Assembly (NCBI GenBank): GCA_018648805.1
Contig: JABGQM010000012.1
Coordinates: forward strand, 1-64,000
Origin: Verrucomicrobiota bacterium
GTDB lineage: Bacteria; Verrucomicrobiota; Kiritimatiellia; UBA8416; JABMPJ01
Length of the DNA stretch: 64,000 nucleotides
Direction of reading: 5' to 3'
How positions within the stretch are numbered: position 1 is the stretch's first letter; each line of letters starts with the position of its first letter. The notes below the pieces were generated by a model. That model worked only from the letters and a program-made list of their open reading frames with translations. It did no database searches and was not told where the DNA came from. Position numbers and translations under genes: made by a program. Shown here in pieces: positions 1 through 64,000 of this stretch.

Positions 1-41
1 GATAACGACTTTGTAGTGCCACAGAAAGTCCGGTCGTTGAT

Positions 42-1742
42 ATGCAACGACTTACGCGTTCGGATGAGAAACTTGGGCTAGTGGGGGGTGCCGTAGCCCT
101 TGACGAGGGGCTCACACCCGGACCGCAGGATAGCGCCATCGCCGAAGCGTTGGCGCGTCAACTCCCGCGCGTGCACCTCACGCAGGCCGCCTTGAATGAC
201 GATGTGTCTCGCCAGGCGTGGAAACACTACCTGGTCTCGCTCGACCGCAGGCATATCTTCTTTCTCGAATCGGATATAGCCGCATTCAAGCAGCGTCAAC
301 TCACACTTGATGATGCGTTGGCCCGGGGTGATGTCAGCTTTGCGTACGAGGTCTTCAACCTGTTCAGGCAGCGCGTCAATGAAGGCCACGCCTATCTGGG
401 TGCGCTGCTGGAAGGCGATCTTGATCTGGAAGCGGATGAAGCGTACCGATGGAACCGTGAGGACGTGGCCTGGCCGCGTGACCAGAACGCGTGGAACGAG
501 GTGTGGCGCCACACGGTGAAAGATCGTTATCTCCGCTACGCGGTCGGAGCGCCGGGGGGAGCGCCGGGTGACGATGGGCCTGAACCGGGAGCGACCCCTG
601 CGACCGCCGTGGCGCAACGATACGATCGTTTCCGGGAGGTGGTCAATGGCCGCGATGCGGCATCGGTGCTTGAACAATACCTTACGTCTTTCGCCAAGGC
701 CTACGACCCTCACTGTCACTACATGTCCCCCGCTAGCGCGACCCGCTTCGACGCGGAGGATGAGGGCACGGTGCGGCACGAACTCAGACAGATCCGCGAT
801 ACGGATGGTGAGACCCGCCGCGTGGGACTGATCACGCTCTCGGCTTTCTACGGCCGAACGCCGGCGCAGGTCGACAACGCCGAGGAAGGGCGCAGCTCGG
901 CGGGTGATGTTGAAGCCATTCTGCAGGGGATGGCCACCAACCATGTGCAGGGCGTGCTCCTGGATTTGCGCAACAACGGCGGCGGCTCGCTCCACGAAGC
1001 GATCCGCATGACCGGCCTCTTCATTCCATCCGGGCCGGTGGTCCAGGTGAAGTCGCGGGAGGGAATTGTGATCCTGACGGATAATGATGGTGTCAGGGCT
1101 TACGCCGGCCCGCTGGTCCTGCTTGTCAATCGACGTACCGCATCCGCTTCCGAACTACTGGCCGGAGCGCTGCAGGATTATGGATGTGCCATCGTCGTGG
1201 GCGATACCAAGACGCATGGCAAGGGCAGTGTGCAGGGCGTCCACGATGTCGGTGAGGACGGCCGGTGGGGCGCCATCAAGACGACGGATGCCCTGTACTA
1301 CCGTGTATCGGGCGGTTCGACCCAGCTCAAAGGGGTCACCCCCGACATCGTGCTGCCGTCCCGAAGCGATAGCATGCCGATCGGCGAGGACTTTCTGGAG
1401 AACCCGCTTCCCTGGTCGATGGTACGTCCGGCCCGGTTCAGACCGCTGGGCGACACCTACGAGATGGTGCCGGTTCTGACGGCGCTGTCGCTGCAGCGCA
1501 GAAGCGAGGACTCACGCTTCGCGGACTACACCAACTTCCTGGCGCGCGTGGACACACTGGACAAGGCGGAAATGCTTTCGCTCAATATTGAGCAGCGTAA
1601 AAAGATGGCAACCGTCAGAAATAAGTTATATGACCTAGGCCGAGAATTCGCTGCAGAAGCCGGCGAAGCAAGCGGGGACATCGTGCTCCAGGAGGCCCTG
1701 AACATCGTGGCCGACCTTGTGAGCTTACATCCCGGCAGGTAG
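42..1742 (+). CDS. Tail-specific protease (S41 family, Prc/Tsp-like) lacking a PDZ domain
   Basis: This is a C-terminal processing serine protease that would degrade or trim envelope proteins from their C-terminus. The N-terminal helical region (about residues 30-230) resembles the Prc/Tsp N-terminus and ends in the DPHCHYMSP motif. The S41 core follows with DLRNNGGG, the nucleophile Ser370 in ASASE, and the general-base Lys394 in HGKGSVQ. A DUF3340-like tail closes the protein. In E. coli Prc a PDZ domain of about 90 residues lies between the MSP motif and the GVLDIPGFY-like strand; here only about 30 residues separate these landmarks, so the PDZ domain is absent. No signal peptide is visible at this ATG. 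An in-frame stop at positions 3-5 and no alternative start codon mean a secretion signal could only lie upstream through a frameshift. Family assignment is firm. Confidence 0.9.
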   Translation: MQRLTRSDEKLGLVGGAVALDEGLTPGPQDSAIAEALARQLPRVHLTQAALNDDVSRQAWKHYLVSLDRRHIFFLESDIAAFKQRQLTLDDALARGDVSFAYEVFNLFRQRVNEGHAYLGALLEGDLDLEADEAYRWNREDVAWPRDQNAWNEVWRHTVKDRYLRYAVGAPGGAPGDDGPEPGATPATAVAQRYDRFREVVNGRDAASVLEQYLTSFAKAYDPHCHYMSPASATRFDAEDEGTVRHELRQIRDTDGETRRVGLITLSAFYGRTPAQVDNAEEGRSSAGDVEAILQGMATNHVQGVLLDLRNNGGGSLHEAIRMTGLFIPSGPVVQVKSREGIVILTDNDGVRAYAGPLVLLVNRRTASASELLAGALQDYGCAIVVGDTKTHGKGSVQGVHDVGEDGRWGAIKTTDALYYRVSGGSTQLKGVTPDIVLPSRSDSMPIGEDFLENPLPWSMVRPARFRPLGDTYEMVPVLTALSLQRRSEDSRFADYTNFLARVDTLDKAEMLSLNIEQRKKMATVRNKLYDLGREFAAEAGEASGDIVLQEALNIVADLVSLHPGR

Positions 1743-1749
1743 ACTGCGT

Positions 1750-1801
1750 AGGACGCAGTGACGGGACGCAGTGACGGGACGCAGTGACGGGACGCGTGAA
1801 G
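1750..1801. repeat. Tandem repeat of a 13-bp unit, about 4 copies
   Basis: Four head-to-tail units of GGGACGCAGTGAC fill the gap between the S41 protease and the next gene. The first copy differs at its first base and the last copy is degenerate. The unit length would make copy-number change alter spacing only, since the array is non-coding. Confidence 0.85.
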
Positions 1802-1817
1802 GACGGGGGCTGATCGT

Positions 1818-3026
1818 ATGGAAGCGAAGGTGGCAGAGATAACCCTGGCGGCACTGTTGGCGCTGGCAACGAATTTTCAGGACGGGTTGCGGCAGCTCGA
1901 AGCGAAGCAATACGCCAAGGCCGCTGCGCAGTTCACCACCGTGGTCGAAGCCAAGCCGGCGGTTGATGAGCTTCGTGAGCTCGCGCGAGTGTATCGTGCC
2001 AAGGCCTATCTCGGAGCCGGGCAGAAGGCCAAGGCCCTTGAAGATGCATCCCGGCTGATCCGGACGGCCGCCACGAGCTCGCATCGGGAGGTGGGTGTGG
2101 CTCTGTACACGCAGGCCGGAGGCACACTCAAGACGCTGCGGCCGAAGGAGGAACCCAAAGCGGTCATGGACAAGGTCCTGGCCGCCCTCCAGGCCGATGA
2201 CGCCAAGACCGCGCGGACGCATCTTTCAGGCGGATTGCTGCGGCTGCTCGACACCGTCGACGCGGTGTTCAAACAACAGGCCCGCGGCCGTTCCTTTATC
2301 GCGGAGATTGGGCGGGAGTTCCGGAACGTCAACGTCGACAGCCAGACGATGAATGATACCAACCAAACCGCCCGGCTTACGGTCAGCATGCAGGGCGGTA
2401 GCTTTACCTTCGCCCTGGAGCAGACCGAGGGCGCCTGGGTGTTTGCTGACCTGCTGACGTATGCGCCACAGCAGCGCCATCGTATGCATCACAATGCGGT
2501 AGAACAGCAGGACGTGAACAAGTTGCGCCAGCTCGATGCCGCTATCGAGCAGTACACCATGGCGAATCGCAAGCCCCCTGCTCAGCTTGCGGATGTGGCC
2601 GACTACGTGAAAAACTTTGCAGAAGCAAGCATCAGTGCGGAGGATGGCAAGCCGTTCGTTTTTGCTATCCCGAAACAGGGCGGCAAGCCCTGGGTCTTCA
2701 CGGCCACAGCTGTGGGGGGACAGCGCCGGGGGGTGATCAACGGCTCGGTCAGGACGGTTTCTGAAGCGGAGTTCAAGGCCCTGGCCAAGACGCATGGCAT
2801 ACGGATGCGGAAAGACTGGAAGCAGGTCGAGGTCAGCGACGTCGATGAGACGGCCGTACGCGCCTTGATCAAGCAGTTGGGTGCCGGGACCTCGCGCGAA
2901 CGCAAGGCGGCCTATGCCGAGCTGAAAGCCATGGGCGAGCAGGCCGGCAAGCTTCTGGACAAAGCCACGCATGACCCGGACCCGGAGATATCCCATCAAG
3001 CGCAAAACCTTCTGGATACGCTGTGA
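1818..3026 (+). CDS. TPR / HEAT-repeat protein with a pseudopilin-like central segment
   Basis: I cannot assign a biochemical function. The N-terminal half (about residues 15-130) reads as tetratricopeptide helices, for example LRQLEAKQYAKAAAQF and AKAYLGAGQKAKALEDA. A middle domain (about 130-220) resembles an NTF2/DUF-type fold. Residues near 230-300 (DVNKLRQLDAAIEQYTMANRK) recall the globular part of pseudopilin-like proteins. The last 60 residues look like one HEAT repeat (SRERKAAYAELKAMGEQAGKLL). A G-rich segment about 8 bases upstream of the ATG may be the ribosome binding site. The hydrophobic start is too short to be called a signal peptide with confidence. Confidence 0.75.
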   Translation: MEAKVAEITLAALLALATNFQDGLRQLEAKQYAKAAAQFTTVVEAKPAVDELRELARVYRAKAYLGAGQKAKALEDASRLIRTAATSSHREVGVALYTQAGGTLKTLRPKEEPKAVMDKVLAALQADDAKTARTHLSGGLLRLLDTVDAVFKQQARGRSFIAEIGREFRNVNVDSQTMNDTNQTARLTVSMQGGSFTFALEQTEGAWVFADLLTYAPQQRHRMHHNAVEQQDVNKLRQLDAAIEQYTMANRKPPAQLADVADYVKNFAEASISAEDGKPFVFAIPKQGGKPWVFTATAVGGQRRGVINGSVRTVSEAEFKALAKTHGIRMRKDWKQVEVSDVDETAVRALIKQLGAGTSRERKAAYAELKAMGEQAGKLLDKATHDPDPEISHQAQNLLDTL

Positions 3027-3178
3027 TGCGGCATCACCTGGTGGGGCGTTGCCGTTCCGCCTGTTTACAAACGTGTTACACACAGGCTGGTGAGTTGGCG
3101 CCACAATTGAATCATGTCGAAGAAATCGCTGCTGAGAGTCGTTCCTATTAGCAGAGACCACTGGAAGGAAGTTTGATC

Positions 3179-4237
<1,059 letters not shown>

Positions 4238-4241
4238 GGCC

Positions 4242-5150
4242 TTGGCTTACGTTGATAGTAGAGCGTTTCTTGACGCGGCCGTGCTGGCCCGCCTTTCGCG
4301 GCTTGCGCTTTCAGCGCGCGGGCCCATGAACGGCAGTGTCACGGGTATACACAAGAGCGCGACACGCGGCTCGAGTGTTGAATTTGCGGAGTACCGCAAA
4401 TATGTTCCGGGCGACGATATCAAGCATGTGGATTGGCAGGTGTACGCCCGCACCGATCGATTCTACATGAAGGAGTTCGAGGCCGACACGAACCTGCGCT
4501 GCACGATCGTGTTGGATTGCAGCGCGTCCATGTCGTTTGATGCGGGCCACGGCAGCAAGTTCGATTACGCCCGCCGCCTGGCCGCGACCCTGGCCTACCT
4601 GCTCGTCCACCAGGGCGACTCCGTGGGGCTGCTCTGTTTCGGCGACGGCACCCATCACGATATCCCGCCGCGTCACACGCCCTCTCACTTGAAGCATATC
4701 TTTGACACGCTCAGTGATGTGACGCCCGGCGGGAAGACCGAAATGGTGCAGACCATACATGACCTGGCCGAGCGCATACAGCAGCGCGCGCTGGTCATTG
4801 TTCTGTCCGACTGCTTTACAGAAATTCCCCCGCTGCTGGACTGTTTTCAGCATATGCGTTTCCGTAAACATGACCTCGCGGTTTTTCATCTGCTTGATCG
4901 CCAGGAACTGAACTTCGATTTCGACCGGCCGATCCGCTTCGTGGATATCGAAGGGTCGTTCAACATGATTACGGATCCCTCGATCATACAGTCCGGCTAC
5001 CGCAAGGAGTTGGACCGTTACCTTGAAGGACTCAAGCTCGGTTGTAGGGAATTCGGGGTCGATTACCGGCGCGTCGTGACGGACACGGACTATGAAAAGG
5101 TATTGGCGGCCTTCCTGCTCCAAAGGATGGGCGGAGGACTCAGCCGTTAA
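4242..5150 (+). CDS. DUF58 domain protein (VWA-like MoxR partner)
   Basis: The 302-residue protein has the canonical DUF58 layout. An N-terminal FLD-VLARLSRL segment is followed by SSVEFAEYRKYVPGDDIKHVDW, split here as the well-known RxYxPGDDxRxxDW box. A VWA-like fold follows, with DCSASMSF as the metal-ion-dependent adhesion-like motif. DUF58 proteins are encoded next to MoxR ATPases and are thought to be their substrates or adaptors. The start is a TTG preceded by a GACTGAGG stretch; the alignment of the N-terminus with the family supports it. Spacing on both sides is short, which indicates co-transcription. Confidence 0.93.
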   Translation: MAYVDSRAFLDAAVLARLSRLALSARGPMNGSVTGIHKSATRGSSVEFAEYRKYVPGDDIKHVDWQVYARTDRFYMKEFEADTNLRCTIVLDCSASMSFDAGHGSKFDYARRLAATLAYLLVHQGDSVGLLCFGDGTHHDIPPRHTPSHLKHIFDTLSDVTPGGKTEMVQTIHDLAERIQQRALVIVLSDCFTEIPPLLDCFQHMRFRKHDLAVFHLLDRQELNFDFDRPIRFVDIEGSFNMITDPSIIQSGYRKELDRYLEGLKLGCREFGVDYRRVVTDTDYEKVLAAFLLQRMGGGLSR

Positions 5151-5162
5151 GCCTGGATTACG

Positions 5163-6533
5163 ATGACATTTCTCAATCCAATTCTGCTGTGGGGGCTACC
5201 GGCGGCCCTGCTGCCCGTGGCGATCCACCTGCTCAACCGCTTGCGGTTCCGGTCGGTCAAGTGGGCCGCCATGATGTTTCTGATCTCCGCAACGCGCAGT
5301 TCCACCCGGCGCGCCAGGCTGCGCCATTATCTCATTCTGCTCTGTCGCGTACTGGTGATTCTGTTTCTCGTGTTGGCCCTGAGCCGGCCCACGATCGGCG
5401 GGTGGCTGGGGGGCACGATGGCGGGGGCACCCGATACGGTGATCATTCTGCTCGACCGCTCGGCCAGCATGGAGGCGACGGATCTGCGGCGCCAGTGCAG
5501 TAAGCGCGAACACGCGCTGCGCCTCTTTGCGCAGGCCGCCGCAGAGTCGGCGGCCACCAGTCGGTTCGTGTTGATTGAGAGTGTCCTGCGCACCCCGCAT
5601 GAAATCGCGACGCCCGCGGTGCTGGCCGGCCTTGCCCTGGCCTCCGCAACCGATACGGCGGCTGACATCCCCGCCATGTTCCAGGCGGCGCTGGACTACC
5701 TGATCCGAAACAAGACCGGCCGCACCGAGCTATGGGTGGCCTCGGATCTACAGGCCAGCAACTGGTTGCCGCAGCGACGCGACTGGCTGCAGCTGGGGGC
5801 GCAGTTGGCCGCGCTGCCGCAGGATGTACGGGTACGGCTCCTGGCGCTCAGTGACGGCTATCAACATAATGTAGCGGTGGGCCTGCAGCATGCTCAGCGC
5901 CGCGTGGGCGCCACGCCGCAGACGCTTGGACTGGCCCTCGACATCAGCAGTGCGGTGCCCCGCCCGGATGTCTTTCCGATGATCATCACCCTGGACGGCA
6001 CGCGGTCGCAGGTGGACCTCACCCTCAATACGCCGACCCTTCATTACCAACGCAACCTGGAGCTTTTGGCCGGGAAGCCTGCAGGCGGCTGGGGCAAAGT
6101 CGAACTTCCGGCCGACGATAACCTGCGTGATAACAGCTGCTACTTTGTCTACGGAGATGACGTTCCCCTCGCGGCCGTTGTGGTGTCGGATACGCCCGCT
6201 GTGGCCCGCTACCTGCGTCTGGCCGCCTCGCCCGTCAGCGGGCGTTTTGGCCGCGCCTGTGAGGTGCTCGCCCCGCGTGAGGCCGCCACCATGGCGTGGC
6301 AGGAGCTCGCCCTGCTGATCTGGCAGGCCCCACCCCCCTGCCGCCGAGACGGCGCAGGCGATCCAGACGTTCGTCACCGACGGTGGCACGGTCCTCTATC
6401 TTCCTCCCGGGAAAAGCGTCCCTGCCGAGGACGCCGCGCGGTCAGAGGCCGGGCCGCTCGCCCCCCAGTGGGGCGCCATCGACACGGCCAGCACCGCCAA
6501 GCCGTTTCGCGTACCGGTATGGGAAGCACATGA
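5163..6533 (+). CDS. BatA-like membrane VWA protein, N-terminal part (frameshifted)
   Basis: The protein starts with the BatA/TIGR02226 module: FLNPILLWGLPAALLPVAIHLL is an N-terminal membrane segment, followed by a FRSVKWAAMMFL block and a second membrane helix near residues 55-80. A VWA domain begins at IILLDRSASME (about residue 95). The authentic reading frame is lost in a run of six C residues at about 6335-6340. Removing one C restores a continuous frame into the next fragment, ending at 7179. Residues encoded after about 6340 in this frame are therefore probably not part of the native protein. Whether this is an assembly or sequencing error or a real inactivating mutation cannot be told from the sequence. 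Confidence 0.85.
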   Translation: MTFLNPILLWGLPAALLPVAIHLLNRLRFRSVKWAAMMFLISATRSSTRRARLRHYLILLCRVLVILFLVLALSRPTIGGWLGGTMAGAPDTVIILLDRSASMEATDLRRQCSKREHALRLFAQAAAESAATSRFVLIESVLRTPHEIATPAVLAGLALASATDTAADIPAMFQAALDYLIRNKTGRTELWVASDLQASNWLPQRRDWLQLGAQLAALPQDVRVRLLALSDGYQHNVAVGLQHAQRRVGATPQTLGLALDISSAVPRPDVFPMIITLDGTRSQVDLTLNTPTLHYQRNLELLAGKPAGGWGKVELPADDNLRDNSCYFVYGDDVPLAAVVVSDTPAVARYLRLAASPVSGRFGRACEVLAPREAATMAWQELALLIWQAPPPCRRDGAGDPDVRHRRWHGPLSSSREKRPCRGRRAVRGRAARPPVGRHRHGQHRQAVSRTGMGST

Positions 6534-6561
6534 CGGACCGCTGGCCGATACGGCGGGCGGT

Positions 6562-7179
6562 ATGTCCCTGCCGCTGGACCGCCTGGCGTTTCGTCAGCGC
6601 CAGGATATGACCCCCGCATCCGATGCCGTCTGGATCGCGCTGGCGAGCTTCGCGGACGGCAAGCCCTTCCTGCTACGCCATACGTCAGGCGCCGGGCGCG
6701 CCTTCATCTGCACGGCGCTGCCGGGCAAGGCGTGGTCTGACCTGGGCGAGGGCAGCGTCCTGGTCCCGATGCTGCAACGCATGTTGCGCTCAGGCGGACA
6801 GCGCCTGGTCCAGGCCGAGACGGCGCGCTGCGGCGAGTGGCAGCCACGCGATCCGCAAGCCGTGTGGACCGCCGTCGATTCCGATGAACACAAACATGCC
6901 GCGTGGCAGGCCGGCGTCTACCAGTGCGGGACACGCCGGATCGCCCTCAACCGGCCCGCCTCTGAGAGCAGGCCCGAGGTGACCGCCAGCGAAGATGTCG
7001 CGGCGTTGCTGGGCGACGTGCGTGTGCAAGTCCTGGACGACCTGGCGCATCGCAGCGCCGACAAACTGCAGAGCGAAGTGTGGCCGATCCTGCTCTCGCT
7101 CTGCCTGGCATGCCTCCTCGTGGAATCGGGCTTGCTGCTGTCGAATCGACGGCCACGAAGCAAGGAGGCGACCTCATGA
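6562..7179 (+). CDS. BatA-like protein, C-terminal part (after frameshift)
   Basis: This is the continuation of the gene that starts at 5163, in the +1-shifted frame. Coding in this frame extends back to about 6340, where it reads QAIQTFVTDGGTVLYLPPGK, a glutamine-amidotransferase-like segment common in these proteins. A C-terminal membrane helix (ILLSLCLACLLVESGLLLSN) ends the protein. The stop codon overlaps the start of the next gene in an ATGA arrangement, so the pair is translationally coupled. The ATG at 6562 is simply the first one in this frame and not necessarily a true start. Confidence 0.75.
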   Translation: MSLPLDRLAFRQRQDMTPASDAVWIALASFADGKPFLLRHTSGAGRAFICTALPGKAWSDLGEGSVLVPMLQRMLRSGGQRLVQAETARCGEWQPRDPQAVWTAVDSDEHKHAAWQAGVYQCGTRRIALNRPASESRPEVTASEDVAALLGDVRVQVLDDLAHRSADKLQSEVWPILLSLCLACLLVESGLLLSNRRPRSKEATS

Positions 7180-9362
7180 CCACGTCCTCCTGGAGTTTCG
7201 GTGTGTCGTGGCTGACCCTTCTGGCCGGCACTCTCTTTGTAGGCCTCGCCCTCTGGCTGTTTGTCCTCAACGCCCGGCGCAACCGGGGCGCACGCGGCCT
7301 GCTGGCCATCGAGGGACTCAAGCTGCTCATCGTCGGCCTGCTCGTCTTCACCCTTTTCCGCCCTGAAGTCGTACGGCGTTCGCACCAGGTACGCAAGCCG
7401 CTTGTGGCAGTGCTGTGTGATGCCTCGGGCAGCATGGCCACCCAGGATGTTGTGGCCGATGGCGGCGATGTGCAGAGCCGGGCGGCGTGGCTCAGCAACC
7501 GGGTCGAGAGCGTGTTCTGGAAGCCGCTTGAGGCGACGTACAAGGTCGTGGTTAACGAGGTTGCGCTGCCGGGCACGGCTGACGATCCCGGCACCGACCT
7601 CAATCTGGCGCTTGAAGGGGTTATCGAGTCGCACAACGATCTAAGGGCCGTGCTCTTGCTTTCAGATGGCGATTGGAACCAGGGCAAGCCGCCGGTGTCT
7701 GCCGCCACGACACTTCGTGTGCGTGATATCCCCCTGTTTGCCGTCACGGTGGGCAGTGACCGGTTTCTGCCCGACCTGGAGCTGCAGTCGGTGGCGGCGC
7801 CGGCCTACGGCTTGATGGATGAGCACATCTCGCTGCCGTTCACGATTCAGAGTCGGCTGTCGCGTGACGTCAAAACGACCGTGACACTGCGCGGACCGAA
7901 TGGCATCGAGGCCACGACCTCCGTTCTAGTGCCCGCGATGGCACAGCTGCAGGAGAGCATTCTGTTCACCCCGCGTGTGCCCGGAGATTTCAACTTCACC
8001 CTCAGCCTGCCGGTTGAACGAGATGAAGTATTCAAGGACAACAACGCCCGGTCGTTCCGCATGGCGTTGCGACGTGAGGTGCTGAAGGTGCTCGTGGTGG
8101 ACTCAACGCCGCGCTGGGAATATCGCTTCCTGCACAACGCCCTGGCACGCGATCCCGGAGTCAGCGTGCACTGCCTGTTACTGCACCCCGACATGGCGGC
8201 CGGTGAGGGCAAGAACTACCTGCCCGCCTTCCCGGCCAGCCGGGAGGCTCTGTCTGAGTATGATGTCGTATTCCTGGGTGACGTGGGAACCGGGCCGGAC
8301 GAGCTCTCAGAGCAGCACCTCGAGATGTTAAAGGGGCTGGTTGAACAGCAGGGCAGCGGCTTGGTGTTTCTGCCGGGCATCGCGGGACGGCAGGCCTCCC
8401 TGGCCGGGACGCCACTGGATGCGTTGATGCCGGTGGATATGGATGAGCGCACCTCCAGCGGCTTTGGTTTCAACATGGAGTCACGGCTCAACCTCACGGC
8501 GCGCGGTCGCGGGCACCTCCTCACGATGCTGGCCCCCGATCCGGTCCGTAATCACGCCGTATGGCGACGCTTGCCGGGATTCTACTGGCATGCGCCGGTG
8601 GTCAGGGCGCGGTCCGGCAGCCAGGTGCTGGCCGTGCATGCCACGGCGCGCAACGCGCACGGTCGGCTGCCGCTGCTGGTCACCGCAGACCGTGGCAGCG
8701 GCAAGGTACTGTTTATGGGCACCGACAGCGCGTGGCGCTGGCGGCGCGGTGTGGAGGATCTGTATCACTATCGCTTCTGGGGGCAGGTCGTGCGCTGGAT
8801 GGCGCATCAGCGGCACATGGCGCATGAGGAGGGCATCCGCTTCTTCTTCAGTCCCGAGGCGCCCCGGCGCGGAGACCGCGTGTTCCTGCATACAACGGTT
8901 TTTGACCGGTCCGGATTTCCGCTGCAGGAGGGTCGTGTCCAGGCTCTGATCCGCTCGCAAGGCGGCCACAAGGAGACGCTGGAATTGAATCCGGCCGCGG
9001 GCGGTTGGGGTGTTTTCACCGGGTCGTTCGTGCCGCGTGAGGGGGGCACCCATGATGTCGCGATCACGTGCGAAGCGGCGGCGCGGCGGGTCACGGCGCA
9101 GATTGCGGTGAGCAGCCCGCAGCGCGAGCGGGTGGGTCGCCCGGCCCGCAGCAGTGTGCTGAGCGAGTTGGCGGCGGTCACGCGCGGACGAGCGGGAGGC
9201 ATCGACGAGCTGGCATCGATCGTCGAGAACCTATCGCTTCTGCCCGAGGCCAAGGAACGCGAGGAACGCCTGCGCCTGTGGTGCCACCCCCTCTGGGCCG
9301 GATGCATTGTGGCGTTACTGGCCCTCTACTGGGTCAGCCGTAAGCTGATGGGATTGATATAG
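7176..9362 (+). CDS. Large membrane VWA / glutamine-amidotransferase-like protein
   Basis: This 728-residue membrane protein has two N-terminal helices (near residues 8-30 and 42-62). A VWA domain carries CDASGSMAT (about residue 82), and DGDWNQG lies further along. A class-I glutamine-amidotransferase-like region starts near VLVVDSTPRWEYRFL, and a C-terminal membrane helix lies near residues 700-720. The start at 7176 has an AAGGAGG ribosome binding site 7 bases upstream and overlaps the preceding stop codon. Together with the MoxR, DUF58 and BatA-like genes it forms the complete set seen in many planctomycete and verrucomicrobial genomes, presumably a membrane complex whose task is unknown. 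Confidence 0.88.
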   Translation: MTTSSWSFGVSWLTLLAGTLFVGLALWLFVLNARRNRGARGLLAIEGLKLLIVGLLVFTLFRPEVVRRSHQVRKPLVAVLCDASGSMATQDVVADGGDVQSRAAWLSNRVESVFWKPLEATYKVVVNEVALPGTADDPGTDLNLALEGVIESHNDLRAVLLLSDGDWNQGKPPVSAATTLRVRDIPLFAVTVGSDRFLPDLELQSVAAPAYGLMDEHISLPFTIQSRLSRDVKTTVTLRGPNGIEATTSVLVPAMAQLQESILFTPRVPGDFNFTLSLPVERDEVFKDNNARSFRMALRREVLKVLVVDSTPRWEYRFLHNALARDPGVSVHCLLLHPDMAAGEGKNYLPAFPASREALSEYDVVFLGDVGTGPDELSEQHLEMLKGLVEQQGSGLVFLPGIAGRQASLAGTPLDALMPVDMDERTSSGFGFNMESRLNLTARGRGHLLTMLAPDPVRNHAVWRRLPGFYWHAPVVRARSGSQVLAVHATARNAHGRLPLLVTADRGSGKVLFMGTDSAWRWRRGVEDLYHYRFWGQVVRWMAHQRHMAHEEGIRFFFSPEAPRRGDRVFLHTTVFDRSGFPLQEGRVQALIRSQGGHKETLELNPAAGGWGVFTGSFVPREGGTHDVAITCEAAARRVTAQIAVSSPQRERVGRPARSSVLSELAAVTRGRAGGIDELASIVENLSLLPEAKEREERLRLWCHPLWAGCIVALLALYWVSRKLMGLI

Positions 9363-9369
9363 ACGCACT

Positions 9370-12300
9370 ATGAGCACTGAAGAACATACCCCTGAGATCG
9401 CGCTTCCCGAATCACTCCGCGGGCAGCTACAGGCGTTCGAAAAACGCCTCTGCGTCATGGAGACGGTCGTGGGGGTCCTGGGCGGGCTGTGCGGCATTCT
9501 ACTCACCTATGGGTGCCTGTTTCTTTCCGACCGGCTGTGGGATACGCCGTGGTGGATACGGGGCCCGCTGACCCTTCTGGGCGGCGTCGTGCTGGGCGGA
9601 TTCGCCTTCCGCTGGATGCGCCACTGGTGGTGGCAGCGCCGAAGTACGCGCGAGTTGGCGCGACTGGTCCAGAGGCAGTACGGCCGTATGGGTGATCGTC
9701 TGCTGGGCGCCGTGGAATTGGCCAATGGCGGGACGCTGCCGGATAACATATCGCCGTCGCTCTGCCGCGCCGCGATCCGGCAGGTCAGCCGCGAAGCGGC
9801 TGAATATGATTTCAAGGGGGCCGTTCCCACGCGGCGGCCACGCTCGGTGGTGTGGGCCTTTCTCCTGCTACTGGTGGTGATCGTGGTGACGCTGCTGCTG
9901 GCCCCCGAAGCGGGGTGCAACGCGATGCTTCGTTGGGCCAAGCCGTTCACCACGGTTGAGCGCTACACGTTTGTCAGCATAGAAAGCATGCCCGCACAAC
10001 AGGTTGTGCCCCATGGCGAGGCCTTTGAAATAGGGTGCCAACTGGCCGAACGGTCGCGCTGGCGGCCGTTGCATGCGGTGTGCAGCATCGAGAATCAGCC
10101 ACGCATCGCCGCCCGCGTGGTTGACGGCAAGGCGGTCTTTGCGGTACCGGGTCAAACCGAGCCCGGGGTACTGGCCATGCGTATCGGGGATATCACCAAG
10201 CGGATCACGATCCGGCCGGTCTTCCGCTCTGAGCTCGTCCAGCTAGGCGCCACGGTCCGCCTGCCCGATTACCTGCAACGCCCCCCCCAGGAGGTCGATA
10301 TCCAGAACGGCCGCTTCACGCTTCTGGAAAGCAGCCACGTCGTCTTCAGGGGCCGCATCAGCCGGGATATCGGATCCGCGCGCCTGCTGTCCACCAGCTC
10401 TGACCCGAACGACGCCACGGCGCCCCCGCCGCACGAGGCGGAGATACCTTTGGACGTCGTGGCTGAGGGCTTCACAAGTCACGAGATCGCCGCTGACCGG
10501 CTGGATCTCCTGCGCGTTGAGTGGACCGACCGTCACGGGCTGGCGCCCATGCAGCCTTATGCGCTCACCATCACCACGCGGGCGGACGAGCCGCCGTTCG
10601 TGGAATGCAGTGGCGTGTCACGTGCCGTGGCTATCCTGGAGGACGAAATCGTCAATCTGGAGGTCCGTGGCGAAGATGATTTCGGGATGCGCGACCTGTG
10701 GGTCAATTGGAGCAGTGTGGACAGCGCCGCGCGTGGCATCCCCGAGGTGCAGGGCATGCAGACCCTCACAAATGGCGCGCCTGATGCACGCGTCCTGGAG
10801 GCTCAGTTCACGTTCTCACCCATCACGGCGCATGTTCCGGAGGAGACCCTGATCACGCTGTGTGCCTATGCCGCGGACTACTTTCCCGGGCGGAAGCCAG
10901 CCCTGTCATTGGTCTATCGTATCTACGTGTTGAGCCGGGCCAAGCACGCCAAGCTCATTCAGCAGCAGATGGAGGCCCTGCAGGCCAAGCTGGAAGACCT
11001 GAGTCGAGATGAAGAAGCGCTGCTCGATGAGAACAAGGCGATCGGGGAGCAGACGGCTGAGGACCTCGCCTCCGCCAAGACCGCCGATGCGCTGAAAGAG
11101 AAGGCCATGGACGAGGCCAGCCAAGCTGAGCAGCTATCACGCCTCTCCAAGGAGACCGAAGCGCTGCTCAAGGAGGCCCTGCGCAACACCGAGATCCCCG
11201 AAGAGACCCTGCGGCGCTGGTCGGAGTTGATGGCGTCGATGAAGCAGTTGGCCGGCAGCGAGATGAAGGAATCCGCCAATGCCTTGCAGCAGGCCGGCAG
11301 TGGAAACGAGGAGCGCAAGGAGAAGCTCGATGAGGCCATCGCGCTGGAGGAGCGCATCCTGGCCGCGTTGCGGGAAATGGAAGAGGGCATCAACGCGTCA
11401 CTCAAGGACATGCTCGCCAAGAGCTTTATCAACCGGTTGCGCATGGCCGCCGCCGCGGAACAGGAGATTGCCGCCACGCTGCGCCAGTTGTTGCCACAGA
11501 CGGTCGGCATGAGCGTGGATGATTTGCCGGCCGACAAACGCAAAACGATCGATCTGCTGACGGCACAACAGGTTCAGACGCAGAAGGATGCCACGACCAT
11601 CCGGGATGATCTTGCCGGGTTCTATAACCGCACCCGGATCCAGTGTTACGACGATGTGCATCGCGCGATGGTGGAGAAGAAGACGGCCGATGCCTTGACG
11701 GAGCTGGCCGCGCTAATCAGTCAGAACGTCGGGGTGCAGGCGATTGACAAATCGGGCGCATGGCAGAAGCAGTTTGTGGCGTGGGCGGAACTGCTGGAAG
11801 AGAAGGCGGCGGAGTGTAAGAGCGGTGAATGTAAGGGGGGCGAGCCGGGCGAGCAGGACATCGAGACCCTGATTGCCCTGATGCGTGCCCGACAGCGTGA
11901 GGAGAGTCTGCGCGAGCAGACCCGCCTGGTGGATCAAGGACGAGCGAAGAACCAGGCCTACGAGGCCGATGCACGCAAGCTGTCGAAGATGCAATATGAC
12001 CTGGCCGCGGATATACGGCCGCTTGAGCGCAAGGTGCGCGACCCCAAGCTCCGCCAGCTGGTTGAGAAGGTCGGCGGCGAAATGATGAACGCGGGGATGT
12101 TCCTGCGCAAGCCGCAGACAGACGCCACCACGATTGCTATACAGACGGAGATCATTGAGCTGCTCGCAAACTCCATATCGGCCGCGGCCGGCGCGTGTGG
12201 CGGCATGGCGCAGGGGGTGATGCAGGCCATGGGCATGCAGCCGGGCATGGGCAGCGGTGCCGGTCCCAAGGGAGGCGGCAGTAGCGCCGGCGGGGCGGCC

Positions 12301-12453
12301 GATGGCGCCAGCCCGATGGTGGCGGGCGGGGCCGATCACGATGGACTCGGGGAGCGGCACGTTGAGAAAGTTGGCGGCGCTGACCGCGGTGAGCTGCCGG
12401 AGGAATTCCGCGAGCTGCTTGAGGCCTATTTCAATGCACTGGAGGAGGAGTGA
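9370..12453 (+). CDS. DUF4175-like membrane protein with a long coiled coil
   Basis: This 1027-residue protein has two N-terminal membrane helices (about residues 35-60 and 65-80) and another at about 155-175 (VVWAFLLLLVVIVVTLLLAP). A large region of beta-rich domains follows. From about residue 520 to 900 it is an acidic/basic coiled coil (for example QQQMEALQAKLEDLSRDEEALLDE, which is split into heptads). A Gly/Met-rich low-complexity stretch lies near 950-985. The architecture matches the DUF4175-type proteins encoded beside MoxR/VWA operons. The gene lies 7 bases after its upstream neighbour and its stop codon overlaps the next start, so it is within the same operon. Specific function is unknown. 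Confidence 0.82.
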   Translation: MSTEEHTPEIALPESLRGQLQAFEKRLCVMETVVGVLGGLCGILLTYGCLFLSDRLWDTPWWIRGPLTLLGGVVLGGFAFRWMRHWWWQRRSTRELARLVQRQYGRMGDRLLGAVELANGGTLPDNISPSLCRAAIRQVSREAAEYDFKGAVPTRRPRSVVWAFLLLLVVIVVTLLLAPEAGCNAMLRWAKPFTTVERYTFVSIESMPAQQVVPHGEAFEIGCQLAERSRWRPLHAVCSIENQPRIAARVVDGKAVFAVPGQTEPGVLAMRIGDITKRITIRPVFRSELVQLGATVRLPDYLQRPPQEVDIQNGRFTLLESSHVVFRGRISRDIGSARLLSTSSDPNDATAPPPHEAEIPLDVVAEGFTSHEIAADRLDLLRVEWTDRHGLAPMQPYALTITTRADEPPFVECSGVSRAVAILEDEIVNLEVRGEDDFGMRDLWVNWSSVDSAARGIPEVQGMQTLTNGAPDARVLEAQFTFSPITAHVPEETLITLCAYAADYFPGRKPALSLVYRIYVLSRAKHAKLIQQQMEALQAKLEDLSRDEEALLDENKAIGEQTAEDLASAKTADALKEKAMDEASQAEQLSRLSKETEALLKEALRNTEIPEETLRRWSELMASMKQLAGSEMKESANALQQAGSGNEERKEKLDEAIALEERILAALREMEEGINASLKDMLAKSFINRLRMAAAAEQEIAATLRQLLPQTVGMSVDDLPADKRKTIDLLTAQQVQTQKDATTIRDDLAGFYNRTRIQCYDDVHRAMVEKKTADALTELAALISQNVGVQAIDKSGAWQKQFVAWAELLEEKAAECKSGECKGGEPGEQDIETLIALMRARQREESLREQTRLVDQGRAKNQAYEADARKLSKMQYDLAADIRPLERKVRDPKLRQLVEKVGGEMMNAGMFLRKPQTDATTIAIQTEIIELLANSISAAAGACGGMAQGVMQAMGMQPGMGSGAGPKGGGSSAGGAADGASPMVAGGADHDGLGERHVEKVGGADRGELPEEFRELLEAYFNALEEE

Positions 12454-13493
12454 TGAGACACCGTGAATCCCCAGAATGGGTGGGCGGCGCACGGGGCATC
12501 CGCTGCGGCCTGAGATATCTGCTGTGCCTCCTCGTCTGCCTGGCCGTGCTTCGGACGGCGGACGGCCAGGATATCTTTTCCTATCACGGCGACCCGATTC
12601 CGGCTGACATTGAGCGCATGTATATCAAAGGCCTGAATTACCTGGTCAAGACCCAGGCCGCCAATGGGACCTGGAGCGCCAGCAAAGGGAGTGAACCCGG
12701 CGTAGTGGGTGTCGCGGTTCTGGCCATGCTGGCGCATGGCGACGATCCCAATTTCGGCCCCTATAGCCAGGCCATTACCAGGGGGCTGACGCACATCCTG
12801 AACTCGGCCGACGGTACGAGTGGCTATATCGGCACGACGATGTACAACCATGGATTCGCCACACTGGCCCTGGCTGAAGCCTACGGCAGCGTGAATGATC
12901 CGCGCCTCGGGCCCGCTCTGAAGAAAGCAGTGGCGCTTATCCTGGCGGCACAATCGCGCAACAGCCGTGGGGCGTGGCGTTACTCGCCGACCAGCACGGA
13001 TGCCGATACCACGGTCAGCGGCGCCCAGATTGTCGCGCTCTTCGCCGCACGCAATGCGGGGCTGGCGGTTCCGGACCGGGCCCTCAAGCGCGGCCTGGAT
13101 TTCGTACGCTCCTGCCAGGGCGGCGATGGCGGTGTCGGATATACCAGTGCCGGCAACGCCAGTGCCCCGTGTACGGCGATAGGCTCCCTCGTCTTTGCGT
13201 TGGCCAAACAGCGTACGGCCACCGAGAGCAAGGCGGCATTCCGGCATCTACAGCAGATTGATCTTCGGCGCGGGAGCCACCTGTACTACTATCTCTACTA
13301 TGCAGCGCAGGCCTTCTTCCATGTGGACATGGACGCCTGGCAGATATGGAACAAGAAGAATGCGCGTGCGCTTGCGGAGACTCAGCAGGCCGATGGACAC
13401 TGGGACGGCAGTCAAGGTCCTGTCTTTTCCACTTCAATGGCGCTACTGTCTATGGCGGTCAACTACAGGTTCCTACCGATCTACGAACGCTAA
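12453..13493 (+). CDS. Squalene-cyclase/prenyltransferase-like alpha6/alpha6 barrel protein, secreted
   Basis: After a hydrophobic N-terminus (RYLLCLLVCLAVLRTADG, about residues 21-38) that looks like a signal peptide, the protein consists of terpenoid-cyclase-like repeats. Examples are YLVKTQAANGTWS, LDFVRSCQGGDGGVGY and ALAETQQADGHWDGSQG. I see no DxDD or DxDDTA catalytic motif, so a cyclase activity is not supported. More likely it is a structural or carbohydrate/peptide-binding use of the fold. The start ATG at 12453 overlaps the preceding TGA and has GGAGGAGG just upstream. Its place as the sixth gene of the MoxR operon mirrors planctomycete clusters. Confidence 0.88.
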   Translation: MRHRESPEWVGGARGIRCGLRYLLCLLVCLAVLRTADGQDIFSYHGDPIPADIERMYIKGLNYLVKTQAANGTWSASKGSEPGVVGVAVLAMLAHGDDPNFGPYSQAITRGLTHILNSADGTSGYIGTTMYNHGFATLALAEAYGSVNDPRLGPALKKAVALILAAQSRNSRGAWRYSPTSTDADTTVSGAQIVALFAARNAGLAVPDRALKRGLDFVRSCQGGDGGVGYTSAGNASAPCTAIGSLVFALAKQRTATESKAAFRHLQQIDLRRGSHLYYYLYYAAQAFFHVDMDAWQIWNKKNARALAETQQADGHWDGSQGPVFSTSMALLSMAVNYRFLPIYER

Positions 13494-13509
13494 CAAAAGA
13501 GGAGCATCA

Positions 13510-14976
13510 ATGCACATTTCCCTGAAACGTTTCGCCTCTGTCGCCACCGTTCTGGCCGTCATCCCGGTCAGCATGGCGCTGTCAGAAATTGCCGTTATGG
13601 TCGAGGAGGTCGCTGTACGTCCCGCGGCCACGCTGACCGTTGCGCCGCCATCGGATGCGGTGCCTGAGCAAGGCGGAAAGCCCGTCACCACAGAGGGTGT
13701 GGACCTGCTGACGCTTGTTAATGGGGACAGCCTGCACGGCGCCCTGGTATCAATCGACCCCGCCGACTACGGGTTGCGCTGGCAGCATGCCAGTGCAACG
13801 GCACCGATTGACTTCGGTCTCAAAGCTATTGCGCAGGTCAAGCTTGCCCCGCGCGAGACGCCGCGCCGTCGCCCGAACGACGCGCGCGTACGACTCACCA
13901 ATGACGACCTGCTCGACGGCCAGGTGGTCCAGTTGAGCGATACCGAGCTGACTCTGGATACCTGGTACTCCGGCCGGGTGGTGGTGCAGCGACCCATGCT
14001 GAAATCGCTTGCACCCAACGCGTCTGTCTCGCCCGATATCTACAGGGGGCCTACCGATTTCGATAGCTGGACCAAGCACCGCTCTGCCCGGGGCGCATGG
14101 CGGCTCAAGAATGGCGCGCTGTATTCGTCGACCTCCTATGCCATTGGGCGCACGATCGAGAAGATGCCCGACATGGCTAATATCCAGTTCGATGCCGCCT
14201 GGGTGCATGGCTATCCTGCCTTCTACTTCGCATTCTTCACTGACAACCTGACCAGTTATTCGGGCAATAGCTATGCCCTGCGCATAAGCAACACGTCGGT
14301 CTATTTCTATCGCTACAGCAGCAACCGTGGCTCCCAGAATATGGGCAACGTTGACGTTCAGGAACTCTCGAAGTCCAAACAGGCGACGTTCAATATTCTG
14401 GCGGACCGGAAGAACCGGGCATTCACCCTCCTGATCAACGGGCGCATGGTCAAGCAGTGGACCGACTCCGGAGCGTCGCCGGGGCCGGGCAAGGGCATCG
14501 TGTTCGATCCCGACAACGAGAATCCCATGAAGTTCCGGAATATCAGCATTACCCAGTGGGACGGCACGGTCCCGAAGCAGGGGGCGGCTCCGCAGGCCGA
14601 GTCTGAGGAGGACGTCATCCAGTTTATCAATGACGACAAAGTCTCCGGCCACCTGACGTCGATCGCGAATGGCGCCGCCACTTTCAAAACATCCTATGCC
14701 TCGCTGGATGTCCCGCTGGAACGGGCGGTCAGGATCGACATGAGCTCAGAGACGGCCGAACGGGCGCGCCGCAACGGCGGCGACATTCGCGCGCACTTTG
14801 CTGGGTCCAACGCCGGACTTGTCACGGTGGGCCTTGAGCGTATCCAGGAGAGCACGGTCAATGGCCAGAGTGAGAACTTCGGTCCCATCCAAATGCCTCT
14901 CGCCGCGTTCGCCCTCCTGGAGTTCAATATCTACCGGGACAAGAGTGATGAAGAGAGTGACGACACCCTCTTTTAG
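13510..14976 (+). CDS. Secreted protein with DUF1080/laminin-G-like domain
   Basis: I do not recognise a specific family member. The N-terminus (about residues 1-25) is a plausible signal peptide. Two short beta modules follow, with the wording LTLVNGDSLHGALVSIDP and VRLTNDDLLDGQVVQL, which look like duplicated SH3-like strands. A central concanavalin/DUF1080-like domain (about residues 190-350; GAWRLKNGALYSSTSY and AFTLLINGRMVKQW) and a third NDDKVSGHL module complete it. The start at 13510 is fixed by an AGAGGAG site 6 bases upstream. It is co-oriented with the MoxR operon and 16 bases from the cyclase-like gene, and probably the last gene of that operon. Confidence 0.75.
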   Translation: MHISLKRFASVATVLAVIPVSMALSEIAVMVEEVAVRPAATLTVAPPSDAVPEQGGKPVTTEGVDLLTLVNGDSLHGALVSIDPADYGLRWQHASATAPIDFGLKAIAQVKLAPRETPRRRPNDARVRLTNDDLLDGQVVQLSDTELTLDTWYSGRVVVQRPMLKSLAPNASVSPDIYRGPTDFDSWTKHRSARGAWRLKNGALYSSTSYAIGRTIEKMPDMANIQFDAAWVHGYPAFYFAFFTDNLTSYSGNSYALRISNTSVYFYRYSSNRGSQNMGNVDVQELSKSKQATFNILADRKNRAFTLLINGRMVKQWTDSGASPGPGKGIVFDPDNENPMKFRNISITQWDGTVPKQGAAPQAESEEDVIQFINDDKVSGHLTSIANGAATFKTSYASLDVPLERAVRIDMSSETAERARRNGGDIRAHFAGSNAGLVTVGLERIQESTVNGQSENFGPIQMPLAAFALLEFNIYRDKSDEESDDTLF

Positions 14977-14982
14977 TCCCGG

Positions 14983-16779
14983 CTATTGAATGCCGATCAA
15001 TTGGAGTTTCACGGCGGTAGGTTCTTGTCGCTGCTGAGGAGCGTTTTCAAGCGCCTCGGGGTCAAGTGTGCGGTGAAATTTCTGGTCCTGACCTGACGGG
15101 TCGATGCCCTCAATCTTCAGGTCGAAGGTCTTGGGGAGATAGTCGAACGGGACGCCCTTTTGCAGCGCCTCCCATGTGGTGGCCTTCTCGTTCAGGCTGA
15201 TAGTCGTTTCACGCCACGCGCGTAGTTCGGGGCTGGGCTCAACAGTGAGCAGGTAGTCTTTTTCAAAGGCGGCCAACTCAGTCGTTCTTCCCGTACCGCG
15301 TTCGACCGCGTAGATGTAGCACATGTCCAGTGTGTTAACCGCCACCTTGGTCTTGGCCTGTTCCAGCTTGTAGGGTCTGGCCTTCGAGCAGGCGCTGTTG
15401 TTGAGCATGACATTGAATTCCTGCTTCGCGACGTCATAGGTCAGGCGGGCTTTGGCATCCCTGAAAAGCCTGACGCCGCGTGGCTGGACGTTCACCTGCA
15501 TGGTCATGGCCACGGCGCTCAGCGCCTGCTGCATATCGGCGAGCTTCCCGTCCTTCAGCGAGACGGTGAGGCCGACTTGGATTTTGCCGCCATTGGCGGC
15601 AGCATGGTGCTTGGCCGCAGGCTCTTTACATTCGCCGGCCGCGTAGCGACGCTGATCGGCAGCCCTCCTGGCCAGGCCCTTGACGTCGGTCCCGACGATG
15701 CCATAGCCACTCCCGTGTTCACGACGGGCTGTTTCATACAGTTTGACCACCGCGTCATAGGCATCCGCCGCTTGGGTATGCTTGTGGTCCGCGGCATATA
15801 TGGCGGCCAGCCGTAGGTGGGCGTTGATGTCGTAGACATCGCCCGCCGGTGGAATCTCCAGGATCCTCAGCCACTCCTGTTCCGACAGGTGGGGTCGCCC
15901 CATCTTGTTGAGCATCTCGCCGGCCGTGTAATGGGGGGATTCAGCATCGGCATTCAGGGCCAAAGCGCTCTTCTCGAGTGTCCGGGCTTTCTGGCTCTGA
16001 CCGCGCCCCGCCGCCGCAATGGCCTGCAGATAGAGAAAGCGGGCCTCCCCGCTCACGGCCTCGGCCAGTGCGGCCGCGGCCTCTGCCACACGCGCGTATT
16101 CACCGCGTGCTACGTTTTCCTGTAGCCGTACGACGCTGATGTTGATCAGCTTGGTCTTCATGTTCGCTTCAAGGTGGGGCGTATCCAACGCCTTGGAGAT
16201 TTCCGCAAGCGTACCCACGGCCTCGCAGGCGAGGGCCAGTAGGCGCGCTTGGAACGGGTTGACCGGTTGCGGCAGGCGTTGGATGATGTCGCGCCATTGG
16301 GCGTCCTGCTGCAGCATGTTCTTGAGCCGGTCAGTGGCTGGCCCGGCGTCCTGTGCTTTGCCGGCTTCAACGCGCATGAGCAGAAAGGGAATGGCGCCCT
16401 GGTTGACGGTTTGTATGAGTCGATCCATGAACGCTATCCGCTCTCCTGACGAGAGATGTATGTAGCCGCGTGCCTGCCGGCGCAGTGCTTCGGGCCACGA
16501 AGGGCGGACACCATGGGTGATGTCGCGCAGGAGCGTGCGGGCCGTAAGGCCCACTTCGGGGTCATCGCTGTGGGTGGCGCGTTCAAGTGCATCCCGCGCC
16601 GGCAGTCCGATCTGCCACAAGGCGTGCATCGCATCGGTTCGCTCCTTGTGACTGTCGGCGCCCAGCTCGCGAATAAGCGTCGCGATGTGGTTGGTCTCCT
16701 GCGCCGCTGTAGACCCCGCCATAGAGGTGAGCAGGCAGAGCGCGAGGCACATCGGTAGTAGCGATATCGGTCTATTCAT
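14983..16779 (-). CDS. Secreted HEAT/TPR-repeat protein
   Basis: The ATG at 16779 gives a clean signal peptide (SLLPMCLALCLLTSMAGSTA), whereas the longer TTG start at 16818 would bury it. The HEAT-like N-terminus reads IATLIRELGADSHKERTDAM and is followed by the LPARDALERATHSDDPEVGLTA helix pair. TPR-like helices occupy the middle (about residues 220-380), and the C-terminal third is beta-rich. A similar HEAT start recurs in the protein at 17816-18769, suggesting paralogous partners. Convergent with the preceding gene, with only 6 bases between stop codons. Function unknown; likely periplasmic or exported. Confidence 0.78.
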   Translation of the reverse strand: MNRPISLLPMCLALCLLTSMAGSTAAQETNHIATLIRELGADSHKERTDAMHALWQIGLPARDALERATHSDDPEVGLTARTLLRDITHGVRPSWPEALRRQARGYIHLSSGERIAFMDRLIQTVNQGAIPFLLMRVEAGKAQDAGPATDRLKNMLQQDAQWRDIIQRLPQPVNPFQARLLALACEAVGTLAEISKALDTPHLEANMKTKLINISVVRLQENVARGEYARVAEAAAALAEAVSGEARFLYLQAIAAAGRGQSQKARTLEKSALALNADAESPHYTAGEMLNKMGRPHLSEQEWLRILEIPPAGDVYDINAHLRLAAIYAADHKHTQAADAYDAVVKLYETARREHGSGYGIVGTDVKGLARRAADQRRYAAGECKEPAAKHHAAANGGKIQVGLTVSLKDGKLADMQQALSAVAMTMQVNVQPRGVRLFRDAKARLTYDVAKQEFNVMLNNSACSKARPYKLEQAKTKVAVNTLDMCYIYAVERGTGRTTELAAFEKDYLLTVEPSPELRAWRETTISLNEKATTWEALQKGVPFDYLPKTFDLKIEGIDPSGQDQKFHRTLDPEALENAPQQRQEPTAVKLQLIGIQ

Positions 16780-16916
16780 TGTGCCACACAGTGTCACGCG
16801 GCCCGTCTTGAATCTCAACCTATTTTTTCCTTTTCGACCTCATGCCCGGCAAGCGCAATAGGCTTTGCGTCATGGTCCCAGTGTGCCACACTGCTGTCTG
16901 TAGAAAAGGAGATCCC

Positions 16917-17555
16917 ATGACCACATGTTCCGTGTCCCGTATGATGTGCCTCTTGGTAGCTTTCGCGGTCCTCGTGCCGCCCGCAGGCGTGCGTGCGGAT
17001 GAGCCCGCCGCGCCGCCAACCAATCACCACTTCGCGGTCGAGTTGACCGATAGTTCGTTGATCGTCTGTACGCCGCAGTTGGATGTGCCGCCTATCAAGA
17101 CCTCCTTCGCCGACCTTAGAATTCCGCTGAACAGGGTCGACTCCCTGAAGCTCGACCAGGAGGCCAAAACGGTCGCCCTTACGCTTCTGAACGGCGACCG
17201 ACTGCAGGGCGAATGCCTGCTTGAGGCGATCACCGTCCGCTCGCTCCTGGGTGAGTTGACCATTCCATTGCGCTATGTGACGGTTCTCAGATCGAGCATC
17301 AAGAAGGCCCCGGTATTTGAAGATTCGCCCGCAAAGAAAAACGCCTGCATCAACAACCTGCGTCAACTGGATGGCGGCAAAGAACAGTGGGCCATGGCCA
17401 CACGAAAGAGCCAAGGCGATGCCGTCGATATCCCAGGCGTCAACCAGTATATCAGGGGCAACCGCACCCCCGTATGCCCCGCCGGCGGCAGCTATGACTA
17501 CACCACCATCGGCGCCAATCCCGTATGTAACGTGCCCGGCCATTCGCTGCGCTGA
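16917..17555 (+). CDS. Secreted protein ending in a pseudopilin-like Cys tail
   Basis: The signal peptide (MMCLLVAFAVLVPPAGVRA) precedes an SH3-like module with LLNGDRLQGECLLEAITV, the same type of module as in the protein at 13510. The last 75 residues (KKNACINNLRQLDGGKEQW, then IRGNRTPVCPAGGSYDY and CNVPGHSLR) match the C-terminal tail seen on PVC type-II-secretion pseudopilins. This protein lacks the N-terminal prepilin methylation motif. The start at 16917 has AAAGGAGA 5 bases upstream. The combination suggests that the pilin tail is used as a detachable structural module. Confidence 0.72.
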   Translation: MTTCSVSRMMCLLVAFAVLVPPAGVRADEPAAPPTNHHFAVELTDSSLIVCTPQLDVPPIKTSFADLRIPLNRVDSLKLDQEAKTVALTLLNGDRLQGECLLEAITVRSLLGELTIPLRYVTVLRSSIKKAPVFEDSPAKKNACINNLRQLDGGKEQWAMATRKSQGDAVDIPGVNQYIRGNRTPVCPAGGSYDYTTIGANPVCNVPGHSLR

Positions 17556-17640
17556 CGGTGGCAAAGTGCGGGGAAAAACCGGGCAGTGTGACCGGTGCTA
17601 GTGCCGAATGGCTCTTAGATGAGCCGTTCATGGGTGAAAA

Positions 17641-17776
17641 CTGAACGCCCAATATCCAACAAGGAATATCCAACTCCCAAGTGCGTGCGACCGGCGAATG
17701 CCCTGTCCTATGGCACTCCATTCGCAGCCAACGCTCACTTGGACATTGGATATTCCTTGTTGGCTGTTGGATATTG
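17641..17776. repeat. Dispersed palindromic repeat, family C, copy 1
   Basis: The left arm carries iterated CCAATATCCAAC/ATATCCAAC units and the right arm their complement (TTGGATATTCC, TTGGATATTG). Between them is a conserved inner hairpin with CAAGTGCGTGCG and GCGAATG on the left and CATTCGC and CGCTCACTTGG on the right. The stretch 17556-17815 contains no gene and consists largely of this element. Confidence 0.8.
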
Positions 17777-17815
17777 AAATGAGCTAAGCTCTAGTTATCT
17801 GAATGCCATTGGGTG

Positions 17816-18769
17816 CTAGTGCCTGTTCCCACCCGGAACCGAACGAAGCGATTGCAGGGAGGCCTGCTCCTCCTCGGTGGCGGCATGCAGCAGGGGGACG
17901 GGCCCGCATGAAGCGATGATGCGGAATTTTGCATCGCGTGCAGACGTGCGGTCTGTTTCGCTGCGCTGGTCCACGTGCATATACCGTCCTTCGGGATAGG
18001 CATCCCGCTTGATGGTGAGGCCATGGTTCGTGATTTTCGACAGGTCACGAAACCTGAACCAGTGGGGTTGGCCCGGGGTCACGTCAATATCCGGAACGTC
18101 AAAGACAATAAAGACGTGGGGTGAGGCCGGTCCGCGCTTCTGTGTTTTCAGGAAGGCACGTGTCAGAACATAGTCACTTGGCTTTCCGGCCACATCCTCG
18201 TAGACGTCAACAGCCAGCCACCCCTCTTTGTCGTAAAATGAATAGACTTGGACCGCAATAGCCGCGATCCGGTTTGTGTGCGGCACAAAGCTCTGGTAAA
18301 ACGATCCGCCCGTGGCCGATGTCTCAGGATCATCGTTTTTGGTTGTGACCTGCGCATCGGCCTGCCACGCTTTCATCTGCGCATCCCAGTAGACACGCAT
18401 CTTGGTGAACGATGTAAACTGGGGATCCTTGTCGAACGCAAAGATGGCCTCAGGGACAGTGGCCGGATTCATCTTGATCTGCTGAATGATCCGCCGCACA
18501 CGTTCTCTGACCTCCGGATCATCCGAATCACGGTGCCGCATCAGGGCCGGCAGAGCCGCGCGTGACTGGGTCAGGAGCTTCGCTTCGGCGGCATGCCGGA
18601 CGGCAAACTGGTTGGCGCCCAGTTCGCGTACAATCCGATCAACCCGGTTTCCGATGGGCACGGTCCCATCACTGGCGCTATCGGCCCGCGCCGTAGCGGC
18701 GGCTCCCAGAAGCCAGAGCACCACCAGCAGAGGTGCACGGCGGAGTAGGATGTCGGCGGTCTTATTCAT
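17816..18769 (-). CDS. Secreted HEAT-repeat protein
   Basis: The ATG at 18769 gives a signal peptide (LVVLWLLGAAATARA); the upstream ATG at 18793 adds eight residues with no better ribosome binding site. Residues 45-110 form a HEAT-like repeat (VDRIVRELGANQFAVRHAAE and LPALMRHRDSDDPEVRERV), very close in wording to the start of the protein at 14983-16779. The remaining 200 residues are a beta-rich domain without a recognised signature. Likely exported and possibly functionally linked to the other HEAT protein. Confidence 0.72.
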   Translation of the reverse strand: MNKTADILLRRAPLLVVLWLLGAAATARADSASDGTVPIGNRVDRIVRELGANQFAVRHAAEAKLLTQSRAALPALMRHRDSDDPEVRERVRRIIQQIKMNPATVPEAIFAFDKDPQFTSFTKMRVYWDAQMKAWQADAQVTTKNDDPETSATGGSFYQSFVPHTNRIAAIAVQVYSFYDKEGWLAVDVYEDVAGKPSDYVLTRAFLKTQKRGPASPHVFIVFDVPDIDVTPGQPHWFRFRDLSKITNHGLTIKRDAYPEGRYMHVDQRSETDRTSARDAKFRIIASCGPVPLLHAATEEEQASLQSLRSVPGGNRH

Positions 18770-18903
18770 ACTGGATGCCCGTGATGGTCGCATGCCGGAA
18801 CGCGGCGCGCAAGTGTTGGCGCGCCCATATATCAGGCTTTCTGCCAGACGGCGATCATTGCGCGAAACATACCCATCGAGAGATTCCTGTGGCGAGGCCG
18901 ACG

Positions 18904-19089
18904 CTACGGGGTGTCGCTGTCGGGTAAAGGGGGCTTTTCGGAGCCCTCAAGTCCGAAACGATCGCATATCTCTGCATCCAGGATACGTGAACTCTCGCAC
19001 GTGGGACAGCACACGAAGAGACCAAACTGGCTCGCGTTGCCGCGATATCGGCAGTCCTGGCAAATATATTGTTTATCACTCCGAGCCAT
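18904..19089 (-). CDS. Small zinc-ribbon protein
   Basis: This 61-residue reading frame has CQDCRYRG and CCPTCESS, a CxxC...CxxC arrangement typical of a zinc ribbon, spaced 13 residues apart. There is no obvious ribosome binding site and no neighbour in the same direction, so it may be a small regulatory protein or a fortuitous frame. The two CxxC motifs are the main support. Confidence 0.4.
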   Translation of the reverse strand: MARSDKQYICQDCRYRGNASQFGLFVCCPTCESSRILDAEICDRFGLEGSEKPPLPDSDTP

Positions 19090-19311
19090 ATTGATCTGCG
19101 TCTTCTCCACCCTCACACTCCGTCCCTGTATCACGCTGCCGATTGCGAATTTAAGGTGCCATGATAGGGTTGAGTCGCTGGCTCGGCTATAGGCAGATGG
19201 TCTTACGGGAGATTCCTGATAGTCAGGGGGTCCCAATATACTGGACGGTAGAGAGGTGCCGTACTACGGTGGGTAAATCTGGTTTGTTGTTTTGAGAGGG
19301 GGAGGTCTCTT

Positions 19312-21504
19312 GTGATTCGGTGGGTGGTCTGTTCCGGTTGCAAGACCCGGTTAGAGCTTGAAGGCGGGCTGGCGGCATCCGAGGTGCACTGTCCGACCTG
19401 TGATATGACCGTTGAGGTGCCGGCGGTAGACGTGGGACCGGGCATCACGGTCGGCGGGTTTGCTGTCGAAAAGCTCATCAGTGTCGGCGGGATGGGTAAG
19501 CTCTTCCTCGCGCGTCAGCTCTCGATGGATCGGCTGGTGGCACTCAAGATCCTGCCGCCGCAGTTCTGTGCCGACCCAGAGAATGTGGAGCGCTTTCTCA
19601 ACGAGGTCCGCATGGCGGCGCGCCTTCAGCACCCCAACGTGGTATCGGCTTACGAGGCGGGCACCGACGAGGGGGTTCACTACCTGGCGATGCAGTATAT
19701 CGAGGGGCAGTCGCTGGTTGACCGCATTCAGGCCGAGGGACCCCTTGCGGAGAAAGAGGCCTTGCGTATTGGGCGCAAACTGGCCACCGCACTGGCCTAT
19801 GGCTGGGAGCAGCACCAGATTATCCACCGGGACGTGAAGCCCGAGAATATTCTACTGGATCAGAGCGGCGAGCCACGCCTGGTGGATATGGGCATTTCCA
19901 AGAGTCTGGCCGCCACCGCAGAGGGCACGGCTGCCGGAACGGTCATGGGCACGCTCAACTACATGAGCCCCGAGCAGATGAATGAACTGGCCTCTGCGGA
20001 TTCGCGTTCGGACATGTTCTCGCTGGGCGCCACGCTCTATCACGCACTGACAGGGACGGTGCCGTTTGAAGGCAAGGCCATCGTGGAAACACTGCAGCAC
20101 ATGGCGGTAGATGCGCTGCCGGATCCTCGCGAGGTGGTCCCGGCGGTGAGCCGCAACTGCGTTGATCTGTTGCACGTCATGCTGGCCCGCAAACCCGAGC
20201 ACCGGCATCAGACATGGAAGGCCCTGATGGCTGACATGGATCGTGTGGCCCGGAAGTTCCCTATCAAAGCCCCCGTACCCAAGGGGAAAGCCTCCCTGAT
20301 TCGTGCCTGGAGCCACAGTGCCGCACAGGGGGCGACCAAGAAGCACACGGTCCACATCAAGCATTCCGGTATCGAGAAGCACCGCGTGCATGTGCACGAT
20401 ACACACACAGGACACGCGAGGCACGCTAAGCATGGTCGGACGGCACCGGTTCTTCACCGGCCCAAGAAGACGAGTCCGGCGGTCCCTATCGCCATTGCCG
20501 CGACCGTCGTCATCGGCCTGCTGTTTGCCGGGATCGCGGCCAGTCGGCACAAGGAGAAGTTGGCGCAGGCAAACGCCGCAAGGCGCACCCGTGCCCGTGT
20601 CGAGGCGCTGGAGCGGCAATTGGAGGCGATCATTGCCCGTGCACAAGCCCATCCGGAGGCATTCGATGCCGCCAAAGCAGCACTCCTGGTCCTCGCGCCG
20701 AAACTATCCGGCACCCGAATGGAAGGCGAGGCCGAAGATGCGATCGTGCGCCTGAAGCATGCCAGCGCCCTGGCGCAGGACGCGGCCTGGCAAGCGTTGC
20801 GCGGGCGCGTCGATCGGCTGGTCTTAGAAGGCAAGCAGGAGGAAGGCCTGGCCCTGTTGCGCGACTATGATGGCGCCTTTGCCGATGCGCTTCGTTCGTT
20901 CCGGTCCACCTACAATCACACGCTTGTCGAGCGTACCCGCACGCAAGAGGCCGCCGCGATACGGCGTAAGTCCGAAGCGCTTCAGGCGGCACGCACGGAG
21001 CTGGACCAGCTCATCGAAAGGTCGGCACGGGCGTTGCTTGCCGGTCGCTATGCCGACGTGCGTTCACAGGTTGCCGCCAAAGATGCCGGGGGAAGTCTAG
21101 ACCTGCTGGCCGATCAGTGGGTGCCGGTGCGGAAGCGCATTGTGGCAGCGGCAAATGTGGAGGGTGCGATTCTGGACTCTTTCAGAAAGGACGCCGGCTT
21201 GAGCGTGACCGTGGGACTCAAAGACGGGGATCAGACGCTCCGTATCCGTAGAGCAGAGGGTGAGGAGGTCGTGGCCGATTACAGAGCCAGTGGCGGTGCC
21301 ACGGTGTTGACGCGCTTCAGGCTGGCTGATCTGACCTCCAAAGAGCGCTTCACACGGGCCGGCATTGACGGGTCGGAGGCCGGCGTCATACGGCAAGGCC
21401 TCGTGGCCGCCAGGGTCGGAGCGAATGACTCAGCCGCGAAATGCTTCCAACAGGTGGATGGCCCCCTGGCCAAGGCTCTCTATCGTGCGGTGGATTCCCG
21501 GTAG
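19312..21504 (+). CDS. Hanks-type Ser/Thr protein kinase with N-terminal zinc ribbon and His-rich linker
   Basis: Residues 1-40 form a zinc ribbon (VVCSGCKTRLEL and VHCPTCDMTVEV). The kinase domain follows with the glycine loop SVGGMGKLFLAR, the VALKIL lysine, and the catalytic loop HRDVKPEN (His172-Arg-Asp174-Val-Lys176). The usual DFG is DMG. A basic juxtamembrane stretch (about residues 344-387) is unusually rich in His. A single membrane helix lies at about 389-410, and an extracytoplasmic coiled coil of about 300 residues follows. The GTG start has a GGGGGAGG site 7 bases upstream. The topology puts the kinase in the cytoplasm and the coiled-coil sensor outside. It stands alone upstream of a convergent msrB. 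Confidence 0.9.
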   Translation: MIRWVVCSGCKTRLELEGGLAASEVHCPTCDMTVEVPAVDVGPGITVGGFAVEKLISVGGMGKLFLARQLSMDRLVALKILPPQFCADPENVERFLNEVRMAARLQHPNVVSAYEAGTDEGVHYLAMQYIEGQSLVDRIQAEGPLAEKEALRIGRKLATALAYGWEQHQIIHRDVKPENILLDQSGEPRLVDMGISKSLAATAEGTAAGTVMGTLNYMSPEQMNELASADSRSDMFSLGATLYHALTGTVPFEGKAIVETLQHMAVDALPDPREVVPAVSRNCVDLLHVMLARKPEHRHQTWKALMADMDRVARKFPIKAPVPKGKASLIRAWSHSAAQGATKKHTVHIKHSGIEKHRVHVHDTHTGHARHAKHGRTAPVLHRPKKTSPAVPIAIAATVVIGLLFAGIAASRHKEKLAQANAARRTRARVEALERQLEAIIARAQAHPEAFDAAKAALLVLAPKLSGTRMEGEAEDAIVRLKHASALAQDAAWQALRGRVDRLVLEGKQEEGLALLRDYDGAFADALRSFRSTYNHTLVERTRTQEAAAIRRKSEALQAARTELDQLIERSARALLAGRYADVRSQVAAKDAGGSLDLLADQWVPVRKRIVAAANVEGAILDSFRKDAGLSVTVGLKDGDQTLRIRRAEGEEVVADYRASGGATVLTRFRLADLTSKERFTRAGIDGSEAGVIRQGLVAARVGANDSAAKCFQQVDGPLAKALYRAVDSR

Positions 21505-21540
21505 ATGCGCATTATCGGTTCTGGGCCGTCCCTAATCGCA

Positions 21541-22026
21541 CTACTCCTCTTTGAAGCCCAGACTGACCGAGTTGATGCAGTAGCGCAAGCCGGTGGGGGC
21601 GGGACCGTCGTTGAAGACGTGCCCGAGATGGCCGCCGCAGTTGGAGCAGACGACCTCGGTACGCACACGGCCGAGGCTATCGTCGACGCGCTCTGTGATG
21701 TTGCTGCTGTGCGACGTCTGGTAGAAGCTCGGCCAGCCGCAGCCGGACTCGTATTTCTCCCCGGCGGCAAAGAGCGGCTCACCGCAGCCGCCGCAGACAT
21801 AGGTGCCGTCGGCCTTGTGGTCCAGGTAGGCGCCGCTGCCGGGACGCTCAGTGCCGGCTTCGCGCAGTACGTTGTAGGCTTCGGGGGATAGCTCGGCTTT
21901 CCACTCGGCGTCACTCTTCTGGATCTTGGCTGTCATCGTGTTCTCTCCTGCGGGGTTCTCCATAACAGCCCCCTGGCGGCAAGCCGCCAGCAGGACCAGT
22001 GAACAGATCAAGGCGCTTGTTTTCAT
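21541..22026 (-). CDS. msrB: Peptide methionine-R-sulfoxide reductase MsrB, lipoprotein form
   Basis: MsrB reduces methionine-R-sulfoxide in proteins. The four zinc-binding cysteines are seen as CGGCG (Cys78, Cys81) and CSNCG (Cys127, Cys130). The catalytic cysteine is Cys150 in RYCINS, and GCGWPSF contains the probable resolving Cys96. The N-terminus is a lipoprotein signal with lipobox LAAC (Cys16), so the enzyme should act in the envelope; an internal Met32 would give a cytoplasmic form. The ATG at 22026 has GGAGATG 6 bases upstream. Family and start are well supported. Confidence 0.93.
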
Positions 22027-22084
22027 ATCTACATCTCCAGACGGCATTGTTTTGAGATGTTCAGTGTACCTCATAAAGCGGGAG

Positions 22085-22729
22085 CTAACCACACTCCTTC
22101 GCCGTGTTCTTGACGTTCCTCGCCTTCCGCTTCGCTCCCCTACCCTCTTGGCGAGAGATCTCATTGGCGAATCTCTTCTTCGTGCGATATACCTCTGAAA
22201 GGTACGCTTCCACATCCGACAGACCGACGTTCCGGCCCTTTCTTGTTCCGTAGAGATCCGGCAGGATATCCGGCAATGTGATCACGTCCTCAATCTGAAG
22301 TGCCGTGTGTGTGGGGCTTCGAATCACCCCCAGATCATTGAGAACAACCAGCATTTTGCTGCATAGTTGTGTCGTGCAAGTGATGGGGCGGCATTTCTTA
22401 AGTCGGCACCCTTGATCGCTCAGTGCCGGACACGGACCGTTCCCGACCGTGCGTACGCCTTTCGGTCGCCGCATGGAATTGTACCACTGACGATCGAACC
22501 GCGTTTGGACGGCATTCAGTGACTCCCAGTTGTCGTGCACCTGGTTGTCGATCATGCAACAACACCATGCCTCGCGCCCCGACCGTTCGCCGCTTGCCAA
22601 ATCCTCCAGCGTTCGCCGTGCGCAGTTACTGCACAGATCCCCGAACAAGGCAAAGAAGGACCATAGAGCCTTCTCGATCTGGTGAAACCATCTCAAATAG
22701 TTGCTGTTCACAGACATTCGGGTACCCAT
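22085..22729 (-). CDS. Cys-rich protein, YkgJ-like metal- or Fe-S-binding candidate
   Basis: The 214-residue protein has an N-terminal LCSNCARR and a central cluster [21 protein letters not shown] followed by TTQLC, here given in two parts. This resembles the CxBxCPAL...C...C...RP..C pattern of YkgJ-type (zinc/iron-chelating) proteins. A WCCCM triplet is a further unusual feature. The C-terminus is basic. Three possible starts (GTG 22732, ATG 22729, ATG 22717); I prefer 22729, with AGGAA upstream. The gene sits between msrB and an acetyltransferase and is somewhat lower in GC than its neighbours. Confidence 0.55.
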
Positions 22730-22852
22730 CACTGTTCCTGTTCTATCTTTTTCACTGCGTCGTGGTAGTGGACGTAGTTCTCGCGAATTGTGGGGACGTC
22801 AGTAGTGACGCGACGCTGCTTAGAAATATGGCGGACGGACATGATAGCACAC

Positions 22853-23398
22853 CTACTCTCTCCAGTGCTGTGGCTCATTCAGGACCTCTGAACACTGAAT
22901 CTTCCCAGAGTTGTATGCCAGGACATCACCATTCAATTCTTGAATCATCCATGCTCCTGCGTGTTCCTCGGGGATGGGATAGGGCGCTTCAAACCCTTGC
23001 TCGCCGGCGGGTATGAAACCGCAACGAGGGTAATAGGTTGGATGCCCAAGAACGAACACCAACTCTGTTCCGGATGCCTTAAGCAGCCTCAACCCTTCGT
23101 TAATCAGCTTTACTCCGATGCCCTTCTTCTGTTCCTGCGGAAGTATTGCCAAAGGAGCCAGTATGTGAGCAGAGATTGATCGTGCCGTTTGAGTAACGAC
23201 AGCTTTTGTGTATAGGATATGGCCAATCAGCTTGTTGTTCTCAACGGCCACTAGAGACAGGAGTGGCATAGCTGTTTCATCACTCAGCAGATCATCGACA
23301 AGCTTCGCAATCTCTGGACCTTTGTCTTTGCCAAATGCCTGATTGTGGATATTCAGTATTTCTTTGCGTTCTGATTCTGTTGATTCTCTTATTTTCAA
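22853..23398 (-). CDS. GNAT-family N-acetyltransferase
   Basis: The 181-residue protein has the GNAT core: LAPLAILPQEQKKGIGVKLI contains the acetyl-CoA-binding Q/RxxGxG/A loop and is followed by LGHPTYYPRCGFIPA, the characteristic putative acetyltransferase ending (YhbS-like). The start codon is TTG with AGAGGG 7 bases upstream. Base composition is clearly more AT-rich than in surrounding genes, consistent with acquisition by transfer. The substrate is unknown. Confidence 0.85.
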   Translation of the reverse strand: MKIRESTESERKEILNIHNQAFGKDKGPEIAKLVDDLLSDETAMPLLSLVAVENNKLIGHILYTKAVVTQTARSISAHILAPLAILPQEQKKGIGVKLINEGLRLLKASGTELVFVLGHPTYYPRCGFIPAGEQGFEAPYPIPEEHAGAWMIQELNGDVLAYNSGKIQCSEVLNEPQHWRE

Positions 23399-23422
23399 TG
23401 GTAATCCCTCTTCTTTTGGGGT

Positions 23423-23495
23423 GCTAACGTTTGCAGATCAGCGGCGCCCGCCAGCGCGTACGCTAGCGGGTGGCGGGACGCCGTACCGTTCAGCG
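23423..23495 (-). repeat. Imperfect stem-loop resembling an integron attC site
   Basis: Read on the minus strand, the segment ends in CGTTAGC and begins in GCTGAACG. It folds into a long imperfect hairpin with unpaired bases (GGCGTCCCGCCA against TGGCGGGCGCC). It lies 24 bases upstream of the TTG start of the AT-rich acetyltransferase, as an attC of a preceding cassette would. The core sequences deviate from the GTTRRRY and RYYYAAC consensus, no integrase is visible and no second site follows the gene, so I keep this tentative. The rest of 23496-23620 holds no gene I can support. Confidence 0.3.
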
Positions 23496-23620
23496 TGATA
23501 TTCGCCGTCCCGTCCGGTTGACGCTTCTGCTGGACCGAATCTTCTTTGAGTAGAGGGCACAGGGCACTCAACCACCCGTCGGCCATCTTCCAGGCCCCGC
23601 CGATAGCGTGCCGTCCTTGG

Positions 23621-23911
23621 CTAGTCTGGTTTTGGAACCAGGCGATCGATTTCTCCAGAGTGAATCATGGGCTCACATTGCCGCCATCCTTTGATATGTA
23701 GGTCGCCGATGAAAATCTGTGGCACGAAATCGACGTCCTCTCCGCAGCGCTTGTACATTTGACGGGTGTTGTCTGAAGCAACAAACGCTTCCTGCTCCCC
23801 ATCCCATTCAACGGCATATGCCGTGAAGGTGACGCCTCGCTCGCGAAAGAAGTCGAGGGCCTTCGTACACAGGCCGCATACGCTTGCATAGTATATTTCA
23901 ATCGGCACCAT
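23621..23911 (-). CDS. Glutaredoxin-like protein
   Basis: The 96-residue protein has a thioredoxin-fold start (IEIYYASVCGLCTKALDFF), a CGLC redox pair (Cys12, Cys15) and the conserved cis-proline segment VDFVPQIFIGD, which together indicate a glutaredoxin-type oxidoreductase. The ATG at 23920 lies directly against AAAGG, so the second ATG at 23911, 9 bases from that site, is the better start. Its 5' end faces rsmI 18 bases away, in the same direction, and the two are probably co-transcribed. Confidence 0.8.
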   Translation of the reverse strand: MVPIEIYYASVCGLCTKALDFFRERGVTFTAYAVEWDGEQEAFVASDNTRQMYKRCGEDVDFVPQIFIGDLHIKGWRQCEPMIHSGEIDRLVPKPD

Positions 23912-23929
23912 TTCTGACATCCTTTCAGT

Positions 23930-24649
23930 TCAGCGACCCACACTGAGGTCGTTGATTGGCGAGGACCGCGCAAACTTGGGGTTGTTGCCGGCAATCACAA
24001 TGCTAACCTCGCCCTTAACCTTGGTATCCCCGAACTGGGCGGCGAGATCGGAGAGATAGCCGCGCGAGACGCGTTCGAACTTCTTGGTCAGTTCGATGCA
24101 GACCGCGGCCTGGCGGTCGCCCAGGACCTCGTGCGCAGCGGTAAGACATTTACCGACGCGGTAGGGCGATTCGAAGAGGACAAGGGTATGCGGCATCTCA
24201 CGTTCGCTCTCGAAGAAACGGCGCAGGGCACCGGCCTTGCGTGGGGGAAACCCTTTGAAGGTGTAGCTCGAGGTGGAGAGGCCGGACACGACGAGCGCGA
24301 CCGGGACGGCGGAGGCCCCGGGGATGACCTGTAGCTCGAGGTCACGTTCAACCGCCAGGGCGACGAGGCGGTAGCCGGGATCGCTGATGCCGGGCATGCC
24401 GCCATCCGAACAGAGGGCGACGGTGCGTCCGGATTCGAGCGCCTGGACGAGGCGCTGGCCGGCCCGCTGCTCATTACCTTCACGGTAGGAGAGTAGCTCA
24501 GAAGGACGGGGAATGTTGAAGTGTTGCAGCAGGATGCGGGTGCGGCGCGTGTCTTCGCAGGCGATGACATCCGCGCCCTGGAGCGCCTCGACCCCGCGCC
24601 GGCTCATATCATCCAGGTTTCCAATCGGTGTCGCGACTATGTAGAGCAT
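23930..24649 (-). CDS. rsmI: 16S rRNA (cytidine-1402 2'-O)-methyltransferase RsmI
   Basis: RsmI methylates the ribose of C1402 in the decoding centre of 16S rRNA using SAM. The sequence has LYIVATPIGNLDDMSRR at the N-terminus, ADVIACEDTRRT, LCSDGGMPGISDPGYR and GASAVPVALVVSGL, all hallmarks of the family. The length of 239 residues is a little shorter than usual at the C-terminus. The ATG at 24649 has AAAGGACC 6 bases upstream; a longer TTG-type extension is not needed. Confidence 0.93.
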   Translation of the reverse strand: MLYIVATPIGNLDDMSRRGVEALQGADVIACEDTRRTRILLQHFNIPRPSELLSYREGNEQRAGQRLVQALESGRTVALCSDGGMPGISDPGYRLVALAVERDLELQVIPGASAVPVALVVSGLSTSSYTFKGFPPRKAGALRRFFESEREMPHTLVLFESPYRVGKCLTAAHEVLGDRQAAVCIELTKKFERVSRGYLSDLAAQFGDTKVKGEVSIVIAGNNPKFARSSPINDLSVGR

Positions 24650-24675
24650 GATGGTCCTTTCAGGCGGGGAAAGGT

Positions 24676-24764
24676 TGACCACGGATTGCACGGATGTAAC
24701 GGATAGCGCCTGACGGCGCTTGGGAGGATTCCCGTATCCGTGTCATCCGTGTCATCCGTGGTCA
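24676..24764. repeat. Dispersed palindromic repeat, family A, copy 1
   Basis: The left arm is TGACCACGGATTGCACGGAT and the right arm ends ATCCGTGTCATCCGTGGTCA, so the outer 15 bases are near-perfect complements. Both arms iterate CACGGAT. A small GC-rich hairpin (CGCCTGACGGCG) lies in the centre. The right arm overlaps the 3' end of hflX and supplies its last codons and TGA stop. Confidence 0.85.
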
Positions 24765-25876
24765 TTCTCCCCTGGGAAATGTACATCGTGGGCCAGCAGT
24801 TCTTCAACGATACGCGCCTTGAGCTTGTCGAGGCCCTCGCCTTTCCGCGCCGACACCACAACGGCATCATGGTGGATCGCCAGCAGATGGTCCAGCTGAT
24901 CCTGTGTGGCCGCATCGCTCTTGTTGAGCACAATCATGTAGGGGACCGCCTCGGCCTCGATCTCGGCCAGGGTCTCATGCACGACGTCAATCTGGGTGGC
25001 GATGCCGGGATCGGCCGCATCCGCGATGAGCAGGAGCAGATCGGATTCGCGGGCCACATCGAGGGTGGAGCGGAATGAGGCGACGAGTCCGTGCGGCAGG
25101 TGGCGGATGAAGCCGACGGTGTCGGTCAGGAGCAGCTTGCGATTCTCGGGCACGTGCACGAGGCGGGTCTTGGTGTCGAGCGTGGCAAAGAGGCGGTCAT
25201 CGACGTACGCCCCGGCCTGGGTGCAGGCGTTGAGGAGGGTGGATTTTCCGGCATTGGTGTAGCCCACCAGCGAGACGAGCGGCCAGGGACGACGCTTGCG
25301 TACACTGGCGTGGCGCTTGCCGATGCGGTCGAGGCGCCGCTTAAGATCGCTGATACGCCGCCGCATGGGCGCGTTGCGGAGCTGGAGCGGACTCTCACCG
25401 GGACCACGCATGCCGATACCGCCCTGGAAGCGCTGCTGCTTGCGCGAGACAGGAATGCGCGAGATGAGGTATTGCAGCTGGGCCAGTTCAACCTGCACCT
25501 TGGCTTCGGCCGAGCGGGCGCGTCGCGCAAAGATCTGGAGGATCACTTCGGTACGGTCGATCACCTTGATGCCCAGTGCCAGATCGAGGTTGTTGACCTG
25601 CACGGCGCTGAGTTCGTTGTCGAATATGACCACATTGGCTTTGCCCTCGCGACAGGCCAACTGAATATCGACCAGCTTGCCTTCTCCGACAAAAAGGCCA
25701 GGCGTGGGACGATCGCGGCGCTGGGTGATGCAGCCAATCGTGGCGGCCCCGGCGCTGTCGGCCAGGCGTTCCAGCTCGGCCAGGGAGTCCTCGGCTTCGC
25801 GGCGATCGCGGCGGCCGAGCACCACCTGCACAAGCAAGGCGCGCTCTCGGGGTTGGGATGGATCTGTTGCTTTCAT
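24752..25876 (-). CDS. hflX: GTPase HflX
   Basis: HflX is a ribosome-associated GTPase that splits or rescues stalled ribosomes. The N-terminal domain has the LVGEGK-like FVGEGKLVDI, followed by NELSAVQVNNLDLALG, the GPGES motif and the G1 P-loop GYTNAGKSTLLN. G3 is DTVGFI and G4 is NKSD. The start at 25876 has GAAGG 6 bases upstream; a longer in-frame start at 25981 would read through a repeat and is rejected. The last residues (NDHG) and the stop codon come from repeat family A, so the native C-terminus may have been altered. Confidence 0.94.
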   Translation of the reverse strand: MKATDPSQPRERALLVQVVLGRRDRREAEDSLAELERLADSAGAATIGCITQRRDRPTPGLFVGEGKLVDIQLACREGKANVVIFDNELSAVQVNNLDLALGIKVIDRTEVILQIFARRARSAEAKVQVELAQLQYLISRIPVSRKQQRFQGGIGMRGPGESPLQLRNAPMRRRISDLKRRLDRIGKRHASVRKRRPWPLVSLVGYTNAGKSTLLNACTQAGAYVDDRLFATLDTKTRLVHVPENRKLLLTDTVGFIRHLPHGLVASFRSTLDVARESDLLLLIADAADPGIATQIDVVHETLAEIEAEAVPYMIVLNKSDAATQDQLDHLLAIHHDAVVVSARKGEGLDKLKARIVEELLAHDVHFPGENDHG

Positions 25877-25882
25877 ATGCGC

Positions 25883-26024
25883 CTTCAACATCCAACAGCC
25901 AACGTCCAATGTCCAACAACCAAGTGGGCGTGCAGCGTGAATGAACTGTCCTTGGACGGAACATTCGACTGTCGCACGCACTTGAGCGTTGGGTGTTGGA
26001 TGTTGGGTGTTGGGCGTTCAGTTC
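25883..26024. repeat. Dispersed palindromic repeat, family C, copy 2
   Basis: The left arm has CAACATCCAACAGCC and CCAATGTCCAACAACCAAG, and the right arm has TTGGGTGTTGGATGTTGG and GTTGGGCGTTC. An inner segment with GTGGGCGTGC and GCACGCACTTG repeats the conserved core of this family. The element fills the space between hflX and the small gene that ends at 26032. Confidence 0.82.
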
Positions 26025-26031
26025 CCATTTC

Positions 26032-26280
26032 CTACTTCTCCGCCTGGACACCATCTTTGCGCTTGGTACGGAAGAATTCCTGGCGCAGCTCGCGGCGCGT
26101 CTTGACGGTGGGCTGCTTCTGCCAGGTGCGGAAACGCGCATGCAGATCGGTGTCGTCGATGGCCAGACAGTGCCGGTGGTGGCGCCACTGGCCACGCGGA
26201 TAGCGGTAGATCCAGCAGCGGTCGCCCAGGTTGAGCAGGCAGGCGTGACAGTGGCGTACGGGTTTGGCGCTCTGCTTCAT
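26032..26280 (-). CDS. Small Cys/His/Trp-rich protein
   Basis: I do not recognise this 82-residue protein. CHACLLNLGDRCWIYRYPRG and WRHHRHC contain three cysteines and several histidines spaced as in metal-binding proteins, and the C-terminus is basic (TRRELRQEFFRTKRK). The ATG at 26280 is preceded by a GGGGGCG stretch and lies 13 bases after the STAS gene stop, so both are probably in one transcript. A link with the partner-switch genes upstream is an inference from position only. Confidence 0.55.
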   Translation of the reverse strand: MKQSAKPVRHCHACLLNLGDRCWIYRYPRGQWRHHRHCLAIDDTDLHARFRTWQKQPTVKTRRELRQEFFRTKRKDGVQAEK

Positions 26281-26293
26281 GTCGCCCCCGCGA

Positions 26294-26788
26294 TCATGAT
26301 GCGGTGCGGTCGACGGAATCGCGCAGGGCATCCACCGTGTCACCGAAGCGCTCGACATTCCGCGCGTCGAGATCCATCAGGAGGCTGTGCGCCTCAAGTA
26401 GGGTTTCGGGCATGGGGACCGATTTTTCGAGCAGGGGGATATCTTCCAGGAAGAAGGGCTCACTGTCTGCGTGAGTTCGCAGTTTGAAGGCGGCCTCGAA
26501 GCCCATGCTGTCGAGCAGGATATTGATGTCGTCGCGGGTGGAGATCAGGGCCGGTTTGTGGTGATAGCGCTCGATGAAGATGCGTGCGATCTTGGCCAGC
26601 AGGCCGAGCATGGTGCTGTCGATATGGTCGGTCTTGCGCAAGTCCAGGATGATATCGGAGAGCGGCTCCTGAAAGAGCTCATCGATAAAGGCGTCAAAGC
26701 GGCGACACATCGTAAAGGTCACGCGCCCGGCCAGCCGGATGTGGCAGACCCCTTCTTCGGTGGTCGTCTGGATATTAAACTCACTCAT
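26294..26788 (-). CDS. STAS-domain anti-sigma factor antagonist
   Basis: The first 100 residues form a STAS domain (VCHIRLAGRVTFTMCRRFD, then DIILDLRKTDHIDSTMLGLLAKIA) with the phosphorylatable serine in the DSTMLG motif. Such proteins are switched by a Ser/Thr kinase and a PP2C-type phosphatase and then release a sigma factor or other target. A C-terminal extension of about 60 residues is atypical. The SpoIIE-type phosphatase lies just upstream on the same strand, separated by repeat family C copy 3, and is the likely partner. Confidence 0.87.
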   Translation of the reverse strand: MSEFNIQTTTEEGVCHIRLAGRVTFTMCRRFDAFIDELFQEPLSDIILDLRKTDHIDSTMLGLLAKIARIFIERYHHKPALISTRDDINILLDSMGFEAAFKLRTHADSEPFFLEDIPLLEKSVPMPETLLEAHSLLMDLDARNVERFGDTVDALRDSVDRTAS

Positions 26789-26876
26789 ACCGCAGAGGAC
26801 CATACTCGCATCACGGGCGGGGGTTCAAGGTTCAAGGTGACTTGGACATTCCCTCATTTTCTTGGAAAACGTGGGG

Positions 26877-26986
26877 TCAACGCCCAACATCCAATGCCCA
26901 ACATCCAACATCCAAGGAGATATGAGCCTATTCTCCCTCCTCACTTGGGCGTTGGACGTTGGATGTTGGTTGTTGGGCGTTCAATT
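26877..26986. repeat. Dispersed palindromic repeat, family C, copy 3
   Basis: The left arm is built of CCCAACATCCAATG and ACATCCAACATCCAA units, and the right arm of TTGGATGTTGGTTGTTGGGC. A shorter central segment links the arms and lacks the long conserved inner core of copies 1 and 4. It separates the STAS gene from the phosphatase gene. Confidence 0.8.
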
Positions 26987-27011
26987 CTCTTCCTGTCGCT
27001 CATCCAGAGGA

Positions 27012-28937
27012 TCAGCACTTCTGCACGGTAAGAATCGAGACGTCATCAGGGGGCATGGTGGTGGTGTCGAGGGCGAGGCGTTTGACGATACGGCCGAGGT
27101 CACCATCGCTCCGTTTCACCACAGACGCCAGATGGTGCTGCTTGTCCGTCAGTCCAGGCTGATCGAGCAGCTCGAGGATGCCATCTGAAAAGACGGTCAA
27201 GACGAAGGCGGGCGGCAGCTCGCGTTCCACGTTTGCGTAGGTCGAGAAGGGGAACATCCCCAAGGGTGTGCCCTTGATCTTAATCGGCTCAATAGTTGCA
27301 TCGGCCAGCATAACCGGGTAAGGGAACTGGCCGCCATTGGCGAAGATGAGATGGTTCTGCGCGGTATCGATCACACCGTAGAAGAGCGTCATGTGTTTGC
27401 CCAGCTCCTGTGCCAGCAACTCGCCGTTGAGGCGGGTCAGGAGCAGGCCGGGGTCAAGGATGGCCTGGTCCTCATGCGCCATGAAGCGTTCACGCGCATA
27501 GGAGATGAAACTCTTGAGCAGGACGGTCACAAAGGCCGATGAGACGCCGTGGCCCGATACATCGGCGATATAGAAACCGACATGATCGTCATCGATGCGG
27601 AAGTAATCCACGAAATCGCCGCTCATGTAGAATGAGGGTTCGAGGTGGCGCGCAAAGACGATCGGGCCGATCTGTTCGATAGCAGGCGGTAGCAGGTTGG
27701 TCTGGATCAGTTTGCCGGCCTCCTCGTCATCACGCAGCTTCTGAAGCGATTCCTCGAGATGCCGGTTGGTGTTGATCAGCGTACTGGTGCGTTCATGGAC
27801 CTTGTCCTCGAGCTGTTCGTTGAGGCCACGTAGCGAGTCCACGGCACGACGGCGCTCGGTAATGCCCACCACGATCCAGATCATGCCCTCGACGACCGCA
27901 TCGTCACCGGGCGCATGCACGGTGGATATAGAGACGTCGCCCCAGTAGATACTCTCATCGGGCCAGATGTAGCGCTTCTCGGCCCGAAACGAGCTGCCTT
28001 CGCCGTTGATAATCCGCTCGGCCATGCGTTGCAGGCTGGTGCGGTCGGCGACATGAAACCGTTCGAACATGCTCTGGCCCACGAGGGCCTCGGGCAGGGC
28101 GCCGAACATCTGGCAGAGCCCCGGGTTGGCACGTGTGATGATCCCGTCGCGGTCGGTCATGGCCAGGCCAACAGCCGTATTGCGAAAGAGGGCGCGGAAG
28201 CGGGCCTCGAGTTCACTGAGGAGGGCGCGCGTTTCGGAGATTTCGGCGACCTCGGTGGAGAGGTGTACGGCCATGAGAATCACCATGCCCATGTAGGCAT
28301 ACTCCAGGATATAAATCGACTGAGAGAAGCCAACCGCCACGGCGGTATCATTGACGGCCCCGATAAAGAAGCAGATCATGGCCGCCACGAGCGGCAGGGC
28401 GCGGCGGCGACTCTCGCGCTGATAGAAGCGCAACCCCACGATCAGCATATAGATAAACGCCAGAATCGTGAGTCCATGCAACAGGGCGGCCAGGGCCGTG
28501 AACTCGGCCTCGTGATAGCTCACCGCGGAGCCGAGAAAACGAAAGGCGCGCAGGGCGGGACGGTCGACGTGAAAGATCCAGCTGTCGGGCGCCAGGGCCA
28601 TGATGGCGGCCATGGTGATGAAATAGATCGTGCTAAGCCGACGGTAGCGCGAGGAGACCGTCGAGGTATAGTCAAAGCAGAACCAGACAAAGGTGATACC
28701 CACCAGGGCGAGAGAGACCAGCTGGACGCGCTGCCAGCTCATGCCGGCCGAAAGCGTGGTGGAACTGTAGAGTCCGGCGCAGAAGATATCGTATACGCCC
28801 ATCGCCAGGCAGGTCATGGCGAAGAGGAGATCCGTGCGCTTACGGCGGCGCCGGTAGGAGAGCAGGAGGTGGTAGATGCCCGTATAGATCGTGATGCTGG
28901 CCAGGACAATGGCCGGGATAGACTGGGAACAGATCAT
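27012..28937 (-). CDS. Membrane PAS-PP2C (RsbU/SpoIIE-type) phosphatase
   Basis: This 641-residue protein has about seven membrane helices in residues 10-245, a PAS domain at about 250-365 (LFRNTAVGLAMTDRDGIITRANPG), a coiled-coil linker (LNEQLEDKVHERTSTLINTN), and a C-terminal SpoIIE-type PP2C phosphatase domain. The metal-binding motifs GDFVDYFRIDDDHVGFYIADVSGHG are present in pieces (GDFVDY, DVSGHG) and the last Asp motif is DDVSILTV. It would dephosphorylate an STAS antagonist in response to a membrane or PAS signal. The STAS gene downstream is the obvious candidate. Confidence 0.92.
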   Translation of the reverse strand: MICSQSIPAIVLASITIYTGIYHLLLSYRRRRKRTDLLFAMTCLAMGVYDIFCAGLYSSTTLSAGMSWQRVQLVSLALVGITFVWFCFDYTSTVSSRYRRLSTIYFITMAAIMALAPDSWIFHVDRPALRAFRFLGSAVSYHEAEFTALAALLHGLTILAFIYMLIVGLRFYQRESRRRALPLVAAMICFFIGAVNDTAVAVGFSQSIYILEYAYMGMVILMAVHLSTEVAEISETRALLSELEARFRALFRNTAVGLAMTDRDGIITRANPGLCQMFGALPEALVGQSMFERFHVADRTSLQRMAERIINGEGSSFRAEKRYIWPDESIYWGDVSISTVHAPGDDAVVEGMIWIVVGITERRRAVDSLRGLNEQLEDKVHERTSTLINTNRHLEESLQKLRDDEEAGKLIQTNLLPPAIEQIGPIVFARHLEPSFYMSGDFVDYFRIDDDHVGFYIADVSGHGVSSAFVTVLLKSFISYARERFMAHEDQAILDPGLLLTRLNGELLAQELGKHMTLFYGVIDTAQNHLIFANGGQFPYPVMLADATIEPIKIKGTPLGMFPFSTYANVERELPPAFVLTVFSDGILELLDQPGLTDKQHHLASVVKRSDGDLGRIVKRLALDTTTMPPDDVSILTVQKC

Positions 28938-29028
28938 AGAGGCCTCACTTCAACCATGCGAGCAATCAACCACGTTTCAGCATGACAAGCAAGTCCCGTT
29001 GGGCAATTTCCGCACCGCCTGAATTCAA

Positions 29029-29064
29029 GTGGGCCGTGGGCAGTGGGCAGTGGGCAGTGAGCAG
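29029..29064. repeat. Heptamer repeat array
   Basis: Five tandem copies of a heptamer with consensus GTGGGCA (GTGGGCC, GTGGGCA three times, GTGAGCA) lie in the gap between the phosphatase gene and the next gene. The remainder of 28938-29119 holds no gene I can support. Confidence 0.8.
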
Positions 29065-29119
29065 TAGCACGAAGGTCGGGGATTGATTGCGGCGTGCCGG
29101 TGGCGTATAACTTCGATCC

Positions 29120-30025
29120 ATGAAAAACACACTAGTTGTATTAGCGGCGGGAATGGGGAGTCGGTACGGCGGCTTGAAGCAGATGGATCCGGTGGGACCG
29201 TCGGGCGAGTTCATTCTCGACTACTCGGTCTACGATGCGATCCAGGCCGGTTTTGAGCGAGTCGTCTTCGTGGTGCGGCGCGACATCGAGGCGACTTTTC
29301 GCGAGGTGTTGGGCAACCGCATCGGACGGCACATCGAAACAGAGTACGTCTGCCAGGAGCTGGATGCCTGCCTGGATGGGTTCGTTCGGCCAGACGAACG
29401 GAGCAAGCCATGGGGCACAGGCCATGCCACGCTGGTCTGCCGCGATGCCGTGGATACGCCCTTCGCGGTGATCAATGCAGATGATTTCTACGGACGCGAC
29501 ACCTTCACGGTGCTGGGGACATTCCTGCGCGATACGGCAGATGATCCGACGCGCTATGCCATGGCCGGCTTTACGTTGCGCAACACGGTTACCGCGCACG
29601 GTTCGGTCGCACGCGGGGTGTGCGAGGTCGCGCATGGCCGCTTGGCCAGCGTGGTCGAACACACGGCAATCAGCGCTGACGGCGATGTGTTCCGCTCGGC
29701 CGAACGGGGTGAGGTCTTCGCGGGGGACGCGGTTGTTTCAATGAATACGTGGGCGCTCAAGCCTTCGATCTTTGCCGCACTGGCCTCCCAGTTTGCCGAC
29801 TTCCTCGGGGCCTCCGGCCAGGCGCCCACCGCGGAGTTCTTTCTACCGACGGTGGTCGACACCATGATCAAGCGTGGCGAGACCAGTGTGGATGTGCTGC
29901 CCACGCCGTGCACCTGGTTTGGCACGACCTACGCCGACGACAAGGCGCGCGTGGTGGCTGAAATCGCGCGCCTCGTGGATGCGGGACGCTACCCGGCCGA
30001 CCTCTGGAAAAGGGCGACCTCATAA
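29120..30025 (+). CDS. Nucleotidyltransferase family protein
   Basis: This is a GT-A fold NTP-transferase. The signature is LVVLAAGMGSRYGGLKQMDPVGPSG, here quoted as LAAGMGSRYGGLKQ with the LKQ/K substrate lysine, and the magnesium-binding Asp pair appears as NADDFYG. Such enzymes couple NTP to sugar phosphates or related small molecules. The closest pattern is the family that lies beside choline/ethanolamine or hexosamine kinases; the exact substrate cannot be read from the sequence. The ATG is at 29120, with no strong ribosome binding site visible. Confidence 0.85.
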   Translation: MKNTLVVLAAGMGSRYGGLKQMDPVGPSGEFILDYSVYDAIQAGFERVVFVVRRDIEATFREVLGNRIGRHIETEYVCQELDACLDGFVRPDERSKPWGTGHATLVCRDAVDTPFAVINADDFYGRDTFTVLGTFLRDTADDPTRYAMAGFTLRNTVTAHGSVARGVCEVAHGRLASVVEHTAISADGDVFRSAERGEVFAGDAVVSMNTWALKPSIFAALASQFADFLGASGQAPTAEFFLPTVVDTMIKRGETSVDVLPTPCTWFGTTYADDKARVVAEIARLVDAGRYPADLWKRATS

Positions 30026-30141
30026 AGACGCTTCTATTACAGCATATTCTGGTTGCATTGATCCCATCTGATCGCTTACCTTGCCCAGAGTATCGCTAGT
30101 GACTCATTGTTCATAAACCACAAGTACAGAGGATAGACGCT

Positions 30142-30432
30142 ATGGCTAAAGCCCTGACCAAGACCCAGATCATCGCAAAGCTCGCCGACCAGAACGAACT
30201 GACCAAGAAGCAGGCCAAGGAGTTCCTGGAAAGCCTCGCCGCCCTGGCCTACAAAGGCGCCAAGGACGGATTCACGATCCCCGGTATCGGCAAGCTCGTG
30301 AAGGTTCGCCGCAAGGCCCGCATGGGACGCAACCCGGCTACCGGCGAAAGCATCAAGATTCCGGCGAAGACGGTTCTGAAGTTCCGTATCGCCAAGGCGG
30401 CCAAGGATGCCGTGCTGCCCGCCAAGAAGTAA
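30142..30432 (+). CDS. HU/IHF-family DNA-binding protein
   Basis: The 96-residue basic protein has the HU fold: LTKTQIIAKLADQNELTKKQAKEFLES for the helical dimerisation part, IPGIGKLVKVRRKARMGRNP for the beta arms, and the usual NPATGE tip. It is a nucleoid protein that bends DNA. The monocistronic layout and a strong intrinsic terminator after the stop suggest high, independent expression. A further C-terminal AKKA-rich tail is typical of PVC homologues. Confidence 0.92.
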   Translation: MAKALTKTQIIAKLADQNELTKKQAKEFLESLAALAYKGAKDGFTIPGIGKLVKVRRKARMGRNPATGESIKIPAKTVLKFRIAKAAKDAVLPAKK

Positions 30433-30453
30433 CTGGCGCGAAAGCAAAGAGAG

Positions 30454-30492
30454 CGACCGCAGGATGTAATACGCCTGCGGTCGTTTTTTTTT
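30454..30492 (+). terminator. Rho-independent terminator of the HU gene
   Basis: A 10-bp GC-rich stem (CGACCGCAGG and CCTGCGGTCG) with a 10-base loop is followed by a run of nine T residues. It begins 22 bases after the HU stop codon. Confidence 0.93.
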
Positions 30493-30537
30493 GTGTCGAA
30501 CGGTTGCGGACAGGAGCGGACATGCTATGATTGGGGC

Positions 30538-31821
30538 ATGAAAGCAAAAGTAGCACTCCTGCGTACCTCGCCCGCCACCGTGCTTGAAGATACACACCGC
30601 CTGATGAATCTGGCCGACTATCAGGAAACACTGCCCAAGGCCAATGATACGGCGCTCAAGATCAACATCAGCTGGCATTTCTTCATGCCGGCCTCCTCGA
30701 CCACGCCCTGGCAGCTCGAGGGTGTGATTCGCGCCCTGAAGCGTGACGGCTTTGACTCCGACCTGATCCACGGCTGTCACAACCGCACGGTGGTGATCGA
30801 CTCCCATTTTGGTGAAGAGCAGAATAAACAGATCAACGTGATCCGTAACCATGGCCTGCGCAATGTGCATCTCTACGAAGGCGAGGAGTGGATCAATGTG
30901 CGCGACGCCGTGGGGGATCTGGCCGACAAATTTCTCTGCCTGAACGAGGTCTACAAAGACGGCTTCATGATCCCGAAGAAGTTCATCGGGTCAAACATCA
31001 TCCATCTGCCAACGGTCAAGACGCATGTCTTCACGACCACCACCGGCGCGATGAAGAATGCCTTCGGCGGGCTGCTCAATGAGAAGCGGCACTGGACCCA
31101 TCCGGTGATTCACGAAACGCTGGTTGACCTGCTCATGATTCAGAAGAAGATTCACAGCGGCGTGTTTGCCATGATGGATGGTACCTTCGCAGGCGACGGC
31201 CCCGGGCCGCGCTGCATGGTGCCGCATGTGAAGAACGTTATCTTAGCGTCATCCGACCAGGTCGCGATCGATGCCGTGGCGGCCACGTTGATGGGTTTTG
31301 ATCCACTCAAGGATATCAAGTTTATCCGCCTGGCCCACGAGCTGGGCCTCGGCTGCGGCGATGTGCGTGATATCGAGATCGTGGGGGATGCGGATGTTCT
31401 CAAGGAGGACTGGCAGTTCGTGGGGCCTTTCAAGAAGATGACCTTTGCCAGCCGCATGCAGCACAGCATCTACTGGGGCCCCCTCAAGAAGCCGGTCGAA
31501 TGGTCGCTCAAGACCGTCCTGGCTCCGTGGGCCTACATGGCCAGTGTGTTGTACCACGACACCTACTGGTATCCGGCCCACCAGAAGGTCGTACAGGAGA
31601 TTCTGCACAGCGAGTGGGGACGCCTCTTCCACAACTGGGAACAGCTCGAGATTGCACCCGACGACCTGGCACGGACGGGCTGGGCCGACGTGGGGGCCGA
31701 TCCGATGGAGCTAAAACCCGAGACGCTGAAGTTGATCCGCAAGTCGTTGTCCCTGCTGGGTACCTGTATGCGTGAAGCACCCGAGTTCGCCGCGCGCAAA
31801 CGCAAGAAAGAGAAACACTGA
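30538..31821 (+). CDS. DUF362 domain protein
   Basis: The 427-residue protein matches DUF362: VALLRTSPATV, NISWHFF, an aspartate-rich HCYxxR-like segment, INVIRNHGL, IIHLPTVKTHVFT with TTTGAMKNAFGG, and VAIDAVAATLMGFDP. DUF362 proteins are conserved, of unknown biochemistry, and some carry ferredoxin domains; none is present here. The ATG at 30538 is preceded by TTGGGGC, with no good Shine-Dalgarno. The final TGA stop is contributed by repeat family A copy 2. Confidence 0.87.
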   Translation: MKAKVALLRTSPATVLEDTHRLMNLADYQETLPKANDTALKINISWHFFMPASSTTPWQLEGVIRALKRDGFDSDLIHGCHNRTVVIDSHFGEEQNKQINVIRNHGLRNVHLYEGEEWINVRDAVGDLADKFLCLNEVYKDGFMIPKKFIGSNIIHLPTVKTHVFTTTTGAMKNAFGGLLNEKRHWTHPVIHETLVDLLMIQKKIHSGVFAMMDGTFAGDGPGPRCMVPHVKNVILASSDQVAIDAVAATLMGFDPLKDIKFIRLAHELGLGCGDVRDIEIVGDADVLKEDWQFVGPFKKMTFASRMQHSIYWGPLKKPVEWSLKTVLAPWAYMASVLYHDTYWYPAHQKVVQEILHSEWGRLFHNWEQLEIAPDDLARTGWADVGADPMELKPETLKLIRKSLSLLGTCMREAPEFAARKRKKEKH

Positions 31822-31911
31822 CCACGGATTACACGGATGTCACTGATGGGTGGCTACGCCACCCGACGGTGAAGCCGGCGGCATCCGTGCTATCCGTGTC
31901 ATCCGTGGTCA
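31819..31911. repeat. Dispersed palindromic repeat, family A, copy 2
   Basis: Arms begin TGACCACGGATTACACGGAT and end ATCCGTGTCATCCGTGGTCA. Two small hairpins occupy the centre (GGGTGGCTACGCCACCC and a GCCGGC core). The first three bases provide the stop codon of the DUF362 gene. Confidence 0.87.
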
Positions 31912-31962
31912 GAATCTTTTCAGATCCCTCCCATCGGTCCAAAAGTCAATGAATCGATCAGG

Positions 31963-33453
31963 CTAAAGTCCGAAGAAGTTCCAGATCTTGCTGAGCAGTG
32001 CCTTCTCGGAGGGGACTTCGGACTGGCGCTTGCTGTTGGCCGCCACCGATTCCTGCAGGCTGGCCAGCGCTTCACTGCGCTGCTTAAGCGCCTTGGCGAA
32101 GCCTTCGGCCAGGCTCTTCTTCTCCTTGAGCAAATCGGCCAGGGCTGTGTGTGCGAGCTCCACGACGCGACAGTCGTTCACCGCCACCACGGTCGCGTTG
32201 CGCTCCTCACCGGTGAGAAGACTCATCTCCCCAAAATAGTCACCACGCTGCAACACGGCCAGCTGAGGCGAACTGGCCTCCGCACCGAGGTGGACTGAGG
32301 TGTTGCCTTCCAGAATGATGTAGAACTTGCTGCCTGAAGCCCCCTTGCGGACCAGGACCTCGCCGGCGCCAAAGATCTTCTCCTGCATCCGGGAGGCCAC
32401 CTGGTCGCGCTCTTCCGGCGCGAGGGCGTCGAAGATACTGATCTCGCCCAGCAACGTCCGACAGTCCACCACGGCAGCTTCGTGCTCAAGGGCCTCCTTG
32501 GCAACCACGTCGTTCATGGGCCGCACGTCGCGGATCGGGAACGGGATGACGATGTCTTCACGCTTAAACTCGTACCAGATACGATCCATCATATCACTCT
32601 GGATCTGCTCCAGTTTTCCGAAATCGCGAATGAAGAACTTGACGGTGTAATCGATCGAGAAATCACCGTAGTTGTGGAGCCACACCAGCGGGGCCGGATC
32701 GTTCAGAATTTGCGGCACCGCGTCACAGGCGTGCAGGATGGAGGCACGCACCTTATTGGGCGGCACGCCGTAGTTCACGCCCACCTGCTGAGTGAATCCG
32801 TGGCTGCGGGTCGGACGTGAATAGTTGAGGATATACTCACGCGCGATAGTAGCGTTAGGGATGATGATGTGGTCCAGCGTCTTGGTCTGCAGGCGCGTGG
32901 CACGCCAGGTCATGTCGCTGACGCGGCCGACAAAGTCGCCGACGCGGACCCAATCCCCGATCGAGAACGGTCGCTCTCCGGTCAAGGCCAGGCCGGCAAT
33001 CAGGTTGCCGAGCGTATCCTGGGAAGCATTACCGAGGATGTAACCGACGACGATCGTGGAGAAGGCCAGGAACTTGAGATTGAGGTCGGGGTACATGTGC
33101 TTGAGGATCAAGTAGATCGCCAGCGAGAGGAATACCCAGCGACAGGTGGCACGCAACACCACCGGCACCGGCAGGCCGCGGCGGTGGTGCACGACCACCT
33201 CAAACATGACAATGTCGAGCAGCCGAATGACGATATAGGCAAACGTGCAGAAGAGCGACGCATAGACGATGCGGGCGTAGCCCTGCTCGATATGTGACCC
33301 CATAAAGAACGAGATCGAGGAGACGAGAAAAAGGATATTAAGGGACCCGCGGAAGCGGGCCAATGCCTTGAACCGCTTGAGCAGGTAGAGCGCCCCGCTC
33401 AGGGCAGCAAACGCCATCAGCGTTTGAATGGCATCCATGACCAGATCGTTCAT
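31963..33453 (-). CDS. MscS-family channel with C-terminal cyclic-nucleotide-binding domain
   Basis: The 496-residue protein has four membrane helices (about residues 10-110), then the MscS pore and beta domain (VGYILGNASQDTLGNLIAGLAL, GDWVRVGDFVGRVSDMTWRATRLQT and IIIPNATIAREYI), and ends with a cNMP-binding fold (about residues 340-455; GEVLVRKGASGSKFYIILEGN and LQRGDYFGEMSLLTGEERNATVVA). The fusion suggests a channel gated by a cyclic nucleotide as well as by membrane tension. Its gene is immediately upstream, on the minus strand, of nothing else except the repeat-containing gap, and it is followed on that strand by a spacer only. Confidence 0.93.
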   Translation of the reverse strand: MNDLVMDAIQTLMAFAALSGALYLLKRFKALARFRGSLNILFLVSSISFFMGSHIEQGYARIVYASLFCTFAYIVIRLLDIVMFEVVVHHRRGLPVPVVLRATCRWVFLSLAIYLILKHMYPDLNLKFLAFSTIVVGYILGNASQDTLGNLIAGLALTGERPFSIGDWVRVGDFVGRVSDMTWRATRLQTKTLDHIIIPNATIAREYILNYSRPTRSHGFTQQVGVNYGVPPNKVRASILHACDAVPQILNDPAPLVWLHNYGDFSIDYTVKFFIRDFGKLEQIQSDMMDRIWYEFKREDIVIPFPIRDVRPMNDVVAKEALEHEAAVVDCRTLLGEISIFDALAPEERDQVASRMQEKIFGAGEVLVRKGASGSKFYIILEGNTSVHLGAEASSPQLAVLQRGDYFGEMSLLTGEERNATVVAVNDCRVVELAHTALADLLKEKKSLAEGFAKALKQRSEALASLQESVAANSKRQSEVPSEKALLSKIWNFFGL

Positions 33454-33475
33454 GCGGGTCCCTTATTCTGTTCGC

Positions 33476-34465
33476 TTAGAAACGCAGGCCCGCCGAAGCC
33501 GAGAAAGCCGCCACCACGTTTTCAATACCGGCCCCGTCAGGACTCATCGACTCGGCGCCGCCGAGTCCCTCTTTGGAGTAGAGGTCGCCGGTGAACTCGG
33601 GGATGACCTGAGCATCAATCGCCCCGGAAATAAAGAAGGTCTCAGTAAGGTCAATACTGACATCACCGCCGAAGGCCAGGAAGTCGCCCCCTTCGAACTC
33701 CTCGCGGAAGTAGAGGTTACGGAAGATGTGGTGATCCTTGTCTTCTGCGATCACGAACGGGCTATAGAGCAGGTAGGCCGAGGCCCGCACGCTGGAGCCA
33801 CTCGTGGCAAGCTGCACGCCAAAATAGGGAATATCGAAGGTCTGCTCATAGTCGATCCCGTTCTCGCCGCCGAACGATCCGCGATCGTCACGGAAACCGG
33901 CGCTCGAATAAATGTAGCTGCCGCCGTAATCGCTCCACTCCCAGAAGTCGTGCTTGTAGCCAATGATGCCGCTGCAGGTGAAGATGCCCAGGTCGAAGAG
34001 TTCCAGTGACGCATTCACATCGATGCTGTAAGCCGCCTCAATGTCGACATCACTTTCGGAGTAGTGGGTCCAGTCCGAAATCGAGCTATCCAGCCAGTCG
34101 TAGTCTTCCATGCCGCCGCTGCCCTCGTTCAGACCAAACCAGGCTCCGGCGTTGATCCGAAAGCGTTCGCCAAACTGGGCGGAGACGGTGCCACCCGCCA
34201 TGGCCAGCGAGGTAATATCCCATATCAGCTCTGACACCTGGTAGTCGGCCGGAAGATCGCGCGACGCCGACCCGGCATAGACGAGTTCACGCGCTTCACC
34301 GCCAACGACAAGCAGAGATGCTTTGACCGAAAGGGAAAAGCCGTTGACATCAGCCAACGGGAGCTCAGCCCCTTCATTGGCATGCAGGGCCAGTACAGTA
34401 TTTGCAGAGAGCGTCAGCACCAGGGCCAACCCCACGAGAACAGGAATCCGATAACAGTTAGACAT
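33476..34465 (-). CDS. Omptin-family outer-membrane aspartic protease
   Basis: Omptins are beta-barrel endoproteases of the outer membrane. The N-terminus is a signal peptide (VLVGLALVLTLSANTVLA). The family landmarks are VSELIWDI, GMEDYDWLDSS with the catalytic Asp121 and Asp123, GGSYIYSSAGFRDD, an YEQTFDIPYFGV strand, the DKDHH segment giving catalytic Asp244 and His246, and the C-terminal GAGIENVVAAFSASAGLRF. Spacings match OmpT's Asp83/Asp85 and Asp210/His212 dyads. The terminal Phe is normal for an outer-membrane barrel. Omptins are best known from gamma-proteobacteria, so finding one here is unusual. The upstream neighbour on the same strand is a large subtilase. Confidence 0.87.
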   Translation of the reverse strand: MSNCYRIPVLVGLALVLTLSANTVLALHANEGAELPLADVNGFSLSVKASLLVVGGEARELVYAGSASRDLPADYQVSELIWDITSLAMAGGTVSAQFGERFRINAGAWFGLNEGSGGMEDYDWLDSSISDWTHYSESDVDIEAAYSIDVNASLELFDLGIFTCSGIIGYKHDFWEWSDYGGSYIYSSAGFRDDRGSFGGENGIDYEQTFDIPYFGVQLATSGSSVRASAYLLYSPFVIAEDKDHHIFRNLYFREEFEGGDFLAFGGDVSIDLTETFFISGAIDAQVIPEFTGDLYSKEGLGGAESMSPDGAGIENVVAAFSASAGLRF

Positions 34466-34547
34466 ACAGCCTCCTTATTTAGGTTTCAATCAATCTGGGC
34501 TGAATGAGAGCGTTTTGCAAGTCGATTCCCGGCGTCGTACGGGCAGG

Positions 34548-37500
34548 CTACTCAACACCCAGTCGATAGAAACGCTGCCCGGCCTGTTCGACGCGATCGG
34601 TATGGCTCATGCCACCGTCGACACCGGGCAGGTTGGAGGCGGTCACGAGCGGCAACCAGTTGCCGCTCTGCTCCATCAGCGTGGTGCTGCCATAGAGGTG
34701 GTAGGTGCGATTGCTCAGGCCACGCCATTCAAGCACGACGACCGTGCCCGAAGGCGACGCGGCGGTGTGCACGGCATCCAGGCCGAACCGGCTGGCCGGG
34801 TCCGACGCGTCATGGCCGGTCAGCAGCTCTTCATCCGTGGTGAACCCGTCGGCATCGAAATCGTTCGTCCCCGCCAGCACGAGCACCGGCTGTGTGGCCG
34901 CGGCACCGATCCAGCCGGCGGCATCGCGCGCCCAGACGTGAATGGTGTTGGTGGCGTCGGGCAGGGCGTTGCTGAGCACGCCGTCAGCGCTCACGCTGAA
35001 GGTGCCGCCGGTGCTGCCGCCCGCATTGGTCCAGGCGTAGTAGTAGCCGGTGATGCCGGATAGATTATCGCTGAGGCCGCTCCACTGGCTGGTCACGCTA
35101 TGGCCGACCACATAGTCGCCAAACGGGTTCATGCTCGGTGTGATAACCGCATGGGTCGGACTGGGCGGTTGCGTGTCAACGCGGGCCGGACCAATCGTGA
35201 TGGGCGGACTGGCGTTTCCAAAGGCATCTACGGCGCGCAGATCAAACCACCAGTTGGTACCGTCCGAGCCGACGGTCTCGATACCGTTGGTCAGCACCGT
35301 ATCCACGACGCTGTTGGAGTGCGTAGTGGGATGCAGGCCATGACCGAGGGCATAGCCGGCCAGCCCGACCCCGGCCCGGTCGTGTGACCCGCTCCAGTGG
35401 AGGGCGAAAGCGCGATTCGTGGCCCAGGTGTCGTTCGTGTAACTGGTGAAGGCCAGGGCCTCTGGGGAGGTGGGGGCCTCGTTGTCGACCATGAAGGGGG
35501 TGCTGGTCACGGCGGGACTCCAGGCACGCCCGTCCCAGGCGCGCACGCGCACCACGGCGGTCGTAACGCCGTTGATCGGGGTGGGGCCGTCCAAAGTCAG
35601 CCAGCCGGTGGTGACGCGGTTGGTTGCGTTCAGGCCGGCCAAGGCGGTCGCAATGTCACCGACCTGCAGCGGGGCATTGCTGCTGACCGTCACGCCACTC
35701 AATTGGCTCGCGCTATCGCCGATCCAGGCGTGCACCCACGCTCCGGTGGCGGTCATCACATCGATTTCCAAGCTACAGCTCTCACCATCGGCATCCCACA
35801 GCTCATTCGTGATGGCGACCCGTCCGGAGCCGTCGGTCGAGGTCTGATGCGCCGCAAGCAGGGCCAATTGCGGCGGAGAGCGCACCCACATCTGCACGGG
35901 AATATCATTCGTGGGGTGGAGCGGATCCGTAGCCGTCAGGCGCACGACCCCCGGGAAGTCGCCGGTCGGGATCCCGGCGCTGTCGAGACGCGCGGTCACC
36001 ACGCTACTCTCTCCGGGTGCGAGGGTGCCGGCGGGGGGCAGTACACTCAGCCAGTCGGGGCTGGCCGCGGCCGGGATCACGAGCAGATCATCGATATACC
36101 ACCCTTCGTCCACGACATACCTATCGCTCCCGAAGCGGAAGCGCACCCTGACGGTCTGGCCGGCATAGGCGGAGAGATCGAAGGCCGCGCGCTGCCATCC
36201 GGACCCATCGCCGCCGTAGCAGGGCGTGTGGTCGGCAAAGGGCGAGTCCAGGTTGGGTGTGATGCGGTGCGGGTAACCGCCGATCGGTGTGATCTGCGTG
36301 AAGCTGACGCCGTCGTCGGTGGAGAGCTCGACAATGCCGCCATCCCAGTAGTGGTCGTCCTGGCGCTCATCATCATACTCGATCTTGGCCCAATGCTTGA
36401 AGGTCAGCTCGGCACCGGCGGCGGGCGTGAAGGGCGGCAGGATCAGCGATGCGTTGACCAGGTTGCCGTACTGGTGCGTCGCCGATTTGCCGCTGTACCA
36501 GGCATGCGTGCCGCTGAAGGCACGGCGGGTCGTCCTGTGCCAGGCGTCGTTGACCCCGCTGTGGGTGATGCCGTTGAGGCCCTGCTCCACGGGATCAAAC
36601 CAGCCGGCCTGGGCGGTCCAGGTCAGGCTGGTATTGCCGCCGTTGGTCAGGCCCACGTCTATGTGGGTGACGCTGTCGGGGGGGAGGACCTCGGCAATAG
36701 TGGTGGGGCTGAAGCTGAAGATGGGATAGACCACATCGAAGCGGTAGGTGGGGGTCTGGTCGGAATAGCCGGCCGGATCGATGGCCGTGATGCGGTACTC
36801 ATAGGTTTGACCAAAGCTGCCGGGGGCCGGAATATCCGCCCGGTACAGATCGTCGCCCTCGGCCGTCATGGGGGTCTGGTTCCATCCGTAGGGTACCTGG
36901 CGCCAGTGCAGGGCGACGTCGGCCACGCTGAAGTTGTCGGTGACCACGGCGGAGACGGACCACGGGGCCGGCCGGTCCTGCGGATCGGCCAGGGGCGTGA
37001 GTGTGATCAGGGGGGGGGCCGGATAGGATGCGCTATCGCGCGGATCGGTACCATCAGCCAGCTCCTCATCATTGCGGAACCCGTCGCCATCACGGTCATC
37101 GGCGATCGTCGGGGTTAGCGATCCAAAGTAGCGACGTTCCCACCAGTCAGGCAGCGTATCGCTATCACTATCCTCGCTGGCCGGAATATAGATTGCGACC
37201 GCCTGCCGCGCGGTGGCCATACCGATGTGGGTGGCCGGGTTGAGGGCTGTATTGGTGCCATCCGGCCAGCGCAGGCCATCCATCTGCCATTCGACAAACC
37301 GCTGTGCGGTGGTATTGACCATGACTGGATCCATAGCCGTCACGGTCAAGCCGGTCGCTCCCGCCTCCCACCAGGAGACATCCGCCACCAGGCCGGTCGG
37401 CGAGGAGGATTGCGCCAGGCTGTATTGCGACTGCCACTGCCACTCCAACGCCGTCATGTCATCCAGGACGAACGTGACCGCATTGGTGTGACCGATCGAG

Positions 37501-39578
37501 GGCGCGCTGCCGATCGCATGCCACCCGCTGCATTCATAGCGGTGTTGCGGCGTGATGTTGGCCAGGCGATCGGCCGACGCCTGCACGGCGATACCTGACG
37601 GGATGTCGTGCATGCCGTACGCCGGGGTGGCCGTGCCGAGATCGGACGGCGCCCCCGAGACCCAGAGCATCTCTGACTGCACGACCTCGAACGCGTGCTG
37701 CTCGAGCGGGGCGACGCTTGGGGTGGTCATACTCACCCCGCCGATGGTGGTGGCCTCGATGTAGTAATGGACGCGTGTGCCCAATGGCTGAACCGGCAGT
37801 GTGGCCTCATACAGATCATTGGTGAGACGGACCATGACGTTGGTGGTATGGACCGTGGTCGAGCCATTCGTATTCCAGAGCAGGCGCGGGCTATCCGGCG
37901 TGAGAAGATTGACCGGTGTGACGGTGGCATCAAAGCGGTGATCGTCCTCGGTATTGGTTGTATTCACGAGCGGGGTGTGCGCGATCGCCGGGGGGATGCT
38001 GTGCAGCGCGCCCGCGACATCCAGACGCCCGCCGCTAACGATCTTGCCTGCGAGCACGGCGTTGGTTGCCACGCCAGCCATGATGTAGCTGCGCACCTGC
38101 TCCCAGGTCGCCTCCGGATAGGCCTCCCAGAGCAGGGCACAGGCCCCCGCGACATGGGGGCAGGCCATTGAGGTGCCGCTGTCACTGTAGTAGGTGCTGT
38201 TGTTGGTGCCCTTATAGGTGCTCAGGATGCTGGTTCCGGGCGCGCCGATGTCGACCGTCCGCACGCCGAAGTGCGAGAAGTAAGCCAGAGCATCCGAACT
38301 GACCGTCGCGGCCACGGAGAGGATATTGCTCGAATCGTACGTGGCCGGATAGAAGGGCTGGGTGTCGTTGTTCCAGCCGAAGTTGCCAGCGGCCGCCACG
38401 AACAGCATGCCGGCCTCGCCGGTGGCCTCAATCGTCTCCTTGAGCAGCAGGGAGTATCCGCCGCCGCCCCAGCTGTTGCTGGTGAGCCGGACCGGCACCC
38501 CGTTGGTACGCATGACGCGCGCATACTCGAGGGCATCGATGGCATCACTTGTCGCGCCACTCCCGCTGTCGCCGAACATCTTGAGCACCATCAGCCTGGA
38601 ACTCCATGAGACACCGACGACCCCGGTGCTGTTGTTGCCGATCGCGGCTACAGTACCGGCCGTGTGCGTGCCGTGGCCTGAATTGATGTCGATCGGGTTG
38701 TTATCGTCATCGCCGAAATCCCATCCATGCACGTCATCGATATAGCCATTGGCATCGTCATCAATCCCGTTGGTCGGCGTTTCATTCGGATTGGTCCATA
38801 TATTGCCCGCGAGATCCTCGTGGTTATAGTTGACGCCCGAATCGATCATGCCCACCACGATAGCGCCGTTTCCGGTTTCAATGTCCCAGGCGGCAGGACA
38901 GTTCACCTTCTTGATGCCCCACAGGTCGTCGTAACGGGGATCGTCCGGCACGGTGTCGGCTGGCGCGACCAGGTAGTCGGGCTCGGCTACATCGGCAATC
39001 GCCGGCGCGGCGCGGTAGTCGGCCACGCGGGCAGGCACCGTGTGCAGATCAAAGACGTCAAAGGCCACCAGGTAGTGGCCGGGCCGTTTCAGGCGGCGGC
39101 GGATCGTGCCCCCATATCGCGCATTGAGTGTCTCCAGCTCCGCCGACGAGGCATCCGGATGGAGTCGCAGCATGATATGATCGGCCACCATGGCGACGCG
39201 CCACACGGTGACGGTCTCTCCGGAAGTTGCATCCGTCCGGCGCGTGGTTTCTTCACGGATGTAGGGATATTTACCCCCGGTCCTGAGCAGGCGCGTACGG
39301 TGCGAGATCCCTTCCGCGTCCGGCGGGGTCTCTTCCTGCGCCAGCACATCGGCCCCGGCATAAGTGGGCGGGGACAGCGGCGTGACCGGCATGGCGGGGG
39401 CGGCCGGCCGGCGCGGCGTAGCGGGAGCAGACGCGCGGCGCGGCGTGATGAGAGGCGTTGTGGGCGGGCGGGCCGCAGAGCCGGGGCGGGGCACAGGTGG
39501 CTGGCGCCGTGCCACCAGAAGGAGAAGCACGGCCAGCGTCAGTCCCAGTCCAAACCAAACTCTGCCCTTTGAAATCAC
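34548..39578 (-). CDS. Giant secreted subtilisin-like (S8) serine protease, 1676 residues
   Basis: After an uncleaved-type hydrophobic segment (VWFGLGLTLAVLLLLVA) and a Pro/Ala-rich spacer lies an I9-like propeptide and then an S8 domain with the triad Asp246 (MIDSGVNY), His302 (GHGTHTAG) and Ser470 (SGTSMACPH), and the oxyanion Asn in AAAGNFG. More than 1100 residues follow, holding beta-sandwich and fibronectin-like modules and a calcium-binding-like DSDSDTLPDWWERRYFG segment near residue 810. The C-terminal ends with a beta-rich domain. It is likely exported to the surface or medium as a scavenging or processing protease. The AT-content is like that of neighbours, with no evidence of frameshift. 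Confidence 0.92.
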   Translation of the reverse strand: MISKGRVWFGLGLTLAVLLLLVARRQPPVPRPGSAARPPTTPLITPRRASAPATPRRPAAPAMPVTPLSPPTYAGADVLAQEETPPDAEGISHRTRLLRTGGKYPYIREETTRRTDATSGETVTVWRVAMVADHIMLRLHPDASSAELETLNARYGGTIRRRLKRPGHYLVAFDVFDLHTVPARVADYRAAPAIADVAEPDYLVAPADTVPDDPRYDDLWGIKKVNCPAAWDIETGNGAIVVGMIDSGVNYNHEDLAGNIWTNPNETPTNGIDDDANGYIDDVHGWDFGDDDNNPIDINSGHGTHTAGTVAAIGNNSTGVVGVSWSSRLMVLKMFGDSGSGATSDAIDALEYARVMRTNGVPVRLTSNSWGGGGYSLLLKETIEATGEAGMLFVAAAGNFGWNNDTQPFYPATYDSSNILSVAATVSSDALAYFSHFGVRTVDIGAPGTSILSTYKGTNNSTYYSDSGTSMACPHVAGACALLWEAYPEATWEQVRSYIMAGVATNAVLAGKIVSGGRLDVAGALHSIPPAIAHTPLVNTTNTEDDHRFDATVTPVNLLTPDSPRLLWNTNGSTTVHTTNVMVRLTNDLYEATLPVQPLGTRVHYYIEATTIGGVSMTTPSVAPLEQHAFEVVQSEMLWVSGAPSDLGTATPAYGMHDIPSGIAVQASADRLANITPQHRYECSGWHAIGSAPSIGHTNAVTFVLDDMTALEWQWQSQYSLAQSSSPTGLVADVSWWEAGATGLTVTAMDPVMVNTTAQRFVEWQMDGLRWPDGTNTALNPATHIGMATARQAVAIYIPASEDSDSDTLPDWWERRYFGSLTPTIADDRDGDGFRNDEELADGTDPRDSASYPAPPLITLTPLADPQDRPAPWSVSAVVTDNFSVADVALHWRQVPYGWNQTPMTAEGDDLYRADIPAPGSFGQTYEYRITAIDPAGYSDQTPTYRFDVVYPIFSFSPTTIAEVLPPDSVTHIDVGLTNGGNTSLTWTAQAGWFDPVEQGLNGITHSGVNDAWHRTTRRAFSGTHAWYSGKSATHQYGNLVNASLILPPFTPAAGAELTFKHWAKIEYDDERQDDHYWDGGIVELSTDDGVSFTQITPIGGYPHRITPNLDSPFADHTPCYGGDGSGWQRAAFDLSAYAGQTVRVRFRFGSDRYVVDEGWYIDDLLVIPAAASPDWLSVLPPAGTLAPGESSVVTARLDSAGIPTGDFPGVVRLTATDPLHPTNDIPVQMWVRSPPQLALLAAHQTSTDGSGRVAITNELWDADGESCSLEIDVMTATGAWVHAWIGDSASQLSGVTVSSNAPLQVGDIATALAGLNATNRVTTGWLTLDGPTPINGVTTAVVRVRAWDGRAWSPAVTSTPFMVDNEAPTSPEALAFTSYTNDTWATNRAFALHWSGSHDRAGVGLAGYALGHGLHPTTHSNSVVDTVLTNGIETVGSDGTNWWFDLRAVDAFGNASPPITIGPARVDTQPPSPTHAVITPSMNPFGDYVVGHSVTSQWSGLSDNLSGITGYYYAWTNAGGSTGGTFSVSADGVLSNALPDATNTIHVWARDAAGWIGAAATQPVLVLAGTNDFDADGFTTDEELLTGHDASDPASRFGLDAVHTAASPSGTVVVLEWRGLSNRTYHLYGSTTLMEQSGNWLPLVTASNLPGVDGGMSHTDRVEQAGQRFYRLGVE

Positions 39579-39626
39579 GGCCCTATTGTCTCAAAAACGG
39601 TAGCAAAGCGATAGTGTTGATTCGCT

Positions 39627-40148
39627 CTAGTAGACCACCGGTGCAAAGACCGTGTAGCCGGGCAGCTTGTCGCGGCCGTTGAGAAAAGCCAACTCGACGA
39701 CAAAGAGCATCGTGGCGACCGAGGCGCCACACTGCTCGATCAGCTGGGCCGTGGCAAGGGCAGTACCGCCCGTGGCGAGAAGATCATCGATAACCGCCAC
39801 GCGTTCGCCCGCTTCGAAGGCGTCCCGGTGGACGGCCAGCGTGGCGGTGCCATATTCCAGGTCATAGCTCTGCTCATAGGTCTGATAGGGCAGCTTGCCC
39901 TGTTTGCGGATCGGGACCATGCCGATATCGAGGCGATCCGCGATGGCCCCGGCAAAGAGGAACCCGCGCGCATCGATCGCCGCCAGCTTCGTAACCGCGG
40001 CCGCGCGGACCTGTTCGGTCAGGATATCGATCGTGGCTTTGAAGAGGGTCGGGTCACTCAGGATGGGGGTAATGTCCTTGAAGATGATGCCCGGCTTCGG
40101 AAAATCAGGAACGTCGCGAATAGCGGCCCGGATCTGTTCTGCGCTCAT
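39627..40148 (-). CDS. apt: Adenine phosphoribosyltransferase
   Basis: Apt converts adenine and PRPP to AMP in purine salvage. The sequence begins IRDVPDFPKPGIIFKDITPIL and contains DARGFLFAGAIA, KQGKLPYQTYEQSYDLEYG and the PRPP-binding loop VAVIDDLLATGGTA. At 173 residues it is full length. The ATG has AAAGGAGACCC upstream (AGGAG about 7 bases away). A 48-base gap separates it from the subtilase. Confidence 0.95.
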   Translation of the reverse strand: MSAEQIRAAIRDVPDFPKPGIIFKDITPILSDPTLFKATIDILTEQVRAAAVTKLAAIDARGFLFAGAIADRLDIGMVPIRKQGKLPYQTYEQSYDLEYGTATLAVHRDAFEAGERVAVIDDLLATGGTALATAQLIEQCGASVATMLFVVELAFLNGRDKLPGYTVFAPVVY

Positions 40149-40204
40149 AGAGGGTCTCCTTTGAATCGTTTGTGAGAGCCCCTACGGGTCGCCGTGGGAG
40201 CCGT

Positions 40205-40570
40205 TTACACCGTTGAAGGCGGCATGGCATACTGTTTGACAGCCTTGAGGATCGCGTCCAGCTCGAACGGTTTCTGGATCAACGTGGTCACGTTATCGAA
40301 CTGTTTCATCTCATCTTCTTCATAGTCAGAGAAGCCGGCCATGACGATCGTGGGGATGTGAATATCCTCGGCCTGCATCAGCATCAGCAGTTCCACGCCA
40401 TTGATGCGTGGCATGTTCATATCGAGCAAAATGCATTTGCAGTCGGAGGATCGCAAATGGGAGTAGGCATCCGCGCCGTCATGGGCGGTTTCGACGCGAT
40501 AGCCATGCTGGCTCAGCGCACGGGTGAGCAAGTCCACAATCCCCGGATCATCATCAACAACCAGTATCAT
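40205..40570 (-). CDS. Single-domain response regulator
   Basis: The 121-residue protein is a bare receiver domain: MILVVDDDPGIVDLLTRAL (acidic pair), ILLDMNMPRINGVELL with the phosphoacceptor Asp, and the lysine in LIQKPFELDAIL. There is no output domain, so it would act as a phospho-relay or CheY-like protein. The ATG at 40570 has GGAGGAGG 6 bases upstream; a longer start would extend into a region with no family similarity. No histidine kinase is adjacent. Confidence 0.92.
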   Translation of the reverse strand: MILVVDDDPGIVDLLTRALSQHGYRVETAHDGADAYSHLRSSDCKCILLDMNMPRINGVELLMLMQAEDIHIPTIVMAGFSDYEEDEMKQFDNVTTLIQKPFELDAILKAVKQYAMPPSTV

Positions 40571-40637
40571 AACATCCTCCTCCAACGGCCCTAGTCTACG
40601 CCTCACGGACACATAGCCACAAGGACGGATTGTCGTA

Positions 40638-40665
40638 TTGACATCCCACGAGCAGATGCTATCTT
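40638..40665 (+). promoter_or_regulatory. Sigma-70-type promoter for tRNA-Asn
   Basis: A consensus -35 box TTGACA (40638-40643) and a -10 box TATCTT (40660-40665) are separated by 16 bases. The tRNA starts 19 bases downstream of the -10 box, which gives a short leader that would be removed by RNase P. Confidence 0.65.
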
Positions 40666-40684
40666 ATGCGCCCATTCGAAGTGT

Positions 40685-40759
40685 TCCGGCGTAGCTCAAT
40701 GGTAGAGCGGATGGCTGTTAACCATTAGGTTGTAGGTTCGAGCCCTACCGCCGGAGCCA
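40685..40759 (+). tRNA. tRNA-Asn (anticodon GTT)
   Basis: The acceptor stem is TCCGGCG paired with CGCCGGA; G is the discriminator and CCA is encoded. The D arm reads GCTCAATGGTAGAGC. The anticodon stem GATGG/CCATT encloses the loop CTGTTAA with anticodon GTT, and the T arm has GTTCGAGCCC. The structure is complete. Confidence 0.97.
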
Positions 40760-40959
40760 TTTTCCTTATTCCGACCCTCAAGGCCATCTTGTGCCATGCT
40801 GTGCACATAGCCTTCCTGGGCAAGGGGTTCCCGATCCGATACACGGCATATCGTCTGTGCCTGTGCATGCCAGCTCCTGCCCCTCTGAACCTACACCTCA
40901 CTAGCCGTTACATGCTTATATTTATTCTTGACAGGCTGAGGTTTTATGCGATGGTAGTA

Positions 40960-41014
40960 CCACTACACTCAAACATACTTCTGCCGCCGGCAGAAGCATG
41001 TTTGAGTGTAGTGG
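40960..41014. repeat. 55-nt near-perfect palindrome upstream of the Fic gene
   Basis: Two 27-base arms (beginning CCACTACACTCAAACATACT and ending the complement) differ at one position and are separated by one base. The stem would be one of the longest in the window. The centre is GC-rich (CTGCCGCCGGCAG). No T-run follows, so it is not an obvious terminator. The rest of 40760-41126 contains no other gene I can support. Confidence 0.87.
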
Positions 41015-41126
41015 ATAAACCACAGAGAAACCCTCGGAATAATACCCATCCATCCATATAACATCTTTGCAACCATCCTTATTTAATGGTATTACGATGG
41101 TTATCAACCCTCAGAAGGAGCCTCGA

Positions 41127-42347
41127 ATGGAACCTCAAGAAACAGAAGAATACGCCATTTGGAGGAACATTTCTTCAATGGAACCATTGCTTCCTGATGG
41201 CAGTAGAAGGTCTCTTGCTGATCTGACAGAGGGAATTAGGTTCGAAGCGGGCCGTTTATCAGGATCTGGTATGCCTCAGAAGACAAGGGAGGGCATCGAG
41301 AAGATTGTTCAACAGATGAACAGCTACTATTCCAATCTCATAGAAGGGCACAAGACAAGTCCGCTTGAGGTCGAGAAAGCACTCAGGAAGGACTTCGATC
41401 ATGACCCAAAGAAGAGGGCGTTACAGCAACTGGGGGTCGCCCATATTGAGACAGAAGAGCATCTCAAGACCCTTCTAAGAGATGAGCCGGAAACAGACAC
41501 GTTTTCTTCTGACTTCATAAAGATGGTACATAGGGAATTCTACAATCGCCTTCCTAAGGAGCTAAGGGTCGTTAAGGACAGTAAGGATAGAGAATACCCT
41601 CTGATCCCGGGGGAATTCAGAAGCTACAATGTAAATGTGCACTATCACGTACCCCCAGATTACCCCTGCCTTGAGAATTTCATGGGGCGGTTTGAATCCT
41701 TTTATGGGAGTGAACGCATCCTTTCAACCCGCAAACTTGTAGCTATAGCGGCCTCTCACCAGCGGTTCCTTTGGATTCATCCGTTCGGAGATGGAAACGG
41801 ACGAGTAGCCCGACTACTCTCTCATGCGTCCTTGATACAATGTGGTCTTGGTGGGTACGGGCTTTGGACGCTTGCAAGGGGCCTTGCAAGAAGTAGGGAT
41901 GATTACTACCGGCATCTCAATGTAGCCGACCAAACAAGAAAGAACGACTATGACGGACGAGGAAACCTGTCTTCGGACTATCTTGGCAAGTTCTGTGAGT
42001 TCTTCCTGCAGACAATCCTTGACCAGATGTCGTTCATGACATCTGTTCTGGAGTACAGTTCCTTGAAACACCGGATTGAGAACTATGTTTATCGGAATGA
42101 CGTATTTGGAAAGCATAACGCCCAAGGGGTCTATCTGCTACTTGAAGCCCTGCATGAAGGAGAGTATGCGAGAGGCGAAGCGACTCGGCTCACGGGATAT
42201 GGAGAAACCATCGCCAGGGAACTGCTCCAGACCGCTTTAGGCCGAGGTCTACTGGCCTCAGACGGCCCACGAAGCCCCGTCTACTTAGGTTTTCCAAGTG
42301 ATGTATTGGAGGATTACTTCCCTAAACTCTTCATGCCAAGTGTTTGA
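41127..42347 (+). CDS. Fic-family protein with N-terminal inhibitory helix
   Basis: Fic enzymes transfer AMP or related groups to hydroxyl side chains of target proteins. The catalytic motif HPFGDGNGR begins at His218. An intramolecular inhibitory motif (S/TxxxEG) is present as SNLIEG (Ser69, Glu73, Gly74), so it is a class-II Fic with self-inhibition. The C-terminal winged-helix-like part is typical. The ATG at 41127 is favoured by AAGGAG 6 bases upstream; two further upstream in-frame ATGs lack a site. Lower GC than neighbours and a 55-nt palindrome just upstream hint at transfer. Confidence 0.92.
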   Translation: MEPQETEEYAIWRNISSMEPLLPDGSRRSLADLTEGIRFEAGRLSGSGMPQKTREGIEKIVQQMNSYYSNLIEGHKTSPLEVEKALRKDFDHDPKKRALQQLGVAHIETEEHLKTLLRDEPETDTFSSDFIKMVHREFYNRLPKELRVVKDSKDREYPLIPGEFRSYNVNVHYHVPPDYPCLENFMGRFESFYGSERILSTRKLVAIAASHQRFLWIHPFGDGNGRVARLLSHASLIQCGLGGYGLWTLARGLARSRDDYYRHLNVADQTRKNDYDGRGNLSSDYLGKFCEFFLQTILDQMSFMTSVLEYSSLKHRIENYVYRNDVFGKHNAQGVYLLLEALHEGEYARGEATRLTGYGETIARELLQTALGRGLLASDGPRSPVYLGFPSDVLEDYFPKLFMPSV

Positions 42348-42479
42348 TGATCTTTACCCCAGAGCGGAAGATTCGCGTTCTGCAGTAGAGATTGAACGGT
42401 ATGTGTATGTCGGGTTATAGTGCTGCAGTTGTGCTGCCCGTCAGGGCATTGGGCACGCTTCAGTGGAATGGGTGATGTG

Positions 42480-43358
42480 ATGAACCAGATTGTGGTCGGC
42501 ATAGGGGAGTTGCTTTGGGATGTCTTTCCGCAGGGGAAGCGTATGGGGGGCGCCCCGGTTAACTTTGCCTGCCATTGTGGCCAGCTTGGTGCCGAGGCCT
42601 ATCCGGTAAGCTGCATTGGCCGGGACAACCTTGGCGACGAGCTGCGGGGGCGCTTGACGGACCTCAACGTTGACCAGAGCTACATCGCCGAGGATGCGAC
42701 GCATCCGACCGGCACGGTGCAGGTGACGCTCGATGCGCATGCGAAACCCTCCTACGAGATCTGCGAGGGAGTCGCCTGGGATATGATCCGCATGACGCCG
42801 GCGCTCGACGCGCTGGCGCCGCAAGCGGATGCGGTCTGTTTTGGTTCGCTCTGCCAGCGCCATACCGTGTCGTATGAGACGATTCACGCCTTCCTGAGCG
42901 GCATGCGGGCGGAGGCGCTGAAGATCTTTGATGTCAACCTGCGGCAGGCGTTCTATTCCAAGGCGATCATCGAGGCGTCGTTGGGGCACGCGAACGTTCT
43001 GAAGCTGAGTGACGAGGAGCTGCCGGTGCTGGCGGAACTGTTTGGTGTGTCCGGTGCGGTGGAGGCGCAGCTGCACGGTCTGCTGGCCCGCTTTGATCTG
43101 AACCTGATCGCCTATACGCGCGGCCCTGACGGCAGCCTGCTGGTGGGGCCCGATGAGACGGCTGAGCATCCGGGCTGTCCCGGCAAGGCGATCGACAGCG
43201 TGGGCGCCGGGGATTCATTTACGGCGGCACTCTGTGTGGGATTGCTGACCGGCAGACCGCTGGCCGCCATCAACGACCATGCCAATCGCGTGGCGACCTT
43301 CGTATGTTCACACGAGGGTGCCGTGCCTGCTTTCCCGCAAGCCCTGAAGGATGCGTAG
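42480..43358 (+). CDS. PfkB-family carbohydrate kinase (fructokinase-like)
   Basis: The protein is a ribokinase/PfkB-type kinase: GIGELLWDVFPQGKRMGGAPVNFACH for the substrate-binding start and DSVGAGDSFTAALCVGL for the anion hole and catalytic Asp. The GGAPVNFACH motif resembles bacterial fructokinase, so fructose to fructose-6-phosphate is the most likely reaction. Of two near-adjacent ATGs I prefer 42480; 42468 is an alternative. The following gene is 27 bases downstream in the same direction. Confidence 0.87.
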   Translation: MNQIVVGIGELLWDVFPQGKRMGGAPVNFACHCGQLGAEAYPVSCIGRDNLGDELRGRLTDLNVDQSYIAEDATHPTGTVQVTLDAHAKPSYEICEGVAWDMIRMTPALDALAPQADAVCFGSLCQRHTVSYETIHAFLSGMRAEALKIFDVNLRQAFYSKAIIEASLGHANVLKLSDEELPVLAELFGVSGAVEAQLHGLLARFDLNLIAYTRGPDGSLLVGPDETAEHPGCPGKAIDSVGAGDSFTAALCVGLLTGRPLAAINDHANRVATFVCSHEGAVPAFPQALKDA

Positions 43359-43385
43359 TTGAATTGCCAACTGAAAGACACTGCT

Positions 43386-44219
43386 ATGAAACATGTCGCT
43401 ATGGCCGCCGCCACCTTACTCACCCCCCTGCTCCTCGCCGGTTGTCTTGTGACCCCCCACGTCATAACGTTCCCGGATGGCACCAGCTATAAAGGACCGG
43501 CCGTCGACGGCGTGCCTGAGGGTCGGGGCGTCATCACGTTTGCCAACCGCGATGTCTACAACGGTCAGGTCCACAACGGCCAGATGCACGGCAAGGGAAG
43601 ATTGTCATATGCCGACGGCACCTCATGCTACGAGGGCGACTTCAAGGATGGCCAACGGCATGGAGAGGGCGTATTGACCCGGCCGTTCCGCCATATGAAC
43701 ACGGATACAGTCGTCATCTATACCGGCACTTTCGTGAACGACAAGGGCGAGGGCCCCGCGGTCCAGGAGGTCAAAGGCATGTTCACGATCACAGCCAGTT
43801 GTCGCGACTGCCTGGCGTTCGGACCGGGCACACGCACCTATGTCAACGGCGATACGTACGTAGGTGAGTTTCGTAATAACCACCACTATAAAGGGACATA
43901 CACCTGGGCCAATGGCGACACGTATGAAGGCACATTTGACGGCCACAACCCACACGGCAAAAACGGCAAGAAGACCTTTGCCGACGGCTCAGTCTATCGA
44001 GGTGATGTATCCCGCAGGTTGATGCACGGCAATGGGGACCTCACGTTCGCCGACGGCACCCGCTACAAGGGCACCTTCGTGAAGGACAAGATGCACGGCA
44101 CGGGCAGCATCACCTACCCCGACGGCAGTCGCTACGAGGGTGAGTTCAAGGATGACGAGATACGCGGCCAGGGCATCTTCACCGCCACAGACGGGACCCA
44201 GACCGCAACGACCCTTTAG
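43386..44219 (+). CDS. MORN-repeat lipoprotein
   Basis: A signal peptide with lipobox LLAGC anchors the protein at the membrane. About nine MORN-type repeats follow, e.g. GTSYKGPAVDGVPEGRG, YNGQVHNGQMHGKGRL, YEGTFDGHNPHGKNGK and YKGTFVKDKMHGTGSI, each pairing a Y-x-G and a G-x-G strand. MORN repeats mediate membrane or protein contacts. An insert region near residues 100-145 holds a CRDC pair. The start ATG is 43386; an in-frame TTG at 43359 is less likely because it precedes the signal peptide. Confidence 0.87.
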   Translation: MKHVAMAAATLLTPLLLAGCLVTPHVITFPDGTSYKGPAVDGVPEGRGVITFANRDVYNGQVHNGQMHGKGRLSYADGTSCYEGDFKDGQRHGEGVLTRPFRHMNTDTVVIYTGTFVNDKGEGPAVQEVKGMFTITASCRDCLAFGPGTRTYVNGDTYVGEFRNNHHYKGTYTWANGDTYEGTFDGHNPHGKNGKKTFADGSVYRGDVSRRLMHGNGDLTFADGTRYKGTFVKDKMHGTGSITYPDGSRYEGEFKDDEIRGQGIFTATDGTQTATTL

Positions 44220-44272
44220 GCGCAGACGACCAGCCACATACTCAAGAATTATTTGGTGCGAGGAGCAGTCAT

Positions 44273-46723
44273 ATGGCGAAGAAAAAGAAGAAGCCTGTCG
44301 AGGCGGACGAGCCATCGATTGATGTCGAGTTGATCCCGGATGTGGAGACGGAGGCGTCCGCTGAGACCGATCTCGTATTGGCGCGCGAGATGCTGCCGGA
44401 CAAACTGCCGATCATTCCCCTCAATCACCGGCCGCTCTTTCCCAAGATGCAGGTGCCGATGATCGTGGATAACGATCCGCTGCGCGATATGCTGGTCGAC
44501 GCCGCCAAAGCTGACAGGAAGTTTGTCGGGCTGGTCCTGCGCAAATCCACCAACGGCAGTGGCGAGGAGGCGCCGGCGAAGGGATCCGACCTCTATCGCG
44601 TCGGCGTGGTGGCCGAGATCCTGGATCTACAACAACCGATGTCCAAGGGACCGATCCAGTTGCTGCTGGGCGCCCTCGAGCGATTCCGCATCAGCGACAT
44701 CGTGCAGGAGTCCCCCCATATCATAGCCTCGGTCGACTACGTTTTCGAAACCGAGATGGCGCGTAACGACGAGCTGAAAGCCTATTCGCTGGCGGTCGTC
44801 AAGGGCCTCAAAGAACTGATGCAGCTCAACCCGTTGCACCGCGAAGAGATGGCCCTGTTGATGGCGCAGTCGCCCATCAACGAACCGGGCCGCCTGGCCG
44901 ACTTTGCGGCAGCCATGACCAGCTCGGAGCCGCGTGAGTTGCAGGAGGTACTCGCCGCCACCCGGATCCGCACCCGCCTGGGCAAGGTGCTGATGCTGTT
45001 GACCAAGGAGATTGATATCTCCAAGTTGCAGGTCAAGATCAGCAAACAGATCGAAGAGAAGCTGACCACACAGCAGCGCGAGTTCTTCCTGCGTGAGCAG
45101 CTCAAGGCGATTAAGAAGGAGCTCGGACTCGAGAAGGAGGGCAAAGAGGCCGAGGCCGAACGCTTCGAGAAGCGCATCAAGAAGTTGACCCTGACCGATG
45201 AAGCGCGCGAACGGATCGACGAGGAGCTGAACAAGATCAAGCTGATCGAGCCCACCTCACCCGAATTCAATGTCTCGCGCTCCTACCTCGACTGGCTCAC
45301 GGTGCTGCCATGGGGCGTCTTCACCCAGGACCGTTACGATGTGACCAAAGCCACACGGATCCTGAACCGGGATCACTACGGACTCGAAGACGTCAAGGAT
45401 CGCATCCTGGAGTTTCTCTCGGTGGGCATCATGAAAGGCAACGTCGCCGGGTCGATCCTCTGCTTTGTGGGCCCACCCGGGGTAGGCAAGACCTCAATCG
45501 GTAAGTCCATCGCGCGCAGTATCGGCCGCAACTTCTACCGCTTCTCCCTGGGCGGCATCCAGGACGAGGCCGAGATCAAGGGGCACCGGCGCACCTATAT
45601 CGGGGCACTGCCCGGCAAGTTCATCCAGGCTATGAAGACCTGCAAGAGCGCCAACCCGGTGATCATGCTCGACGAGATCGATAAGATCGGGCAGAGCTAC
45701 CGTGGGGATCCGGCTTCAGCCCTGCTGGAAGTGCTTGATCCCGAACAGAATAGAGAGTTTCTGGATCACTACCTGGATGTGCGGTTTGATCTGTCCAACG
45801 TCTTCTTTATCTGCACGGCCAACCAGCTCGACACTATTCCGCGTCCGCTACTCGACCGCGTGGAGATCATCAAGCTGTCAGGGTATATCCTGGAGGAGAA
45901 ACTCCAAATCGCGCGGCGCTACCTGCTGCCCAAGCAGCTCAAGGCCCACGGCGTGAAACGGACGCAGCTGGGCATCACGATGCGTGGACTGCGGCGCATT
46001 ATTGATGGCTATGCACGTGAACCGGGCGTGCGCGGCGTCGAAAAACACATCAAGCGCATCGTCCGCAAATCGGTTAAGCGCATCGTCGAGGGGCACGACG
46101 AGAAGATCACGATTGATGCCGCGGATGTCGAGCCGCTGCTGGGCAAGCCGCTATTCCGCGACGATGACTTCTTCAAACACCCCAGCGTGGGCGTGGTGAT
46201 CGGCCTGGCCTGGACCAGTATGGGCGGCGACACGCTTGCCATCGAGGCCACGCGCGTCAACACCGGCAAGCCCGGCTTCAAGCAGACCGGGCAGCTGGGC
46301 AACGTCATGGTGGAATCATCCGAGATCGCCTATACCTATATACGCGGCTTCCTGAGCGAGGATGAAAAAGCGATGGCCGTGCTGCACCACCAGTTCATTC
46401 ACCTGCATGTGCCGGCTGGCGCCACGCCCAAGGATGGTCCCTCGGCCGGAATCACGATGGCCTCGGCGCTCTACTCGCTGGCCACCGGCAAGCGTATCCG
46501 CAAGGGGTTTGCCATGACCGGTGAACTCTCCCTGACCGGCCGCGTCATGCCGATCGGCGGCCTGAAGGAGAAGACCATTGCCGCCAAGCGCGCCGGGATC
46601 CGTCGGCTCGTCTTCCCCGAAGCCAACCGCCCGGACTTCGAGGAGCTGCCCGCCCATATCCGCAAAGGCATCACGCCACATTATGTATCCACCTTTGGCG
46701 AGGTGGTGGAGATCTGTTTCTGA
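44273..46723 (+). CDS. lon: ATP-dependent protease La (Lon)
   Basis: Lon degrades abnormal and regulatory cytoplasmic proteins. The N-terminal LON substrate-binding domain starts at LPIIPLNHRPLFPKMQVPM. The AAA+ domain has Walker A GPPGVGKTS (about residues 399-407) and Walker B VIMLDEIDKIG. The Ser-Lys dyad is Ser724 in KDGPSAG and Lys767 in GGLKEK. Length (816 residues) is normal. A basic/acidic N-terminal extension (KKKKKPVEADEP) is atypical. AGGAG lies 8 bases before the ATG. A family A repeat follows the stop. Confidence 0.97.
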   Translation: MAKKKKKPVEADEPSIDVELIPDVETEASAETDLVLAREMLPDKLPIIPLNHRPLFPKMQVPMIVDNDPLRDMLVDAAKADRKFVGLVLRKSTNGSGEEAPAKGSDLYRVGVVAEILDLQQPMSKGPIQLLLGALERFRISDIVQESPHIIASVDYVFETEMARNDELKAYSLAVVKGLKELMQLNPLHREEMALLMAQSPINEPGRLADFAAAMTSSEPRELQEVLAATRIRTRLGKVLMLLTKEIDISKLQVKISKQIEEKLTTQQREFFLREQLKAIKKELGLEKEGKEAEAERFEKRIKKLTLTDEARERIDEELNKIKLIEPTSPEFNVSRSYLDWLTVLPWGVFTQDRYDVTKATRILNRDHYGLEDVKDRILEFLSVGIMKGNVAGSILCFVGPPGVGKTSIGKSIARSIGRNFYRFSLGGIQDEAEIKGHRRTYIGALPGKFIQAMKTCKSANPVIMLDEIDKIGQSYRGDPASALLEVLDPEQNREFLDHYLDVRFDLSNVFFICTANQLDTIPRPLLDRVEIIKLSGYILEEKLQIARRYLLPKQLKAHGVKRTQLGITMRGLRRIIDGYAREPGVRGVEKHIKRIVRKSVKRIVEGHDEKITIDAADVEPLLGKPLFRDDDFFKHPSVGVVIGLAWTSMGGDTLAIEATRVNTGKPGFKQTGQLGNVMVESSEIAYTYIRGFLSEDEKAMAVLHHQFIHLHVPAGATPKDGPSAGITMASALYSLATGKRIRKGFAMTGELSLTGRVMPIGGLKEKTIAAKRAGIRRLVFPEANRPDFEELPAHIRKGITPHYVSTFGEVVEICF

Positions 46724-46741
46724 GCTAGAAGAATGGGAGCG

Positions 46742-46858
46742 TGACCACGGATTGCACGGATGCACACGGATGGTCCCGACTGCGTCGGGCCCGGGGAGTG
46801 GATCGATCCTCCCGGCGCCGACAGGCGCCATCCGTTACATCCGTGTCATCCGTGGTTA
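46742..46858. repeat. Dispersed palindromic repeat, family A, copy 3
   Basis: The left arm is TGACCACGGATTGCACGGAT and the right arm ends CATCCGTGTCATCCGTGGTT. Two internal hairpins (CCCGACTGCGTCGGG and GGCGCCGACAGGCGCC) separate the arms. The element fills most of the gap between lon and pdxB. Confidence 0.86.
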
Positions 46859-46876
46859 TGATCTGCATGAGGTGGT

Positions 46877-48064
46877 ATGAAAATTGTTGCGGTTAAGAAT
46901 ATGCCGTTTGCGGCGGAGGCGTTCGGGACGCTGGGCGATGTGACCTTGCTGGAGGGACGCGCCATCAGGGCGGCGGACGTGCGTGATGCCGACCTGCTGC
47001 TGACGCGCACCACCACGCCGATCACACGTGAGCTGCTTGAGGGCAGTCGCGTGCGGTTTTACGGCACCGCCACAATCGGGACCGATCACATCGATCAACC
47101 CTATCTCGCGGCGCGCGGCATCCCCTGGTGCTCCGCCGCCGGCTGCAACGCCAACAGCGTGTCGGAGTATCTCACGGCCGCCCTGCTCTGCCTCGGCCAG
47201 CAGCACGGCATCACACTCGCAGGCAAGACCATCGGGGTGATCGGGGTCGGCAACGTCGGCACGCGCGTGGTCGAAAAGGCGCATGCGCTGGGCATGCGGG
47301 TCCTGGCCAATGACCCACCCCGCGAACGCAACGGCGATAGCGCGCCCCCAATCGGCAATCGGCAATCGGCAGTCGGCAATTCCTGGACGGCGCTTCCCGA
47401 ACTGCTGGCCCAATCCGATATCGTCACGCTGCACACGCCGCTGACGGATGAGGGGGTGGACGCGACCGTGCACCTGGCCGATGAGGCCTTCTTTGAACAG
47501 CTCAAGCCCGGCGCCATCTTTATCAATGCCGCACGGGGACCCATTGCGGATACAGATGCCCTTCTGCGAGCGATGGACCGCAGCATCGTGGCGCATGCCA
47601 TCATGGATACCTGGGAGGGCGAACCGGACTTTCGCAGCGACCTGCTTGAACGCGTCTTCATCGCCTCGCCCCACATTGCCGGCCACTCGTACGAGGGGAA
47701 ATACATGGGGACAGTCATGGTGTACCGTGCGGCCTGCCGCTTTCTCGGTGTGGAAGCCACGTGGTCCCCTGACGCCATTCTACCGCCGCCGCTGGTTCCC
47801 CGCTTGACCGCAACGCCCGACCTCGACCCGGAAGCCGCCCTGTGGGAGCTGGTGCATGCCGTCTATGATATCGAGGCCGATGATGCGCGTATGCGGGCGG
47901 TGCCGGCAGGCGGGGCGGCCGAACGGCGCGCCCATTTCGATGGGCAGCGAAAATCGTACCCGATCCGGCGCGAGTTTCGCTTTACGGAGGTCGATGCAAC
48001 GCGCACACTACCGATATTGCAACGATCAATCGACGGTGTGGGGTTCAGACTCACACCGCAATAG
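46877..48064 (+). CDS. pdxB: Erythronate-4-phosphate dehydrogenase
   Basis: PdxB makes 2-oxo-3-hydroxy-4-phosphobutanoate for vitamin B6 synthesis. It has TATIGTDHID, the NAD-binding GVIGVGNVGTRV, catalytic Arg in NAARGPI, EGEPDF, and PHIAGHSYEGK with the active-site His. The C-terminal dimerisation domain is present. Between the NAD-binding and second sub-domain, GNRQSAVGNSW is an insertion coded by a 7-base tandem repeat (47349-47376). The ATG at 46877 follows a GAGGTGGT stretch. Confidence 0.9.
   Translation: MKIVAVKNMPFAAEAFGTLGDVTLLEGRAIRAADVRDADLLLTRTTTPITRELLEGSRVRFYGTATIGTDHIDQPYLAARGIPWCSAAGCNANSVSEYLTAALLCLGQQHGITLAGKTIGVIGVGNVGTRVVEKAHALGMRVLANDPPRERNGDSAPPIGNRQSAVGNSWTALPELLAQSDIVTLHTPLTDEGVDATVHLADEAFFEQLKPGAIFINAARGPIADTDALLRAMDRSIVAHAIMDTWEGEPDFRSDLLERVFIASPHIAGHSYEGKYMGTVMVYRAACRFLGVEATWSPDAILPPPLVPRLTATPDLDPEAALWELVHAVYDIEADDARMRAVPAGGAAERRAHFDGQRKSYPIRREFRFTEVDATRTLPILQRSIDGVGFRLTPQ
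47349..47376. repeat. In-frame heptamer repeat in pdxB (CAATCGG x4)
   Basis: Three exact copies of CAATCGG and one CAGTCGG are coded within pdxB. They read as IGNRQSAVGN in protein, a surface loop. A change of one repeat unit would shift the reading frame, because seven is not a multiple of three. Confidence 0.86.
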
Positions 48065-48078
48065 AAGGAGAGTGAAAC

Positions 48079-48297
48079 ATGGACAAGCTAAACATTCAGT
48101 TGTGCCCCGAGACAGGGATTTGCTCAATCATCAAGGAAGACGGCAAGAAGGTCGATCTCATGCCGGACGAAGTAACCCAGCTGCGTCATGCCACCGACGG
48201 CGCGAGCGTAAAGAAGGTACTGAGCGAGATTGATGGCAGCTTTGCCGAGGCGCTCGACGCCGAAGAGACCGCTCATATTGCCACCAAACTGAAGTAA
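48079..48297 (+). CDS. Small conserved hypothetical protein
   Basis: I do not recognise a family. The 72-residue acidic protein begins MDKLNIQLCPETGICSIIKED and has two cysteines five residues apart. AAGGAGAG lies about 7 bases before the ATG. It lies between pdxB and a HEAT protein with short spacers, so the three are likely in one transcript. The protein may be a partner or adaptor of the following HEAT protein. Confidence 0.72.
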   Translation: MDKLNIQLCPETGICSIIKEDGKKVDLMPDEVTQLRHATDGASVKKVLSEIDGSFAEALDAEETAHIATKLK

Positions 48298-48312
48298 GAA
48301 CGGTCCACCACT

Positions 48313-49068
48313 ATGAGTATGGAACAGGACAATCTACGGCGCGGTCTGCGTAATTTTGAAACGCGCGCCCGGATGATTGAGGCGGCCGTCGACGAGGGCG
48401 AGGGATGTATCGAAACCGTGCTGCCCCTGCTGCACGACCGTAGCGAGGCGGTACGCTGGTCGGCCATCCGGATCCTGGCCGAGGTCGGCAACGAGCGCGC
48501 TATCGGCCCGCTCGTGGGCGTACTCGAACGCGGCAAGAACACGGTCGATGTGCACAACGCGCTCTGCGCTATCAGCGGCACAGATTTCGGTAGCGACGTC
48601 AAAGCCTGGCGGAACTGGATGCTCGAGGATCCCGACGTGCGTGCCTCTGCCACGGATGGCGTGCTCTCGGATGAAGCCCTCCTGGCGGCCGCCATCGAGG
48701 GGCTGCCCGTGACGGTCAGCGGCGAAGGCGAGGCGTTTGCCCTGACCGTTGCCCTGCCCGAGGATCGCAGGCAGCAGGTCTGGATCGACTTCTCGAAGCG
48801 GGACAGCGATGACCAACCCATGGTCCAGCTCTGCACCCCTTGCGGCGATGCCGAGGTGCCGCGCTATGAGTGGGCGCTGAAGTTGAACATGGCGATTCCT
48901 TACGGCTCCATCGCCCTGGCCGAGCTGGATGGCAAGCAGTGTTTCGCCATGGTGGACTCCTACCTGCGCGCCACGTGCGACCCCGAAGACTTGGCCAAAT
49001 CGCTGATGTGCCTGGCGGAACAGGGCGATGCCGTCGAAAAGGCCCTCGCACACGAGGACCGGTATTAG
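48313..49068 (+). CDS. HEAT-repeat / YbjN-like protein
   Basis: The first 110 residues are HEAT/PBS-lyase-like repeats (VLPLLHDRSEAVRWSAIRILAEVG and AIGPLVGVLERG). The last 110 residues (QVWIDFSKRDSDDQPMVQL and WALKLNMAIPYGSIALAEL) resemble YbjN/CesT-type chaperone folds. The combination suggests a scaffold or chaperone in the cytoplasm. It shows no signal peptide. Function is unknown; the close position to the 72-residue gene supports a shared role. Confidence 0.7.
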   Translation: MSMEQDNLRRGLRNFETRARMIEAAVDEGEGCIETVLPLLHDRSEAVRWSAIRILAEVGNERAIGPLVGVLERGKNTVDVHNALCAISGTDFGSDVKAWRNWMLEDPDVRASATDGVLSDEALLAAAIEGLPVTVSGEGEAFALTVALPEDRRQQVWIDFSKRDSDDQPMVQLCTPCGDAEVPRYEWALKLNMAIPYGSIALAELDGKQCFAMVDSYLRATCDPEDLAKSLMCLAEQGDAVEKALAHEDRY

Positions 49069-49088
49069 TAGGTGCAACGTATCAGCGA

Positions 49089-49217
49089 TTCTCATTATGT
49101 GGTGTCCCCTGCCGCCTTGCGCGGCAGGAGCATAAGATCCCCGCGAAAAGCGTGCTTTTCTTCAAGATCTTGCTCACCGGCGACACAAGGTCGCCGGGGT
49201 CAATGCCATAATGAGAA
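49089..49217. repeat. 129-nt cloverleaf-like multi-hairpin element
   Basis: A perfect 11-bp closing stem (TTCTCATTATG at 49089-49099 and CATAATGAGAA at 49207-49217) encloses three hairpins. Arm 1 is CCTGCCGC/GCGGCAGG. Arm 2 is AAGATC/GATCTT around AAAAGC/GCTTTT. Arm 3 is CCGGCGAC/GTCGCCGG. No gene lies in 49069-49248. It could be a structured RNA or a palindromic mobile element; the sequence alone does not decide. Confidence 0.72.
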
Positions 49218-49248
49218 CTGCTGGCAAAGTATTGGAAAGTAGTACTTT

Positions 49249-50313
49249 ATGAAATGGTCATGCCTATGGATCGCGACGCTCTGTTTCCTTACGTTCAACG
49301 GATCCTGCGCCCTCAAGGCGGCACAGGCCGCCGCCCCACCTGCGGCCGGCAAGGATGCGGCCGCGCAGAAGCCGGTGTCCGATCCACGCTTCGAGGGCAT
49401 CGACGTCCAGCACCACGCGTATATCAAAACGCTTGAAAAGACGCACAAGGCCTTGCTGCTCTCCTGGTTCAAACTACGCGATCTCTACGCTGAGGCGCAT
49501 CACTGCGCCACCGTCTTCGGAACGAGGGAGCGCAAACGGGCGCGGAGCAAGTTGCCCAGCCTTCTGAGTAAGATCGACAGCGAAAAGATTAAGTTTGAGA
49601 GGGCCTACGAGCGGGCGCGCGCGCCGATCCTGAAGAAGGAGATGGCTCTCAGGGATCGTGCCATGAAGCTCTCCGAGAAGCAGGGCGCCAAGGAGGATCC
49701 CCTGGTCGACAAGCGGCTGGAGGAACTCTACAGCGAGGCCTATGCGCAGGGAGCACAACTCAGCACGCTCAAGGCCCTGGATAAGGCCTTTTACCGCGGT
49801 GCCAATATGCCGAGTGAGCTGACCCAGCTGGGTCTGCCTGCCAAAGCTTCAGTGGCGTCAAAGGTGCTCAAGAAGAATCCCAGGCTCGTCGAAGCACGCT
49901 TCACAATCAAAGACTGCGAAGCTGACCTGGCCACACTCGACGCGCTGAAGGCCGCCATGGAGCAGGACCCCAAAAAGCGATGGGGGGCGGCCCAGGAATC
50001 CATGGTGAAGAGAACCCGGCAGACACTCGACAAAGCCGTCGCTAACCTGAAGAAGGAAGCCGAACGGGTCAAGCTGCCCTTCTTGCGCGACGCCGCGAAG
50101 TTCAAGAAGAAGGTCGACATGACCCAGAAGAAGATCGACGACCTCGAGAAGCGCAAGCGCAAGACGACGACCTACGAGCAGCGTCTGAGCGAGTACACCG
50201 CCGAGATGGACCAGTACCTGGAGGCCGCGGCTCTGATCGACCAGTTGACGATTTGGAAGCAGCCGGAGAAGAAGGCGCCAGCCAAGAAAGGCGCCAAGAA
50301 GGGCGGCCACTAG
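49249..50313 (+). CDS. Secreted coiled-coil protein
   Basis: The N-terminus is a signal peptide (WIATLCFLTFNGSCALKAAQA; a Cys near the cleavage site could make it a lipoprotein). The rest is strongly helical and charged, e.g. KKEMALRDRAMKLSEKQ and KKVDMTQKKIDDLEKRKRK, ending in a basic PAKKGAKKGGH tail. No family is recognised. Its stop is only 1 base from the end of the convergent methyltransferase gene. Confidence 0.65.
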   Translation: MKWSCLWIATLCFLTFNGSCALKAAQAAAPPAAGKDAAAQKPVSDPRFEGIDVQHHAYIKTLEKTHKALLLSWFKLRDLYAEAHHCATVFGTRERKRARSKLPSLLSKIDSEKIKFERAYERARAPILKKEMALRDRAMKLSEKQGAKEDPLVDKRLEELYSEAYAQGAQLSTLKALDKAFYRGANMPSELTQLGLPAKASVASKVLKKNPRLVEARFTIKDCEADLATLDALKAAMEQDPKKRWGAAQESMVKRTRQTLDKAVANLKKEAERVKLPFLRDAAKFKKKVDMTQKKIDDLEKRKRKTTTYEQRLSEYTAEMDQYLEAAALIDQLTIWKQPEKKAPAKKGAKKGGH

Positions 50314-50314
50314 A

Positions 50315-51316
50315 TCACGCTTTACGCGCCGTCGCCAGCCAGTGCGGCATGGGCGGGGGCAGCGGGCGGCATTCGAAATCGATAAATCCGGCCGTAGCCA
50401 GCCAGCTCGCCAGATCCTCGTCCGAGAAAACCCAACCGTTCGTTGTGGTCAGCGCCATGTTGACGGCAAACAGGGCCGAAAAGGCCGGCTCAGAGCGGGT
50501 GGCATCCGTCATCATATCGAGCACATTGATTACCCCGCCCGGCTTGAGGGCGGCGTAGGCGCGCTTGAACACATCGATAATCGCCTCCGGCGCTTCCTGG
50601 TGGAGCACGCCCAGGATGTTGATGACGTCGTTGTCGGGGGGAAACTCAGCCGTGTGGTAATCACCCGGTACGCACGTCACCCGGTCGGCCAGACCGGCGG
50701 CCTCGACCAGCTCGGCGGCGATCGCCACCACGCCGGGAAGATCCATCATCGTGCAGGCGAGACCCGCACGGTGTTCCGCTGCGAGGATGGCATAGGCACC
50801 CGAGCCGCCACCGATATCGAGCAGGCGTCCCGCCTCGGGAAGGTGCAGCATCGGTATCACCATGCGCCCAATCCCCATGGCACGGCCATGCATCGCCATC
50901 ACAAAGGCGCGCGTCCGCGCCGGATCATCGCCCAGATGAATGGCGGGTGCTTCGACCGGCTGGCCGCTGCGAACCAGCTCCGGCAGCTGGCCCCAGGCGG
51001 CGTAGACATCCCGGTTGTACCGAATGGCACCGCTTAAATCACCCGCGGCACCCGGAACCAGAAAGGCTGCCGCTTCAGGCGTATTGCAGTAGGCCCCGCC
51101 CTCTTGGGTCAGCAGGCCCAACGCCACGCAGGCATCCATGAGGAGACGCGTAGCGCGCGGATCCAGTTCGAGCGCGGCCGCCACCGCCGCTACATCGGCC
51201 GGACTCGTCGTGGCCAACTGTCTAAAGATGCCCAGATCCGAGGCCGTAAAGAGGACGCATGAGTCGTAAAACGCATTCGCCAGGTTCATGATCCGATCAG
51301 GTCGCACGGTCGTCAT
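50315..51316 (-). CDS. SAM-dependent O-methyltransferase with N-terminal dimerisation domain
   Basis: The first 90 residues are a winged-helix dimerisation domain (NAFYDSCVLFTASDLGIFRQL), followed by a class-I methyltransferase fold: LLDIGGGSGAYAILAAEH, DLPGVVAIA, RVTCVPGDYHT and the NILGVLHQ-like motif. This is the O-methyltransferase type of small-molecule biosynthesis. The ATG at 51316 has GAGGAG 8 bases upstream; the longer start at 51358 is less likely. It is divergent from the ebo genes, sharing a 166-base intergenic region, so it might modify the product handled by them. Confidence 0.87.
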   Translation of the reverse strand: MTTVRPDRIMNLANAFYDSCVLFTASDLGIFRQLATTSPADVAAVAAALELDPRATRLLMDACVALGLLTQEGGAYCNTPEAAAFLVPGAAGDLSGAIRYNRDVYAAWGQLPELVRSGQPVEAPAIHLGDDPARTRAFVMAMHGRAMGIGRMVIPMLHLPEAGRLLDIGGGSGAYAILAAEHRAGLACTMMDLPGVVAIAAELVEAAGLADRVTCVPGDYHTAEFPPDNDVINILGVLHQEAPEAIIDVFKRAYAALKPGGVINVLDMMTDATRSEPAFSALFAVNMALTTTNGWVFSDEDLASWLATAGFIDFECRPLPPPMPHWLATARKA

Positions 51317-51482
51317 CGTCGTCTCCTCTTCTCGCGGGGTTGGGGCCAAAGGGGTCACTCTCGGTTAGAATATGGATGGGGGTCAAGCGACTAATATTCT
51401 GGCCTTATGAGACGTTCCACTATAGGGATATCTGCTGATAAAGACGACTGTGAACAGACAGAGACATGAACAGGACATGACC

Positions 51483-52319
51483 ATGACTATTATTGAACCA
51501 CATATACACATGTACTCACGTACCACCGACGATTATCAGGCCATGTATGCTGCCGGCATCCGCGCCTGCGTCGAGCCCTCTTTCTGGATGGGCCAGAACC
51601 GGCGCTATGCCGGTACGTTCTTCGACTACTTTGCGCTGATCCTTGAGTTTGAAGCCGTGCGGGCGCGCCGCTTCGGGATCGACCACTTTGCCGCCGTGGC
51701 GCTGAATCCCAAGGAGGCCGAAGACCGCGGCCTGGCCGATGAGGTGATTGACGGTCTGGCCGAGTATCTTGACCATGAACGCTGTGTGGCGCTCGGGGAG
51801 ATTGGCTTCAACAACAACACCCCCAACGAGGAGCACGCTTTTGTGCGCCAGCTCTCTATGGCCATCGAGCGTGATATGCCCGTCATCATCCACACGCCGC
51901 ATATCGATAAGCTCAAGGGCACCCAGCGCATCGCCGATATCCTGCGCGAGATGAAGCACAATCCCGACCGCGTTGAGATCGACCACAACACCGAAGAGAC
52001 CATGGCCATCAGCCGTGCGACGGGATGCTATTGCGGGATGACCGTCTACCCGATCTCCAAGCTCACCCCCGCGCGCGTATCCGACATCATTCGCCAGTTC
52101 GGAAGCGAACGCATGGTGGTCAACGGAAGCGCCGACTGGGGCATCTCGGACCCGCTCAGCCTGGTGAAGGTGGTCGAGTTTATGGCCGCCGACGGACACG
52201 ATGAGGCCTCGATTCAGCGCTTGGTCTGCGACAACGCGATGGCCTTTTACAGCGGCTCGGCCAACTGGAAGCCTGAGCTCGACCTGGTGCCCGTGGATCC
52301 CAACATCTTCCAGAGGTGA
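51483..52319 (+). CDS. eboB: EboB-type TatD-family metal-dependent hydrolase
   Basis: A TIM-barrel metal hydrolase: EPHIHMYSRT gives the HxH metal pair, ALGEIGFN the Glu, VIIHTPH and EIDHN further ligands and NGSADWGISDP the catalytic Asp. In the ebo cluster this protein is encoded with a UbiA-like protein and others. Of ATGs 51477 and 51483 I prefer 51483, which has AGGA 7 bases upstream and starts right before the conserved strand. It ends 4 bases before the next gene. Confidence 0.82.
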   Translation: MTIIEPHIHMYSRTTDDYQAMYAAGIRACVEPSFWMGQNRRYAGTFFDYFALILEFEAVRARRFGIDHFAAVALNPKEAEDRGLADEVIDGLAEYLDHERCVALGEIGFNNNTPNEEHAFVRQLSMAIERDMPVIIHTPHIDKLKGTQRIADILREMKHNPDRVEIDHNTEETMAISRATGCYCGMTVYPISKLTPARVSDIIRQFGSERMVVNGSADWGISDPLSLVKVVEFMAADGHDEASIQRLVCDNAMAFYSGSANWKPELDLVPVDPNIFQR

Positions 52320-52323
52320 TGCG

Positions 52324-53220
52324 GTGCCTGCCACCCCGACCCTCCGCGCCTGGCTGCAGCTGATTCGCCTGCCCAACCTGCTGACCGTGCCCGGCGACCC
52401 CCTCGCAGGCGCCTGTCTGGCCCTGGCCATACAGGGCGGCGGGCGGCTGACGCCTGCGCTGATGGTTGGCGCGGCGTCGCTCGCGTTCTATACCGCCGGC
52501 CTCATCATCAACGACTGCTGCGACCTGAAGGAGGATCGCCGGCAGCGGCCCGACCGTCCCCTCCCGTCGGGACATGTGGCGCGCGGCCACGCGCTGGGAG
52601 CCTCCCTGCTCCTGATCGTCCTGGCGCTGGGGCTGGCATGGAGGGTGAATCCCCTCAGCGGCGCCACGGCCGGGGCGTTGAGCGGCATGATTCTGCTCTA
52701 TAACCTGCTGCTCAAACGGAGCCCCCTACCCGGCGCACTGGCCATGGGCCTCTGCCGCGGTTTGAGCCTGCTCCTCGGCGCGACGGCAGTCGGCACCGGG
52801 CGGCCGGGCGGCATGGTCCTGGCCGCCGCACTACTGCTGACGCTCTATATTTCTGCGGTGACCCTGCTGGCCGACCGGGAGCACGAGGCCGTCACACTGG
52901 GGGGCCGACGCTGGTGGCCCCTGGTGGCCGGGGTGGCACTGCTGGTCTTGCTCCTGGTCGTTTCGCACGGATGGGGATGGCTGTCGCTTCTGCCCGCCAC
53001 GGTGGCAGGTGTCAGCCTCCTGCGGCTGGGAGGCGCCCTGCGTGGCACACCCGCGCCGCAGATCGTCCAGTCCTCCATCGGCCGCTATATCCGGCTTTTG
53101 CTTCTGGTGCAAGCGGCACTCTGTTTCGTACAGTTTCCGGCTGGCACAGCGACCGGCGTGGTGCTGTGTCTGTTGTGGCCGTTGAGCGGTCGGCTGGGCC
53201 GCTGGTTCTATGCGAGCTGA
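52324..53220 (+). CDS. eboC: EboC-type UbiA-like prenyltransferase
   Basis: This is an integral membrane UbiA-superfamily protein with about eight helices. The first Asp-rich motif is NDCCDLKEDRRQRPDRP (near residues 61-78), followed by LPSG, and the second is the DREHEA segment near 180. The GTG at 52324 is chosen over in-frame upstream codons because it starts 4 bases after the eboB stop with GAGGTG nearby and matches the usual UbiA N-terminus (LQLIRLPNLLTVPGDPLAG). In ebo clusters this protein is thought to help bring precursors to or across the membrane. Confidence 0.87.
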   Translation: MPATPTLRAWLQLIRLPNLLTVPGDPLAGACLALAIQGGGRLTPALMVGAASLAFYTAGLIINDCCDLKEDRRQRPDRPLPSGHVARGHALGASLLLIVLALGLAWRVNPLSGATAGALSGMILLYNLLLKRSPLPGALAMGLCRGLSLLLGATAVGTGRPGGMVLAAALLLTLYISAVTLLADREHEAVTLGGRRWWPLVAGVALLVLLLVVSHGWGWLSLLPATVAGVSLLRLGGALRGTPAPQIVQSSIGRYIRLLLLVQAALCFVQFPAGTATGVVLCLLWPLSGRLGRWFYAS

Positions 53221-53226
53221 GAGAGT

Positions 53227-54501
53227 ATGCCTAAACAGAAAATAGTCGTGGTCCAGGTGGCCGCTTTGAGCTGGGAGCTTCTGCAGCGCTACGGTCTGCA
53301 GCTGCCGGGACTCTCGTTCCAGCCCACGGCATCGATCTTCCCCGCCCTGACCTGCCCGGTACAGGCCACCATGCGCACCGCGACGCTACCCGACGCGCAC
53401 GGCATGCTTTCGAACGGCGTGTTTGACCCACGGCTGCGCAAGGTGCTCTTCTGGGAACAGTCCGCGGCCCAGATCGAAGGTCCACGCATCTGGGACGGCC
53501 TGCGCGCGCAGGGCGGCAGCGCGGGCATGTTCTTCTGGCAGCAGAGCCTCGGTGAATCGGTCGATTGGCTGCTCTCGCCGGCACCGATTCACCGCCACCA
53601 CGGCGGCATGATCCAGGATTGCGCCGGCCGCCCCGAGAGCCTCTATCCCCGTCTGCAGAAGGCCCTCAAGCGCCCCTTCAACCTGATGCGCTACTGGGGG
53701 CCACTCGCCTCTGCCGCATCCTCGCAATGGATCGCCGAGGCGGTGGCCAACCTGATGGCCTGCCCCGCCGCGCCCAACCTGTTGATGACCTATCTGCCGG
53801 CCCTGGACTACGATCTGCAACGCTACGGTCCCTCCGATCCACGCTGCGCCAAGGCGTGGCGACAGACCGTCGCGCAGCTCTCGCTCCTGGTTGAAGCCGC
53901 CGCCCAGCATGGTTACGAGGTGTTGGTCTATGGCGACTACGCCATCGCCGACTGTCCGGGCGGACCGGTCTATCCCAATCGTATCCTGCGCGAGGCCGGA
54001 CTCCTGAGCGTGCGGCCGATCAAGCAGATGGCCTATCTTGATCTCTATCACACGCCCGCTTTTGCCATGGTCGATCACGAGATTGCGCACATCTATACCA
54101 CCTCCCCCGCGCACCACCTGGCCGCCCGTGCGGCCCTGGAAGCGGCCCCCGGGATCGCGGAGGTACGCGAGAGCGCTACGGGCTCGAACGGCGGCGACCT
54201 CGTGGCCGTCGCGGCCGAAGGCCAGTGGTTCTCCTATCGCTGGTGGAATGAGCGCCGTGAGGCACCCGATTACGCATCCCACGTTGATATTCACAACAAG
54301 CCCGGCTTCGATCCCTGCGAACTTTTTTTCGGATGGCCCCCCGGCTCGGTATCGCAGAACGACCATCGTGTGGGTGGCACCCACGGACGCATCGGCCCGG
54401 GGCGTGACGTCGCATGGGCCTCGACGATCCTGGAGGGGCGGCCAGAGAGCCTGCTGGACCTCTCCCGCGATCTCAAACACTGGCTGGAGACCACACCATG
54501 A
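53227..54501 (+). CDS. eboF: EboF-type nucleotide pyrophosphatase/phosphodiesterase (alkaline-phosphatase superfamily)
   Basis: The protein has the alkaline-phosphatase-like fold: PALTCPVQATMRTATLPDAHGM with the nucleophile Thr, SNGVFDPR, LMTYLPALDYDLQRYG and YGDYAIADC for metal binding, and a final HIDVHNKPGFDP-like HVDIHNKPGFDP and HRVGGTHG. No signal peptide is visible. The metal ligands of the family are largely present. Its stop codon overlaps the start of the next gene (ATGA), showing translational coupling. Confidence 0.83.
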   Translation: MPKQKIVVVQVAALSWELLQRYGLQLPGLSFQPTASIFPALTCPVQATMRTATLPDAHGMLSNGVFDPRLRKVLFWEQSAAQIEGPRIWDGLRAQGGSAGMFFWQQSLGESVDWLLSPAPIHRHHGGMIQDCAGRPESLYPRLQKALKRPFNLMRYWGPLASAASSQWIAEAVANLMACPAAPNLLMTYLPALDYDLQRYGPSDPRCAKAWRQTVAQLSLLVEAAAQHGYEVLVYGDYAIADCPGGPVYPNRILREAGLLSVRPIKQMAYLDLYHTPAFAMVDHEIAHIYTTSPAHHLAARAALEAAPGIAEVRESATGSNGGDLVAVAAEGQWFSYRWWNERREAPDYASHVDIHNKPGFDPCELFFGWPPGSVSQNDHRVGGTHGRIGPGRDVAWASTILEGRPESLLDLSRDLKHWLETTP

Positions 54502-55667
54502 GCAGCACTTCGCATACCTACCACCAGCGCATCAGTGTCGACTACAACTACCCCGTCGAATTTGCGCGCGACATCTTGAATCCAGACAACCCATTACTGG
54601 CCAACACGTTGGATCGATTAAAAGAGGGACGCAGGCACCGTGTGCAGGCCTTTGTCGATTCCGGTGTGGTGAAGGCGTGGCCCGATATTGCCGACCGGCT
54701 GCGCGCCTATGCCGCGGCCTATCCCGAGATCATCGATCTGGTGCATGATCCAGAAACGGTCCAAGGCGGCGAACGGGCCAAGAACAGTCGCCGGGCGGCT
54801 GAACGGGTTATGGAGAGCATTGCCGACCACCACCTCTGCCGCCAGAGCTTCGTGCTCGCGATCGGGGGCGGCAGTGCGCTTGATATTATCGGCCTGGCCG
54901 CCACACTCGTTCACCGCGGCTTGAGGCAGATTCGCATCCCCACCACCGTCCTGGCCCAGAATGACAGCGGCGTGGGGGTCAAAAACGGGATCGATGCCTA
55001 CGGCGTCAAGAATTTTGCCGGTACCTTTGCGCCGCCTTTTGCGGTCCTGATCGATCCCGCCTTCCTGACCACGCTGGAAGACCGCTACTGGATTGGCGGG
55101 CTCGGCGAGGCGTTCAAGGTGGCCCTGATCAAGGATGCCGCCTTCTTTGATTATCTCTGCCGTCACGCCGAGGCGCTGCGGCAGCGTGACGCCGAGGTGA
55201 TTGAGGAGGTCGTACGCCGCTCAGCCATCCTCCACCTCGAACACATCCGCGAGGGCGGAGATCCCTTCGAGTTCGGGGCCTCACGTCCGCTCGACTTCGG
55301 TCACTGGAGTGCGCATCGCCTTGAGGTGATGTCCGGCTATGAACTCAGCCATGGTTGTGCCGTGGCGATTGGGGTGGCCCTCGACGCCTTCTATGCCCAG
55401 GCCACCGGACTGATATCATCCGGCGAGTTTGAGTCGATTGTGCGCGCCATGAAGGCAGCCGGACTGGCCATATGGAGCACGTTGCTTGAACGCTGCGAGC
55501 CGGACGGCGACCTGACCGTGTTGCGTGGATTGGCTGACTTCCGTGAGCATCTTGGTGGCGAGCTGCATGTTACGCTGCCGGGTCCGATTGGCCGCGGGGT
55601 CGAGATCAACGAGATGGATCCCGAGATTATTATCCAGGGCATCCAGGCTCTGAAGGAACTCGCATGA
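54498..55667 (+). CDS. eboD: EboD-type 3-dehydroquinate-synthase-like protein
   Basis: Sugar-phosphate-cyclase fold: AIGGGSALDIIGLAATLVHRG, PTTVLAQNDSGVGVKNGIDAYG split into two motifs, GLGEAFKVALIKDA, and the metal-binding residues in EHIREGGDPFEFGASRPLDFGHWSAH and ELSHGCAVAIGVALD. It is thus a DHQ/EVS-type cyclase; the usual GGGVVGDLAGF motif of AroB is altered to GGGSALDIIGL, so it is not the housekeeping aroB. The gene overlaps eboF and eboE through ATGA junctions. Confidence 0.85.
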   Translation: MSSTSHTYHQRISVDYNYPVEFARDILNPDNPLLANTLDRLKEGRRHRVQAFVDSGVVKAWPDIADRLRAYAAAYPEIIDLVHDPETVQGGERAKNSRRAAERVMESIADHHLCRQSFVLAIGGGSALDIIGLAATLVHRGLRQIRIPTTVLAQNDSGVGVKNGIDAYGVKNFAGTFAPPFAVLIDPAFLTTLEDRYWIGGLGEAFKVALIKDAAFFDYLCRHAEALRQRDAEVIEEVVRRSAILHLEHIREGGDPFEFGASRPLDFGHWSAHRLEVMSGYELSHGCAVAIGVALDAFYAQATGLISSGEFESIVRAMKAAGLAIWSTLLERCEPDGDLTVLRGLADFREHLGGELHVTLPGPIGRGVEINEMDPEIIIQGIQALKELA

Positions 55668-56851
55668 AGATTGACGGCGAGACCACACGACACCTGACCT
55701 ACTGCATGAACGTCCATCCCGGCGAGTCGTGGGATGACGTGCTCGAGGCGATCCGGATCCACGTGGTTCCGCTGCGCGAGCGCACCGCACCGGGCCGGGC
55801 CTTTGGACTCGGTCTCCGCCTATCACATGCCGCTGTCGAGGCCGCCACGCCCGAGGCCGTGGCCGAGCTCAAGGGCCTGCTTGACGCGCATGACCTCTAT
55901 GTGTTCACGATCAACGCCTTTCCTTTCGGCACCTTTCATGGGGAGCGCGTCAAAGAGCACGTCTACCAGCCCGACTGGCGCAGCGTGGAACGGCGCGACT
56001 ACACCCTTCGTGTGGCCGACATCGCGGCCCAGCTCGCCGGGGCGGGCGAGACGGTCAGCATCAGCACCGTACCGGGTTCATACGGTGCCTGGATTGAGAC
56101 CGAAGACGATGTTCGCCTTATGGTCGAACACCTCATGGATGTGGTTGCCCACCTGGTTACGATTGAAGCCGGAGGCGGCTGCCGCATCACCCTCGGCCTC
56201 GAGCCCGAACCCGACTGTTACCTGCAGACCACGCCGGATGTGCTCGCCTTTTTCGCCGGACCAATCGAAACAATCGGGCACCCATATCTTGATCAGCTAT
56301 TGGGTGACAGTACGTTAAACACACACAATCTCATCGCGCGCCACCTCGGCATCTGCTTCGACACCTGTCACCTCGCGCTCCAATTCGAGTCGCTCGAGGA
56401 GAGTCTTCACGCCCTGGCCGATGCGGGCATCCTGATATCGAAAGTTCAAATCAGCTCCGCGCTGCATATGTGCCACACGGCCGATGCTCGCCAAGCGCTG
56501 CAGGCGTTTCTTGATCCGGTCTACCTTCACCAGGTCAAGATCCGGTCGTCGGCCCACGCCGCCCTGAAATCGTATCCCGATCTCGACGTGGCACTCAAGG
56601 CCACCGCGCCCGACGCGGATGAAGCCTGGCGGATCCATTTTCACGTGCCGCTCTATTTCAAAAGCTACGGCGCACTCGGCTCCACCGCCGGCGAGCTTTC
56701 GCCCTCCTTCTTCAAGGCTCTCAAGGCCGTCAATGCCACGCATCTGGAGATAGAGACCTACACCTTTGACGTCTTGCCGCCCGACCTACGCGCCCTCGGC
56801 ATCGACCAGAGCCTCGCCCTCGAGTACGACTGGGTGCTGAAGCGGTTATAG
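55664..56851 (+). CDS. eboE: EboE-type metabolite traffic protein (xylose-isomerase-like TIM barrel)
   Basis: The 395-residue TIM barrel starts TRHLTYCMNVHPGESWDDV, the typical start of this family, and contains LTFxINAFPFG as VFTINAFPFGTFHGERVKEHVY, then GLEPEPDCYL, GICFDTCHLALQFE, and the C-terminal VPLYF and THLEIETYTFDVLP motifs. Metal ligands Glu, Asp and His are at the positions expected for xylose-isomerase-like enzymes. It overlaps eboD by the ATGA junction and is the last gene of the cluster. Confidence 0.88.
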   Translation: MKIDGETTRHLTYCMNVHPGESWDDVLEAIRIHVVPLRERTAPGRAFGLGLRLSHAAVEAATPEAVAELKGLLDAHDLYVFTINAFPFGTFHGERVKEHVYQPDWRSVERRDYTLRVADIAAQLAGAGETVSISTVPGSYGAWIETEDDVRLMVEHLMDVVAHLVTIEAGGGCRITLGLEPEPDCYLQTTPDVLAFFAGPIETIGHPYLDQLLGDSTLNTHNLIARHLGICFDTCHLALQFESLEESLHALADAGILISKVQISSALHMCHTADARQALQAFLDPVYLHQVKIRSSAHAALKSYPDLDVALKATAPDADEAWRIHFHVPLYFKSYGALGSTAGELSPSFFKALKAVNATHLEIETYTFDVLPPDLRALGIDQSLALEYDWVLKRL

Positions 56852-56892
56852 ACCCGGAATGGCGCTTGGATAAGGCGGTTAACTGGTAAGAA

Positions 56893-57090
56893 TTGAACAC
56901 CCAATATCCAACACTCAAATCCAATGACCAAGTGCGTGCGGCTAGCGAATGGTCAGTCCCGAGGCCTCCCATTCACTGTGCACGCTCACTTGGACATTGG
57001 GAGTTCGTTGCCATTCCCTTCGGTCATTGCTTTCGCTTCGCTCAAGCCTGTCTCCGCTTCGCTCCGGCTGTTGGATATTGGATATTCAGA
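56893..57090. repeat. Dispersed palindromic repeat, family C, copy 4
   Basis: The left arm holds CCCAATATCCAACACTC and the right arm GCTGTTGGATATTGGATATTC. The inner core (CAAGTGCGTGCG, GCGAATGG and CATTC, GCACGCTCACTTGG) is the same as in copy 1. Two Ser/Leu-rich pseudo-hairpin segments expand the right side. The interval 56852-57192 contains no gene I can support. Confidence 0.8.
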
Positions 57091-57192
57091 TGTATACGAA
57101 GCAGTCTTTACCCAAGTGCCATTCGGCTTTAGCCTGATCTACTCCAAGTTCAGAGTTGCCCCAGCCATACCATACCGACTATTTTTAGCGGC

Positions 57193-58557
57193 GTGACCAC
57201 TGTATTCAAAGACACCATCGCCGCCATATCAACCGCACCCGGACCGGCCGGCATCGCGATTCTGCGTCTATCGGGTCCCGACAGCCTCGCCATCGCCGAT
57301 TCCGTAGTGCGCTGCAGCGGCCCCCCCCCTTCACAGCGGGCCGGTGGCACGTTCCTGCATGGCCGCGTCGTTCATGGCGAGGAAGAGATCGACGAGGCCG
57401 TGGTTCTCATCTTTCGCGCTCCGCATAGCTATACGCGTGAAGACGTGGTAGAAATCCAGGGTCACGGAGGGCAGGCTGCGGCCCAGCGCATTCTGCAGAC
57501 CGTGCTGGCGGTCGGGGCCCGGCCAGCCGATCCCGGGGAGTTCACCCGACGCGCTTTTCTGAATGGGCGCATCGATCTCGTGCAGGCCGAAGCCGTGGCC
57601 GATCTCATTCGCGCCCGCTCCGATCGTGCCGCCGCCGCCGCGGTCGAACAGCTCGAGGGGCGGCTCAGCACCCAGCTCAATGCCCTCTACGATCATCTGA
57701 TGGCCGCGGTGGCCGATCTGGAGGCCTCGCTCGATTTCGAGGAAGGCGAGCTGCCCCCCTCCGTACTGACCCAGACCGACGCCCAATTGGCGGCGGCCGA
57801 GGAGGAGATCCAGCTCCTGCTCGCCACCTGGCAAGAAGGGCACCTGCTGCGCGACGGCGCAAGAGTCGTGATTGCCGGTCAGCCCAACGTCGGCAAATCA
57901 ACCCTCATGAACCGTCTGCTCGGACGCGACCGCTCCATCGTCACCCACCTGCCCGGCACCACCCGCGACACCATTGAAGAGAGCCTTATTCTGGGGGGCA
58001 TCCCCATGCGCCTGATCGACACCGCCGGACTACGTGACACATCGTGTCTCGTTGAGCAACAAGGGGTTACACGTGCGTCCATTAGTATAGACCAGGCAGA
58101 TCTGGTGCTCTATCTTATCGATGCATCGCAACCGGTCAGCGTAGAAGCGCACACGACACTGTCTCGACTTGCCCCCAAGACCACCCTCCTGGTTCAGAGT
58201 AAAGTCGATCTAGTGAAAGAAATTCCAGAGCCACCTGACCACCGGTACGAAATCGTCACCTGCAGCGCCTCCAGCGAGGACGGGGTCAAGAGTGTTCGCG
58301 ATGCACTTTTTGCCCGCCTGGGTCAGATGGACACCCCACCCCACGCCGTGATCTCCGAGCGTCACCGTACACTCCTGCAGCTAGCCCAAGCGTGTATGGT
58401 CGAAGCACGCCAGCTAGCCAGCGAAGATGAAGCCCTCCTCGTTCCCGCCGCCGATCTCCTGCGCAGCGCGCTCGATCATCTCGGCAGCATCACCGGTCGC
58501 ACCTACACCAGCGAACTCCTCGACGCCATCTTCAGCCGCTTCTGTATCGGAAAGTAG
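57193..58557 (+). CDS. mnmE: tRNA modification GTPase MnmE
   Basis: With MnmG, MnmE modifies wobble U34 of certain tRNAs to cmnm5U. It starts DTIAAISTAPGPAGIAILRLSGP, has GEFTRRAFLNGRIDLVQAEAVADLI, the G-domain with P-loop GQPNVGKST (about residues 229-237), DTAGLRDTS, and ends with the conserved FCIGK C-terminus. The GTG start lacks a clear ribosome binding site but begins exactly at the family N-terminus. mnmG is the next housekeeping gene, separated by the mobile-like unit. Confidence 0.96.
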   Translation: MTTVFKDTIAAISTAPGPAGIAILRLSGPDSLAIADSVVRCSGPPPSQRAGGTFLHGRVVHGEEEIDEAVVLIFRAPHSYTREDVVEIQGHGGQAAAQRILQTVLAVGARPADPGEFTRRAFLNGRIDLVQAEAVADLIRARSDRAAAAAVEQLEGRLSTQLNALYDHLMAAVADLEASLDFEEGELPPSVLTQTDAQLAAAEEEIQLLLATWQEGHLLRDGARVVIAGQPNVGKSTLMNRLLGRDRSIVTHLPGTTRDTIEESLILGGIPMRLIDTAGLRDTSCLVEQQGVTRASISIDQADLVLYLIDASQPVSVEAHTTLSRLAPKTTLLVQSKVDLVKEIPEPPDHRYEIVTCSASSEDGVKSVRDALFARLGQMDTPPHAVISERHRTLLQLAQACMVEARQLASEDEALLVPAADLLRSALDHLGSITGRTYTSELLDAIFSRFCIGK

Positions 58558-58570
58558 GATGTAGGGGAAC

Positions 58571-59019
58571 AAGCCACCACGGAAAACACGGAAGGCACGG
58601 AAATGGGAAAACTTCTATTTGAAAAAGAGAGCTTTGCTATTCGAGGCGCAGTGTTTGAGGTCTACAAGGAGATGGGTTGTGGGTTTCTCGAATCTGTCTA
58701 TCAAGAGTGTCTGGAGCGAGAGCTAAAGAAATGCGATATTCCGTTTGAACCTCAGAAGCAGCTATCTCTGTACTATAAAGGTGATGTTCTGGACCAGGTC
58801 TACATTCCTGACCTGGTCTGCTATGGACAGATCATCCTCGAACTGAAGGCCGCGAAGACAGTATCCCCCGAGCACCGAGCACAGATCATCAATTATCTTA
58901 AGGCGTCCAAGACACGCGTTGGATTCCTCGTGAACTTTGGAGTATACCCTAAAGCAACGATAGAGCGCTTTGTGCTCTAACCTCCCTTTCCGTGATTTCC
59001 GTGTCTTCCGTGGTGGCCT
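58571..59019 (+). mobile_element. Inverted-repeat unit carrying a GxxExxY nuclease-like gene
   Basis: Two 33-base terminal inverted repeats (58571-58603 and 58987-59019, 29 of 33 positions complementary) bound a single gene. Each arm is built of three ACACGGAA-type units (CCACCACGGAA, CACGGAA, CACGGAAA). The unit starts 14 bases after the mnmE stop codon and ends 6 bases before the mnmG start, and so occupies the mnmE-mnmG junction. The left arm includes the A of the GxxExxY start codon. I see no target duplication. Confidence 0.65.
58603..58980 (+). CDS. GxxExxY protein (PD-(D/E)XK-type nuclease-like)
   Basis: The 125-residue protein has the eponymous motif GFLESVY (Gly27, Glu30, Tyr33), then the PD-(D/E)XK-type pattern with Asp70 in IPDLV and Glu80-Leu-Lys82 in ILELKAAK, and the family ending RVGFLVNFG. 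The nuclease assignment rests on the PDDEXK_3 family and is not proven for this protein. GC is lower than in the flanking mnmE. The start codon lies on the edge of the left inverted repeat and no Shine-Dalgarno except the GGAAGG inside the repeat is seen. Confidence 0.9.
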   Translation: MGKLLFEKESFAIRGAVFEVYKEMGCGFLESVYQECLERELKKCDIPFEPQKQLSLYYKGDVLDQVYIPDLVCYGQIILELKAAKTVSPEHRAQIINYLKASKTRVGFLVNFGVYPKATIERFVL

Positions 59020-59025
59020 AATCCC

Positions 59026-61107
59026 ATGAACTATGACATCATCATCGTTGGCGCCGGACATGCCGGCTGCGAAGCCGCCTTGGCCGCGGCACGTATGGGT
59101 ATGCAGACCGCGCTGATCACCATGCAGCCCGACAAAGCCGCCAATATGCCATGCAATCCCTCTATCGGAGGCATTGCAAAATCGCATCTGGTCTTCGAAC
59201 TTGATGCCCTCGGCGGCGAGATGGCACGCAACACTGATATGACCGGCATTCAGTTCCGCGTTCTGAATACCCGCAAAGGACCCGCCGTACAAGCCAATCG
59301 CGCCCAGTGCGACAAACAGGCCTATAACAGCCGCATGTGCGCCGTACTCGCCAATACAAGACACCTTGAGATAATCAAAGGGAATGTTGTCGATATTGAC
59401 ATCCAGGACAGCGCCGTAACCGCAGTCATTATGAAGGATGGGCAGCACATCCCGGCCAAAAGTGTGGTTATATGCGCCGGGACCTCACTGCGCGGTTCCA
59501 TTCATATTGGTGAAGAGACCACCCCCGGAGGGGGCGGCGACCTTCCCGCAGCCAACCAGCTAGGACTGAATCTCCACTCACGGGGATTCAGAACCGCCAG
59601 ACTTAAGACCGGAACCCCGCCACGACTCCACAAAGATAGTATAGATTATGACCGTTTGGTGATTCAGCCCGGTGTTGAGCCGCCCCCGTTCTTTTCCTGC
59701 ACCGTCAAGAAACTCAGCCCAATGTTCCACGTGGAACATCCCCCCACCGACGCAGACCTCCTCTCAATGTTCCACGTGGAACATCGGAATCCTAGAGTGG
59801 ACCACACCCAGACCCGCTGCGCGGGATCAACGCCCAACAACCAACAACCAACAACCAACTCCCAAGCGGTGAGCTCAGACTTGGATGTTGAGCGTTGGAT
59901 GTTGGATGTTGGATGTTCGCATTTCCCGCCAGAACTCATGCCTTGGCAACCGGGGGGCGATCAAATGCCCTGTCATTTGGGCCATACAACGGAGGAAACG
60001 CACCGAATTATCCGCGAGAACCTGAATCGTAGCTCACTCTATGGCGGCCAGATATCAGGCACGGGGGTCCGCTACTGTCCCTCTGTAGAGGATAAGATCG
60101 TAAAATTCCCGGACAAACCGCAGCACCACGTCTTTGTGGAACCGGAGGGACGCAGCACGGACTTGGTCTATCCAAACGGAATATCAAACAGTCTGCCACG
60201 CGATGTGCAGCGGGAGATGGTCCGGTCGATCCCTGGTTTAGAGGAAGCGGTGATCGTGGAGTGGGCTTACGCGATTGAGTATGATTTCGTTGATCCGACC
60301 CAACTCACCCACACGCTGGAGTCGAAATCGATCGAGGGGCTGTTCCTCGCCGGGCAAGTGAATGGCACGACGGGATACGAGGAGGCGGCGGCCCAGGGCT
60401 TCATGGCGGGGGTGAATGCCGCCTTGAAGGTTCAAGGCGAAGCGCCATTTGTGTTGCGCCGGGATGAGGCGTACATCGGGGTATTGATCGACGACCTGGT
60501 GACCAAGGGCACGGATGAGCCTTACCGGATGTTTACCTCGCGGGCGGAGCATCGGCTGTTATTGCGCCAGGATAATGCGCGCTTCAGATTGTGGGAGCAT
60601 GCGGTGCGACTTGGAATCGTCGACAGTGAGCTTGTGGTTGAGACTGAGAGATTTGCATCAGATATAGAGAGGGAGAAGCAGCGGATCGAAACCACACGCC
60701 ATGGCGGAAGCACGCTACTGCATGCACTCCGTCAGCGTGGCATGACCTACGCGGCGTTGGAGGGACGGCAGGCGGATCTGGATCCGGTGGTGGCGGAACA
60801 GGTGGAGATCTGGGCGCGCTACGCGGGGTATATCGAGCGCGAGCAGAAGGAGGTCGCGAAGCGGCGCGGGATGGAGGATGTCGCGATTCCGGATGGGATC
60901 GATTATCGGGCGATTGATCCGTTGCGCCTGGAGGCGCGCGAGAAACTGGATCGGATTCGACCGGAAACGCTCGGGCAGGCACTCCGCATTCCGGGCATCA
61001 CGCCGGCGGATATCTCGGTGTTGATGGTGATTGTGGGGCGGAGGGGGACCACCACGGAAAGCACGGAAGATGTGCGGGTAGCCAGCACGAATGGTATGAG
61101 GACCTGA
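59026..61107 (+). CDS. mnmG: tRNA uridine-5-carboxymethylaminomethyl(34) synthesis enzyme MnmG, with insertion
   Basis: The FAD-binding N-terminus [50 protein letters not shown] and the later [13 protein letters not shown] and [11 protein letters not shown] motifs identify MnmG. Compared with the usual protein, about 80 extra residues (about 232-312) replace a short loop between FFS and [14 protein letters not shown]. This insert contains two MFHVEH segments coded by parS-like palindromes and a family C repeat. The last about 19 residues come from another repeat (61048 onwards), giving a non-native tail. The frame remains open throughout. The ATG lacks a normal ribosome binding site because the inverted repeat abuts it. 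Confidence 0.9.
59722..59739. promoter_or_regulatory. parS-like ParB binding site 1
   Basis: ATGTTCCACGTGGAACAT is a perfect 18-base palindrome. Its 16-base core matches the widespread chromosomal parS consensus (TGTTNCACGTGNAACA). It lies in the in-frame insert of mnmG and codes for MFHVEH. Confidence 0.85.
59767..59784. promoter_or_regulatory. parS-like ParB binding site 2
   Basis: An identical 18-base palindrome, 45 bases downstream of site 1 in the same frame, also translates as MFHVEH. The conserved flanks (CA before, C after) are shared by the two copies. Confidence 0.85.
59828..59918. repeat. Dispersed palindromic repeat, family C, copy 5 (inside mnmG)
   Basis: The left arm holds CCCAACAACCAACAACCAAC and the right arm TTGGATGTTGGATGTTGG, as in copies 2 and 3. 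It is located within the coding sequence of mnmG and translates in frame as part of the insert (for example NNQQPTTN). Confidence 0.8.
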
Positions 61108-61393
61108 AAATGGTGCTCATTGGATCGGTTCAGTTCACGACAAAGTTCACGAATCAGTTAGGACGGGATAGTTCACAACAAAGTTCACGAGGTGGATGCT
61201 CTATCGGGGGCTAGATATCCGATGCGTTGGCACTGAAACTGTATCGTGAACATTGTCGTGGACTACCTCGAGAGACTACTCCGTGGACTTTGTCGTGAAC
61301 TACTCCGAATACTACTAAGGACACAGTCGGCCTGCTCCCGCACAGCATGGTGCGGGAAGAACCCGCGCAACTGCCATGCGTGCTTTCCGTGGT
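61048..61393. repeat. Second ACGGAA-type inverted-repeat pair, without a gene
   Basis: ACCACGGAAAGCACG (61051-61065) and CGTGCTTTCCGTGGT (61379-61393) are perfect 15-base complements of the same repeat type as the ends of the GxxExxY unit. The left arm forms the 3' end of mnmG. No gene lies between the arms. Confidence 0.75.
61132..61302. repeat. Nested palindromic repeat, unit GTTCACGACAAAGTTCACGA
   Basis: The 21-base unit occurs twice in direct orientation (61132-61152 and 61170-61190, one difference) and twice in inverted orientation (61244-61265 and 61281-61302, a few differences). The arrangement is fully nested inside the ACGGAA-type pair. It occupies the 61108-61445 gap, which has no gene I can support. 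Confidence 0.82.
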
Positions 61394-61445
61394 AGACCAA
61401 CCTTTCTCGGTTGAAACATAGGGGAGCAGCCAGTAGGCTGATGTT

Positions 61446-62582
61446 ATGAAGCGTGTTTTGATAGCGGAGGTGTCGGCGGCGGCGGTGCGGCACAATATCC
61501 GGGCGCTGCGCGAGCTTCTGGGGCCTGGCGTCAAGTTCTGTGCGGTGGTGAAGAACAACGCCTATGGTCACGGGATCGATCTCTTGTGGCGGGTTATCGC
61601 GGAGGAGTCGGACTGGCTGAGCGTGGCCTCGGCCGATGAGGCGATGCGTCTGCGCGAGCTGGGATACGAGGGGCCGCTTCTGATGCTTTTCTGCGCGCGC
61701 TCGTGCGGGGTGGATGGGGAGGCGATTGATCGACTCGCTGAACTGCTGCGCAGTGACGTAACGCTGACGGTGACCGATCCGGCCGATGTTGAACTGATCA
61801 AGTTGGCCGCCATCGCCTCATCGCGGGTGGCGGCGGTTCATGTCGAGATGGATACAGGTATGACGCGCAGCGGGATTGCAGCGGACCATGTTCGACCGCT
61901 ACTCGACCTGATCGGCGAGACCTCCGAGCTGCGCCTGGATGGTGTCTTTACCCATTTTGCTTCAGCCGATGAAGTGGATGCGGCACCGACGGTAGAGCAG
62001 TTGGATATATTTACTAATGCTGTAACTCGTTCTGGGTTAAGCAGTAAGGTTATTCATCACTGTGACAACTCGGCGGCATCGGTGTCGCTTCCGGCGGGGC
62101 GGATGGATATGGTGCGTGTGGGTCTGATGGTGTACGGCTACCGGCCGGCACCGCATCTGGCGCCCGGGCTTGACCTGAAACCGGCGTTGCGGGTGGTCTC
62201 ACAACTGATGCAGATTCACGAGGTGGAGTGTGGCACACGGGTGGGCTACGGGTTGACCCACCGCTGTGAGCGGGCCAGCCGGATCGGCCTGGTGGCCGGC
62301 GGCTACGGTGATGGCTATCTGCGTGCGCTCTCGAATCGCGGGATGGTGCGTGTGGGTGATGTGGCGGCCCCGGTGGTGGGACGGGTATCGATGGACCAGA
62401 TTACGGTCGATCTGACCGATCTCCCCGGCGCGATGGTGGGTGACAGCGTGGAGTTGGTGTCGAACGATCCCACCGCACCCAATAGCGCCGAGAAGCTGGC
62501 CGCAGCAGCAGGAACGATTTCGTACGAAATTCTGACGCGCATGGATTCCCATCGTATGCAGCGGGTGCTTATTGATGCCTGA
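61446..62582 (+). CDS. alr: Alanine racemase
   Basis: Alr makes D-alanine for peptidoglycan with PLP. The PLP-Lys motif appears as VVKNNAYGHG with Lys36, and EMDTGMTRSG, FTHFASADE, RVGLMVYGYRP, RVGYGLTH with the catalytic Tyr, and VGRVSMDQITVD are present. Length (378) is normal. The common VVKANAYGHG is modified by one residue. The upstream gap is filled by the repeats listed above, and the closest ribosome binding site is poor. The next gene starts 14 bases after the stop. Confidence 0.95.
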   Translation: MKRVLIAEVSAAAVRHNIRALRELLGPGVKFCAVVKNNAYGHGIDLLWRVIAEESDWLSVASADEAMRLRELGYEGPLLMLFCARSCGVDGEAIDRLAELLRSDVTLTVTDPADVELIKLAAIASSRVAAVHVEMDTGMTRSGIAADHVRPLLDLIGETSELRLDGVFTHFASADEVDAAPTVEQLDIFTNAVTRSGLSSKVIHHCDNSAASVSLPAGRMDMVRVGLMVYGYRPAPHLAPGLDLKPALRVVSQLMQIHEVECGTRVGYGLTHRCERASRIGLVAGGYGDGYLRALSNRGMVRVGDVAAPVVGRVSMDQITVDLTDLPGAMVGDSVELVSNDPTAPNSAEKLAAAAGTISYEILTRMDSHRMQRVLIDA

Positions 62583-62595
62583 AGGAGGTCATCGG

Positions 62596-63903
62596 GTGGC
62601 AAAATCGCATTGCCTGGTTGTTATGGCCCGCTATCCCCGCCGGGGCAGGAGCAAGACGCGCCTGATTCCGGCCCTGGGACGGCGCGGGGCGGCCGAGCTG
62701 CACCGGCGCATGGCAGGCCATACACTACTGACGGCCCGCCAGGCGGCCTGTGAGCAGGAGATTGATCTCTGCGTCTATGGCACCGGGGCACGGCCGGGCC
62801 GTTTTCGCCGCTGGCTGGGACAGGGACCGCGCTACCGCCGCCAGATCGGTCAGGACTTGGGTCAGCGTATGGCACGGGCCTTCGCCGCACAGTGTGTCCG
62901 GCATGACCGTGTCGTGATCATCGGCACCGACTGCCCCAACCTGACGCCGGCCATCATCGGCGAAGCCTTTGCGCTGCTGGACAACCACGAGTTGGTGGTG
63001 GGGCCCGCGGCGGATGGCGGCTACTACCTGATTGGCTTGAAGCACCCGGTACCCGAGCTGTTTGAGCGTATCACGTGGGGCGGCAAAGAGGTGCTTCAGC
63101 AGACCTTGACGCGCGCACAGAAACTCGATCTTGGTTTTGCCCGTCTGCCGGTCCTGCACGACGTGGATCGTCCTGAAGACCTGCCTGTGTGGGAAGCCGC
63201 CGGTGGAACCGCGGAACATCACAGCAGCGGCTTCCGCCTATCGGTTATCATTCCAGCCCTCAATGAAGCCGACTCTATCGGAGCGGTACTCGACCGGGTC
63301 CGCGCCGACGCGCACGAGACCATCGTGGTGGATGGCGGCAGTGAAGACGAGACACGGACGATTGCGTATGGCAAGGGCGCACGTGTGCTGTCGGCCCCGC
63401 GCAACCGCGCCTGCCAGATGAACGTGGGTGCGCAGGCGGCGACCGGCAATGTGCTTCTTTTTCTGCATGCCGACACGATGCTGCCATCGCACTACGCAGT
63501 CGATGTGCAGCGCACGCTGCTGCGCCGCACGGCGGCAGGGGCATTCCGTTTCCGCCTCGACGGGCAGAGGCGCGCCTGGCGCGTGGTGGAGTGGGGCACC
63601 CGCTGGCGGGCACGACTCTCTGACCTCCCATACGGCGACCAGGCCCTGTTCATGCGCAGCGACCGTTTTCGCGCGATGGGAGGCTTCGCGATCATACCGC
63701 TCATGGAGAATTTTGAACTGGTCTGCCGCCTGCGCCGGCAGGGCCGGATCCGACTCACGCCGCGTGCGGCCGTGACCTCCGCCCGGCGCTGGAGCCGACG
63801 TGGCGCCCTGCGAACCACCGGGATCAATCAACTCATCATTTGGGGTTACCGGCTGGGGGTAGCGCCCCGCCATCTGGCAGCCTTCTACGACAAGCCCCGA
63901 TGA
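62596..63903 (+). CDS. Fusion of DUF2064 (TIGR04282-like) and GT2 (TIGR04283-like) glycosyltransferase domains
   Basis: Residues 1-200 match the TIGR04282/DUF2064 transferase (VMARYPRRGRSKTRL, GTDCPNLTP, GPAADGGYYLIGL and DVDRPEDL). Residues 215-435 are a GT2 glycosyltransferase (LSVIIPALNEADSI, IVVDGGSEDET, LFLHADTMLP and LPYGDQALFMRSDRF). The two domains are usually encoded by separate neighbouring genes, so the fusion supports a shared pathway. The GTG at 62596 has GAAGGAGGT 6 bases upstream, far better than upstream TTG/ATG codons. The following gene overlaps its stop codon (ATGA). Confidence 0.9.
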   Translation: MAKSHCLVVMARYPRRGRSKTRLIPALGRRGAAELHRRMAGHTLLTARQAACEQEIDLCVYGTGARPGRFRRWLGQGPRYRRQIGQDLGQRMARAFAAQCVRHDRVVIIGTDCPNLTPAIIGEAFALLDNHELVVGPAADGGYYLIGLKHPVPELFERITWGGKEVLQQTLTRAQKLDLGFARLPVLHDVDRPEDLPVWEAAGGTAEHHSSGFRLSVIIPALNEADSIGAVLDRVRADAHETIVVDGGSEDETRTIAYGKGARVLSAPRNRACQMNVGAQAATGNVLLFLHADTMLPSHYAVDVQRTLLRRTAAGAFRFRLDGQRRAWRVVEWGTRWRARLSDLPYGDQALFMRSDRFRAMGGFAIIPLMENFELVCRLRRQGRIRLTPRAAVTSARRWSRRGALRTTGINQLIIWGYRLGVAPRHLAAFYDKPR

Positions 63904-64000
63904 AGACGCCGCTCGTATATATTGATTTCGATGACGTGCTCTGTCAGACCGCACACACGTTTATTGACGTGGTCGAACGTGAGTTCGGCCGCCGCTACGC
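63900..64000 (+). CDS. HAD-like phosphatase, 5' part (truncated by window end)
   Basis: Only the first 33 residues are inside the window. They read MKTPLVYIDFDDVLCQTAHT, then FIDVVEREFGRRY, with a DFDDVL motif that matches motif I (DxDxV/T) of the haloacid dehalogenase superfamily. The start codon overlaps the glycosyltransferase stop in an ATGA arrangement, so the genes are translationally coupled. Confidence 0.75.
   Translation, partial: MKTPLVYIDFDDVLCQTAHTFIDVVEREFGRRY

Follow-up and report, generated by a model that had tools for sequence, protein, structure and literature searches.

A conserved omptin-family protease predicted in a genus of Kiritimatiellia, with the lipid A phosphate-binding arginine pair replaced

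The nearest described counterparts of the protein considered here are the omptins Pla of Yersinia pestis (PDB 2x4m, 2x55, 2x56) and OmpT of Escherichia coli K-12 (PDB 1i78; MG1655 b0565). According to the published account, omptins need rough lipopolysaccharide (LPS), with R138 and R171 of Pla forming the site for the 4'-phosphate of lipid A and with Y134 and E136 contacting the acyl chains (PMC3724046). This lipid A phosphate site has been called conserved among omptins, which are also described as spread by horizontal transfer (PMC3048539). In OmpT, Glu27 and Asp208 make up the S1 pocket and Asp97 contributes S1', underlying the preference for dibasic sites (PMC11410778), and the histidine at OmpT H101 has been reported as necessary in Pla, where D84 and H208 are ~4.7 Å apart (PMC7696990). 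Descriptions of omptins from Kiritimatiellia or deltaproteobacteria were not found in the literature searched, most subscription journals being outside its coverage, and the same search, including passages of PMC4827864 and PMC5406399, returned no description of members from Desulfobacterota or Spirochaetota.

The gene analysed here lies on a contig of a Kiritimatiellia genome, in a stretch of 64,000 nucleotides that was examined as a whole and is called the window below (Table 1). Its product matched the Pfam Omptin family across nearly the full profile (positions 4-281 of 283; E 6.9e-45), scoring 153.7 bits against a curated cut-off of 22.6, and all six PDB sequences recovered at E <= 1 were omptin chains, with Pla first (3.6e-26) and OmpT next (1.9e-22). 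The NCBIfam omptin models were also matched, far under their strict cut-offs (best 159 bits versus 706), as expected for a distant member of the family.

Table 1. Features of the omptin locus, given as positions in the window
Feature	Position	Strand	Details and basis
Omptin-family outer-membrane protease gene (predicted)	33476..34465, stop codon included	(-)	329 aa, ATG start; PF01278, PDB relatives, AF2 model
Predicted signal peptide, residues 1-26 (MSNCYRIP...NTVLA)	34388..34465	(-)	Sequence reading; cleavage site inferred
Shine-Dalgarno-like AAGGAGG ahead of omptin ATG	34470..34476	(-)	Intergenic sequence
Codons of D121-Y122-D123 (OmpT D83/D85)	34097..34105	(-)	Motif positions and 93-row alignment
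Codon of H134 (place of OmpT D97, S1' pocket)	34064..34066	(-)	93-row alignment; D97 role PMC11410778
Codon of F174 (aligned to OmpT R138, which binds lipid A phosphate)	33944..33946	(-)	Alignment; role PMC3724046, in part
Codon of T209 (place of OmpT R175, Pla R171)	33839..33841	(-)	Alignment; role PMC3724046, in part
Codons of D244-H245-H246 (OmpT D210/H212)	33728..33736	(-)	Motif positions and 93-row alignment
MscS-type channel with cyclic-nucleotide-binding domain	31963..33453	(-)	22 nt downstream of omptin; Pfam; conserved neighbour
Subtilase (S8) with InhA-like MAM domain	34548..39578	(-)	1676 aa, 82 nt upstream of omptin; Peptidase_S8 E 4.5e-53
apt-like phosphoribosyltransferase gene	39627..40148	(-)	Upstream of subtilase; orthologue L031:1381-1905 matches PF00156

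An AlphaFold2 (AF2) model, calculated from 50 aligned proteins of the window and the related loci, reached a pLDDT of 89.2 and a pTM of 0.85, and its long strands, which run from residue 43 to residue 328, were counted as a ten-stranded barrel of the OmpT/Pla type. With this model as query, the first eleven Foldseek ranks were all Pla, OmpT or pOmpT (TMt 0.83-0.93), and VIA-align returned Z 34.5 for Pla (1.6 Å over 282 residues) and Z 33.9 for OmpT (1.9 Å over 281 residues), the top non-omptin being OpcA at Z 18.2. Pla is thus the nearest solved relative by sequence and fold, sharing the catalytic residues at ~27% identity in the structural alignment. In the model, D121/D123 are found where one strand ends and D244/H246 where another does, beside loops. 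The catalytic residues are on the strands expected of an omptin. A preliminary description of this DNA had read the gene as an omptin with catalytic Asp121/Asp123 and Asp244/His246 and a GAGIEN...F terminus, and these points held up: the motifs DYDWLD, DKDHH and GAGIEN occupy residues 121-126, 242-246 and 311-316 in precursor numbering, and the protein ends in F329. Judged by its sequence and predicted fold, the product is a genuine omptin and no chance match, a member of a known family on an unusual branch, in which fold and chemistry are ordinary and the lineage, remote from the gut bacteria that serve most omptin studies, is what is unusual. Comparable sequences are probably already present in public databases under the same Pfam family.

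The predicted signal peptide, modelled with pLDDT <50, contains no lipobox on reading of residues 1-26. A promoter and terminator scan found 3 promoter-like sites where a mean of 2.8 was expected, and 9 terminator-like sites versus a mean of 4.9. Dibasic sites were absent from the omptin itself, and self-protection was considered as an explanation and rejected, because 2594 of 5000 shuffled sequences also lacked them.

Residues were compared in an alignment of 93 rows with OmpT as reference numbering, in which the catalytic machinery was almost invariant: D85, D210, H212 and S99 were conserved in 93/93 rows, D83 in 92/93, and E27 in 85/93, the remaining eight being seven distant rows (six Y, one D) and one gap. 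The window omptin has an intact acidic S1 pocket, formed by E60 (OmpT E27) and D242 (OmpT D208). At S1', the aspartate of OmpT and Pla is replaced by H134; this position is histidine in four of the five genus rows and aspartate in the fifth, and it is aspartate in all 23 enteric rows. Given this change, strict dibasic cleavage by the window omptin is doubtful, and a basic residue is probably not required directly behind the cleaved bond. Loop-2 H101 of Pla is also absent, its position being gapped throughout the Kiritimatiellia and spirochaete rows, the window included, and activity could therefore differ from that of Pla. The missing H101 would be consistent with a barrel that is no longer a protease and serves as an adhesin, a porin or a structural element, as would two tandem omptins from the same order (L021, genome G168) in which catalytic residues are missing (by eye, E/R in place of D83/D85 in one; N for D83 in the other). 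Because the window omptin and its four genus relatives all retain the four catalytic residues, S99 and both S1 acids, we regard such a loss of function here as quite improbable, and favor an active endopeptidase.

A new feature in the alignment is the lipid contact, where the lipid A phosphate-binding arginine pair of enterobacterial omptins is replaced by F174 and T209. Other positions also differ from OmpT, with E136 aligned to H172 and K226 to E258, whereas Y134 is kept as Y170; the aligned part of the window protein has a pI of 4.05, compared with 5.38 for mature OmpT. Positions 138 and 175 were both basic in 23/23 enteric rows (22 with R and one with K at 175) and in 0/70 other rows, a restriction that is valid for these 93 rows only, since very few gamma- and alphaproteobacterial omptins from beyond Enterobacterales were included. 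Single basic residues occurred among the 70 non-enteric rows in seven cases at 138 and in one at 175. The need for LPS therefore cannot be assumed for the window omptin, whose missing pair argues against gating via the R138/R175 site, but not against every LPS effect. Indeed, mutation of all five residues of the motif was reported to leave OmpT with full specific activity and with its LPS response (PMC7356225), so that loss of the motif does not prove LPS independence. Genes for LpxC and LpxK are present in the genome, and the host can thus probably make lipid A. The LptD search gave no match in this genome, a result that is uninformative because it also missed LptD in a control Bacteroides with LpxC and LpxK matches.

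The preliminary description had offered either lateral transfer or a wider, overlooked distribution as the reason for an omptin in this lineage, and our survey favors the latter. Omptin genes were found in 5/5 genomes of the window's genus and in 54 of the 288 genomes sampled from the class, representing 33/113 genera, and its presence is thus vertical at the level of the genus but patchy across the class; the broad vertical presence that had been named as refuting the idea was seen at the first of these levels and not at the second. In a sample of the phylum, whose share outside the class is not given, 30 of 387 genomes matched, all belonging to the genome itself or to the same genus, order or class. 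Further relatives were retrieved with a single peptide pattern and ordered by their similarity to the window, with the best 80 of 168 confirmed relatives kept. The closest among these were Kiritimatiellae BS750m-G19 (75%) and Kiritimatiellia Arabian11 (73%), followed by a record titled Lentisphaerae (72%) and Kiritimatiellia GMC6 (51%), the close named relatives, from which the host was judged to belong to Kiritimatiellia, being MAGs. The same 80 include omptins in records titled Desulfobacterota, Spirochaetota and enterobacteria. The Desulfobacterota and Spirochaetota omptins (most of L057-L080 and L086-L110) are 28-40% identical to the window protein and keep the catalytic residues; as in the window omptin, both arginines occur together in none of their rows. 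They differ in forming clades separate from the window and in having alanine at D208 in 15 of the 25 'desulfo' rows. Rows were assigned to groups by the titles of their records and their place in the tree, the 'desulfo' group including L102 (titled Verrucomicrobia), L074 (Alphaproteobacteria), L079 and L080, with L035 assigned to 'kiri' and L100, an Amphibacillus record, to 'entero'. The last is an enteric-type omptin in a Firmicute record (Amphibacillus jilinensis, 9.6 kb scaffold) and is probably assembly contamination.

Trees were calculated quickly with all 93 rows and more carefully with 69, the latter omitting L021, L023, L028, L038, L055, L074, L086, L090 and 16 of the 23 enteric rows; A1 took in 19/30 loci, and A3 comprised the window and 49/80 named loci. 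In the 69-row tree the five genus rows formed one clade (100/99) joined to L035 (100/98), with enterics (100/99) and spirochaetes (99/95) as separate clades and an unresolved backbone between them. The 93-row tree agreed and added L038 to the sister group of the genus with starred support. Recent acquisition of the gene from enterobacteria would be in line with the published view of omptins as horizontally spread (PMC3048539), and a clade uniting the genus with the enterics was rejected neither for the 93-row set (p 0.29) nor for the 69-row set (p 0.055). However, nesting of the genus inside the enteric clade was rejected (AU p 1.96e-06), the genus groups with L035 and, in the 93-row tree, L038, and all five genus genomes carry the omptin in a single gene order. 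Composition does not by itself mark the gene as foreign, with a GC of 0.581 inside the range of neighbouring genes (0.579-0.651) and a GC3 of 0.708 slightly under theirs (0.761-0.833). As judged from the rejected nesting and the shared gene order, the window omptin is not a recent import from enterobacteria, an origin to which we assign only a very slight probability; of the proposed lateral transfer, an older, deep event is the part still compatible with the trees, a sister relation to the enterics not being rejected. Monophyly of the 29 Kiritimatiellia rows in the 69-row tree was likewise not rejected (p 0.346), and neither a single nor a multiple origin within Kiritimatiellia is therefore shown.

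The omptin lies in a conserved chromosomal block, unlike Pla, which is plasmid-borne. On the minus strand the order is apt, subtilase, omptin and MscS, and orthologues occur in the same order in the other four genus genomes. The neighbouring giant subtilase that had been reported from the initial reading was confirmed as a Peptidase_S8 protein of secreted type whose adjacency to the omptin is retained in 5/5 genus genomes; of the surface-protease pair proposed on that basis, the pairing is real and conserved, and its joint function is inferred. The two proteases could form one functional unit in which one matures, releases or regulates the other, as would be consistent with two adjacent, co-oriented and closely spaced genes in a genome with only three S8 places. 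A different Kiritimatiellia clade has an S41/PDZ peptidase as the gene following the omptin in 10/10 tree rows (L048:6912-8847 and nine more), with a Sua5-type (Sua5/YciO/YrdC) gene next in line. The omptin is thus paired with a second protease in two lineages, and that protease is not the same in both. However, each pairing reflects shared ancestry and counts as one event, the partner varies by clade, and the block also contains the unrelated apt and MscS genes. Because each is one inherited arrangement, joint function is still conjectural, and we consider a single functional unit a tentative and rather unlikely reading. The subtilase linker was also considered as an omptin substrate and set aside, as its dibasic sites in the window were not at the same places by eye in the orthologues L031-L034. 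A further S8 domain of the genome (G000:C58:8148-8912) lies inside an open frame of 3893 residues, and a small response-regulator receiver-like ORF (MILVVDDDPGIVDLL...) is found upstream of the apt-like gene (window 40148-41000, minus strand).

Overall, the gene very probably encodes a secreted outer-membrane beta-barrel aspartyl-type omptin endopeptidase that is native to this Kiritimatiellia genus. The protein would be exported via its signal peptide and inserted by the outer-membrane assembly machinery, consistent with its C-terminal Phe, and the outer-membrane barrel would face outward. Its Asp/His couples would activate water for cleavage after Arg or Lys, with a relaxed preference at S1'. 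Lipid A phosphate would not control this activity by way of the R138/R175 site, but LPS could have an effect at other places. Its likeliest role, in company with the co-oriented subtilase, would be to cut basic peptides or proteins on the surface of the cell, as a means of nutrition, of removing cationic antimicrobial peptides or of processing surface proteins.

A conserved omptin that appears catalytically intact and lacks the lipid A site offers a natural way of testing if the dependence on LPS is a property of the fold or was added in enterobacteria, and, with two changes of note, in substrate contact and in lipid contact, the Kiritimatiellia omptin could serve as an outgroup for tracing the origin of virulence omptins. 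More speculatively, and with less expectation of being right than wrong, we suggest that omptins may be an ancient family of environmental outer-membrane proteases, with much diversity in Kiritimatiellia and with members in Desulfobacterota and Spirochaetota, that cut after single basic residues without lipid A phosphate gating and are often encoded next to another secreted protease of a different class, S8 or S41. The virulence omptins of enterobacteria, LPS-gated and dibasic, would then be derived, having acquired the arginine pair.

The class also contains another, more distant set of omptin-like proteins (L024-L030; Pfam 19-62 bits), which forms its own clade and has DSDW in six of seven members and DRDW in L028, plus DxH, keeping the catalytic Asp/His but not E27. 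The tandem omptins of L021 (320-1369 and 1396-2364), of which the one with E/R also lacks D210 by eye, are a possible pseudoprotease pair. Outside the 93-row counts, four of 22 pattern matches on contigs classed as viral encode omptins (L121-L124), among them L121:344-1483 on an IMG/VR contig; L121 and L122 were examined by ORF list and by eye, and L123 and L124 share the match values of L122. The omptin of L122 lies close to lysozyme- and repressor-like genes, and omptins may therefore travel on phages. By eye it has N at OmpT position 138 and K at 175, and R138 may therefore be missing from a prophage omptin of enteric appearance as well.
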